NCBI RefSeq assembly: GCF_016786325.1
Contig: NZ_JADWYU010000155.1
Span: 1-41,826, forward strand
Length of the DNA: 41,826 nt
Direction of reading: 5' to 3'
Origin: Frankia nepalensis
GTDB lineage: Bacteria; Actinomycetota; Actinomycetes; Frankiales; Frankiaceae
Shown: positions 1 to 41,826 of the stretch, in pieces
Layout of the letters: every line of letters starts with the position of its first letter
Numbering within the stretch: position 1 is the first letter of the stretch
The notes under the pieces: model-generated
Database searches by the model: none
What the model saw: only the letters and a program-made list of their open reading frames with translations
What the model was told of the DNA's origin: nothing
Program-made: the position numbers and the translations under genes

Positions 1-55
1 CCGGGTGCGACCGCGGCGGGTGCGCCGGGGTGGGGGCGCTCGACCCGCGGACGCG

Positions 56-86
56 GGCGGCTGGCCCGAGGACCTGGCCAGCCGCC
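56..86 (-). terminator. Probable terminator of the binding-lipoprotein gene
   Basis: A perfect 11-bp inverted repeat (56-66 and 76-86) with a 9-nt loop lies just past the stop codon of the minus-strand lipoprotein gene. There is no T tract, which is usual for terminators in GC-rich actinobacteria. Confidence 0.6.
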
Positions 87-105
87 GGGTCGGTCGTGGA
101 CTCGT

Positions 106-1401
106 TCAGTCCCCGATCGGGGTGGAGCCCAGCACCTCGAACTCCGTGGGCTGGCCCTTGTCGTCCAGTGTCGCCGACAGGCCGCCCCGCACGCAGACCG
201 CGGGATTCTCCGGGTCGGCCTTACCGTTGCACCGGAACTTCATACCGGCGGCGCCCGGCAGCTCCTTTTCCGGCATCGCCTTGATGGTCGCGATGATGGT
301 CTCCGGAGTGATGTCCCCGGAAATATCCTCGAGGGCCGCCGCTAGGCCGGCGAGTGTCATGTACATGCCCCTGCCGATGACCGCGCCAGCGGCGTCGATA
401 CCGTCGCTGTAGGTTTCGAGCACCGCGTCGTAGAGCACCGTGGACGGATCGGTCCCGCCGTTCGGCACGGTGGCCGCGACGACCATCCCGTCGAGCACCT
501 CGGCGGGCACGGCGGTACGGGTCGAGTCGGTGACGCACTGGGAGATCGCGCTGATCGCGCCGTCATACCCGACGGCGTTCAGCCCGTTGAACGCGCTGAT
601 GCAGAAGGAGTCGTTGCCGAGGACGAACACGAGCCCGGGGTCCCCGTTGACGACGTTCTGCATCTGCGGCGCCATGTCCGCGGTGCCCGGGGGCACGGTC
701 ACGAGCTGGTAGTCGAGGCCAGCCTCGGCGAACGCCCCGGGCGCGACCTCCTGGGCGTTGTGCAGCGCGGCGGGCACGTCGATCACCACCGAGGTCACCT
801 TGGTGACGCCCAGCTTCTTGGCGAGGCTGATCGGCAGCTGGAGCGTGGAGTACGTCGGGTCTCCGAGGGTGAACGTCGACTCGCTGTCGGTGAGAATCGC
901 CGGGCTGCCGGCACCGTAGAACATCGCCGGCAGATTCGCGTCCGCCAACGGCTGCCACACGCTGTCCGCGACCCCCGACTCGCCGATGACGACCGCGGCG
1001 ACACCGGCCTGGACCATCTGGTTCCCGCAGTCGGCACCCTTCGATGGGTCCGCCTGCGTCTCACATGTGACCAGCTCGATCGGGCGGCCGCCGATCCCGG
1101 AACGCCGCTCGTTGAGATATGCGGTGGTGGCGGCGGCGACGTCGAACTGGACGGAGGCGTCGAAGGCGGCGGTCGCGCCGTCCGAGATGACTCCGACCTT
1201 CACGGGATCTCCGGCCGCCGCCGCCACCGGACCGAGCACGCCGGCGTTCGCCGTGGTGCCCGCCGGCTCGGGGGCGTCGTCGTCCGACCCGCACGCCGCC
1301 CCGAACACCACCAGGGCCAGCGACGCGGCTAACAGCGCCCCCAGTGGGCGTCCTGGCCGAACACTCGCCAGTCGCCCGGGCGAACCCACCATTTTCCGCA
1401 T
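106..1401 (-). CDS. ABC transporter substrate-binding lipoprotein, branched-chain amino acid type
   Basis: The 431-residue product is a periplasmic-binding protein of the Leu/Ile/Val (type 1) family. It would catch a small solute, classically a branched-chain amino acid, amide or aromatic acid, outside the membrane and pass it to an ABC permease. The N-terminus has basic residues, a hydrophobic stretch and a Cys in FGAACGSDDD, which resembles a lipoprotein signal although the -3 residue is not ideal. The mature part begins with the typical DPVKVGVISDG strand, and RPIELVTCETQADPSKGADCGNQ-like sequence follows the family pattern. The ATG at 1401 is preferred over one 8 codons upstream because an AAGGAG sits 7 nt before it. 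No permease or ATPase gene is next to it inside the window, so the rest of the transporter is either beyond the left edge or elsewhere. The substrate is unknown. Confidence 0.85.
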   Translation of the reverse strand: MRKMVGSPGRLASVRPGRPLGALLAASLALVVFGAACGSDDDAPEPAGTTANAGVLGPVAAAAGDPVKVGVISDGATAAFDASVQFDVAAATTAYLNERRSGIGGRPIELVTCETQADPSKGADCGNQMVQAGVAAVVIGESGVADSVWQPLADANLPAMFYGAGSPAILTDSESTFTLGDPTYSTLQLPISLAKKLGVTKVTSVVIDVPAALHNAQEVAPGAFAEAGLDYQLVTVPPGTADMAPQMQNVVNGDPGLVFVLGNDSFCISAFNGLNAVGYDGAISAISQCVTDSTRTAVPAEVLDGMVVAATVPNGGTDPSTVLYDAVLETYSDGIDAAGAVIGRGMYMTLAGLAAALEDISGDITPETIIATIKAMPEKELPGAAGMKFRCNGKADPENPAVCVRGGLSATLDDKGQPTEFEVLGSTPIGD

Positions 1402-1626
1402 GTCCACGCTCCTTGTGGTCGTCACGCCTCATGGCGCAGGCAGCCGGTCGGGCCGCCGATCGTCGAGGAAGGAGCAGAAAGCATCGTCATACGTCCATCA
1501 GACGGTGCCCCGCTCACAATGGCTGGAAATAGGCGACCTGTTCGCCGCCGCTCGGGACAGTCCGCGAACAACGGCGCCCGTACCGCTCCCCGGCGGCCTT
1601 CACCCTGCCCTGTGGCAGTGACAGGG

Positions 1627-2598
1627 TCAGCCGGCGGTTTCAGAAGAAATGCCGAACGCGGCGGCGAGCACCGCGGTCGCCTCCCGGTTCTCCCGCCGGC
1701 TGACGGCCGCCTGCGCCGCGATTCCCGAGCCGTGGAAGGTTCCGGGGAACAGGTGCAGCTCGACCGGCACCTCGGCGGCGAGCAGTGCCTGGGCGTAGGC
1801 GATTCCCTCGTCGCGCAGCGGGTCGAACTCCATCACCGAGATGTAGGCGGGCGGCAGGCCGGCCAGGTCGGTCGCCCGGGCCGGCGCCGCGTAGGGCGAG
1901 ACGTCCGGCGTGCCGGGGACACCCTCGCCGAGGTAGTAGTTCCAGCTGAGGACCGCGTTGGGACGGTTCCACATCGGGGTGTCGACGAACCGGCGCATGC
2001 TTGGGGTGTCCAGCCGGTCGTCGATCTCGGGGACGCCGAGGAACTGGAAGCAGAGCGGCGGGCCACCGCGGTCGCGGGCGAGCAGCGCCAGCCCGGCCGC
2101 GAGGCCGGCGCCGGCGCTGATCCCGCGGACCGCGACCCGGGTCGGGTCGACGCCCAGGTCGGCGGTGTTCTTCGCCAGCCATTCCAGGGCGGCGTAGCAG
2201 TCCTCCAGTGGGGCTGGAAACGGGTGTTCCGGGGCCAGCCGGTAGTCGACCGACACCACGACCACGCCGAGGGCACGCACCAGGTCCAGGCAGACCCCCT
2301 CGTCGATACTGACATCGCCGATCACGAAGCCTCCGCCATGGAGGTTGAGCAGGGCGGCGGTGGGCTCGGTCGGTGTCCCCTGGTCCGGATGCGCCGGCCG
2401 GTAGACCCGGACGGGGACCTCCGGAGCGCCCGGCGGCCCGGGAACACACACGTCCCGCGCATCGACCCCGGTGGTGTCGAACTGCATGCTCTTCTTGAAC
2501 TCGGCCAGCAAGGCGCGAAACGAGGCCAGGTCGGCGAAGTCCGGCACGGGCAGCATCTGGATCACGGCTGCCAGCTCGGGATCGAATCGGTAGGTCAT
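1627..2598 (-). CDS. Alpha/beta hydrolase, hormone-sensitive-lipase family esterase
   Basis: The 323-residue protein is a carboxylester hydrolase of the HSL (bacterial family IV) group, predicted to be cytoplasmic. It shows the oxyanion-hole motif HGGGF near residue 90, the nucleophile elbow GISAGAG with the catalytic Ser, an Asp in EFDPLRDEG and the His in GTFHGSG, so the triad is complete. The start ATG at 2598 has GGAG 9 nt upstream. It lies 226 bp upstream of the lipoprotein gene on the same strand and is divergent from the PucR-type regulator, so either gene could be a target of that regulator. Members of this family hydrolyse short-chain esters; the natural substrate cannot be read from the sequence. 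Confidence 0.88.
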   Translation of the reverse strand: MTYRFDPELAAVIQMLPVPDFADLASFRALLAEFKKSMQFDTTGVDARDVCVPGPPGAPEVPVRVYRPAHPDQGTPTEPTAALLNLHGGGFVIGDVSIDEGVCLDLVRALGVVVVSVDYRLAPEHPFPAPLEDCYAALEWLAKNTADLGVDPTRVAVRGISAGAGLAAGLALLARDRGGPPLCFQFLGVPEIDDRLDTPSMRRFVDTPMWNRPNAVLSWNYYLGEGVPGTPDVSPYAAPARATDLAGLPPAYISVMEFDPLRDEGIAYAQALLAAEVPVELHLFPGTFHGSGIAAQAAVSRRENREATAVLAAAFGISSETAG

Positions 2599-2869
2599 CG
2601 CGGGTCTCCTCAGCTGTGGCTGGAAGTACTCTTCCGAACGCCCATGTTTCGGTCACCCGCCAGTCGTCGGACGTTCACGGGCCAGCGCCCGCCATCTGGC
2701 GACGGGACCCGCGCATGGGTCCCGCCTGTCCGCCGGTCGGCACGCGCGGCGACGTCGGGGCGGCCTGCCGCCCCGGTGCCGCCATCGTCCGGGTGTGGCG
2801 GCGGCACCGGGAGACGCCGTAACCTCCTGGTGTGCGAGCGGCTGCCGGGGCGAGCGGCGGCGGGACGCG

Positions 2870-4093
2870 ATGAAGGGCTTGCTGCTGCGGCTGTCCGCGC
2901 TCGACGCGGACGCGGAGAGCGCGGTTCGGGTGATCGCGTACTTCGACGCGCTGGTGGCCGCTCGGGCGGACGCGGCCTCCCTGGTCCGCGCTACCGCGGC
3001 GCTCGCCGAGTGCGGCGCCGGGCTGGCGACACCGGACACCGGCCGGGTGCGGTACAGCGAGGACGGTATGCCCCGCTCGGCGGACGGATCCACCGAGCCC
3101 AAGCACGTATCCGGGTGGATGAGCCTGGGCGGCGGCGGCCGGGTGTGGCTGGAGCGGCCCGGCCCGCCTCGCCCGTTGGACGAGCTCGTTCTGGAACGCA
3201 TGGCGATCGCCGCGCAGGCCATCAATACGAGGGCTCGCCCGTCGCTGCACATCGCCGACCCGGCTCTGGTGGAACTGGTCCTCTCGGACCGGGAGTCGGC
3301 CGAGGACCGGGCGCGCGCGCTGCGTCTGCTGGGACTGCTGCCCGACGTGACGGTGCGGGCGATGGCGATCTCCCTGCCGGCCGGGATGGACGTCGGGGTT
3401 CAGGCGGTCGCCCTGATGGCCCGGGGCCGGCTCGGGCGACGTACCGTCCGGGTAGCGGTCCTGGGCCGGATGGCGGCGGTGCTCCTCCAGGACCGGACCG
3501 CGGCGGCGAGCCCGTCCGGCGACCTGCGCGTCGCGCTCGCCGAACGCCTGTCCGGGCGGACGAGCACGACCGCGGACGACCAGCCGGCCGAGACCTCGGC
3601 CGGCGGACAGCAGGTGAGCGCGGGCTTCGACTGGTCGACCGGTCCCTGGGACGGCGCCGCGCAGCCGCGGGTCGGAATCGGCGGGCCGGTCGACGGGCTC
3701 GACGCCCGGCATTCCTGGCGGCAGGCGTGCCTCGCGCTGCGGTTCGCCGCCCCGGGCTCCGCCGACTCGCTGGTCGTCGACTACTCGGAACTCGGCTCGG
3801 TCGCGCTGCTCGCCGACGTCCCAGTCGACCGGCTGCGGTCCAATCCGGACGTCCGCGCGCTCGACGGTCTCGCCCAGGCGCCGTCCGGCGCCGCCGACAT
3901 CGCCGTCCTCGAGGCTTACTGCCAGGCGAACTCGTTACGGCAGGCGGCCGCCGTGCTGCACCTGCATCACAGTTCCGTCGCCGCCAGGGTGGCGCATCTG
4001 GAGGACGTCCTCGGATGGCGCCTCGATGAACCCGAGGGGCGCTTCCGCGCCCGCCTGGCACTCCTGGCTCGCCGCCTCGCGACCGCGCTCTAG
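2870..4093 (+). CDS. PucR/CdaR-type helix-turn-helix transcriptional regulator
   Basis: The 407-residue protein has a C-terminal PucR-type helix-turn-helix of about 60 residues. Its first helix is in YCQANSLRQAAAVLHLHHSS and is followed by VAARVAHLEDVLGWRLDEPEGRFRARLALLARRL-like sequence, a pattern typical of this family. The N-terminal 330 residues are rich in Ala, Arg and Asp and show no sensor domain I recognise. PucR-type regulators often activate neighbouring catabolic genes in response to a metabolite. The divergent esterase and lipoprotein genes are the obvious candidate targets; this is inference. The ATG at 2870 was chosen because translation further upstream gives low-complexity sequence. 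A start 25 codons earlier (2795) is open. Confidence 0.75.
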   Translation: MKGLLLRLSALDADAESAVRVIAYFDALVAARADAASLVRATAALAECGAGLATPDTGRVRYSEDGMPRSADGSTEPKHVSGWMSLGGGGRVWLERPGPPRPLDELVLERMAIAAQAINTRARPSLHIADPALVELVLSDRESAEDRARALRLLGLLPDVTVRAMAISLPAGMDVGVQAVALMARGRLGRRTVRVAVLGRMAAVLLQDRTAAASPSGDLRVALAERLSGRTSTTADDQPAETSAGGQQVSAGFDWSTGPWDGAAQPRVGIGGPVDGLDARHSWRQACLALRFAAPGSADSLVVDYSELGSVALLADVPVDRLRSNPDVRALDGLAQAPSGAADIAVLEAYCQANSLRQAAAVLHLHHSSVAARVAHLEDVLGWRLDEPEGRFRARLALLARRLATAL

Positions 4094-4267
4094 GGCGACC
4101 TGAAAAACCGCTTCGGCCGGAAACCGGATCGGCCTGAGCGACGGTCTCCGGTTGGCTACGATCACTCTGCGACCTGCGGGGGTGGTCTCTTTCTGTCGGT
4201 GGACCGGCCGGGATCCCGCGCAGTCTGGTGATCCCACCTAGTCGCCCGTCACCGCCCCGGAGTCCTG

Positions 4268-4849
4268 ATGACCGTCCCCTCGCCCGCCGCGCCCGCCGTC
4301 GATTCCCTCCCTCTCGCGCCCGGTTCCTGGAAGCTGGACCCGAAGTCCTCCAGCGTCACCTTCCAGGTTCGTTATCTCGGCGTCAGCAACTTCCGTGGCC
4401 GGTTCGACGAGTTCGACGCGGCGCTGGCGGTCGGCGCGACGTTGGACTCGGTGTCCGTCACGGCGTCGATCGAGATGACGTCGATCAACACCGCTTTCGC
4501 CGACCGCGACGCCCACCTCCATCACGCCGACTTCCTCAACGCGGTGGGCGAGCCGCGGATCATCTTCGTCTCGACGTCGGTGACCGAGGGGCCGGAGGGT
4601 TACGAGGCCACCGGCGACCTGACGATGAACGGGGTTACCAGGCCGGTGGTGCTGGCCGTCGAGTACTTCGGCTCCGAGACGCACCCGATGGACGGCAGCC
4701 TCCGCGCGGGCTTCGCGGCCAGCGCCGTGATCCTGCGCAGCGAGTTCGGAATCGGCTTCAACATTCCGATCGGCGTCGACAAGCTTGCCCTCGCGGACAA
4801 GGTGAAGGTGGAGCTCGACCTGCAGTTCGTGGCTCCCACCGCTTCCTGA
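4268..4849 (+). CDS. YceI-family lipid-binding beta-barrel protein
   Basis: The 193-residue protein covers a whole YceI domain. It opens with the diagnostic phrase GSWKLDPKSSSVTFQVRYLG, followed by FRGRFDEFDAAL, the conserved ADRDAHLHHADFLNA segment and GDLTMNGVTRPVVLAVEY. YceI proteins are small lipocalin-like barrels that bind polyisoprenoids or similar lipids. No signal peptide is visible, so this form is probably cytoplasmic, as in many actinobacteria. A GGAG lies 6 nt before the ATG at 4268. It follows the PucR gene by 174 bp and converges on the small membrane-protein cluster. Confidence 0.9.
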   Translation: MTVPSPAAPAVDSLPLAPGSWKLDPKSSSVTFQVRYLGVSNFRGRFDEFDAALAVGATLDSVSVTASIEMTSINTAFADRDAHLHHADFLNAVGEPRIIFVSTSVTEGPEGYEATGDLTMNGVTRPVVLAVEYFGSETHPMDGSLRAGFAASAVILRSEFGIGFNIPIGVDKLALADKVKVELDLQFVAPTAS

Positions 4850-5050
4850 ACCGCTCGCGCCGCGCCAGGAGGGGCCCCGCAAGTACCTCAGCCAACGGAC
4901 AGCCGGCCTCCGGGCCGGACGCCGCGATGCTGGCGGTGTTCCGCGTAGTGGTGACGCTCGCCGCGACCGGGACGGCTGCCGTTCCGTCGGGTTCCGCCGG
5001 CCGCGGAGGAGACCTGCCGCGTGCTTGGCCGCCGGACTCAGTGGTCGGAC

Positions 5051-5464
5051 TCAGCCGTCGGACGCGGCGGGCTGGGTGGGCGCGGCCGGCTGGGGACCGT
5101 TGGCACCCGTGGTGCCGGGCGGGACGTAGCCGACGCCGGCGAGCAGCCTCGAGCGGCGGCGGCCCTGGGCCGGCCGCGCGGGGCGGCGGTCGACCGGCGC
5201 CGGCTCCCGTGGTGTCACACCGGCCACGATGCCCTCGGCCATGCCGTACAGCAGCGGCAGCGCGCCCGCGACCACCCCGCCGGTGCGGTTGATGTGGTCG
5301 AGGCCTGGATCGATCAGTTTGGCGTTGGTGAGGACCTTGACCGCGAGGTCGCGGCATTCCTCCAGGTTGGAGGCGATGCGGGTCAGCTGCCCGCCGACGA
5401 CGAACAGGTAGCCCGCCAGCACGCCGATGAGCAGGACGATGACGATCACCGAGAGGGCGACCAT
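5051..5464 (-). CDS. Small membrane protein, last gene of the coxG-linked cluster
   Basis: The 137-residue protein starts with a single transmembrane helix at about residues 3-22, then a helical stretch (LTRIASNLEECRDLAVKVL) and a conserved-looking segment DPGLDHINRTGGVVAGALPLLYGMAEGIV. The tail is rich in Arg, Pro and Ala and is probably disordered. I do not recognise a family. The ATG lies 3 nt after the preceding stop with GAGGAG overlapping it, so translation is probably coupled. With the four genes before it, it forms a run of short one-helix proteins behind the CO dehydrogenase genes. A role in anchoring or electron transfer for that enzyme is only inferred from position. Confidence 0.7.
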   Translation of the reverse strand: MVALSVIVIVLLIGVLAGYLFVVGGQLTRIASNLEECRDLAVKVLTNAKLIDPGLDHINRTGGVVAGALPLLYGMAEGIVAGVTPREPAPVDRRPARPAQGRRRSRLLAGVGYVPPGTTGANGPQPAAPTQPAASDG

Positions 5465-5467
5465 GGC

Positions 5468-5779
5468 TCAGCTCCTCACCTTCGCCAGGACCCGTCCGAG
5501 GAACAGGTGGTGCTCCAGGCCCTCGGCGAGCACCGCCTCGACCTGCTCGGCCGTCCGCTCGATCAGCGCGGTGTCCGCCGTGTTCGCGGCGGCCGCCTCG
5601 AGATGACCCTTGATCGAGACCACGCGCCGGTCGATCACGCGCACCAGCAGCACGAGGATCGTGAGCAGGGCCGCGACCACGAGGACGATCGCGAAACCGC
5701 CGATGATCGCTCCCCACCACAGGCCCCGCTGCGTCGAGGTGAGCGCCAGCACCGTTGTGCCCACGTCAGCTGTGTCCAC
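5468..5779 (-). CDS. Small single-pass membrane protein with AAANTA helix motif
   Basis: The 103-residue protein has a transmembrane helix at about residues 20-47 followed by a soluble helical tail. The tail contains GHLEAAAANTADTALIERT, which matches ESLAKAAENTAALGQLNTT in the preceding protein at corresponding positions, so the two are probably paralogues. The GTG at 5779 is one base after the preceding TGA and has GGGAGG 5 nt before it, a strong sign of translational coupling. The function is unknown; the gene is part of the cox-linked block of small membrane proteins. Confidence 0.7.
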   Translation of the reverse strand: MDTADVGTTVLALTSTQRGLWWGAIIGGFAIVLVVAALLTILVLLVRVIDRRVVSIKGHLEAAAANTADTALIERTAEQVEAVLAEGLEHHLFLGRVLAKVRS

Positions 5780-5780
5780 G

Positions 5781-6059
5781 TCAGCCTCCCAGCCGTTCGC
5801 GCCCGCGCTTCAGGCCGGCGACGATGACCTGCGCGTGGTCGATCGTCGTGTTCAGCTGGCCGAGCGCCGCCGTGTTCTCGGCGGCCTTCGCCAGCGACTC
5901 GTCGATCCGCGCGGCCTCGGCACCGATGCGGCGCGCCAGCACCAGGATCGGGACGACCAGGGCGACCACGACCAGCACGACAACGCCCGTGATCACATAG
6001 CCGGTCACCCAGCCGGCGATGCCGGTGTCCACGGCCTCCACCGCGAGCACGCTGTTCAC
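5781..6059 (-). CDS. Small single-pass membrane protein, paralogue of the next gene
   Basis: The 92-residue protein has a transmembrane helix at about residues 18-42 and an amphipathic helical tail with an AAENTA motif. The tail resembles that of the 103-residue protein encoded immediately downstream. The start is a GTG at 6059 with a weak GGTGAAGG-type ribosome site. The 115 bp upstream, back to the stop of the 75-residue gene, contain a possible 30-codon frame. The function is unknown. Charged residues just inside the helix (ARRIGAEAARID) suggest that the tail is cytoplasmic. Confidence 0.65.
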   Translation of the reverse strand: MNSVLAVEAVDTGIAGWVTGYVITGVVVLVVVALVVPILVLARRIGAEAARIDESLAKAAENTAALGQLNTTIDHAQVIVAGLKRGRERLGG

Positions 6060-6063
6060 GCCT

Positions 6064-6156
6064 TCACCGCCTTATCTGCCGAGTCGGGCGGGTGAGCTCG
6101 TACATCCGCATGCTCCCTCTGTCGCCGGCGCGGCCGAGGGCGCGAAGAAATCTCAC
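6064..6156 (-). CDS. Possible 30-residue basic peptide between two small membrane-protein genes
   Basis: A GTG at 6156 is preceded by GGGAGG with 7-nt spacing and opens a 30-codon frame that ends 4 nt before the next gene's GTG. It begins 18 nt after the previous stop and so fills the only large gap in the cluster. The predicted peptide is rich in Arg and has no membrane helix. Several codons are rare for this genome (AGA, ATA, AGG, CTT), which argues against a conserved protein. It could also be a leader that couples translation. Confidence 0.3.
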   Translation of the reverse strand: MRFLRALGRAGDRGSMRMYELTRPTRQIRR

Positions 6157-6174
6157 GTCCGCGCCTCCCATTGG

Positions 6175-6402
6175 CTAGATCTGTTCGCAGAAGTCGCGGA
6201 CGGGCTTGAGACTGGCGTTCACGGACGGCACCACGGTCGGGACCGGGCTGGTCCGGTCGGCCACGACCCGCACGCCGAGCGCCACCGACCCGAGGGTCCG
6301 CCGGATCGCCTTCAGGTGGAAGGCGACCCGGAACAGTCCCAGGGCGGCGGCGACGACGATCAGCGCGGTGATCGCGAGGGTCATCCAGGCGACGGCTGGC
6401 AC
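6175..6402 (-). CDS. Small single-pass membrane protein (75 residues)
   Basis: The protein has one transmembrane helix at about residues 7-27, then a short basic linker and a helical segment ending in PTVVPSVNASLKPVRDFCEQI-like sequence. The GTG at 6402 follows a run of AGGAGG units, an unusually strong ribosome site. It starts 33 bp after the stop of the 84-residue gene. The layout (helix, basic hinge, LxxIR helix) parallels that of the preceding protein, so distant homology is likely. I do not recognise the family. Position links it to the CO dehydrogenase cluster. Confidence 0.68.
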   Translation of the reverse strand: MPAVAWMTLAITALIVVAAALGLFRVAFHLKAIRRTLGSVALGVRVVADRTSPVPTVVPSVNASLKPVRDFCEQI

Positions 6403-6435
6403 CTTCTCCTCCTCCTGTTCGTCAGCCGCGCGGCC

Positions 6436-6690
6436 TCAGCCGAGCAGCTTCGCGACCGACCCGCCGTAGCGGGCCGCGCCGACCGCGATGTCGTGGACGG
6501 TTTGGTCGGTCGTCGCCAGCGACGACGGGGTGCGCTCCAGCGTGGCGGCGAGCGCGCCACCGCCGGCGAGAATGTCGTCCGAGGCGGCGCGGATCCGCTC
6601 CAGCGCGGCGAGTACCCGGTTCAGGAGCGCCACGAGTACCGGGACGACCACCACAAGCAGCACGATGTTGCCAATCCACCACAGCGTCAC
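6436..6690 (-). CDS. Small single-pass membrane protein, first of five after coxG
   Basis: The 84-residue protein has a transmembrane helix at about residues 5-24 and a helical tail (RVLAALERIRAASDDILAGG) followed by a Ser/Thr-rich part. The GTG at 6690 is preferred over an ATG 12 codons upstream because AGGAGG lies 10 nt before it, inside the longer reading. It is 73 bp downstream of coxG on the same strand with no terminator visible between them, so it is probably cotranscribed. The function is unknown. Confidence 0.68.
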   Translation of the reverse strand: MTLWWIGNIVLLVVVVPVLVALLNRVLAALERIRAASDDILAGGGALAATLERTPSSLATTDQTVHDIAVGAARYGGSVAKLLG

Positions 6691-6763
6691 GGCGATCGGT
6701 CCTCCTACCGTTTTCTCGGGGGGCAACGGGGCGCGAAAGACGATTCCGCGTTCCCTTTGGCCC

Positions 6764-7351
6764 TCAGCCTGCGTTCGGCGCGGTGTACGGGACGAAAAAG
6801 CGGCGAAACACGCGGGTCAGCGCCATGCGCAGCGCGCGCAGGCCGATCGCCAGACCGCTCGCCGGTTTCACCCCGGCGACCGCGCTGAGGTCAAGACCTC
6901 GTTCGATGGCGTCGACGCGGCCCCGCATGTTGGTCGCGAAGTCACGCAGGAGCACGGCGGTCACGTCGGCGACCATGCCGCGGCCGTACTGCGCGGCGGC
7001 ACCGGACAGCTGCAGGTCCATGTCCACGTCGACTTTGGTTCCGGCGCCCAGCGGGGCGAGCCTGGCGGTCATCCGCATCGCGGCGTTGCCGCGGCCCTTC
7101 TCGTCCGCGCCGGCCGCGTCGACGACCATCCGCCGCCCGGCCGCGTCGCGCTCCAGGATCGAGGCGGTGCCGGCGAAACTCAGCCGCACCGGGCCCATCC
7201 GGATCAGCACGTTGCCGGCGTACCTGTCGTCCCCGAGGTCCTGGGTGAGTTCCGCGCCCGGCAGGCAGGCCGCGACGCCCGGGACATCCTGGAAGAACGC
7301 CCAGATCCTGTCGAGCGGCTCGGAGACCTCGAAATCCTGCTTGATCAACAC
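6764..7351 (-). CDS. coxG: CoxG, SRPBCC-fold carbon monoxide dehydrogenase accessory protein
   Basis: The 195-residue protein has the START/SRPBCC fold of the CoxG family. It begins IKQDFEVSEPLDRIWAFFQDVPGVAACLPGAEL-like, a phrase typical of CoxG, and continues with RMGPVRLSFAGTASILERD. CoxG binds a hydrophobic ligand and, from work on the mycobacterial enzyme, is thought to link CO dehydrogenase to the membrane quinone pool. After the domain, residues 165-190 form a basic and hydrophobic amphipathic tail (ALRMALTRVFRRFFVPY) suited to lying on the membrane. The GTG start at 7351 overlaps the stop of the XdhC gene by one base (TAGTG). Confidence 0.88.
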   Translation of the reverse strand: MLIKQDFEVSEPLDRIWAFFQDVPGVAACLPGAELTQDLGDDRYAGNVLIRMGPVRLSFAGTASILERDAAGRRMVVDAAGADEKGRGNAAMRMTARLAPLGAGTKVDVDMDLQLSGAAAQYGRGMVADVTAVLLRDFATNMRGRVDAIERGLDLSAVAGVKPASGLAIGLRALRMALTRVFRRFFVPYTAPNAG

Positions 7352-8405
7352 TATGCCTCCCTGTGCGCCCCGCGGGCGCCGGCCGCCGCGTCGACGGGCA
7401 GGTACGCGGACGGGTCCTTCTCGAACCTCGAGCGGCAGCCGGCGCAGCAGAAGTAGTAGGTGGTGCCCGCGTGCTCGAACGGATGGCCGCTCGCGGCCGC
7501 GGCCACCGTCATCCCGCAGACCGGGTCGACCACCTCCACGGCACCGGCCATCGGCAGGAGGGCTCGCCCCCGCGGGTGCCCCTCCGGCCGTGGGAGAGCC
7601 AGCTCGCCGGCGGCGCGCCGCCGGACGAGCTCGGCGAGCACCGAGACCGCGATCTCGCGGTGCGTGGTGTGGCCGAGGTCGAGGCCGACCGGGACGTGCA
7701 CCGCCTCGAGCAGGTCGCGCGCCACTCCCCGCTCGGCGAGGTAGCCGAGCACCGACGCGCCCCGGCGGCGGGAGGCCACCAGCCCGACGTACGCGGGGGC
7801 CGCGGCGACCGCGGTCGCGAGTGCCTCCTCGTCCCCGTGCCCCTGGGTGGCGACGATGACGACGCCGCGCCGGTCGACGTCGGCCGAGGTGAAGTGCTCC
7901 ACCGCCACCAGCTCGGCGCGCCAGCCCAGCGCCTTGCCGAGATCGACGAGGGTCCTGGCCATCGGGGACCGGCCGACGACGACCAGGCTGGGCACCGGGA
8001 TGACCGGCTCGATGTAGATCTCCAGGGCGCCCTCGCTCTGGCAGGCGATCGGCGTGACCTCGATGCCGTCAGGGATGGCCCCGCCGAACTGCTCCGGGCC
8101 GCCCAGCAGCAGCAGTCTCGGCGCGCCCTCGGCGATCACGTCCCGGGCCGCGCGGATCACGGCCGGCTCGGCGCAGGCGCCGCCGATCCAGCCGGACAGC
8201 TGGCCGTCGGCCGTGATGATGGCCCGCGAGCCCTGCTGCCCCGAGGAGGGCGCGTGGCGCCAGACGACGGTGGCCAGCGCGAACTGTTCGCCGCGCGCCG
8301 CCAGCTCGCCGGCGCGGCCGAGGACCTCCCAGCCCTCGACCACCGCGTCGGGGACGCGGGTGTCCGCTGGCCCAGGCTCGGGCTGGTGCCCGTCCCCGGA
8401 CATCA

Positions 8406-8406
<1 letters not shown>
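7351..8406 (-). CDS. XdhC/CoxI-family molybdenum-cofactor maturation protein fused to a C-terminal YHS domain
   Basis: The 351-residue protein has an N-terminal XdhC_CoxI domain with TVVWRHAPSSGQQGSRAII and GWIGGACAEP. A Rossmann-like XdhC C-terminal domain follows (VVVGRSPMARTLVDLGKALG, ATQGHGDEEAL, YVGLVASRRR). Residues 293-337 form a YHS domain with DPVCGM (Cys297) and YYFCCAGC (Cys320, 321, 324), the metal-binding pattern found in copper and mercury transporters. XdhC proteins protect and sulfurate the cofactor before insertion into molybdenum hydroxylases. The extra YHS domain could carry copper for the Mo-Cu site of form I CO dehydrogenase; this is inference. The ATG at 8406 overlaps the coxL stop (TGATG). 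Confidence 0.87.
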
Positions 8407-10790
<2,384 letters not shown>

Positions 10791-10923
10791 GGCCGGCCCT
10801 CCTTCTGGGAGGCGCTCGCGGACGGCGAGCCTTCCCCTTTGTCACGCCGAAGGCCGCGCGGCGTCCGGTCGCTGGAAGTGAGCGGGAAGAGGATCACCGA
10901 GTGGCGAACCACCCGGGGGCGCA

Positions 10924-11472
10924 TCAGGCGGCCCCGTCGTGGGTCGGCTCCTCACCGCGCAGCTTCGCGGCGGCCCAGAGCACGGCCTTGACGATGTTCT
11001 GGTAACCGGTGCAGCGGCACAGGTTGCCCGACAGCGCCCACCGGATGTCCTCCTCCGTGGGGTTCGGGTTCGCCTTCAGCAGGGCCGTGGCCGCCATCAT
11101 CATTCCGGGCGTGCAGAACCCGCACTGCAGCCCGTGCTCGTCCTTGAAGCCCTCCTGCACGGGGGAGAGCTCGCTCATCGACGACAGGCCCTCCACTGTG
11201 GTCACCTCGTGGCCGTCGGCCTGCACGGCGAGCATCGTGCAGCTCTTGATTGGCTCTCCGTCGAACAGCACCGTGCACGCGCCACAGTTGGTGGTGTCAC
11301 AGCCCGTGTGTGTGCCGGTGAGCCGCAGGCCCTGCCGGAGCAGGTGCGCCAGCAGCAGCCGCGGCTCCACCTCGGCGACGCGACGCTGACCGTTGACCGT
11401 GATCGCCACCCGCCGGGTCGGGACCTCGGCCGCCGCGGGATCCTCGACGATCTCCTCGAACAGTGGGCTCAT
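10924..11472 (-). CDS. coxS: Aerobic carbon monoxide dehydrogenase small subunit, two [2Fe-2S] clusters
   Basis: The 182-residue iron-sulfur subunit passes electrons from CoxL to CoxM. A plant-ferredoxin-type cluster is held by Cys58, 63, 66 and 78 ([16 protein letters not shown]). The second, proximal cluster is held by Cys117, 120, 152 and 154 (QCGFCTPGM and [11 protein letters not shown]). All eight ligands are present. The ATG at 11472 follows the coxM stop by 3 bp, so the two are cotranscribed. The first 20 residues are an acidic extension ahead of the usual start of the fold. Confidence 0.96.
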
Positions 11473-11475
11473 CCT

Positions 11476-12351
11476 TCAGGCCGCCCTCTCCGCCGCGCCG
11501 GCGATGTCCCGCAGGATCCGGACCACGAAGGTGCGGATCACGTGCCGCTTGTACTCGACGCTGCCCCGGTGGTCGCGGCGCGGCTGCGCGGCCTGGGCGG
11601 CGAGGTCACCCGCCCGCTCGATCGCCGCGGCGGTCAGTGCCTGCCCGGCCAACGCCTGCTCGGCGTCGAGGGCCGCGATCGTGGACGGGCCGACCCCGCA
11701 CAGCGCGATGCCGGCCCTGGTGACGAGCCCACCCGACAGCTCCACGGCGACCGCGACGCCGGCCGTCGCGAAGTCGCCGACGCGCCGCTCCAGCTTCAGG
11801 TAGCCGCCCGCCGGCGTCCCCTTCGGCGCCGGAATGACCGCCTCGAGGGCGATCTCGTCGTACCTCAGGGCGTTCTCGAACGGGCCCGTGGCGAACTGGC
11901 GGATCGGGATCTCCCGAACGCCGTCCGGCCCCGCCGCGACCACCCGGCCGTCGAGCGCGGTGACCGCGGCGGCCCAGTCGCCCTGCGGGTCCGCGTGGCA
12001 CAGCGAACCGACCAGCGTCCCCCGGTTGCGCACCAGCGGGTCGGCGATCAGCGGTGCCGCGGCGGCCATCGTCGGCTGCCGCTGGGCGAGGCTTCCGGAG
12101 CGCTCGAGCGTGGCGTGGCGACACAGCGCGCCGACCCGGATCGTGCCGTCCGGCTCGACTCGGTGGTAGTCGAGGCCTGGCAGGTTGTTGATGTCCACGA
12201 GCAGTTCCGGCGCGGCGAAGCGCAGCTTCAGCAGAGGCACCAGGCTCTGCCCGCCGGCGAGCACCTTGGCCTCGCCCTGCCCCTCGTGCAGCAACTTGAT
12301 CGCCTCGGTCAACTCACGCGGCGCCTCGTAGCGGAATCGAGAGGGATACAC
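11476..12351 (-). CDS. coxM: Aerobic carbon monoxide dehydrogenase medium subunit, FAD-binding
   Basis: The 291-residue flavoprotein takes electrons from CoxS and passes them to the quinone pool. The FAD motifs AGGQS (32-36) and TLVGSLCHADP (112-122) are in their expected places for this family. The GTG at 12351 is chosen because GGGAG lies 7 nt upstream, it follows the previous stop by one base, and the resulting start (MYPSRFRYEAPRELTEAI) matches the usual CoxM N-terminus. An in-frame ATG at 12387 would overlap the preceding gene by 35 bp. Confidence 0.94.
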   Translation of the reverse strand: MYPSRFRYEAPRELTEAIKLLHEGQGEAKVLAGGQSLVPLLKLRFAAPELLVDINNLPGLDYHRVEPDGTIRVGALCRHATLERSGSLAQRQPTMAAAAPLIADPLVRNRGTLVGSLCHADPQGDWAAAVTALDGRVVAAGPDGVREIPIRQFATGPFENALRYDEIALEAVIPAPKGTPAGGYLKLERRVGDFATAGVAVAVELSGGLVTRAGIALCGVGPSTIAALDAEQALAGQALTAAAIERAGDLAAQAAQPRRDHRGSVEYKRHVIRTFVVRILRDIAGAAERAA

Positions 12352-12352
12352 G

Positions 12353-12682
12353 TCATCGCTCCCGGGAGGACGCGCGGCCCGCGTCATCGCTGGCCGGGGC
12401 CGGGCCGGCGTCCCCGGTGACCGAGGGCGGGCCGGGGACGGCGAGCGGGTCCGGGACGGCGACCGGCAGCGCCTCGTGGTCGGGGTTCGGGCGGGGGTGC
12501 TGGTGCGGCGGCCACGGGCCCTGCACCGGCTGCCCGGAAACCTTCAGGAAGTCCACGAGTTCGGGCCAGGCCCGGACGGTGGGGCTCTTGCCCGGCTGGT
12601 TGTGCCCGACGTCCGGCTGGCTCTCGAACAACTCGTACATCCGGGGGTTGCCTCGGCTGTGCCCGCTCGACTCGACGGCCAT
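12353..12682 (-). CDS. Unrecognised 109-residue protein, first gene of the cox cluster
   Basis: The frame has strong GC at third positions, a GGAGAAGG ribosome site 9 nt before its ATG, and a stop one base before the coxM GTG, so it looks like a real, coupled gene. The N-terminal half (FESQPDVGHNQPGKSP, then VRAWPELVDFLKVSGQPVQG) could fold into a small unit. The C-terminal half is rich in Pro, Ala and Asp and is probably disordered. There is no membrane helix, signal peptide or cysteine. I know no family for it. Position suggests a factor for CO dehydrogenase assembly or expression. Confidence 0.6.
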   Translation of the reverse strand: MAVESSGHSRGNPRMYELFESQPDVGHNQPGKSPTVRAWPELVDFLKVSGQPVQGPWPPHQHPRPNPDHEALPVAVPDPLAVPGPPSVTGDAGPAPASDDAGRASSRER

Positions 12683-12731
12683 GTGGCATGCCCTTCTCCG
12701 CGGCGACCGCGGCGACCGCTCCCCCACGCCA

Positions 12732-12743
12732 ACGTGAAAACGT
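12732..12743. promoter_or_regulatory. ACGT-N4-ACGT dyad downstream of the cox -10
   Basis: Two ACGT half-sites 4 nt apart sit about 15 bp downstream of the proposed cox -10 box, a position where a bound protein would block initiation. The half-sites are short, so the match could be chance. Confidence 0.3.
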
Positions 12744-12758
12744 CTGATTTAGTAGTGG

Positions 12759-12788
12759 CTTATATCTCATTGATGGCCACACTGTCGC
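12759..12788 (-). promoter_or_regulatory. Candidate promoter of the cox operon
   Basis: Reading leftward, GCGACA (12783-12788) and TATAAG (12759-12764) are 18 bp apart in a locally AT-rich stretch, 77 bp before the first gene of the cluster. It is the best sigma-70-like match in the 295-bp gap between the sugar transferase and the cox genes. Confidence 0.4.
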
Positions 12789-12945
12789 GCACGGTCGCGG
12801 CCCGTTGACGTAATCCGGGGACATCCGTGTCGCGCCGAGACCCTCAGTAGCGCCGCGGACCGGCCTGGGCCGCTATCACTACGAACGCCGGGCGGCGGGA
12901 ACATCCCATGGCCAGCCCACGTCTCACGCCCTCACGAGGCGCCGC

Positions 12946-12965
12946 GCGCCGCCGTCAGGCGGCGC
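12946..12965 (-). terminator. Probable terminator of the sugar transferase gene
   Basis: A perfect 8-bp inverted repeat (GCGCCGCC and GGCGGCGC) with a GTCA loop lies 12 bp past the stop of the minus-strand sugar transferase. It separates that gene from the cox promoter region. Confidence 0.5.
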
Positions 12966-12977
12966 CGGCGGGCGGTA

Positions 12978-14669
12978 CTAGTAGGCGCCCTCTCGGCGCA
13001 GGACGGCGAAGGCCGTGCGCCAGAGGATGATGAAGTCCATCGCCAGGTTCCAGTTCTCGACGTAGCGCAGGTCGAGGCGGACGGACTCGTCCCATTCCAG
13101 ATCCGAGCGGCCGCTGATCTGCCACAGGCCGGTCAGGCCCGGCTTGACCATCAGCCGACGGTGGACGTCGCCCTTGTACTGGGCCACCTCGCGGGGCAGC
13201 GGCGGGCGCGGGCCGACCAGCGACATCGTCCCGTTGAGCACGTTGAACAGCTGCGGCAACTCGTCGAGCGACCACTTGCGCAGGAACTTGCCGGCCCGGG
13301 TCACCCGCGGGTCGTCACGCATCTTGAACAGCAGGCCGCTGCCCTCGTTCTGGGCCGCGAGATCGGCCACCCGGGCGTCCGCGTCGAGGTACATCGAGCG
13401 GAACTTGAACATCGTGAACTCTTTGCCGCCCTGCCCGACCCGGGTCTGCTTGAAGATGGCCGGACCGCGGCTGGTGAACCGGATCGCGAGCGCGAGCCCC
13501 ACGAACAGCGGCATGAGCAGCAGGACGCCGACCAACGCGGTCGTCCGGTCGAACAGTGTCTTGAGCAGCCGCCGGGAGCCGGTCAGCTCCGGTTCCCGGA
13601 TGTGCAGCAGGGGCAGCCCCGCCACCGGGCGGATCGAGATCCGCGGGCCGACGACGTCGGTGAGCGCGGACGAGACCAGCACGTCGACGTCCGTGCCCTC
13701 CAGGTTCCACAGCACCCGTTGCAGGGTCTCGCCGTCCATCTGCGGGCTGATCGCGACCGTGGTGGCCCGCGTCGCCCGGATCGCGGTGTGCAGGGTCTCG
13801 GAGGTGCCCACGATCGGCACTCCGAGCAGGTCGAAGCCGCTGCGCTCCGGCCGGTCGCGGCTGTGCCGGCCAGGCAGGCGGTCGAGCACGACGCCGACCA
13901 CCGACCAGCCAGCCGTCGGGTCGCGCTGCGCGAGCCGCACCAGGGTCGCCGCCGACTCCCCGGCGCCGACGACCAGTACCCGGTGCATGCAGCGGCCCTG
14001 CCGGCGCATCCGGTGCAGGATGCCGCGGCCGCCGATCCGGCCCGCCACGGACAGCACGATCGCCAGCGGGAAGACGATCAACACGTAGGCGCGGGCGATC
14101 TCCGCCTTGGTCGCGTAGGACACGGTGCCGACGGTGGCGACCACCCGCACGGCGGCGTTGACCACCCGGCGGAACTCCTCCGAGCCGCCGCCGAGGAACC
14201 GCGGCTCGTAGGCCCGGTTCAGCGCCATCGCCACCACCCAGACGATCGGCAGCGCCACCATCGACAGCAGGTACCACCGCGGCGACACGGTCGAGACGTC
14301 GAAGCTCAGGAAGTCCAGGAAGCCGAAGCCGCCGAACCGGATGAGGTAGGCACCGCCGGCCGCGACCACGCAGGCCGCCACGTCGAACGCGATGAGTACC
14401 CGGACGTAGCGGCGTTCCCAGCGCAGGCTCGCCCGGTAGTCACCGCCGGGTGGCTGGGCGCCGCCGCGGCGCGCTCCCGCGGCCGTCGGATCGGCGCCCC
14501 GGTAGGGCGCGCGCGGCGCGGGCCGCCCCCCGGAGCCCGCCCCGGGGTCGCCGCCATCGCCCCGGCGTCGCTCCGCCGGTGGGGCGGAGGGCCGGCCGTC
14601 GGCCCGGCCGTCCCGAGGATCGCGCGGCGCCAGACCCGGCCGGGCGGCCGGGCCCCGGCCGCCGGGCAT
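12978..14669 (-). CDS. Polyprenyl-phosphate sugar-1-phosphate transferase (exopolysaccharide initiation)
   Basis: The 563-residue membrane protein has the layout of WbaP/CpsE enzymes. A Pro/Gly/Arg-rich N-terminus of about 85 residues is followed by four membrane helices, a CoA-binding-like Rossmann region (RVLVVGAGESAATLVRL), a fifth helix (ALVGVLLLMPLFVGLALAIRF) and the catalytic bacterial sugar transferase domain. The last carries KFRSMYLDADAR, DELPQLFNVLNGTMSLVGPR and KPGLTGLWQISGR. It transfers a sugar phosphate from a nucleotide sugar to undecaprenyl phosphate at the inner membrane face, the first step of capsule or exopolysaccharide assembly. The start is uncertain: ATG 14669 is used, TTG 14681 is also open, and neither has a good ribosome site. 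No other polysaccharide genes are adjacent. Confidence 0.88.
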   Translation of the reverse strand: MPGGRGPAARPGLAPRDPRDGRADGRPSAPPAERRRGDGGDPGAGSGGRPAPRAPYRGADPTAAGARRGGAQPPGGDYRASLRWERRYVRVLIAFDVAACVVAAGGAYLIRFGGFGFLDFLSFDVSTVSPRWYLLSMVALPIVWVVAMALNRAYEPRFLGGGSEEFRRVVNAAVRVVATVGTVSYATKAEIARAYVLIVFPLAIVLSVAGRIGGRGILHRMRRQGRCMHRVLVVGAGESAATLVRLAQRDPTAGWSVVGVVLDRLPGRHSRDRPERSGFDLLGVPIVGTSETLHTAIRATRATTVAISPQMDGETLQRVLWNLEGTDVDVLVSSALTDVVGPRISIRPVAGLPLLHIREPELTGSRRLLKTLFDRTTALVGVLLLMPLFVGLALAIRFTSRGPAIFKQTRVGQGGKEFTMFKFRSMYLDADARVADLAAQNEGSGLLFKMRDDPRVTRAGKFLRKWSLDELPQLFNVLNGTMSLVGPRPPLPREVAQYKGDVHRRLMVKPGLTGLWQISGRSDLEWDESVRLDLRYVENWNLAMDFIILWRTAFAVLRREGAY

Positions 14670-15337
14670 CGTCGCCGTCAACGCGCGCCGCCCGCGGGCC
14701 GGTCAGCGGCGAGTCCCCGCAACGTCCGCAACGTCCCCTCCGCGGTGGGCAGCTCCACCGGTATCCCCCCGAGTGCCTGGTGGCCGCGCGCCGGAACAGT
14801 CGCGCGCGACCTCGCCGCCTCGGCGCGCCCCCCGCGCACCCCGTTCCCACGTCCGGCGTGGCCTGGCCACGTGGAGTCGCGGAACCGTCACGACCGTGCT
14901 CCCGCCGGTCGCGATCCTCGCCCGACCCCAACACTCCGGGCGTTGACCGACATGCCGACCATTGGGGGCAACTTACCTGCTCCCGGCACTCGACCGATCA
15001 GCGCCCCTTGGTAACAGACCACGCCAACCGACCGAGCCCGGGCATCGACGACGATCCGGAGGCTAACGCTCCACGATTACGTTCTGTTAAAAACTCGCCA
15101 TCTCTGGTTCAGATTCGACCATTGCCATCTTCGGGAACCCGCCAATGAACACGCGGCGTGCCCAGCGCCTGGCGAATGAGTTACACAACCGATCGGAAGT
15201 GCTACTGTCCGCGAAGCCCGGGCGGCGGCCCGGGAGCGGTCGGCGTCCGCACGACGGGTGGGGGCGCCTGCGCGGGCGCCGACCGTACCCAGCCGCCTGG
15301 CTCGACGTCACACACATCACGCGACCGCCGACGACGA
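14670..15337. other. Gene-free stretch upstream of the sugar transferase
   Basis: No convincing gene is present in these about 670 bp. The stretch nearest the sugar transferase is GC-rich. Positions 15060-15210 are clearly richer in A and T (for example GTTAAAAACTC and GAATGAGTTACACAACC) and probably hold the promoter and a long untranslated leader for the minus-strand transferase. Short open frames here have low-complexity Arg/Pro translations. Confidence 0.4.
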
Positions 15338-15364
15338 AGGGGCCGGGCACGAAGCCCGACCCCT
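15338..15364 (-). terminator. Terminator of the hem operon
   Basis: On the minus strand, an 11-bp stem with one G-T pair and a TTCGT loop lies 40 bp past the hemQ stop. Arms are at 15338-15348 and 15354-15364. Confidence 0.6.
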
Positions 15365-15404
15365 CGGTGGTCGTGGAGCGCCGGCCGGCACGGCCGGGTG
15401 ACGG

Positions 15405-16160
15405 CTACGGCAGGGCGGCGACGATGTCGGTGACCGCCTTGCGGGCGCCGGTGTAGAAGGGGGTCTCCAGCCGGGTGTGCCGGCGGGCGGCGCTGGCGCG
15501 CAGGTGGCGGATGCAGTCGACGATCCGGTGCAGCTGGTCCGCCTCGAAGGCGAGCAGCCACTCGTAGTCGCCGAGGCCGAACGCGGACACCGTGTTGGCC
15601 CGCACGTCCTCGTACTCCCGGCCCATGATCCCGTGCTCGGCGAGCATCCCGCGCCGCTCGTAGTCCGGCAGCAGGTACCACTCCAGCGACCGGTTGAACG
15701 GGTAGACGCAGACGTAGGGACGCGGGTCCTCACGCCGGACGTAGGCCGGGATGTGGCTGCGGTTGAACTCGGCCGGCCGGTGCAGGCCGACGGCCGACCA
15801 GACCGGCTCGAGGTGCGCGCCGAGGGTGGTCTGCCGGAAGCGCTGGTAGGTCTCCTGCAGCAGGTCCGGGTCGGGGGAGGTCCACCAGATCATCACGTCG
15901 GCGTCCGCGCGGTAGCCGGAGATCTCGTAGACGCCGCGGGTGTAGACGTCCTTGGCGAGCGCGCCGTCGAGCAGGGCGTCGACCTCGGCCGCCACGGCGG
16001 AGCGGTCGGCGGGCAGCGGGCGGCGCGCGGCGAACACCGACCAGCTGGTGTAAAGCAGCTCCGCGTTCAGGTCACGGGCGGACTTCGCCTCGGCCGCCGC
16101 CGCGGGGCGTGCCGCCTCCGGCTCCGGCTGGGTCGCGGGCACAGGCTGGGACTCGGACAT
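15405..16160 (-). CDS. hemQ: Coproheme decarboxylase (HemQ, chlorite dismutase family)
   Basis: The 251-residue protein makes the last step of the coproporphyrin-dependent route: it decarboxylates coproheme twice, with peroxide, to give heme b. Family marks are RGVYEISGYRADADVMIWW, the HIPAYVRREDPRPYVCVYPF region, RSLEWYLLP and MLAEHG with His176 as the likely heme ligand. The first 30 residues are a disordered Pro/Glu/Ala tail. The ATG at 16160 lies 4 bp after the stop of the oxidase gene, so the two are cotranscribed. It is also called chdC. Confidence 0.93.
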   Translation of the reverse strand: MSESQPVPATQPEPEAARPAAAAEAKSARDLNAELLYTSWSVFAARRPLPADRSAVAAEVDALLDGALAKDVYTRGVYEISGYRADADVMIWWTSPDPDLLQETYQRFRQTTLGAHLEPVWSAVGLHRPAEFNRSHIPAYVRREDPRPYVCVYPFNRSLEWYLLPDYERRGMLAEHGIMGREYEDVRANTVSAFGLGDYEWLLAFEADQLHRIVDCIRHLRASAARRHTRLETPFYTGARKAVTDIVAALP

Positions 16161-16164
16161 AGGT

Positions 16165-17652
16165 CTATTCTTCCTCGCGACTCGCGTGCTGCTGGCTGAG
16201 CTCTTCCCGGGGTCCCCGCCGGGCGGCGACCGAACCCACGACCGCGTCGTCGACCGCCCCCAGCACCGCCTCCGCGGCCGCCTCGCCGGAGCGGATGCAG
16301 GCCGGGATGCCGACGCCGTCGTAGCCGGCGCCGGCGAGCGCCAGGCCCGGCGGCAGCGCCCGGCGCACCATGGCGACCCGCTCCAGGTGCCCGGGCAGGT
16401 ACTGCGGCAGCCCCCCGCCCCACCGGCTGACCCGGCTCGCGACCGGGCGGGCCGACAGCCCGGTGGCGTGCGCGATCTCGGCGGCGACGACACCGGCGAG
16501 CTCCACGTCGGAGCGCCGCAGGTCCTGCTCGGCGCCGGCTCGCCCGACGCTCGCGCGCACCACCCGCAACGGGCCGCCGGCGGACACGTGCGGCCACTTG
16601 GCCGACAGGTAGGTGGCGGCCTTGATGGTGGCCCGCTCACGCGCGGGCACCAGGAAGCCGCTGCCGGCGGGCAGGTCGACATCCCGGTAGACCAGGGTGA
16701 CCAGCCCGATGGAGGCGTACGGCACGCCGGCCAGCGGCGCGGCGGCGTGCGGCGCGATCGGGGTGAGCAGGTCCCGGGCGACGCCGGCGGGCACCGCGAG
16801 GATCACCGCGTCGGCGTCCAGCGAGGCGTTGCCGCGGGGACCGGTGACAACGGCACCGATGTCGCCAGCCGCGCCGGCCTCGTCGACGTCGACCCGCCAG
16901 CCGCCCTCGACCCGGGCGAGCCGCCGGGCGATCATTCCCGTGCGCACGGTGGCGCCGCTGGCCTCGGCGACCCGGGCGGCGAACGTGCCCAGCCCGCCGC
17001 GCACGGTGGCGAACACCGGCGACGGCCCTGTCGCGGCGACCGGCGCGGTCCTGGCCCGCACCCGGTGGGCGCCCAGCAGCAGCGAGCGGTCCTCGGCCAG
17101 GATCGGCACCAACTGGGGAACGGTGGCCCGCAGCGACAGCGCGTCGGCGCGGCCGGCGTAGACCCCGCCCAGCAGCGGGTCGACGAGCCGGTCGACGATC
17201 TGGCGGCCGACCCGGGCGCCGACGTACTCGCCGACCGTCGGGTCGTCGGGCAGCTTCGTGCGCGGCAGCGCCAGATCCGCGGCGGCGCGCAGGAGCCCTC
17301 GCGGGGACAGCACCCGGGACCGGACCAGCCCGAGCGCGTCGGTCGGCACCCCGAGCAGCGTGTTCGGCGGGATCGGCCGGAGCCTCCCGTTGATCCACAG
17401 CGACGCCGAGGTGGTTGCCGGGTGGACGATGTCGTGCCCGAGGCCGACCTGGCGGGCGAGCCGCTGCCCCTCGGGGACCCGGGCAAGGAACGACTCGGCG
17501 CCCTCCTCGAGGTCGAGCCCCTCGAACGGGGTGGTACGCAGCTTGCCGCCGACGCGGGCGCCGGCCTCCAGCACCGTCACCTCGGCCTTGCCAGCCAGCG
17601 CGTGCGCCGCGGCGAGCCCCGCGATGCCCCCTCCGACGATCACCACTCGCAC
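16165..17652 (-). CDS. hemY: Coproporphyrinogen III oxidase / protoporphyrinogen oxidase, FAD-dependent
   Basis: The 495-residue flavoprotein removes six electrons from the porphyrinogen, using oxygen. It has the dinucleotide-binding start VRVVIVGGGIAGLAAAHALA followed by VLEAGARVGGKLRT. It also has the family signature DRLVDPLLGGVYAGRADALS and a C-terminal FAD motif (GLALAGAGYDGVGIPACIRSG region). Because hemQ follows and actinobacteria use the coproporphyrin route, the substrate is most likely coproporphyrinogen III (symbol cgoX; also annotated hemG). The GTG at 17652 has GGAGGA about 10 nt upstream; earlier in-frame codons give unrelated sequence. Confidence 0.92.
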   Translation of the reverse strand: MRVVIVGGGIAGLAAAHALAGKAEVTVLEAGARVGGKLRTTPFEGLDLEEGAESFLARVPEGQRLARQVGLGHDIVHPATTSASLWINGRLRPIPPNTLLGVPTDALGLVRSRVLSPRGLLRAAADLALPRTKLPDDPTVGEYVGARVGRQIVDRLVDPLLGGVYAGRADALSLRATVPQLVPILAEDRSLLLGAHRVRARTAPVAATGPSPVFATVRGGLGTFAARVAEASGATVRTGMIARRLARVEGGWRVDVDEAGAAGDIGAVVTGPRGNASLDADAVILAVPAGVARDLLTPIAPHAAAPLAGVPYASIGLVTLVYRDVDLPAGSGFLVPARERATIKAATYLSAKWPHVSAGGPLRVVRASVGRAGAEQDLRRSDVELAGVVAAEIAHATGLSARPVASRVSRWGGGLPQYLPGHLERVAMVRRALPPGLALAGAGYDGVGIPACIRSGEAAAEAVLGAVDDAVVGSVAARRGPREELSQQHASREEE

Positions 17653-17758
17653 GTCGTGTCGCTCCTCCGTGCCGGCGGGGACGGGGCCGGCCTGACCCAC
17701 GGACCCGCGCGCTCCCGCGGCGGAGTCGTCCTGTCTCGCGGCGGGGCCGCGTTATCCG

Positions 17759-18943
17759 TCATCCCTCATGGACGAGGTCGACGATGTGGGCGAGCACGCC
17801 CGGATCGGTCTCCGGCAGGACGCCGTGGCCGAGGTTGAAGATGTGGCCCTCGGCCTTCGCGCCGCGCTGCAGCACGTCGCTGACCTTGCCGGCGAGCACG
17901 TCCGGCGGGGCGAACACCGCGGTCGGGTCCAGGTTGCCCTGCACCGCGCGGCCGGGGCCGATCCGGCGGGCGGCCTCGTCGAGCGCGACCCGCCAGTCGA
18001 CGCCGACGACGTCCGCGCCGGCCTCCCCCATCGCCGTGAGCAGCTCGCCGGTGTTCACGCCGAAGTGGATCCTCGGCACCCCGGCGCCCTCGAACGCGCC
18101 CAGCACCTTGGCGCTGTGCGGCGCGACGTAGCGGCGGTAGTCGGCCTCGTCGAGCGCGCCGGCCCAGGAGTCGAACAGCTGCACCGCGTCCACGCCGGCG
18201 TCGACCTGGACCCGCAGGAACCCGATCGTGACGTCCGCGAGGCGGTCGAGCAGCGCGTGCCACAGGTCGGGAGCGGTGTACATGAGCCGCTTGGTCCTGG
18301 CGTGCGTGCGGCTCGGCCCACCCTCGACGAGGTAGCTGGCGAGCGTGAACGGCGCGCCGGCGAAGCCGATCAGCGGGACGTCGCCGAGCTCGGCGAGCAG
18401 CAGCCGCACCGCGTCGTGGATGTAGGGCACGTCGTCCGGCGCGAGCGGGCGCAGCGCCGAGAGCCCCTCGGCGTCGCGGATCGGCTGGGCGACCACCGGG
18501 CCGGTGCCGGCGACGATGTCGATGTCCATGCCGATCGCGACCAGCGGCACGACGATGTCGGAGAAGAAGATCGCCGCGTCCGTCCCGAACCGGCGCACCG
18601 GCTGCAGCGTGATCTCGGTGATGAGCGCGGCGTCCTTGCAGGAGTCGAGCATCGGGACGCCGGCACGCAGGGCCCGGTACTCGGGCAACGCCCTCCCGGC
18701 CTGGCGCATGAACCACACCGGCGCGACGTCGGTCGGCTCCCGGCGAGCGGCGCGCAGCAGCCGCGCGCGCTCGGCCAGCCCCGGCCGGCGCGGACCGGCG
18801 GTGGTCACCGGGCCGGCGGCCGCGGCGCCGCCGGTCACCGTGTCGGCCGCGGCGCCCACACGGCCGCGGCCCTGCTCCGTTCGCTCGCTCATCGCTCCCC
18901 CGCCATCGGCCAGCGACGCCCGGGAACCCTCGCTCGCGCTCAC
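17759..18943 (-). CDS. hemE: Uroporphyrinogen decarboxylase
   Basis: The enzyme turns uroporphyrinogen III into coproporphyrinogen III in the cytoplasm. All family blocks are present: [87 protein letters not shown] and [13 protein letters not shown]. The GTG at 18943 is chosen because GGAG lies 7 nt upstream, giving 394 residues; ATG 18949 is too near that site. An ATG at 18892 (377 residues) is also plausible because the extra residues are low-complexity. It is first of the hemE-hemY-hemQ run, with 106 bp before hemY. A perfect palindrome about 50 bp upstream may control it. Confidence 0.93.
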
Positions 18944-18993
18944 GCCCATGCTCCGATCGTGACACGCGCGGGCGACCGGCGTCGCGTCGCGTC

Positions 18994-19010
18994 TTCTACG
19001 TACCGTAGAA
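18994..19010. promoter_or_regulatory. 7-3-7 palindrome upstream of hemE, candidate operator
   Basis: TTCTACG-TAC-CGTAGAA is a perfect inverted repeat in an AT-richer patch 51 bp before the preferred hemE start. A near copy (CTACG-AGC-CGTAG with the same AA flank) lies upstream of nsrR at 31133-31149. The regulator is not identified from sequence. Confidence 0.5.
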
Positions 19011-19529
19011 ATTACCCCTTCGGCCACCCGGAGGCATGGCGAGGGTCCCTGGAACAGCCCCGCGCGACGAGGGCCGCCCCACCACGCGGGCGGGCGAACG
19101 CCCATCAGGTACCCAACGGGTGGAACAGGAACGGTCGCGACATGTGCCGCGGGCGGCGCACACGTGGTCCGGCCGCGACACGCCGGGGGGAATGCGTGGA
19201 GATCAGCCCTGGTCGTGGCACCGTCTGTGCCGTCCGAATGGGCGCAGAGGGCGCACGTTGTCCCGCCGGGCCAGGCCGGCCCGCGCGCCGCTTTGGGCAG
19301 TTCGTCCCGAACCGCGGCAGTGCCCCGGGGGCTCTCCCCCGCGCCGGGCTCTGACGCCGAGCGCCGCTCGACCAGGGGCCGAGGGAACCGGAGGTGGCCG
19401 TTGTCGCGAGCATCTGGCGCGGACAGCGCCTCGCCGCGTGAGACCCCGGACGCGGCGGCGCGACCCGCATCCGTCAAAGTTCGCGGAAGTGCCGATCGGC
19501 ATCCACAGCCGGCCATAGGAGGTGCGGTC
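19011..19529. other. Gene-free stretch between hemE and the zinc-ribbon gene
   Basis: I see no supported gene in these about 520 bp. Open frames on both strands are Arg/Pro-rich shadows of GC-rich sequence. The region should hold the divergent promoter for the zinc-ribbon gene, but no clear promoter boxes stand out. Confidence 0.35.
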
Positions 19530-19886
19530 ATGCTCCGCGTGCGCGAGCTTGATCAGACCGTTCGTCTGTATTGCCCCGAGTGCGCGGACGAGCGGCCGTT
19601 CGAGCAGCCGGAGTGCCTGGACGGCCACGGCGCCGACTGCCCCGAGCGAGCGTGCGTCGAGTGCGGCGCCGCCGTCCTGGTCGCCCCCCTGACCCAGCTG
19701 GACACCGGCCGTGACGCCCGCGGTGCCCACGCGCCGGACCCGGCCGGCCAGCCGGCGGCGCGGTTGGTCCGCCCGTCGGCCGGGAGCCCGAGCCCGACGG
19801 CGGGCCGGTCGCCCGCCGCGGCCGACGCCCAGCCCGAGCCGCGGCGGAGGGTCGGGGCGGGGCAGGCCCGGCGGTCGCTGGCGTGA
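19530..19886 (+). CDS. Small zinc-ribbon-like protein
   Basis: The 118-residue protein has two Cys pairs, CPEC near residue 15 and CVEC near residue 43, with another Cys in ADCPERAC between them. This suits one zinc-ribbon fold of about 45 residues. The remaining 70 residues are rich in Pro, Ala and Arg and are probably disordered. A perfect TAGGAGGT ribosome site lies 7 nt before the ATG at 19530. Similar short proteins sit near hemE in other actinobacteria, as far as I recall. The function is unknown; it could bind nucleic acid or a protein. Confidence 0.7.
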
Positions 19887-20034
19887 GCCTGCGCAGCCCG
19901 GCGCCGGAGCCCTACCCCTCCGGCGTCGTCCTCGGATCCGGCGGGCAACGTCGGGTCGTTCCCCACCGAACCCACCCATCGGGAGCGAAACAGCACGCTC
20001 CGGCGTCCGGGCAGCGGGATCTCCGCGTACGCCC

Positions 20035-20050
20035 TAACGTGGCCGCCATG
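20035..20050 (+). promoter_or_regulatory. Possible leaderless start of the DUF3000 gene
   Basis: A TAACGT hexamer (20035-20040) resembling a -10 box ends 7 bp before the ATG at 20048. No ribosome site is present, the pattern expected for a leaderless transcript. A -35 box is not clear. Confidence 0.3.
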
Positions 20051-20737
20051 GGCGCCCCGCTGTCACCCGACGCCGGGGCCGCGACAGCGGCGAAGGCCGC
20101 GCCGCTGGCGGCGGGCCCGGCCGTCTTCGCCACGGCGACGGCGGCGCTGCGCGACGCGCTCACGGCCGTGCGTCCCGAGGTGACCGTCCACGAGACGACC
20201 CCGCCGAGCCGGGTCGCCCCCTACGCGTTCGCGCTGGCCGCCGGCCTGACGAACGACGCCGACGACCTCGCCTCCGGCCGGTTCGTCCTGCTGTTCGATC
20301 CCGCCGGGCACGCCGCCTGGGAGGGCACCGCCCGGATGGTCTGCTACGCGCGGGCCGCCGTGGAGCCGGAGGTGGCCACCGACCCGATGCTGCCCGAGGT
20401 GGCCTGGTCGTGGCTGGTCGAGGCGCTGGCGGCGCACGGCGCCGACGCGCGCGCCCTCGGCGGCACGGTCACCACCACCACGTCACGCCGCTTCGGCCTG
20501 CTCGCCGACGACGGTGACAGCTTCGACGTCGAGGTGCGCTGCTCCTGGTCGCCGGACTGGGCCGAGACGGCTGGCCGCCGCGACGGCCAGCCGCGTCCCG
20601 ACGAGGGGGCGGGCACGCCCTGGTCCGCCCAGGGGACCGCGGCCCACCTGCACGCCTTCGCCGATCTGCTGGCCGCGATGGCTGGGCTGCCGCCCCGCCT
20701 CGCCGGAGTGGTCCCCCTGCCAGGGCGACGCTTCTGA
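20048..20737 (+). CDS. DUF3000 family protein
   Basis: The 229-residue protein matches the actinobacterial DUF3000 family: FATATAALRDALTAVRPEVTVHETTPPSRVAPYAFAL-like start, FVLLFDPAGHAAWEGTARMVCYARA, VAWSWLVEALAAHGA and the FDVEVRCSWSP segment. It is soluble and has no known activity. In mycobacteria and streptomycetes the gene sits directly before RNase D, as here, so the pairing is conserved. No ribosome site precedes the ATG. The C-terminus (TAAHLHAFADLLAAMAGLPPR) completes the family, so the gene is full length. Confidence 0.88.
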   Translation: MGAPLSPDAGAATAAKAAPLAAGPAVFATATAALRDALTAVRPEVTVHETTPPSRVAPYAFALAAGLTNDADDLASGRFVLLFDPAGHAAWEGTARMVCYARAAVEPEVATDPMLPEVAWSWLVEALAAHGADARALGGTVTTTTSRRFGLLADDGDSFDVEVRCSWSPDWAETAGRRDGQPRPDEGAGTPWSAQGTAAHLHAFADLLAAMAGLPPRLAGVVPLPGRRF

Positions 20738-20984
20738 CGCTCGGCGAGACCCCGACGGCACCGCCCGGGACCCACGGTGGCAGCCCGGCCAGGTCGGGCG
20801 AGCCGCGCACATACTCGCCCGACGCCGGTCACGGTCGCGGGTTGCCTCACTACGAAGCGTATAAACGGTACGATTGATCCGCCGAGCGGCCTGCCAACAG
20901 CGGCTTTCACACGTACCATCGCCGATCGTGACGTCGACGGTTCCGAACTCAACACAGCAGCTCAGCGGGGGTGGCAGACCAGAC

Positions 20985-22229
20985 GTGACCGATGCGGCAG
21001 AGCCGGTGTCGCCCGCCGTCACCCCCCTGCTGGAACCGGTCGAGGGCGTACCACCCGTCATCACCGATGCCAAGGCCCTGGCCGAGATCGCCGAGCGACT
21101 CGCCGTCGGCGAGGGGCCGGTGGCGTTCGACGCCGAGCGGGCCTCCGGCTACCGCTACAGCCAGCGCGCCTACCTGGTGCAGATCCGGCGGCGCGGCACC
21201 GGCACGGCGCTCATCGACCCGGTCGCGCTGCCGGATCTCAGCGTCATCCAGGAGAAGGTCAGCTCGGTCGAGTGGGTGCTGCACGCCGCGAGCCAGGATC
21301 TGCCCTGCCTGGCCGAGCTGGGGCTGCGCCCGACCACGCTGTTCGACACCGAGCTCGCCGGCCGGCTGCTCGGCTACGAGCGGGTCGGCCTCGGGATGAT
21401 GGTCGAACGGGTCCTGGGGTTCGGACTGGAGAAGGGGCACTCGGCGGCCGACTGGTCGACCAGGCCGCTGCCGGAGCCGTGGCTGCGCTACGCGGCGCTC
21501 GACGTGGAGCTGCTCGTCGAGCTGCGCGACGCGCTGACGGAGCAGCTCGCCGAGGCGGACAAGCTGGAGTTCGCCCTGCAGGAGTTCGCGGCGATCGTCG
21601 CGGCCCCGCCCCGTGAGCCCCGGGCCGAGCCATGGCGGCGCACCAGCGGCATCCACCGGGCCCGCAGCCGCCGCCAGCTGGCCGCGGTGCGCTCGATGTG
21701 GAACGCCCGGGACAAGATCGCTCGGGCTCGCGACATCGCGCCCGGCCGGGTGCTGCCGGACAGCGCGATCATCGACGCGGTGCTCAACGCTCCCGCGGAC
21801 GCCGGCGAGCTGGTGAAGCTGCCGGTGTTCTCCGGGCCGCGGCTACGCCGCACCGCGAACGTGTGGATGGGGGCGCTGGCCGAGGCGACGGCGCTGCCCG
21901 ACGCCGAGCTGCCGTCGGCGACGGCGTCCGCCAGCGGCGACGGGCTGCCACCCCCCAACCGGTGGGCCGAGCGCGATCCGGTCGCCGCGGCCCGGCTCAC
22001 CCGGGTCCGCGCCGGCCTGAACGCGATCGCGGCCAGGCACACCATGCCGGTGGAGAACCTGATCGAGCCGGCCCTGACCCGGAGGGTGGCCTGGTCGCCG
22101 CCGAGCGAGCCGACGGCGGCGAACGTGGCGGAGCTGCTGCGCGCCGGTGGCGCCCGCCCCTGGCAGGTCGCCCTCACCGCCACCGTGATCGCCGGTGCCC
22201 TGCCGGATCCGGCTGCCACCGCCGGCTAG
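20985..22229 (+). CDS. rnd: Ribonuclease D family 3'-5' exonuclease with HRDC domain
   Basis: The 414-residue protein carries a DEDDy exonuclease domain and an HRDC domain. Catalytic residues are Asp49 and Glu51 (FDAERAS), Asp105 (AASQDLPCL), and Tyr169 with Asp173 (YAALDVELL). HRDC begins near RARDIAPGRVLPDSAIIDA. It would trim 3' ends of structured RNAs such as tRNA precursors. The GTG at 20985 is used; a GGGGGTGG lies about 10 nt upstream. A GTG at 20928 is in frame and possible. It follows DUF3000 by 247 bp, in which a degenerate TACG-N3-CGTA palindrome occurs at 20851-20861. Confidence 0.9.
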   Translation: MTDAAEPVSPAVTPLLEPVEGVPPVITDAKALAEIAERLAVGEGPVAFDAERASGYRYSQRAYLVQIRRRGTGTALIDPVALPDLSVIQEKVSSVEWVLHAASQDLPCLAELGLRPTTLFDTELAGRLLGYERVGLGMMVERVLGFGLEKGHSAADWSTRPLPEPWLRYAALDVELLVELRDALTEQLAEADKLEFALQEFAAIVAAPPREPRAEPWRRTSGIHRARSRRQLAAVRSMWNARDKIARARDIAPGRVLPDSAIIDAVLNAPADAGELVKLPVFSGPRLRRTANVWMGALAEATALPDAELPSATASASGDGLPPPNRWAERDPVAAARLTRVRAGLNAIAARHTMPVENLIEPALTRRVAWSPPSEPTAANVAELLRAGGARPWQVALTATVIAGALPDPAATAG

Positions 22230-22369
22230 CGCCGGGACGGCGTGGTCGCGCCGGCCGACGTCGCCGCCGCCGGGCGGCCTGGCGCCCGCGGCGCGTCCCG
22301 GCTTGGTCCGAGATGTCCGCCGTGCGCGAACCCGGGCACGATCCATGGGCGCCGCTGGTTGGTCGCGGC

Positions 22370-23383
22370 ATGAGCGATGATGTCGTGTCCGGCGGCGCGC
22401 CAGAGGACGCGGCCGCGCACGAGGCGGCCGCGGAGCAGGAGGCCGCGGCCGAGCACGAGGCCGCCGAGCACGAGGCTCTCGACGCCTACTCGGCGGCCGT
22501 CGTCCACGTCGCCCGCACGGTGCTGCCCAGCGTCGCGAGCCTGCGCGTGCGCGGCCGGCGGGGGCAGGGGGCCGGCAGCGCGAGCGTGCTGACCGCCGAC
22601 GGGTTCCTGTTGACCAGCGCGCACGTCGTCGAGGGCGCCGACCAGGCCGAGGCCACCTTCACCGACGGCGCCGACGTCACCGCCGACGTCATCGGCCGCG
22701 ACCCGCTGTCCGACCTGGCGGTGCTGCGGGCGCGCGGCGCGGTGCCGCCACCGGTGACACTCGGCGACGCCGGCCGGCTGAAGGTCGGCCAACTGGTCGT
22801 CGCGCTGGGCAACCCGCTCGGCCTGGCCGGCAGCGTCACCGCCGGCATCGTCTCCGCCCTGGGACGGTCGCTGCCGACCAAGGCGGGCCGGGTCGTCGAC
22901 GAGGTGATCCAGACCGACGCCGCGCTCAACCCGGGCAACAGCGGCGGCGTGCTCGCCGACAGCCGAGGCCGGATGGTCGGCGTCAACACGGCGGTGGCCG
23001 GGGTCGGCCTCGGCCTCGCCGTCCCGATCAACGAAACCACCCGCGGGCTGATCGCCACCCTGATGCGCCACGGCCGGGTGCGTCGCGCCTGGCTCGGCAT
23101 CGCGGGCGGCCAGGCGCCGCTGCCGCCGGCGCTCGCCGCCAAGGTGGGCCGGCGCAGCGGCCTGCGCGTGGCCCAGGTCGTCGAGGGCAGCCCGGCCGAA
23201 CGCGCCGGCCTGCGTCGCGGCGACGTCGTCCTGTCCGTCGACGGGCAGCGGATCGACACCAGCACCGCGATCCAGCGCCTCATGGTCGAGCACGCCATCG
23301 GCCGCCGCCTGGAGGTCACCGTCTGGCGCAACGGCGCCCTGGTCGACGTCGTCGCCGTGCCCCGTGAGCTCACCGACGCCTGA
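22370..23383 (+). CDS. HtrA-like serine protease with PDZ domain, no export signal
   Basis: The 337-residue S1C protease has the full triad: His85 (TSAHVVEG), Asp115 (DPLSDLAVLR) and Ser191 (NPGNSGG). A single PDZ domain occupies about residues 245-335 (VAQVVEGSPAERAGLRRGDVVL). Unlike typical HtrA/DegP proteins there is no signal peptide or membrane helix. Residues 12-40 are an Ala/Glu/His-rich helix that may form a coiled coil. It may therefore act in the cytoplasm on misfolded or signalling proteins. The start is uncertain; an ATG at 22313 would add 19 residues and neither has a good ribosome site. Confidence 0.88.
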   Translation: MSDDVVSGGAPEDAAAHEAAAEQEAAAEHEAAEHEALDAYSAAVVHVARTVLPSVASLRVRGRRGQGAGSASVLTADGFLLTSAHVVEGADQAEATFTDGADVTADVIGRDPLSDLAVLRARGAVPPPVTLGDAGRLKVGQLVVALGNPLGLAGSVTAGIVSALGRSLPTKAGRVVDEVIQTDAALNPGNSGGVLADSRGRMVGVNTAVAGVGLGLAVPINETTRGLIATLMRHGRVRRAWLGIAGGQAPLPPALAAKVGRRSGLRVAQVVEGSPAERAGLRRGDVVLSVDGQRIDTSTAIQRLMVEHAIGRRLEVTVWRNGALVDVVAVPRELTDA

Positions 23384-23534
23384 CAGACACACCGACACAC
23401 CGACCCGCCCCCGGGCCGCGGCGCCGGACGCGCGCCGGGCTGGAGGACGCGGAGGCGGGCAGGCCCTGCCGGCCGGCCCGGTCTGGCACGATGCGGTCGG
23501 GTCCCGGTCGGCTTTCCCCGAAGGAGAGATCACG

Positions 23535-23675
23535 ATGTGTCAGCCCGTCCGCTGCGCCACCTGCGGCAAGACCACCTGGGCCGGCTGCGGCGACCACGTG
23601 GAGCAGGTGCGCGCGAGAGTGCCCGCCGACCAGTGGTGCCCGGGCCACGAGGAGCAGCCGACGACGCCGCGGTAG
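23535..23675 (+). CDS. Small Cys-rich conserved protein (46 residues)
   Basis: The protein has five cysteines: CQPVRCATCGKTTWAGCGDH and a later WCPGH. The CxxC pairs and the terminal CxxH suit binding of one zinc ion. AAGGAGA lies 8 nt before the ATG. Short proteins of nearly this sequence are common in actinobacteria and I recognise the CGKTTWAGCG pattern, but no function is known. It follows the HtrA-like gene by 151 bp on the same strand. Confidence 0.72.
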   Translation: MCQPVRCATCGKTTWAGCGDHVEQVRARVPADQWCPGHEEQPTTPR

Positions 23676-23714
23676 CGCCACGACGCGCCGCGACACCTCC
23701 TGAACGAGGCTCAG

Positions 23715-23735
23715 CGCGCGCGAGGGGCCCTCGCG
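23715..23735. terminator. Bidirectional terminator hairpin
   Basis: Two perfect 10-bp arms (CGCGCGAGGG and CCCTCGCGCG) flank a single G, between the convergent Cys-rich protein gene and fadB. It can serve either strand. Confidence 0.6.
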
Positions 23736-23781
23736 CGGTTGGCGAGGACCCCTCCCGTGCCGCTCGGCGCCGTCGAGCCGT

Positions 23782-26007
23782 TCAGTGGACCGTGGCCACG
23801 CCCGGCGGGCTGAAGCGCCGGCCGGCGATCTTCTCGCTGACGCCGGCACGGTCCAGGTACGGCGTGATGCCGCCCAGGTGGAACGGCCAGCCGGCACCGA
23901 GGATCATGCAAAGGTCGACGTCGGCGGCCTCGGCGACGACGCCCTCGTCCAGCAGCAGCCGGATCTCCTGGGCGAGCGCCGCGAGGGCCGAGGAACGGAC
24001 CTCGTCGCCGCTCGGGGCGAGCCCCGACCCCGCGGCCGCGCCGAATCCGGCCGACGAGCCGCGGGCGAGCGCCGCCGCCTCCTCGTCGACGACCTGCGTG
24101 CCGTCCGGACCGGTCGTGTAGATGCTCGTCTTGCCGGCGGCGACCACCCGGGCGAGGCCCGCCGGGTCGCGGAACCGGTCAGGGAACGCCTCGTGCAGCG
24201 TCTCGGCGACGTGCAGCGCCACCGGCGGGCCGACCAGCGTGAGCAGGGTCAGCGGTGACATCGGCAGGCCCAGCGGATCGAGCGCGGTGTCCGCCTCGGC
24301 GACGGGCGTGCCCGCCTCGATCGCGCCCAGCACCTCGCCCAGGAAGCGGGTGAGCAGCCGGTTGACGACGAACGCCGGCGCGTCCTTGACGAGCACCGCG
24401 TTCTTGCCGAGGCTCTTGGCCACCGCCAGCGTCGTGGCGACAGACGCGTCGTCGGTCTTCGCGGCCCGCACCACCTCGACGAGCGGCAGCACCGCCACCG
24501 GGTTGAAGAAGTGCAGCCCGGCGACCCGCTCCGGATGGGCCAGGCCCGCGGCCATCTCGGACACCGACAGCGCGGACGTGTTCGTGAGCAGCAGCGCGTC
24601 CGGCCGGACGACCGCCTCCAACTCGCCCAGCACGGCCTTCTTGACCTTCAGATCCTCGAAGACGGCCTCGATGACGAGATCGGCGTCGGCGAACGCGTCC
24701 TTGGTCAGCGACCCGGTGACCAGCGCCCGCAGGCGGTTGGCCTTGTCGGCCGACACCCGCCCGCGCGACCGCAGGTTCTCGATCTCCTGGTGGACGTAGC
24801 CGACGCCCCTGTCCAGGCGGGCCTGGTCGAGGTCGGTGAGCACGACCGGCACCTCGAGGCGCTGGGCGAACAGCAGGGCCAGCTGTCCCGCCATCAGCCC
24901 GGCGCCGACGACACCGACCTTCGTCACCGGACGGGCCAGCGACCTGTCCGGCCCGCCGACCGGCTTGCGGGCGCGCTTCTGCGTCAGGTCGAAGGCGTAG
25001 AGGCTGGCGGCCAGCTCGTCGGAGACCGCCAGGTCCGCCAGCGCCGTCGTCTCGGCGGCGTAGCCGGCCTCGCGGTCGGCCGTCTCGGCCAGGGCCATCA
25101 GCTCGAGGGCCCGGTAGGCGGCGGGAGCGGAGCCGTGCAGCCTGGCGTCGGCGAGCGCCTGGCCGCGCGCGAGCGCGTCCGCCCACGCCTGGCCGCGCGC
25201 GACGACCGGACGGGCCGCTCGCGGGTCGGCGATGCCGTCTGACAGCCCCCGGCCGCGCGAGGCTTCGCCATCGTCGCGCGCCTGTTCGCCGAGGCCGCGC
25301 AGCACCCGGCCGACCCAGGCGAGCGCCTCCTCGAGGAAGTCCGCGGGCTCCAGCAGGATGTCGGCCAGCCCCAGCTTCGCCGCCTGCGGCCCCTTGAGGG
25401 TGCGGTTGGTGTTGAGCGGGTTCTCGATCGCCAGCGTGACCGCCGCCTCGGCGCCGACCAGGTTCGGCAGCAGCTGGGTGCCTCCCCAGCCGGGTACCAG
25501 TCCGAGGAACACCTCGGGCAGCGCGACGACCGGGATGCCGGCGGAGAACGCCCGGTAGTCGCAGTGCAGCGCGAGCTCCAGGCCACCGCCCATCGCCGCG
25601 CCGTTGACCAGCGCGAACGTGGGAACCTTGCGGTTGCCGAGACGGCCCTCGCCGACCCGGCGCAGCGCCCGGTGGCCCAGCTCGCCGAGCGCCTCGATCG
25701 CGGGACGGATCTGGTCCGGGTCGGTCAGCGACGACCGGAACGCCAGGTCCGCGCCCACGCAGAAGATGAACGGCTTGCCGGTGACGGCGACCGCGGCGAC
25801 CGGCGGGGTGTGGGTCTCGATCTCGTCGACCGCCGCGAGCAGCTCGCGCAGCCCGGCCGGGCCGAACGTGTTGGGCCGGGTGTGGTCATGCCCGTTGTCG
25901 AGCGTGATCAGGGCCACCGGGCCGTCGACCCCGGGAAGCTGGGCGTAGCGGACGTAGGCGTGCGTGACGACCTCGTCCGGAAAGTCCAGCGCGACTTTCG
26001 TGCTCAT
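23782..26007 (-). CDS. fadB: Bifunctional enoyl-CoA hydratase / 3-hydroxyacyl-CoA dehydrogenase (FadB/FadJ type)
   Basis: The 741-residue protein performs two steps of fatty acid beta-oxidation. The N-terminal crotonase domain has FCVGADLAFR, GAAMGGGLELALHCDYR and PEVFLGLVPGWGGTQLLP, including both active-site Glu residues. The dehydrogenase part starts at VGVVGAGLMAGQLALLFAQ (NAD-binding) and has the catalytic His in GLHFFNPVAVLPLVEVV. A C-terminal 3HCDH domain follows. The ATG at 26007 has GGAG 7 nt upstream. The frame stays open upstream through the repeat region, but that sequence is repeat-derived and Arg/Pro-rich, so I exclude it. It is downstream of fadA. Confidence 0.93.
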   Translation of the reverse strand: MSTKVALDFPDEVVTHAYVRYAQLPGVDGPVALITLDNGHDHTRPNTFGPAGLRELLAAVDEIETHTPPVAAVAVTGKPFIFCVGADLAFRSSLTDPDQIRPAIEALGELGHRALRRVGEGRLGNRKVPTFALVNGAAMGGGLELALHCDYRAFSAGIPVVALPEVFLGLVPGWGGTQLLPNLVGAEAAVTLAIENPLNTNRTLKGPQAAKLGLADILLEPADFLEEALAWVGRVLRGLGEQARDDGEASRGRGLSDGIADPRAARPVVARGQAWADALARGQALADARLHGSAPAAYRALELMALAETADREAGYAAETTALADLAVSDELAASLYAFDLTQKRARKPVGGPDRSLARPVTKVGVVGAGLMAGQLALLFAQRLEVPVVLTDLDQARLDRGVGYVHQEIENLRSRGRVSADKANRLRALVTGSLTKDAFADADLVIEAVFEDLKVKKAVLGELEAVVRPDALLLTNTSALSVSEMAAGLAHPERVAGLHFFNPVAVLPLVEVVRAAKTDDASVATTLAVAKSLGKNAVLVKDAPAFVVNRLLTRFLGEVLGAIEAGTPVAEADTALDPLGLPMSPLTLLTLVGPPVALHVAETLHEAFPDRFRDPAGLARVVAAGKTSIYTTGPDGTQVVDEEAAALARGSSAGFGAAAGSGLAPSGDEVRSSALAALAQEIRLLLDEGVVAEAADVDLCMILGAGWPFHLGGITPYLDRAGVSEKIAGRRFSPPGVATVH

Positions 26008-26190
26008 GCTGTGGCTCCGTATCTCTGGTTCGCTCCGTCCGGGCGCGACGCTCCGGCCCCGTCCTCGCTGCGCTCCGACGGGACCTCCGCGCCGCGTCCT
26101 CCTCCGCGAACGTGCGCTCCGGCGACCTCCGCTGCGGCCCCCCTTGCCTCGCTTCGCTCGCAAGGGGGGCCTCCGCGCAGGCACGCCTAC

Positions 26191-26244
26191 GCGCCAGCTC
26201 GGTTGCTTAACGTTGTGACGTCGCGGATCGGGGTACTGATGGGG
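26191..26244. repeat. 54-bp direct repeat, copy 1
   Basis: This copy is identical to 26296-26349, offset 105 bp, and starts GCGCCAGCTCGGTTGC. Flanking sequence is also similar, so the whole unit is about 105 bp including a hairpin. It lies in the gap between fadA and fadB. Confidence 0.85.
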
Positions 26245-26295
26245 CCCGGCCACCTCGCTTCTCTCGCAAGGGGGCCTCCGCGGAGGCGCGCCTGC

Positions 26296-26349
26296 GCGCC
26301 AGCTCGGTTGCTTAACGTTGTGACGTCGCGGATCGGGGTACTGATGGGG
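26296..26349. repeat. 54-bp direct repeat, copy 2
   Basis: Exact second copy of 26191-26244. The 105-bp period is a multiple of three, so both copies read in the same frame as fadB, which explains the long open frame upstream of that gene. Confidence 0.85.
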
Positions 26350-26439
26350 GCCGTCCACCTCGCTTCGCTCGGGGACGGGCCTCCGCGGGCACGTCTCCGC
26401 GCCGTTTGGTGAGTTCCAGCGTCGGGCGTGGGTCCGGCA

Positions 26440-27642
26440 TCAGGCGTTGAAGTGCGGGTTCTCCCAGATGGTGGTCGCGCCCATCCCGAAGCCGACGCAC
26501 ATCGCGGTCAGGCCGTAGCGCACCTCGGGGTGCTCCTCGAACTCGCGGGCGAGCTGTGTCATCAGCCGCACTCCGGAGCTCGCCAACGGGTGGCCGAACG
26601 CGATCGCGCCCCCGTAGGGGTTGACCCGCGGGTCGTCGTCCGCGAGGCCGAAGTGGTCGAGAAACGCCAGCACCTGCACCGCGAACGCCTCGTTCAGCTC
26701 GAACAGGCCGATGTCGTCGATCGTGAGGCCCGTGCGGGCGAGCGCCTTCTCGGTCGACGGGATCGGACCCACGCCCATCACCGCGGGCGACACACCGGCG
26801 AAGCCGAAGCCGACGAGCGTCATCTTCTTCGTCAGGCCGAGTTCCTCGACGACGTCCGCGGCGGCCAGGACGCAGCCGGTGGCGCCGTCGTTGATGCCGG
26901 CGGAGTTCCCGGCCGTCACCCGGCCGTGCGGGCGGAACGGGGTCTTCAGGCCCGCCAGGCCCTCGACGGTGGTGCCGGGGCGGGGCGGCTCGTCGACCGT
27001 CACGTACTCCCAGCCGGTGGTGGCATGGCGGGCCGCGACCGGCACGAGGTCGGGCTGGATCCTGCCGTCGGCGTAGGCCTTCGCGACCTTCTCCTGGGAG
27101 GCGGCGGCGTAGGCGTCGGCACGCGCCTTCGTGATGTCCGGGTAGCGGTCGTGCACGTTCTCGGCGGTCATGCCCATGACCAGCGCGGACGGGTCGACCA
27201 GCTTCTCGGAGACGAAGCGGGGGTTGGGGTCGACGCCCTCGCCCATCGGGTGACGGCCCATGTGCTCCACGCCGCCGGCGATCGCGACGTCGTAGGCGCC
27301 GATCCCGATCGCGGACGCGGTGGTGGTCACCGCGGTCACGGCGCCGGCGCACATCCGGTCGATCGCGTAGCCGGGCACCGTTTCCGGTAGCCCGGACAGG
27401 ATCCCGGCGACACGCCCGATCGTCAGCCCCTGGTCGCCGATCTGGGTGGTCGCGGCGATCGCGACGTCGTCGACCCGCTCCGGCGGCAGTGACGGGTTTC
27501 GGCGCAGCAACTCCCGGATGACCCGGACGACCAGATCGTCGGCGCGGGTCTCTGCGTATACCCCCTTGGCCTTACCAAACGGGGTACGTACCCCGTCGAC
27601 GAACACGACGTCGCGGATGGCACCGCGGGATGCCTTGAACAC
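26440..27642 (-). CDS. fadA: Acetyl-CoA acetyltransferase / 3-ketoacyl-CoA thiolase
   Basis: The 400-residue thiolase cleaves 3-ketoacyl-CoA in beta-oxidation. The nucleophile Cys98 is in DRMCAGAVTAV, His351 in GGAIAFGHPLASSG and the second Cys382 in GLTAMCVGFGMGAT, so all active-site residues are present. The NEAF motif appears in FELNEAFAVQVLAF. The GTG at 27642 has GGGGAGGA 4 nt upstream. It precedes fadB on the same strand with a 432-bp repeat-filled gap, so the pair may be cotranscribed or separately initiated. The N-terminal coding segment (27550-27600) uses AT-ending codons such as GTA and TTT, unlike the rest. Confidence 0.93.
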   Translation of the reverse strand: MFKASRGAIRDVVFVDGVRTPFGKAKGVYAETRADDLVVRVIRELLRRNPSLPPERVDDVAIAATTQIGDQGLTIGRVAGILSGLPETVPGYAIDRMCAGAVTAVTTTASAIGIGAYDVAIAGGVEHMGRHPMGEGVDPNPRFVSEKLVDPSALVMGMTAENVHDRYPDITKARADAYAAASQEKVAKAYADGRIQPDLVPVAARHATTGWEYVTVDEPPRPGTTVEGLAGLKTPFRPHGRVTAGNSAGINDGATGCVLAAADVVEELGLTKKMTLVGFGFAGVSPAVMGVGPIPSTEKALARTGLTIDDIGLFELNEAFAVQVLAFLDHFGLADDDPRVNPYGGAIAFGHPLASSGVRLMTQLAREFEEHPEVRYGLTAMCVGFGMGATTIWENPHFNA

Positions 27643-27728
27643 AGCGTCCTCCCCGGCGAGAACGATCGGCTGACAGCGCGACGCCCGGTGGTGGCCCGGC
27701 GGCGCATCGCCAGCCTACGGCAGAGTTA

Positions 27729-27750
27729 CCGATGAGTAGATAACTTCCGC
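27729..27750. promoter_or_regulatory. Imperfect palindrome upstream of fadA
   Basis: AGTTA and TAACT arms 12 nt apart lie about 90 bp upstream of fadA in an AT-rich patch. TetR-type fatty acid regulators use sites of this kind, but the arms are short and the match is weak. Confidence 0.25.
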
Positions 27751-27793
27751 TACGCCCGTTCCATGCCCGGCGGGGACCGTCATCAGACGACCA

Positions 27794-27825
27794 GGGGCCC
27801 GCTCCGGACGTCCGGAGCGGGCCCC
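27794..27825 (-). terminator. Strong terminator after the Tyr/Gly-rich membrane protein
   Basis: Perfect 15-bp arms (27794-27808 and 27811-27825) around CG form the most stable simple hairpin in this area. It lies 39 bp past the stop of the minus-strand membrane protein gene and upstream of fadA. Confidence 0.75.
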
Positions 27826-27863
27826 CTCCCGGGAGGTCACCGCGCGACCCACCCGAGTGGCGA

Positions 27864-28490
27864 TCAGATGTTCTGCAGGCAGTCCGTCTCGCCGTCCTTG
27901 CCGATCAGGTAGACGAGCTCCTGGGAGTTGGCGCGGGTCACGGTGACCGCCACCGCGCGGGTCGTGCCGAGCGCGGTCTTGGAGACGGAGTACCCGGTGA
28001 CCTTGTACTTGGCGATGGGGCCTTCGTCCGTGTCCTGCTGGCGCATCGAGGCGGCGTACGCGTCGACCGGGCCACGGTCCCTCACCGACGAGCACAGCCG
28101 GTTGTAGGCCTGCTCATAGCGGCCGGCCTTCACGTCGCCCAGGTAGTCGCCGACCAGGGTCTTCGGCCCGGAACCCACCTTGAGCAGCAGGGTGATCCCG
28201 GTCGCGCAGCCGCCGAGCAGGAGCACCACGAACAGGACGACGGGCAGGACCCAGCGCCGCCGCTTCTTCGGCGCGGGCCCGCCCGGGGCCGCGCCGGGAT
28301 AGCCGGGCGCCCCGTAGCCGGGCTGCGCGCCGTAGCCGGGCGCCCCGTAGCCAGGCGCCGCGCCGTACCCAGGAGCGCCGTACCCGGGAGCACCGGGCCC
28401 GGGAGTGCTGTGCCCGGGCGCGCCATACCCGGGCTGGCCCGGGTAGCCGGGCTGGCCGGCGTAACCCGCCTGCTGGCCATACTGACTCAC
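27864..28490 (-). CDS. One-pass membrane protein with Gly/Tyr/Pro-rich N-terminus and an extracellular domain
   Basis: The 208-residue protein starts with about 70 residues of GYGAPG-type repeats on the cytoplasmic side, then KKRRR, a transmembrane helix (about 80-103) and an outside domain of about 100 residues. That domain begins TLVGDYLGDVKAGRYEQAYNRLC and has two cysteines (133 and 204) that could form a disulfide. It resembles DUF4878/NTF2-like domains. The neighbour upstream has the same plan and both cysteines. The GTG start has GGAGGA 4 nt before it. The function is unknown. Confidence 0.78.
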   Translation of the reverse strand: MSQYGQQAGYAGQPGYPGQPGYGAPGHSTPGPGAPGYGAPGYGAAPGYGAPGYGAQPGYGAPGYPGAAPGGPAPKKRRRWVLPVVLFVVLLLGGCATGITLLLKVGSGPKTLVGDYLGDVKAGRYEQAYNRLCSSVRDRGPVDAYAASMRQQDTDEGPIAKYKVTGYSVSKTALGTTRAVAVTVTRANSQELVYLIGKDGETDCLQNI

Positions 28491-28577
28491 AAGATCCTCC
28501 GGAAGACGGCGTCCAATGGCCTCCGGCCAGAACGCGGCGCTCTCGTCCTCGCCAGGCGGCGACGATCCGTACTGTGC

Positions 28578-28583
28578 ATTATC
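28578..28583 (-). promoter_or_regulatory. Candidate -10 box of the Gly/Tyr-rich membrane protein gene
   Basis: Reading leftward this is GATAAT, in an AT-rich patch 88 bp upstream of the GTG. No good -35 is found at 16-18 bp. Confidence 0.3.
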
Positions 28584-28646
28584 AAGAAGAACGGTAAGGA
28601 ATCGCGTTTTTGTCGTGGTCGCGACGCGGTTTGCCGATCAGCGCCG

Positions 28647-29462
28647 TCAGACGGTGAGCAGGCAGAAATGGCCGTCCTGGTGGTCGACCCGGTAGACCTG
28701 GGGGGCCACCCCGTCCGCCCGCTGGACGAGCACCGTGATGTCACGGGCCGACGCCGGCGCGGGCGCGGCCGCCAGGGCGAAGCCGGTGACCGTGGCCTCG
28801 CGGATCGGGCCGCCCTCCCGGGCGTTGCGCGCGAGCACGTCGTCCCAGAACTCACCCACGCCGTACACACCGGCCGGGGTCGCCCGCGCGTCCCGCGCCG
28901 TCGGGCACAGCCGCGTGTAGGCGCTCCAGGCACGGGCCTCGCCCACGTCCGTCAGGTAGGCCTCGACCACGTCGCCGGGCTCCTCCGGCGACCCCATGGG
29001 CACCACGCCGAAACCGATTCCCGCCGCCGCGGCCAGCAGCGCGACGCCAAGGCCGGCGAGCGTCGCCAGCCCGCCCGGCCGCGCCGCCGCGGCCCGGCTC
29101 ATGGGGGGCGGGGTGGGTTCGGCGACGGCGCCGTCGGCGCCGTCCGCGGCCGCGTGCGCGCCGACGGCCGGCGGCGCGGCCGCGCCCTCCGGGCCCGCCT
29201 GGCTCCCGGCCGCCTCGGGATCGCCGGTCGGGGTGGCGGCATCCGGGGCCGCCGCCACGCCGGCCAGGGGCGCGGGGGCGGCGGTGTCGTCGGCGACGAC
29301 GCGAGGACCGGCGACCGCGCCAGGACCGGCGACCGCCTTCCCGGTAGGCGCCGGGGTGACAGCGGCGGCCGCCGTGCCCACGGCCCGGACGTGACGGCGA
29401 CGGCCGGCCCGCGACCGGCGAGACGACGGGTCGGCGACGGCGGCTTCGTTGACGCCCATCAC
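28647..29462 (-). CDS. One-pass membrane protein with Ala/Pro-rich N-terminus, paralogue of the next gene
   Basis: The 271-residue protein has about 120 residues of Ala/Pro/Gly-rich, probably disordered sequence, a transmembrane helix (131-154) and an outside domain. The domain starts VVEAYLTDVGEARAWSAYTRLCPTARD, parallel to the domain start in the downstream protein, and ends GHFCLLTV against TDCLQNI there. Two cysteines are thus conserved in place. It is probably a diverged copy from a tandem duplication. Start is GTG 29462 or ATG 29459, with AAGGAA upstream. The function is unknown. Confidence 0.72.
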   Translation of the reverse strand: MMGVNEAAVADPSSRRSRAGRRRHVRAVGTAAAAVTPAPTGKAVAGPGAVAGPRVVADDTAAPAPLAGVAAAPDAATPTGDPEAAGSQAGPEGAAAPPAVGAHAAADGADGAVAEPTPPPMSRAAAARPGGLATLAGLGVALLAAAAGIGFGVVPMGSPEEPGDVVEAYLTDVGEARAWSAYTRLCPTARDARATPAGVYGVGEFWDDVLARNAREGGPIREATVTGFALAAAPAPASARDITVLVQRADGVAPQVYRVDHQDGHFCLLTV

Positions 29463-29854
29463 GGCGGTTCCTTTCCTTTCACTGGCCCACGCCAGTGCAC
29501 CGACATCGCGGTCAGCAACGCCGGAAAAGCGGTGCAGCTCGAAATCGGGTCTCTCGGCCGCGCATTTACCCGGGCCGAAAAGACCGAGGCGGAGAGGCTC
29601 GCCGGGCGAGCCTTGTCCGCTATTCTCCGGGCACGATCGGGGCAGAACGGCCCCATCGTCGGCCCGGCGACTGTCGCCCAGCCGCTATCGCCCGGCACCC
29701 ATCGGACCGCCGGTCGCGGGCGGCCCGGATGCCGGCCAGGCCCTTCGGGCCGCCGAACGCTGTCCTGAGGCGGAGCACGTTCTCGACGCGCGCGAACCGG
29801 AAGCCGGCGACGACATCCGCCGCGTCGCCGACCGCGGTGTGGGCACGGGGAAAG
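29463..29854. other. Gene-free stretch between the membrane protein pair and the flippase-like gene
   Basis: No gene is supported here. It probably carries the promoter of the 271-residue protein gene near 29463-29600, where AT content is higher. A small GGCCC-TTC-GGGCC hairpin at about 29737-29749 may end flippase-gene transcripts. Confidence 0.3.
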
Positions 29855-30964
29855 TCAGCGGCGGGCCGCGAAACTGTCGGGCCGCGAGGCGTCCGCGGCC
29901 GGCGCGGCGCCGTCGAGGGGCGCGCGGGTGGCGCCTCGGGGGCGCAGGGCGACGCCGACGCCGGCCCAGACGAGGTCGGCGATGGTGGCCAGGAGCCGGG
30001 ACACCACCGCGAGCACGACCGCCGGCTCCCTGGCGAGCGCCGGCGAGAGGACCAGGACCAGCACCGCCTCCCGCACTCCGGCGCCGGCGGGCAGCACCAG
30101 CACGAGGAAGCCCGCCGTCCACGCCAGCGCGTAACCGCCGAGAGCGAGCGCGAGCAGCCGTGGGCCGCTGACGCTCGCGCCGAGGTCACGCGCGAGCAGG
30201 AAGGTGGCCACGCCATAGCAGGCGAAGCTGACGAGCAGCCAGCCGGCGCCGGCGAGCACCGCGCGCGCCGGGAGCGGCTCGGCCATCGGCGGGCGGCGCA
30301 GCAGCCGGAACGCGACGGCGAGCAGCCTACCGAGCACCGGTGGCCACAGCAGCACCATGAACACCGGCACGGCCACGAACGCCCACCAGTAGTGGGTCAG
30401 CGCGTCACGGGAGACGAACGGCAACGTCACGGCGGCCGCTAGGCCCCCGCACGGCACGGCGAGGGCCAGCACGATCAGGCTCGCCGCGGCCGAGCGCGGC
30501 CGGGGCACCCCGTAGTCGCGCGACAGCTCCATCTGGGCCAGCACCGGCCACACGCTGCCCGGGATGTACTTGCCGACCTGGCCGACGAAGAAGATCCTCG
30601 TCGCGGCCCGCACCGGCAGGTTGGCGCCGAGCCCGGCGAGCACCGCCCGCCAGGACAGCACGGTCAGCCCGACAGCGACAACGGTCGCCACCCCCGAGCC
30701 AGCCACCCCGAGGGCGCTCAGCGACCGGATCGACGCGCCGACCTCGTGCCACCCGCTGACCAACGCGACCACGAGCAGCCCGAAGGCCACCAGCAACGCG
30801 CCGCGCACCAGCCAGGCCCGCGGCCCGCGCCTGCGCCCCGGCGCCCCGGCGGCCGCGGGCTCGTCCGCGACCGGCGTCCGCTCCGGCGCCGGGCTGGCGG
30901 CCTCGACCGAGCGGACCTGGCGCCGGCCGGGCGTCGGCGGGTTCGGCCCGTGGTCACCATGCAC
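29855..30964 (-). CDS. Flippase-like / lysylphosphatidylglycerol-synthase transmembrane family protein
   Basis: The 369-residue protein has a disordered N-terminus of about 50 residues and then roughly eight membrane helices. The pattern is that of the LPG synthase transmembrane (UPF0104) family: WRAVLAGLGANLPVRAATRIFFVGQVGKYIPGSVWPVLAQ is the typical conserved region. Relatives move or modify lipids or lipid-linked sugars. No catalytic aminoacyl-transferase domain is attached. The start is GTG 30964 with a poorly spaced ribosome site. It diverges from nsrR across 214 bp. Confidence 0.85.
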   Translation of the reverse strand: MHGDHGPNPPTPGRRQVRSVEAASPAPERTPVADEPAAAGAPGRRRGPRAWLVRGALLVAFGLLVVALVSGWHEVGASIRSLSALGVAGSGVATVVAVGLTVLSWRAVLAGLGANLPVRAATRIFFVGQVGKYIPGSVWPVLAQMELSRDYGVPRPRSAAASLIVLALAVPCGGLAAAVTLPFVSRDALTHYWWAFVAVPVFMVLLWPPVLGRLLAVAFRLLRRPPMAEPLPARAVLAGAGWLLVSFACYGVATFLLARDLGASVSGPRLLALALGGYALAWTAGFLVLVLPAGAGVREAVLVLVLSPALAREPAVVLAVVSRLLATIADLVWAGVGVALRPRGATRAPLDGAAPAADASRPDSFAARR

Positions 30965-31132
30965 CGGTCCAGGGTAGTTGCGGCCCTCCGTAGGCCGTCA
31001 GCGCGGGCCCATCATGATCCGCGCGTGTCACGACCCAGCCTCCTGTCGCGGCCCAGCCCATCGCGTGCCCCAAGCCACACCCACAAAAAGAGGCATCGTC
31101 GACTCCTCTTTTGCTACGGTGGCGGTATCGAC

Positions 31133-31149
31133 TCCTACGAGCCGTAGAA
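31133..31149. promoter_or_regulatory. Near-perfect 7-3-7 palindrome upstream of nsrR
   Basis: TCCTACG-AGC-CGTAGAA differs at one position from the perfect palindrome upstream of hemE. It ends 29 bp before the nsrR GTG, a usual place for an autoregulatory operator of an Rrf2 protein. Confidence 0.5.
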
Positions 31150-31178
31150 GCAAGGACACGAGACGAGGGGGCACGCCG

Positions 31179-31610
31179 GTGCAACTGACCCACTCCACCG
31201 ACCTCGCGCTGCGGGTCCTCATGCTCACGGCCGCCCGGGAGAGCCTCATCACCATCCGGGAACTGGCGGAGACGCTGGAGGTGCCGGCGACCCACATGGC
31301 GAAGATCGTCCAGCGGTTGCAGCACCTCGACCTGGTCGTGACCACACGCGGCCGCGCCGGCGGTGTCCACCTCGCGCCGGACACCCGGCCGAGGCGCGTC
31401 GGGCAGATCGTGCGCGCGTTGGAGGGACCGGGCGAGGTCATCGACTGCGACGCGCCGCCCTGCCCGCTGCGCGGGGCCTGCCGGCTGCGCGGCGCCCTGC
31501 GGCAGGCGCAGGAGAGTTTCCTGGTCTCCCTGGACTCGGTCGCCCTCGCCGACCTCGTCGGCCCGCCCACCGGACCGGCGTTGCTCTCCCTCGGTCCGGC
31601 GCGCCACTGA
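31179..31610 (+). CDS. nsrR: Rrf2-family nitric oxide sensor (NsrR)
   Basis: The 143-residue regulator has an N-terminal winged helix (MQLTHSTDLALRVLMLTAA, then TIRELAETLEVPATHMAKIVQRLQ) and three cysteines, Cys90, Cys95 and Cys101, spaced x4 and x5 as in E. coli NsrR (91, 96, 102). These hold an Fe-S cluster that reacts with nitric oxide, releasing DNA. Flavohemoglobin follows on the same strand, the standard target. The GTG at 31179 has GAGGGGGC upstream and gives the usual MQLT start. A 17-bp tandem repeat covers its stop codon. Confidence 0.9.
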   Translation: MQLTHSTDLALRVLMLTAARESLITIRELAETLEVPATHMAKIVQRLQHLDLVVTTRGRAGGVHLAPDTRPRRVGQIVRALEGPGEVIDCDAPPCPLRGACRLRGALRQAQESFLVSLDSVALADLVGPPTGPALLSLGPARH

Positions 31611-31637
31611 CACCGGCGCCCCACTGACACCGGCGCC
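31604..31637. repeat. 17-bp tandem duplication over the nsrR stop codon
   Basis: Two exact copies of CCACTGACACCGGCGCC lie head to tail (31604-31620, 31621-31637). The first contains the nsrR TGA. Loss of one copy would not change the protein. Confidence 0.85.
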
Positions 31638-31806
31638 CCACGCCGGTCATCCCACCACGCGGCCCGGTCCCCTCGGTGCCGTCCCATCGGCTCGCGGCCC
31701 ACGCCGCGCCATGCCCGGGCCGCCGCATGCCTCCCGTCGGGTGACCGCCCAGCTCCACCCCGTCGGGCGTCCCACCTTCCCGTTCACGCACGTCTGGAGG
31801 TTCCAC

Positions 31807-33015
31807 ATGTTGTCCCCGCAGTCCGCCGAGATCGTCCGCGCCACGGCCGGCGCCGTGGCCGCCCACGGGGTGGAGATCACCTCGGCCTTCTACGACCGCC
31901 TGTTCGCCGCCCACCCGGAGCTGCTGCGCCTGTTCAACCAGGGCAACCAGGCCAACGGCGACCAGCGGCGGGCACTCGCGACCTCCGTCGTCGCGTTCGC
32001 CGAGCATCTCCTCGGCGTGAGCGAGACGCCGTTCGCGCCGGTCCTCGAGCGCATCGCGCACAAGCACGTGTCCCTGGGGGTCCGCCCCGAGCAGTACACG
32101 ATCGTCGGCGAGAACCTGCTCGCCGCCGTCGGCGAGGTGCTCGGCGACGCCGTCACGCCGGCGGTGCGCGCGGCCTGGGAGGAGGTCTACTGGCTGTTCG
32201 CGGTGCTGCTCGCCGCCGAGGAGGGCCGCCTCTACGAGCGGGCGGGCGTCGACCCGGCGCGGCCCTGGAGCCGGTGGCGGGTGGCCGCCCGTGTGCCCGA
32301 CGCGCCGGATGTCGTGTCCTTCGAGCTGGTGCCGGCGGATGGCGGGGCCGTGCCGTACTACCGGCCGGGGCAGTACGTGTCGGTGGCCGTGGACCTGCCG
32401 GACGGCGGCCGCCAGCCACGCCAGTACACCCTGTCGGACGCCCCCGGCAACGGCTCGCTGCGCATCACCGTGCGCCGGGTGACCGGCGTCGACGGCGGAC
32501 CCGACGGCATGGTGTCGACCTTCCTGCACGACACGGTGAAGGAGGGCGACGTGCTGGAGCTGTCCTCCCCGGCCGGCGACGTCACCCTGCCGCCCGGAGA
32601 GGACCCGCTGCTGCTGGTCAGCGCCGGCATCGGCGTCACCCCGACCGTGGCGATGCTCGCGCACCTGGCGCGCACCCAGCCCGGCCGGCGGGTCGTCGTG
32701 GCCCACGCGGACCGCTCGCCGCTGGCCTTCCCGCTGCGCGCGCGGGTCGAGGAGCTCGGCCGCCAACTCGACGCGTTCGAGGCGCTCTTCTGGTACGAGC
32801 GGCCGGACGACGAGCACCGCCTGGCCGGCCACGAGCAGCTCGGCCTGCTGCCGCCCGCCCTGCTGCCGGTGCCACCTGGCGCCCGGGTGCACCTGTGCGG
32901 GCCGATCCCGTTCATGCGGGCCGTCCGCGCTGGGCTGCTGGAACGCGGCGTGCCCGCCGAGCGCGTCCAGTACGAGGTCTTCGGCCCCGACCTGTGGGCC
33001 GGCACGCCCGGCTGA
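31807..33015 (+). CDS. hmp: Flavohemoglobin, nitric oxide dioxygenase
   Basis: The 402-residue protein oxidises nitric oxide to nitrate with oxygen and NAD(P)H. The globin domain (1-140) has the distal Tyr29 in FYDRLF, FNQ at the CD corner and the proximal His87 in [17 protein letters not shown]. The FAD domain shows [10 protein letters not shown] and RQYTLSDAP, and the NAD domain shows [16 protein letters not shown] and [15 protein letters not shown] lies 7 nt before the ATG at 31807. It is 196 bp downstream of nsrR and is probably controlled by it. Confidence 0.95.
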
Positions 33016-33040
33016 GGGCCGGCCGGCGCCACGACGACGA

Positions 33041-33068
33041 AGCCGGCCAGGCGAAGGCCCGGCCGGCT
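33041..33068. terminator. Terminator between hmp and dxs
   Basis: Two 12-bp arms with one mismatch and a GAAG loop lie between the convergent hmp and dxs genes. The outer 8 bp (AGCCGGCC/GGCCGGCT) pair perfectly. Confidence 0.6.
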
Positions 33069-33107
33069 GTCGTTCGTGAAGCCGTCGTTCGTCCCGAGGC
33101 GGGACTG

Positions 33108-35093
33108 TTACTCGCTGGCGCGGCGCTGGCGCGGGGACGCCTTGGCCGCGGCCTTCGGCCCGGTCGGCTCGGTGGGAGTCGGGATCGCGGACGGCTCACC
33201 CTCCAGCGCCGGCTGGCGGCGGGCGACCGCCTCGACGACCTTGCGGGCGAGGTCCTGCGGCGCGAGGCCCACCTCGGCGAGCACCTCGTCGCGCTTGCCC
33301 TGGTCGAGGAAGCGCTGGGCGATGCCGAAGTCGCGCAGCGGGACGTCGACGTCCGCGTCGCGCAGCGCCTGCGCGATCGCGGCGCCCACGCCACCGACGC
33401 GGCCGTTGTCCTCGACCGTGACGACCAGGTCGTGGTCACGGGCCAGCTCGACGAGCTCGGCCGGCACCGGCTTGACCCAGCGCGGGTCGACGACCGTGAT
33501 GCCGATGCCCTGGCTCGCGACCCGGCGGGCGACCTCCAGGCACGTCGGGGCCATCGCGCCGATCGAGACCAGCAGCACCTCGCGGTGGCGGGCGACCGCC
33601 GGCTCGCGGAACAGCACGTCCACGCCGCCGATGGTGTCGACGGCCGGCACCTCGGGGCCGAGGTTGCCCTTCGGGAACCGGATGACGTTGGGCTTCTCGG
33701 TCTCGGCCACCGCCTCGCGCAGCAGGGCGCGCAGGGTCGGCTCGTCCCGCGGCGCGGCGATCTCCAGGTCCGGCACGATCTGCATCAGGGACATGTCCCA
33801 CATGCCGTTGTGGGACGCGCCGTCCTCACCGGTGACGCCGGCGCGGTCGAGCACGAACGTGACCGCCTGGCGGTGCAGGGCCACGTCCATGAGGACCTGG
33901 TCGAAGGCCCGGTTCAGGAAGGTCGCGTAGATGCACACGACCGGCTTGAGGCCGCCCATCGCCAGGCCAGCGGCCGAGGTGGTGGCGTGCTGCTCGGCGA
34001 TGCCGACGTCGAACACCCGGTCGGGGTAGGCCTTGGAGAAGGCGTGCAACCCGACGGGCTGGAGCATGGCGGCCGTCATCGTGACGACGTCGGGCCGCTC
34101 GGCCCCGATCCGGACGATCTCGTCGGAGAAGACGCTCGTCCAGGACGTGCCCTTCTTCGCCGAGGTCGGCTTGCCGGTCTTCGGGTCGATGATGCCGACG
34201 GCGTGGAACTGGTCGGCCTCGTCCTGCTCGGCGGCCGGGTAGCCGAAGCCCTTGCGGGTGACGGCGTGCACGATGACCGGGCGGTTGTAGTCCTTTGCCC
34301 GGCGCAGCGCCTGCTCCATCGCCGCGGCGTCGTGCCCGTCGACCGGGCCGACGTACTTCAGGCCGAGGTCCTCGAACATGCCCTGCGGCTGGACGAAGTC
34401 CTTGATGCCCCTCTTGATGCCGTGCAGCGCGTCGAACAGCGGGGCGCCGACCAGCGGAGTGCGGCCCAGGACCTGCTTGACGACGTCGAGGACCTGCTCG
34501 TACTCGGGAGCGAGGCGCAGCGCGGCGAGGTGGTCGGCGAGGCCGCCGATGGTCGGCGCGTAGGAGCGGCCGTTGTCGTTGACGATGATGACGACCTTGT
34601 GGTCGCCGGCGGCGATGTTGTTGATCGCCTCCCAGCACATGCCGCCGGTGAGCGCTCCGTCGCCGACGACGGCGACGACGTGGCGGTCCTCGCCGCGCAG
34701 GGTGTAGGCGCGCGACAGGCCGTCCGCGTAGGACAGCGCCGTGGAGGCGTGCGAGTTCTCGATGATGTCGTGCTCGGACTCGGCCTGGCTCGGGTAGCCG
34801 GACAGACCGCCGCGCTGGCGGAGCTTGTCGAAGGCGTCGACGCGGCCGGTCAGAATCTTGTGTACATAGGACTGGTGACCGGTGTCCCACAGGATGCGGT
34901 CAAATGGCGAGTCGAATACGCGGTGAATTGCCAACGTGAGCTCGACGGCGCCCAGGTTAGGGCCGAGGTGGCCACCGGTGCGCGCGACCGCGTGGATCAG
35001 GAAATCACGGATCTCCGCGGCGAGAGCGGGCAGCTCCTCGGGGTCGAGGCGTTTGACGTCCTGTGGGCTGTTGATCGTCGACAGCAGCGACAC
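33108..35093 (-). CDS. dxs: 1-deoxy-D-xylulose-5-phosphate synthase
   Basis: The 661-residue thiamine diphosphate enzyme joins pyruvate and glyceraldehyde 3-phosphate, the first step of the non-mevalonate isoprenoid route. The N-terminal part has [17 protein letters not shown] and [13 protein letters not shown]. The cofactor motif is [16 protein letters not shown] with NDNGRS. The transketolase domain has [15 protein letters not shown], and a C-terminal domain follows with a basic tail ([11 protein letters not shown]). The GTG at 35093 matches the usual family start; a GTG at 35102 is also possible and sits too near the GGAGG. Isoprenoids feed menaquinone, used by the CO dehydrogenase chain, though no direct link is shown. 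Confidence 0.95.
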
Positions 35094-35141
35094 GGCGTGC
35101 ACTCCCTCCCCCGACTGGGGTTCGGTCCCGGGGTCCGGGAA

Positions 35142-35168
35142 AGCCTAGCCTGACCAGATGTCAGCCAA
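35142..35168 (-). promoter_or_regulatory. Candidate dxs promoter
   Basis: Reading leftward, TTGGCT (35163-35168) and TAGGCT (35142-35147) are 15 bp apart, a little short, about 50 bp upstream of the dxs start. The -10 match is good; the spacing lowers confidence. Confidence 0.35.
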
Positions 35169-35549
35169 GGGACCGGCACCCGACATGTGAGATCACCGCG
35201 CCTGTGGGTGAATTCGGTCCGTTGGGCGGTAGAATCCACTCCCGCCGCGACGACAATTGGTCCCGGCACCGGTACTGAGCTGAACCTACCGCCGTTCGGC
35301 CGCCACGCCATGTCGGTCATCCGACTACCCAGTGGCAGCGGTCACCGCCAAGCCCGCCCGGTGGTCGGGTAGAAGCCCGCCGGCCCGGCCCGGAGCCACC
35401 CGAGTCATGACAGCCGCCGACACGGAGCTGTCACAAAGCGGATACCAGCGTCACCCGGCCCGCGCGCCGGGCCGGTCCGGCGTCCCGGCGGATCGCGGCG
35501 GACCGGCCGCCGGCGGGCTCCGGTGACTTCTGGCCACCGCCGGCGCGCG

Positions 35550-35567
35550 CCGCGCCGGCCGGCGCGG
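35550..35567 (-). terminator. Probable terminator of the RNA methyltransferase gene
   Basis: CCGCGCCGG followed at once by CCGGCGCGG forms an 18-bp perfect palindrome about 20 bp past the stop codon. Confidence 0.45.
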
Positions 35568-35587
35568 GCGGAGCCGCGCGGGGAGCG

Positions 35588-36937
35588 TCAGGAGCCCGCC
35601 GGCACCAGCCGGGCCACGCACTCGACGTGCGCCGTCATCGGGAAGAGATCGAACCCGCGCACCTCGTCGACCAGGTAGCCCGCGCCCTCGGCGACCGCGA
35701 GGTCGCGGGCGAGCGCCACCGGATCACAGGCGACGTAGGCGACCGCGCGCGGCCGCAGCGCGAGCAGCGCCGCCAGCACGTCCGGGCCGGCGCCCGTCCG
35801 CGGCGGATCCAGCACCGCCACGTCGACCCCGCCGGCGGACCCGACGCAGCCGCGCACCGTCCGGGCGGTGACCCGGACCGGCCGGACCGACACCCAGGGC
35901 AGATCGGCCAGGCTCCTGGCCGCCGAGGCGACCGCGGCGGCGTCCGACTCGATCGCGATCACCTCGCCGTCCGGACCGACCGCCTCGGCCAGGAACGCGG
36001 CGAACAGGCCGGCGCCCGCGTAGAGGTCGAGCGCCCGATCCCCCGCCCTGGGCGCCAGCGCGGCCAGCACCGCGTCCACCAGGGTGCGCGCCGCGGCCGG
36101 GTGCACCTGCCAGAACGCGGCCGCGTCGACCTGGAACTGGCGGCCGTGAACCCGCTCCACCAGCGGGCCCTCCTCGGACGCGCCCGCGTGGCCGTCGGCG
36201 ACGTCCTGGCCGCCGTCCGGGCGGACCGACACCCGCCCGGAGCGCACGCTCGCCGCGACCTCGACCGCCTCGGCGCCGGGGAAGCGCCGCCCGGCGACGG
36301 CGCCGGCGACGAGCGGGTGCGCGATGCGGCAGTCGGGGGTCGCCACGACCCGGTGCGAGCGGTACGCGCGCAGCCCGACCTCGCCGGCGTCGGTCACCGC
36401 GAAGCGCATCCGGGTGCGCCAGCCCAGGCCGTCATCGCCGCCCACCCCCGGCAGCGGCTCCACGGACACGGCGAGCCCGGGGGCGTCCTTGTCGTCGCGA
36501 GCGGCGTCATAAGCGGCATCGTCGCGCGGGGCCCCGCCGTAAGGGGCGTCGTCGGCGGCGACCCGGGCAGGCAGGCCGCCCTGGCGGCGCAGGGCGTCGA
36601 CGACCACCTGGGCCTTCAACCGGCGCTGGGCCGGCGGGGAGGCGTGCTGCCAGTCGCAGCCGCCGCACAGGCCCGGCCCCGCATGGGGGCACGGCGGGGC
36701 GACCCGGTCGGGCGAGGCCTCGAGGATCTCGACGGCGTCCGCCCGCCAGTAGCGGTCGTGGGAGCGGTCGGTGACCCGGGCACGGACCCGCTCGCCGGGC
36801 AGCGCGTGCCGGACGAACACCACCCGGCCGTCGGCGCGCGCCACGCACGAGCCGCCGTGGGCGACCTGGCCGACGGTGAGCTCGACGAGTTCCCCCTCGG
36901 TGGGGAGCGAGGCGGGCGGGGGCGGGTCGACGGGCAT
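35588..36937 (-). CDS. TrmA/RlmD-family RNA uracil-C5 methyltransferase with TRAM domain
   Basis: The 449-residue enzyme methylates a uracil in tRNA or rRNA using S-adenosylmethionine. The N-terminal TRAM domain (about 15-73) binds RNA. A 4Fe-4S site is suggested by Cys83, Cys91 and Cys94 (CPHAGPGLCGGCDWQH) with a further Cys in PDCRIAHP. The methyltransferase part has LDLYAGAGLFAAFLAEAVG, DPPRTGAGPDV, the nucleophile Cys in YVACDPVALARDL and the base Glu in AHVECVARL. The exact target uracil is not predictable. The ATG is 6 bp after the permease stop, so both are in one operon. Confidence 0.9.
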   Translation of the reverse strand: MPVDPPPPASLPTEGELVELTVGQVAHGGSCVARADGRVVFVRHALPGERVRARVTDRSHDRYWRADAVEILEASPDRVAPPCPHAGPGLCGGCDWQHASPPAQRRLKAQVVVDALRRQGGLPARVAADDAPYGGAPRDDAAYDAARDDKDAPGLAVSVEPLPGVGGDDGLGWRTRMRFAVTDAGEVGLRAYRSHRVVATPDCRIAHPLVAGAVAGRRFPGAEAVEVAASVRSGRVSVRPDGGQDVADGHAGASEEGPLVERVHGRQFQVDAAAFWQVHPAAARTLVDAVLAALAPRAGDRALDLYAGAGLFAAFLAEAVGPDGEVIAIESDAAAVASAARSLADLPWVSVRPVRVTARTVRGCVGSAGGVDVAVLDPPRTGAGPDVLAALLALRPRAVAYVACDPVALARDLAVAEGAGYLVDEVRGFDLFPMTAHVECVARLVPAGS

Positions 36938-36943
36938 GGCCGG

Positions 36944-39010
36944 CTAGCTCCCGGCCCCGCCGGGCTTGCCGGCCGGCAGCGCCGCGGAGTCGGGCGGCGG
37001 GGTCGGCTCGGCGCCGACCGCGACCGGGCCGCGTGGCGCCGCCTGCCCGCGCCGGACCGCGCCGGCGGCCGCCCCCTCGTAGCGGCGGTGGGCCCGCGAC
37101 GACGACTCCAGCTGCCAGGGGACGCTGGTCACCATGACGCCTGGCTGGAACAGCAGCCGGGCCTTGAGCCGCAGCGCGCTCTGGTTGTGCAGCAGGTGCT
37201 CCCACCAGTGCCCGACCACGTACTCGGGCACGAACACGGCGACCACGTCGCGCGGGCTCTCCCGGCGGATGTCCGCGACGTACTTGAGCACCGGGCCGGT
37301 GATCTCCCGGTAGGGCGAGGCCAGCGTCACCAGGTCGATGGTGATGCCACGTTCGTGCCAATCCTGGGTCAGCCGCTCCGCGTCGGCCTGGTCGACGGCG
37401 GCGGTCACCGCGACCAGGCTGTAGGGCCGGGTCGCCTTCGCGTAGGCGAGCGCCCGCAGCGTCGGGGCGTGGATCTTGCTGACCAGCACCACGCCATGCA
37501 CCCGGGACGGCAGCGTCGGCGGGCCGGACGGCGGGGCCAGCTCGGTCCGGACCCGGTCGTAGTGCCGGCGGATCGACCGCATCAGCAGGAAGAGCACCGG
37601 CATCGCGATGCAGACGATGTAGGCGCCGTGAGTGAACTTGGTGACCAGCACCAGAATCAGCACCAGGCCGGTCATGCAGGCGCCGAAGAAGTTGATCGTC
37701 TGGGAGCGGCGGACCTTGCGCCGGCCGGCCGGTGTCGCCGCCTGCGCCGCGCCGTCGCGCAGGATCCGCTGCCAGTGCCGGACCATGCCGATCTGGCTGA
37801 GGGTGAACGAGACGAACACGCCGACGATGTAGAGCTGGATGATCCGGGTGGTCTCCGCCTTGAAGGCGACCACCAGCAGGATCGCGAAGCCGGCGAGCAG
37901 CAGGATGCCGTTCGAGTAGGCCAGCCGGTCGCCGCGGGTGTGCAGCTGGCGGGGCAGGTAGCCGTCGCGGGCGAGGATCGAGCCGAGCACCGGGAATCCG
38001 TTGAACGCGGTGTTCGCGGCCAGGATGAGGATCAGCGTGGTGACCGCGGCGACGTAGACGAACAGGAGGTTGTCGCCGAAGACGGCCTTGGCGACCTGGG
38101 CGATCACGGTCGCCTGCTCGCCGTGCGCGCCGACGAGGTGCTCGGGGTCCTCGGCGACGTGCACCTTGCTGATCAGCGCGAGCGCGGTGACCCCGATGAA
38201 CATCGCCGTGGCGAGCAGGCCCATCATCAGCAGCGTGGTCGCCGCGTTGCGGCTCTTCGGCTTACGGAACGCCGGCACACCGTTGCTGATCGCCTCGACG
38301 CCGGTGAGCGCCGTGCAACCGGAGGAGAACGCCCGCAGCGCGAGGAAGGCGAGCGCGAGCCCGGTGAAGTGCTCGCCCGACACCACCTCGTAGTCGGCGC
38401 TCTCGGCTCGTGGGGTGTCCCCGGCCAGGACCTTCACCAGCCCCACGATGATCATCGTGAAGATGCCGACGATGAACGCGTAGGTCGGGATCGCGAACGC
38501 GGTGCCGGACTCGCGCACCCCCCGCAGGTTCACCATCGTCAGCAGGACAATCAACACGACCGCCACGATCACCTTGTGCTCGGCGAGGCCCGTGGCCGCG
38601 CTCGCCAGGTTCGCCACCCCGGCGGAGATCGACACGGCGACGGTCAGCACGTAGTCGACCAGCAGCGCGCTCGCGACGGTCAGTCCCGCCTTGTCGCCGA
38701 GGTTGACGGTGGCGACCTCGTAGTCGCCGCCGCCGCTCGGGTAGGCGTGCACGTTCTGCCGGTAGGACGCGACGACCGTCATCATCAGCACGACGACCGC
38801 GAGCGCGATCCACGGCGAGAAGTGGTAGTACGCCAGCCCGCCGATCGAGAGGACCAGCAGGATCTCCTCGGTCGCGTACGACACCGAGGACAACGCGTCA
38901 CTGGCGAACACGGGCAGAGCGACCCGCTTCGGCAGCAACGTCTCGCCGAGCCGGTCGCTCCCGAGGGGGCGGCCGACGAAACCGCGCTTCAGCCGGTCCG
39001 TGAGCGCCAC
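36944..39010 (-). CDS. KimA-like potassium importer, APC superfamily
   Basis: The 688-residue protein has about 12 membrane helices and a long cytoplasmic C-terminal domain. It closely resembles B. subtilis KimA (YdaO): FASDALSSVSYATEEILLVL, SYRQNVHAYPSGGGDYEVA, LLVDYVLTVAVSISAG, FSSGCTALTGVEAISNGVPAF and, in the tail, WWEHLLHNQSALRLKARL. Asp38, Tyr45, Asp119 and Thr123 fit the positions that KimA uses for potassium and proton binding. Such genes are often annotated as amino acid permeases. Two TrkA proteins are encoded divergently next to it. The GTG at 39010 gives the usual family start; longer readings are low-complexity. Confidence 0.85.
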   Translation of the reverse strand: MALTDRLKRGFVGRPLGSDRLGETLLPKRVALPVFASDALSSVSYATEEILLVLSIGGLAYYHFSPWIALAVVVLMMTVVASYRQNVHAYPSGGGDYEVATVNLGDKAGLTVASALLVDYVLTVAVSISAGVANLASAATGLAEHKVIVAVVLIVLLTMVNLRGVRESGTAFAIPTYAFIVGIFTMIIVGLVKVLAGDTPRAESADYEVVSGEHFTGLALAFLALRAFSSGCTALTGVEAISNGVPAFRKPKSRNAATTLLMMGLLATAMFIGVTALALISKVHVAEDPEHLVGAHGEQATVIAQVAKAVFGDNLLFVYVAAVTTLILILAANTAFNGFPVLGSILARDGYLPRQLHTRGDRLAYSNGILLLAGFAILLVVAFKAETTRIIQLYIVGVFVSFTLSQIGMVRHWQRILRDGAAQAATPAGRRKVRRSQTINFFGACMTGLVLILVLVTKFTHGAYIVCIAMPVLFLLMRSIRRHYDRVRTELAPPSGPPTLPSRVHGVVLVSKIHAPTLRALAYAKATRPYSLVAVTAAVDQADAERLTQDWHERGITIDLVTLASPYREITGPVLKYVADIRRESPRDVVAVFVPEYVVGHWWEHLLHNQSALRLKARLLFQPGVMVTSVPWQLESSSRAHRRYEGAAAGAVRRGQAAPRGPVAVGAEPTPPPDSAALPAGKPGGAGS

Positions 39011-39345
39011 GCGCAGATGGTATCGAGCTACCCCACCGAGCTGCCCGTCCAACCTGGCCGTAAATGTCCGGTCTTGTCCGCCGATCAGGCCCAGCCCGAC
39101 AGAGACCCCGTCGGGAATACCACACCGAGCGACCGCCGCACGACCGCCGCACGACCGCCGTGCGACCGCCGTCGGTCCGGTGCCCTTCCGGAGCCGGGCC
39201 GCGACACCCCGTCCCCGCTGGCGGGCCCACGGGCGGGAGCGCCCACCCTGCGTTGTGACCCGCGCCATAACCATCCAGAGGCGTGGGCCCGGACCACCGA
39301 TGCGCCGTCGACCTGGTCACCGGGGCGCGGCTACGCTCTCGCCCC
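39011..39345. other. Divergent promoter region between the KimA-like gene and the TrkA pair
   Basis: No gene is seen. Around 39110-39190 GC-rich short repeats of ACGACCGCCGC type occur on the plus strand. The right end carries a candidate leaderless promoter for the first TrkA gene. A shared regulator site is possible but none stands out. Confidence 0.35.
39308..39337 (+). promoter_or_regulatory. Candidate leaderless promoter of the first TrkA gene
   Basis: TCGACC (39308-39313) and TACGCT (39332-39337) are 18 bp apart, and the ATG at 39346 lies 8 bp past the -10. No ribosome site is present, which suits a transcript starting at the ATG. Confidence 0.4.
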
Positions 39346-40011
39346 ATGCACGTGGTGATCCTCGGCTGCGGCCGGGTCGGCTCGGCGCTGGCGCTCGAAG
39401 TGGAACGTTTCGGGCACAGCGTCGCCGTCATCGACCAGGACCCCGCGGCCTTCCACCGGCTGTCGAAGGCATTCGGCGGCCGCAAGGTCACCGGTGTCGG
39501 CTTCGACCGGGACACGCTGGTCGAAGCGGGTATCGAGGACGCGGACGCGTTCGCGTCGGTGTCCAGCGGCGACAACTCGAACATCATCTCTGCCCGGGTC
39601 GCCCGCGAGATGTTCGGCGTCCAGAACGTGGTCGCCCGGATCTACGACCCGCGCCGCGCCGAGGTCTACGAGCGGCTCGGCATCCCGACGGTCGCCACCG
39701 TGCGCTGGACCCGCGACCAGATCCTGTCCCGGCTGCTCCCCGACACCGTCACGCCGGAATGGACCCACCCGTCGGGCCACGTGGTGATCACCCAGCTACA
39801 GCCCGGCCGCGGCTGGGTCGGCCGGCCGGTCAAGGAGATCGAGGAGGCCGCCGGCATCCGGGTGGCGTGCGTGACCCGCTTCGGCGACGGCGTCGTCCCG
39901 GAGCCGCGCACGCTGGTGCAGGACGGTGACATCCTGCACGCGGCCGTGCCGCGCAAGCGCGCGAGCGAGGCCGAGGCGGTCGTGCGCGCCGATCCCGCCA
40001 AGGACGCCTGA
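39346..40011 (+). CDS. trkA: TrkA-family RCK protein (potassium channel/transporter regulator), first copy
   Basis: The 221-residue cytoplasmic protein has an RCK_N Rossmann domain (MHVVILGCGRVGSALALEVERFGHSVAVIDQD) that binds NAD(H) or ATP and an RCK_C domain from about residue 140 (GHVVITQLQPGRGWVGRPVKEIEE). It gates a membrane potassium transporter. It corresponds to CeoB of mycobacteria. No TrkH/TrkG pore gene is nearby, so the KimA-like transporter across the divergent promoter is a candidate partner. Length is normal for single-RCK proteins. Confidence 0.9.
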   Translation: MHVVILGCGRVGSALALEVERFGHSVAVIDQDPAAFHRLSKAFGGRKVTGVGFDRDTLVEAGIEDADAFASVSSGDNSNIISARVAREMFGVQNVVARIYDPRRAEVYERLGIPTVATVRWTRDQILSRLLPDTVTPEWTHPSGHVVITQLQPGRGWVGRPVKEIEEAAGIRVACVTRFGDGVVPEPRTLVQDGDILHAAVPRKRASEAEAVVRADPAKDA

Positions 40012-40029
40012 GCAGAAGGGACCACCAGC

Positions 40030-40719
40030 ATGGCTCGTCGGGTGGTGACGATCGCCGGCGCCGGCAAGGTAGGCCGATCGATCGCGGCCGAGCTGGCGGA
40101 CAACGGCACCGAGGTGCTGCTCATCGAGCGGGACGCGGCCAAGATCCGCCCGGAGGCGCTGCCGCGCGCCCGCTGGCTGCAGGCCGACGCCTGCGAGCTG
40201 TCGTCGCTGGAGCTCGCCGGGCTGGAGAACTGCGCGGTGATGGTCGCCGCCACCGGCGACGACAAGGTCAATCTGGTCGTCTCGCTGCTCGCCAAGACCG
40301 AGTTCGGGGTTCCGCGGGTGGTCGCCCGGGTGAACCATCCGAAGAACGAGTGGCTGTTCACGGACAGCTGGGGCGTCGACGTGGCGGTCTCGGCGCCGCG
40401 GATGCTGACCGCGCTCGTGGAGGAGGCGGTCAGCGTCGGCGACCTGGTCCGGCTGATGAAGTTCCGCCAGTCCGACGCCTCACTGGTCGAGCTGACCCTG
40501 CCGGCCGACTCGCCGGTGATCGGCAGGTCGCTGAGGGACATCGCGCTGCCGGGCGACTGCGCGCTGGTCGTGATCCTGCGCGGCGGGCAGGCGGTGGTCC
40601 CGTCCCCCGACAGCACGCTGGAGCCCGGCGACGAGGTGCTCGCCGTCGCGGTGACCCCCGACGCCGAGACGGAACTCGCGGTCATCCTCGGGGCGTCCTC
40701 CGCGCCCGCCGCCCCCTGA
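40030..40719 (+). CDS. TrkA-family RCK protein, second copy
   Basis: The 229-residue protein has the same two-domain plan: VVTIAGAGKVGRSIAAELADNGTEVLLIERD (RCK_N) and LPADSPVIGRSLRDIALPGDCALVVILRGG (RCK_C). It corresponds to CeoC/TrkA of mycobacteria. It begins 18 bp after the first copy, with AGAAGGGA upstream of the ATG, so both come from one transcript and may form a hetero-octameric ring. Sequence identity between the two is low, so the duplication is old. Confidence 0.9.
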   Translation: MARRVVTIAGAGKVGRSIAAELADNGTEVLLIERDAAKIRPEALPRARWLQADACELSSLELAGLENCAVMVAATGDDKVNLVVSLLAKTEFGVPRVVARVNHPKNEWLFTDSWGVDVAVSAPRMLTALVEEAVSVGDLVRLMKFRQSDASLVELTLPADSPVIGRSLRDIALPGDCALVVILRGGQAVVPSPDSTLEPGDEVLAVAVTPDAETELAVILGASSAPAAP

Positions 40720-40724
40720 CCCGG

Positions 40725-40767
40725 CCGCGCCCTCCCACGCCGGCGCGCGGGCGCCAGGAGGGCGCGG
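40725..40767. terminator. Terminator between the TrkA pair and the DUF3159 gene
   Basis: Perfect 11-bp arms (40725-40735 and 40757-40767) flank a 21-nt GC-rich loop that can itself fold. The hairpin starts 6 bp after the second TrkA stop and serves the convergent genes. Confidence 0.6.
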
Positions 40768-40825
40768 ACGGCCTGGCGTCGCGGAGCGGCGCCGTGGGCA
40801 GGCCGGGACCCGCCAGGGACGCGCC

Positions 40826-41596
40826 CTAGTCGTCCGACGCCTTCTCCAGGATCGTGGCGCGGCTCGGCGCCGGATCGGTCGGGCCCTGGCCGTCCGGGGC
40901 GTCGTCGGGCGGCGCGAACCGCGCGGCCGGGGCGAGCTTGCGCACGATCGCGAGCGTCGCGACGACGGCGATGCCGAACAGCGGCAGCCCCAGGACGAGG
41001 TTCGCCGCCGCCAGCCACCCGTCCTGGCCCGCGAGGTAGAAGATGCCCTGCACGCCGAACCGCAGGATGTATACCACGATCCAGACACCGGTCGCCCAGT
41101 TCGCGGCCCGCATCGTGTCGCGGTGGTCGCGCCAGTCGGCATAGCGCTGGTCGAAGGCGGCCATCACGTAACCGGCGAGCGGCCGACGGGCGAGCATCGA
41201 GCCGACGCCGATGGCGATCGCCACCGCGTTCTTGAGGATGCTCGGCAGGAAGAAGCCCTTGCTCGACTTCGTCCGAGAAGCGAAGAAGGCCGCGATTCCG
41301 ACGGCGAACAGCCCGGAGAAGGCCTGTTGCTTCGGCTCGCTCCGCACGAGCCGCAGGATGAAGATCGCGACGCCGACGACGAGAGCGGCGACGATCGCGG
41401 CTGTGAGGCCGGCGGCGCTGTTGACGGCGACGAACGCGATCGTCGGCAAGGTGGTGTCGACGACCCCGCGCGGCCCACCGATCGCGTCGGACAGCGAGAC
41501 CTTGATCTCGGGAGGCTCGTCGGTACCTGGCTTCCGCCCCCCGGGGGTGGGACGAACCTCGGGCGCGTCGTCCCCGTGCGGGGTAAGTCCTGACAT
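40826..41596 (-). CDS. DUF3159 membrane protein
   Basis: The 256-residue protein matches the actinobacterial DUF3159 family. After a 30-residue disordered start come SLSDAIGGPRGVVDTTLPTIAFVAVN, four to six membrane helices, and the conserved middle YADWRDHRDTMRAANWATGVWIVVYILRFGVQ. The activity is unknown. In mycobacteria and streptomycetes it lies next to the TrkA pair and upstream relatives (OB-fold, DUF3710, dut), so the neighbours beyond the right edge are probably those. The start ATG at 41596 lacks a well-placed ribosome site. Confidence 0.88.
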   Translation of the reverse strand: MSGLTPHGDDAPEVRPTPGGRKPGTDEPPEIKVSLSDAIGGPRGVVDTTLPTIAFVAVNSAAGLTAAIVAALVVGVAIFILRLVRSEPKQQAFSGLFAVGIAAFFASRTKSSKGFFLPSILKNAVAIAIGVGSMLARRPLAGYVMAAFDQRYADWRDHRDTMRAANWATGVWIVVYILRFGVQGIFYLAGQDGWLAAANLVLGLPLFGIAVVATLAIVRKLAPAARFAPPDDAPDGQGPTDPAPSRATILEKASDD

Positions 41597-41680
41597 CTGG
41601 TTGGTTCGTCCACTCTCCGGAGACGAGACGGTTACCGCGTCAGTATGCCTGCCGCGGGCGGCGGGGCCATCCGACCTCTC

Positions 41681-41706
41681 CGAGACCGCGCGGCGAGACC
41701 GCGCGG
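41681..41706. repeat. 13-bp tandem repeat upstream of the DUF3159 gene
   Basis: CGAGACCGCGCGG occurs twice head to tail, without mismatch. Confidence 0.8.
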
Positions 41707-41748
41707 CGCCCGAGGACCACCCGCGGGAATCACGTCGCGGGAGTGAAG

Positions 41749-41777
41749 CCTCCCAGGCCGGGAGGTGGAGTTCCTCC
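41749..41777. other. Two mutually exclusive hairpins sharing a GGAGG segment
   Basis: GGGAGG at 41760-41765 can pair with CCTCCC at 41749-41754, while its GGAGG can pair with CCTCC at 41773-41777. Only one can form at a time, as in attenuators. No ligand-binding fold is recognised. Confidence 0.35.
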
Positions 41778-41794
41778 GCCAGAAGGTGGGGCGG

Positions 41795-41826
41795 GCTCGA
41801 TCCGTGGCCGCGGCCACGGATCGAGC
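41795..41826. repeat. Perfect 32-bp palindrome at the right end
   Basis: The last 32 bases read the same on both strands (GCTCGATCCGTGGCCG and its complement), with no spacer. It could be a terminator of the next gene to the right or an end-of-contig effect. Confidence 0.8.

Follow-up and report, generated by a model that had tools for sequence, protein, structure and literature searches.

How soluble trace-gas hydrogenases and CO dehydrogenases hand electrons over to the membrane is an open question in several lineages. Among the described proteins that bear comparison with those studied here, Isp1 is a cytochrome b, Isp2 is an iron-sulfur protein, and DUF948 (PF06103) combines one membrane helix with a coiled coil. 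The genes for Isp1 and Isp2 are said, in the passages of one report that deal with hydrogenase groups 1e and 1g, always to lie between those for the structural subunits (PMC11018855). Form I CO dehydrogenase has a small partner, CoxG, which according to the relevant excerpts of another report deals with menaquinone (PMC13240472). For the mycobacterial hydrogenases Huc and Hhy, the portion of the published account that concerns their operons states that the usual kind of membrane-anchoring electron-transfer subunit was not found (PMC6883350). Huc turned out to use HucM, the product of one gene, which forms a peripherally membrane-associated tetramer whose amphipathic helices line a tube thought to carry menaquinone.

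The genes described here, m1 to m5, are like hucM encoded with a trace-gas oxidiser, the evidence being gene linkage, with quinone reduction known from the literature on relatives; in contrast to HucM, they number five, and their products have predicted membrane helices. CoxG (PF06240, solved as 8uds) matches the Pfam COXG domain and adjoins the cassette, whereas this domain is absent from m1 to m5 in a Pfam scan and the five also occur without CoxG. As with Isp1 and Isp2, the cassette lies between structural genes in some loci (L145 to L147), but its proteins keep no such ligands. Matches to DUF948 all fell under the cut-off, the best for a member of the five families reaching 18.8 bits against 37.2. 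Profiles of the five families retrieved no Huc chain at E <= 0.1 from a PDB chain library in which Huc entries are present and the large subunit was seen. No such cassette is described in the open-licence literature searched, outside which most subscription papers lie; within that range we found no precedent for m1 to m5 as protein families, nor for a module common to two unrelated metalloenzymes, for which the function proposed below would hold.

Five small genes behind coxG

The window, by which we mean the whole 41,826-nucleotide stretch of Frankia nepalensis DNA analysed (contig NZ_JADWYU010000155.1), carries on its minus strand the order coxM, coxS, coxL, coxF-like gene, coxG and then m1 to m5 (6690-5051), as follows.

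coxM, 11476..12387, minus strand: FAD-binding subunit, from models matched under the cut-off and operon position
coxS, 10924..11472, minus strand: iron-sulfur subunit, from models matched under the cut-off and operon position
coxL, 8406..10790, minus strand: form I large subunit (TIGR02416, 1100 bits, cut-off 991); closest solved relative 8uem
coxF-like, 7351..8406, minus strand: XdhC family, matches under the cut-off; C-terminus with a weak YHS match
coxG, 6764..7351, minus strand: Pfam COXG at 47 bits, over the cut-off; at 195 aa it is longer than the solved relative 8uds (167)
m1, 6436..6690, minus strand: open reading frame for a single-pass membrane protein of 84 aa, GTG start
m2, 6175..6402, minus strand: open reading frame for a single-pass membrane protein of 75 aa, GTG start; m5 paralogue by hhalign
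m3, 5781..6059, minus strand: open reading frame for a single-pass membrane protein of 92 aa, GTG start; m4 paralogue by hhalign
m4, 5468..5779, minus strand: open reading frame for a single-pass membrane protein of 103 aa, GTG start; AlphaFold2 model
m5, 5051..5464, minus strand: open reading frame for a membrane protein of 137 aa, ATG start; closes the five-gene block

The CoxL translation contains AYRCSFR, which we take to be the form I motif. The first-pass annotation had placed five open reading frames of 84, 75, 92, 103 and 137 codons after coxG on the same strand, and all are present. Its remark that most lie within a few bases of each other holds for m3-m4 (1 bp) and m4-m5 (3 bp) but not for coxG-m1 (73 bp), m1-m2 (33 bp) and m2-m3 (115 bp). 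In the named loci, that is, the best 80 of 176 relatives retrieved when named genomes were scanned with m4 as query alignment, the median junctions in order from coxG-m1 to m4-m5 are 12, 12.5, 12, 2 and -4 bp (74 to 80 loci per junction, start codons picked by rule). Conservation in the 80 named loci, together with dN/dS values of 0.18 to 0.46 against a same-genus relative, rules out chance or overlapping reading frames and identifies m1 to m5 as genuine genes. None has a match above cut-off in Pfam or NCBIfam, in agreement with the earlier statement that they belong to no known family. PHROGs, which has no cut-off, gave only a weak coiled-coil match; the best E value there was 0.0015, for m3 against a spanin family. 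The C-terminal m4 sequence EGLEHHLFLGRVLxKVR is invariant in 14 clade-A sequences (clade A is defined below).

In most of the 80 named loci the genes that follow m5 run in the opposite direction, so m5 is probably the last gene of its transcription unit. These opposite-strand genes (loci L034 to L113) fall into clusters encoding a 147-aa protein (67 loci), a protein that is CoxE-like by eye (67), a CoxD-like AAA protein (64), an 81-aa protein (62) and an XdhC-like protein (43). Elsewhere in the window, a gene for a PucR-type helix-turn-helix regulator (2795-4093, plus strand) lies near the end of the cox block, and genes for a chlorite dismutase-family protein, a flavin amine oxidase and uroporphyrinogen decarboxylase form a haem-synthesis neighbourhood (15405-19531, minus strand).

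Linkage to CO dehydrogenases and [NiFe] hydrogenases

A CoxL search found form I relatives in 65 of 393 genomes of the class, in two separate identity bands. Clade A comprises 17 places in 16 genomes at 81-92% CoxL identity, the query's own 100% counted among these, and the second band comprises 51 places at 54-59%. Besides the window, the 16 other clade-A places and five from the second band were examined. All 13 clade-A loci of sufficient length show the order coxG-m1-m2-m3-m4-m5; three end earlier. Across the 393 genomes the m4 profile gave 16 strong matches and one weak match, and the m1 profile gave 19 (15 strong, 1 partial gene and 3 weak). Of the 16 genomes that have clade-A coxL, 15 give a strong m4 match, the exception being G091, whose contig ends inside coxL; in the sixteenth m4 genome, G261, the contig with m4 also bears the end of a clade-A coxL. 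Diverged cassettes may have been missed in this census because the profiles are narrow. Two outliers of the census, G192 and G048 (72% complete), have no CoxL above 60% identity and no HydL at the limits used.

Among the best 80 of 176 named loci, gene order is kept in all 80, all five genes are present in 77, and an m2 gene was called in 80. A same-strand clade-A coxL is found in 71, and the other nine blocks start no more than 1.5 kb from a contig end. Clade-A coxL is therefore present in 71 of 71 named loci on contigs long enough, which bears out the tie to form I coxL that had been put forward for the window. Record titles name Acidimicrobiia, Nitriliruptoraceae, Nocardioides, Kineosporia, Actinomadura, Micromonosporaceae, Nanopelagicales and Frankia, and carriers include Nocardioides soli DSM 105498, Planosporangium flavigriseum TBRC 198, Nocardioides mangrovi GBK3QG-3 and Actinomadura sp. 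DC4. Three cassettes (L106, L087 and L084) lie on contigs whose labels read Bifidobacterium breve, Poseidoniales archaeon and Acidobacteria, which are probably misassigned metagenome contigs. A second coxL of 53-58% identity lies near the clade-A cluster in 8 of the 80 loci (L034, L045, L060, L068, L077, L089, L097 and L112).

The five classic second-band loci have no match to m1 to m4; the proline-rich tail of m5 weakly matches L029 (E 7e-4) and L033 (0.003), and neither these two nor the other classic loci hold a cassette copy in the broad-profile test. That test covered 26 control loci, consisting of 21 other form I CO dehydrogenases and five group 1h-type hydrogenases (one of them from the window's own genome), and found 0 copies, with a best iE of 0.2. 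The absence from all 21 classic form I loci agrees with the view that m1 to m5 stand outside the described cox gene set (coxMSLDEFG). A single change in cassette presence suffices on the CoxL tree (16 rows with it, 21 without it; support 89/91), and the same is true of the HydL tree (13 with it, 5 without it; 100/100). A concatenated tree of cassette proteins groups clade A with the loci of 72% CoxL identity (100/100), the loci of 55% CoxL identity with L116 of the census outlier G192 (100/100), and the hydrogenase loci (82/80).

A broader profile of m1 alone, searched across Actinomycetota, found the family in 32 of 296 genomes. The loci of these carriers were searched with an enzyme protein panel as well as with profiles for coxG and the five families. 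Of the 31 carriers other than the window's own, 10 have coxL in the stretch examined and 1 has coxG only; 14 have structural genes of a hydrogenase there (one of them as a fragment), 3 have only hydrogenase accessory genes, and 3 have no gene of these kinds. Whole-genome searches of seven unclear carriers found CoxL at 69-76% in G566, G507 and G487 and HydL at 54-78% in G638 and G497, and no cassette-type enzyme in G586 (only a 41% CoxL relative) or G624 (81% complete). Stretches and whole-genome searches together thus assign a cassette-type enzyme to 29 of the 31. One further layout is that of L141, where coxM lies 5 kb off, behind MoaC.

The same five-gene set is linked to two enzyme types, with correspondence between them family by family. 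In L114, genes for [NiFe]-hydrogenase small and large subunits have relatives of m3, m4 and m5 on one side and of m1 and m2 on the other. Profiles built from clade A only (85-94 sequences per family) recovered the complete set of five families from ten loci that lie outside clade A (L114, L122, L125, L128, L129, L136, L138, L139, L142 and L143), six of which are hydrogenase loci. The best family differs gene by gene in these ten loci, except for second copies and some longer relatives. The broad profiles had included three outlier loci as seeds; the clade-A-only profiles repeat the assignment without them. In L145, L146 and L147 the order is hydS-m3-m4-m5-m1-m2-hydL, placing the cassette between structural genes, with gaps between cassette genes of -4, 37, 19 and -4 bp in L146. 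L148 and L149 have the same layout, except that m5 is weak in the first and unscored in the second and that the contig of L148 stops short of hydL; across L145 to L149 four families are detected by clade-A-only profiles and m5 is seen only with the broader profile. In L136 and L143, m3-m4-m5-m1-m2 runs directly into coxM-coxS-coxL, and in many hydrogenase loci the set is divided into m1-m2 and m3-m5.

Group 1h identity was rejected for the cassette hydrogenases, since the HydL of L114 scored 441 bits to R. eutropha 5aa5 against 1045 for the other hydrogenase of its own genome. They are only about 40% identical to group 1h and form at least three deep branches (L114, L122, L125, L128, L129, L134, L139 and L144 to L147; one row partial). 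Plasmid copies were also considered and set aside, the 12 HydL and 19 CoxL records all being below 60% identity.

Family relations and predicted topology

The AAxNTA motif is common to m3 and m4, and the suggestion that this pair is paralogous is supported by hhalign (97%, E 1.2e-10; 98.6% with broader alignments). With broad alignments, m2-m5 reached 98.5%, m1-m4 96.8%, m1-m3 94% and m2-m3 80%. The five linked pairs score 35-81, and column-shuffled controls do not exceed 13.6; membrane-helix composition can inflate such scores. The remaining five pairs are weak. The simplest reading of these sequence relations would be that one ancestral protein was duplicated into m1 to m5.

Each window protein was thought to consist of one N-terminal membrane helix and a helical soluble tail. 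Kyte-Doolittle analysis agrees, with one N-terminal hydrophobic stretch in each of the five, and a single stretch is usual among clade-A relatives of m1 (91/91), m2 (85/92), m3 (93/93) and m4 (94/94), but it is found in only 50 of 85 relatives of m5, where a second stretch is frequent. Clade-A proteins have 0.0-0.3 K+R per protein ahead of the helix and 1.7-4.2 in the 20 residues behind it; acidic residues behind the helix are as common as basic ones in m1, m3 and m5. Because basic residues lie behind the helix and not ahead of it, the sequences point to an N-terminus outside and a cytoplasmic tail. No twin-arginine export signal was seen by eye in CoxM, CoxS or CoxL of the window or in HydS of L114, so enzyme and tails would share the cytosol.

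The tails show helical periodicity with a spectral peak at 100-105 degrees. Their moment was reached by 5-15 of 500 permutations for m1, m2, m3 and m5, while the amphipathicity of m4 is not above permutations (150/500). AlphaFold2 predicts two helices for m4 (residues 4-66 and 71-102) with modest confidence (mean pLDDT 75, pTM 0.35), and the best Foldseek hit to this model reached only E 2.7, which gives no known fold. In the PDB chain library, searched with profiles of all five families, m2 and m5 matched the designed coiled coils sc-CC-5-24 (E 1e-6, 29 residues) and sc-apCC-4 (E 4.6e-4), m1 matched tryptophan synthase (E 0.004) and m4 matched a viral membrane helix (E 0.078), all of which were read as helix or heptad composition; m3 had no match.

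Possible roles of the five proteins

CO dehydrogenase and [NiFe] hydrogenase are related neither in their active sites nor in the way they mature. What relatives of both have in common, in the passages of the reports that concern them, is that they are soluble oxidisers feeding the quinone pool (PMC10017518, PMC6883350, PMC13240472). Since the module is common to two such enzymes, it would be best explained as an anchor with quinone access, and we consider it fairly probable that m1 to m5 make up a single membrane module of five different subunits, to which soluble gas oxidisers dock and through which they reach menaquinone. Each protein would cross the membrane once by a helix, with its short N-terminus on the outer side and a helical tail in the cytoplasm, and the tails would jointly build a bundle or stalk at the cytoplasmic face. 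This hetero-oligomeric stalk would dock the soluble oxidiser at the membrane, CoxMSL here and the [NiFe] hydrogenase in other genomes, and the module would give the enzyme, or the carrier CoxG, access to menaquinone. Such a helical, non-catalytic tie between a trace-gas oxidiser and the membrane would resemble HucM in mode of action, though the families differ; for a HucM-like menaquinone tube, the pertinent feature of m1 to m5 is only the tail periodicity above most permutations in four of five families. Several observations speak against this reading. The cassette is absent from the control loci of other form I CO dehydrogenases and group 1h-type hydrogenases, clade A retains CoxG, and the linkage has exceptions, namely the distant coxM of L141, the divided sets of many hydrogenase loci, and the g218 and L130 contexts described below. 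The acidic residues behind the helix in m1, m3 and m5, the tail of m4 and the empty Foldseek search with m4 also weigh against it.

The first-pass annotation had envisaged a membrane platform docking CoxG or CoxM. The platform is plausible and is strengthened by the hydrogenase loci, but docking of CoxG or CoxM cannot be its general role, because the hydrogenase loci examined show no CoxM and no CoxG-profile match. Homologues away from coxL had been named as an observation that would tell against the idea, and the same families do accompany [NiFe] hydrogenases; as these are likewise gas-oxidising enzymes, such homologues broaden the platform idea and do not end it. More tentatively, and as something we hold possible, the five-subunit module, duplicated from one ancestor, may be older than the enzyme lineages that carry it and may work in Actinomycetota as a membrane socket that also conducts quinone and is interchangeable between two unrelated soluble gas oxidisers, CO dehydrogenase and [NiFe] hydrogenase. 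If true, one membrane module for both enzymes would answer the question of electron transfer to the membrane at once for many actinobacteria of soil, freshwater and marine habitats.

The proteins could instead serve as anchor or scaffold only, fixing or clustering the enzyme at the membrane and neither binding nor guiding quinone. This would fit the retention of CoxG in clade A and in L138, L142 and L143, and m1 to m5 have no known quinone-site motif; however, with no CoxG-profile match in the hydrogenase loci, another provider of quinone access would be expected there, and we regard anchoring alone as unlikely. Quite unlikely, too, is a membrane-bound assembly or maturation factor that would hold the apo-enzyme during metal insertion and stay outside the working enzyme. 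Genes for CooC-like, NifU-like and protease proteins adjoin m1-m2 in several hydrogenase loci, coxF adjoins the cassette in many CO dehydrogenase loci, and a CoxD-like AAA gene adjoins m1-m2 in L132, all as a maturation role would have it, but it would then be shared by enzymes that mature by unrelated paths, the 26 control loci have related enzymes and lack the cassette, and in L145 to L147 the cassette sits between structural genes.

That m1 to m5 are general single-pass or coiled-coil proteins, recruited beside a wide range of membrane systems and not specially tied to gas oxidisers, is very improbable given clade-A coxL in 71 of 71 testable named loci, a cassette-type enzyme in 29 of 31 phylum genomes and clean controls (0/26). 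The observations in its favour are the weak, under-cut-off DUF948 matches and two sets in other contexts. In genus g218 (L131, L132 and L140), m1-m2 lies among the housekeeping genes gltX, serA and an aminotransferase gene; three of four genomes of this genus, which includes G546, G507 and G487, have CoxL at 69-73% elsewhere, about 17 kb from m1-m2 in G546. In L130 (8967-15147), four weak m-like genes lie directly ahead of genes for Mrp/Mbh-type antiporter subunits, with no gas enzyme within the 19 kb stretch and three HydL copies in the genome.

The proposal that m1 to m5 pass electrons to quinone is not supported. No Cys is kept across contexts in any of the five families, the m5 family alone having a Cys column (14 of 22 thinned clade-A rows), and the sole kept candidate ligand is one m4 His (residue 90, window 5510-5512) in the soluble tail, present in 24 of 24 thinned clade-A rows and in 20 of 26 ungapped other rows, most hydrogenase cassettes included; these other rows include some from up to seven clade-A loci. 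Of 25 other rows, only 9 retain the His next to it, and m2 His29, invariant in 14 clade-A rows, is not kept across contexts. A haem or iron-sulfur carrier role was rejected in the absence of kept ligands, and features of the Isp1 type (kept His pairs in membrane helices, Cys ligands) were not found in m1 to m5. An electron relay through cofactors held by m1 to m5, for which the m4 His column might speak, is therefore scarcely credible.

Two further observations concern m-like genes. The antiporter of L130 is a possible further partner. Longer m-like proteins of about 190-240 aa, two or three at a time, are encoded beside some cassettes, in L142 (6358-8271), L138 (2752-4865), L128 (4780-6971), L129 (11831-14066) and L131 (10897-12303); they have one membrane helix with basic residues ahead of it, a long repetitive coiled-coil-like sequence and a Cys near the end, and they look like outward-facing stalks of an orientation opposite to that of m1 to m5.
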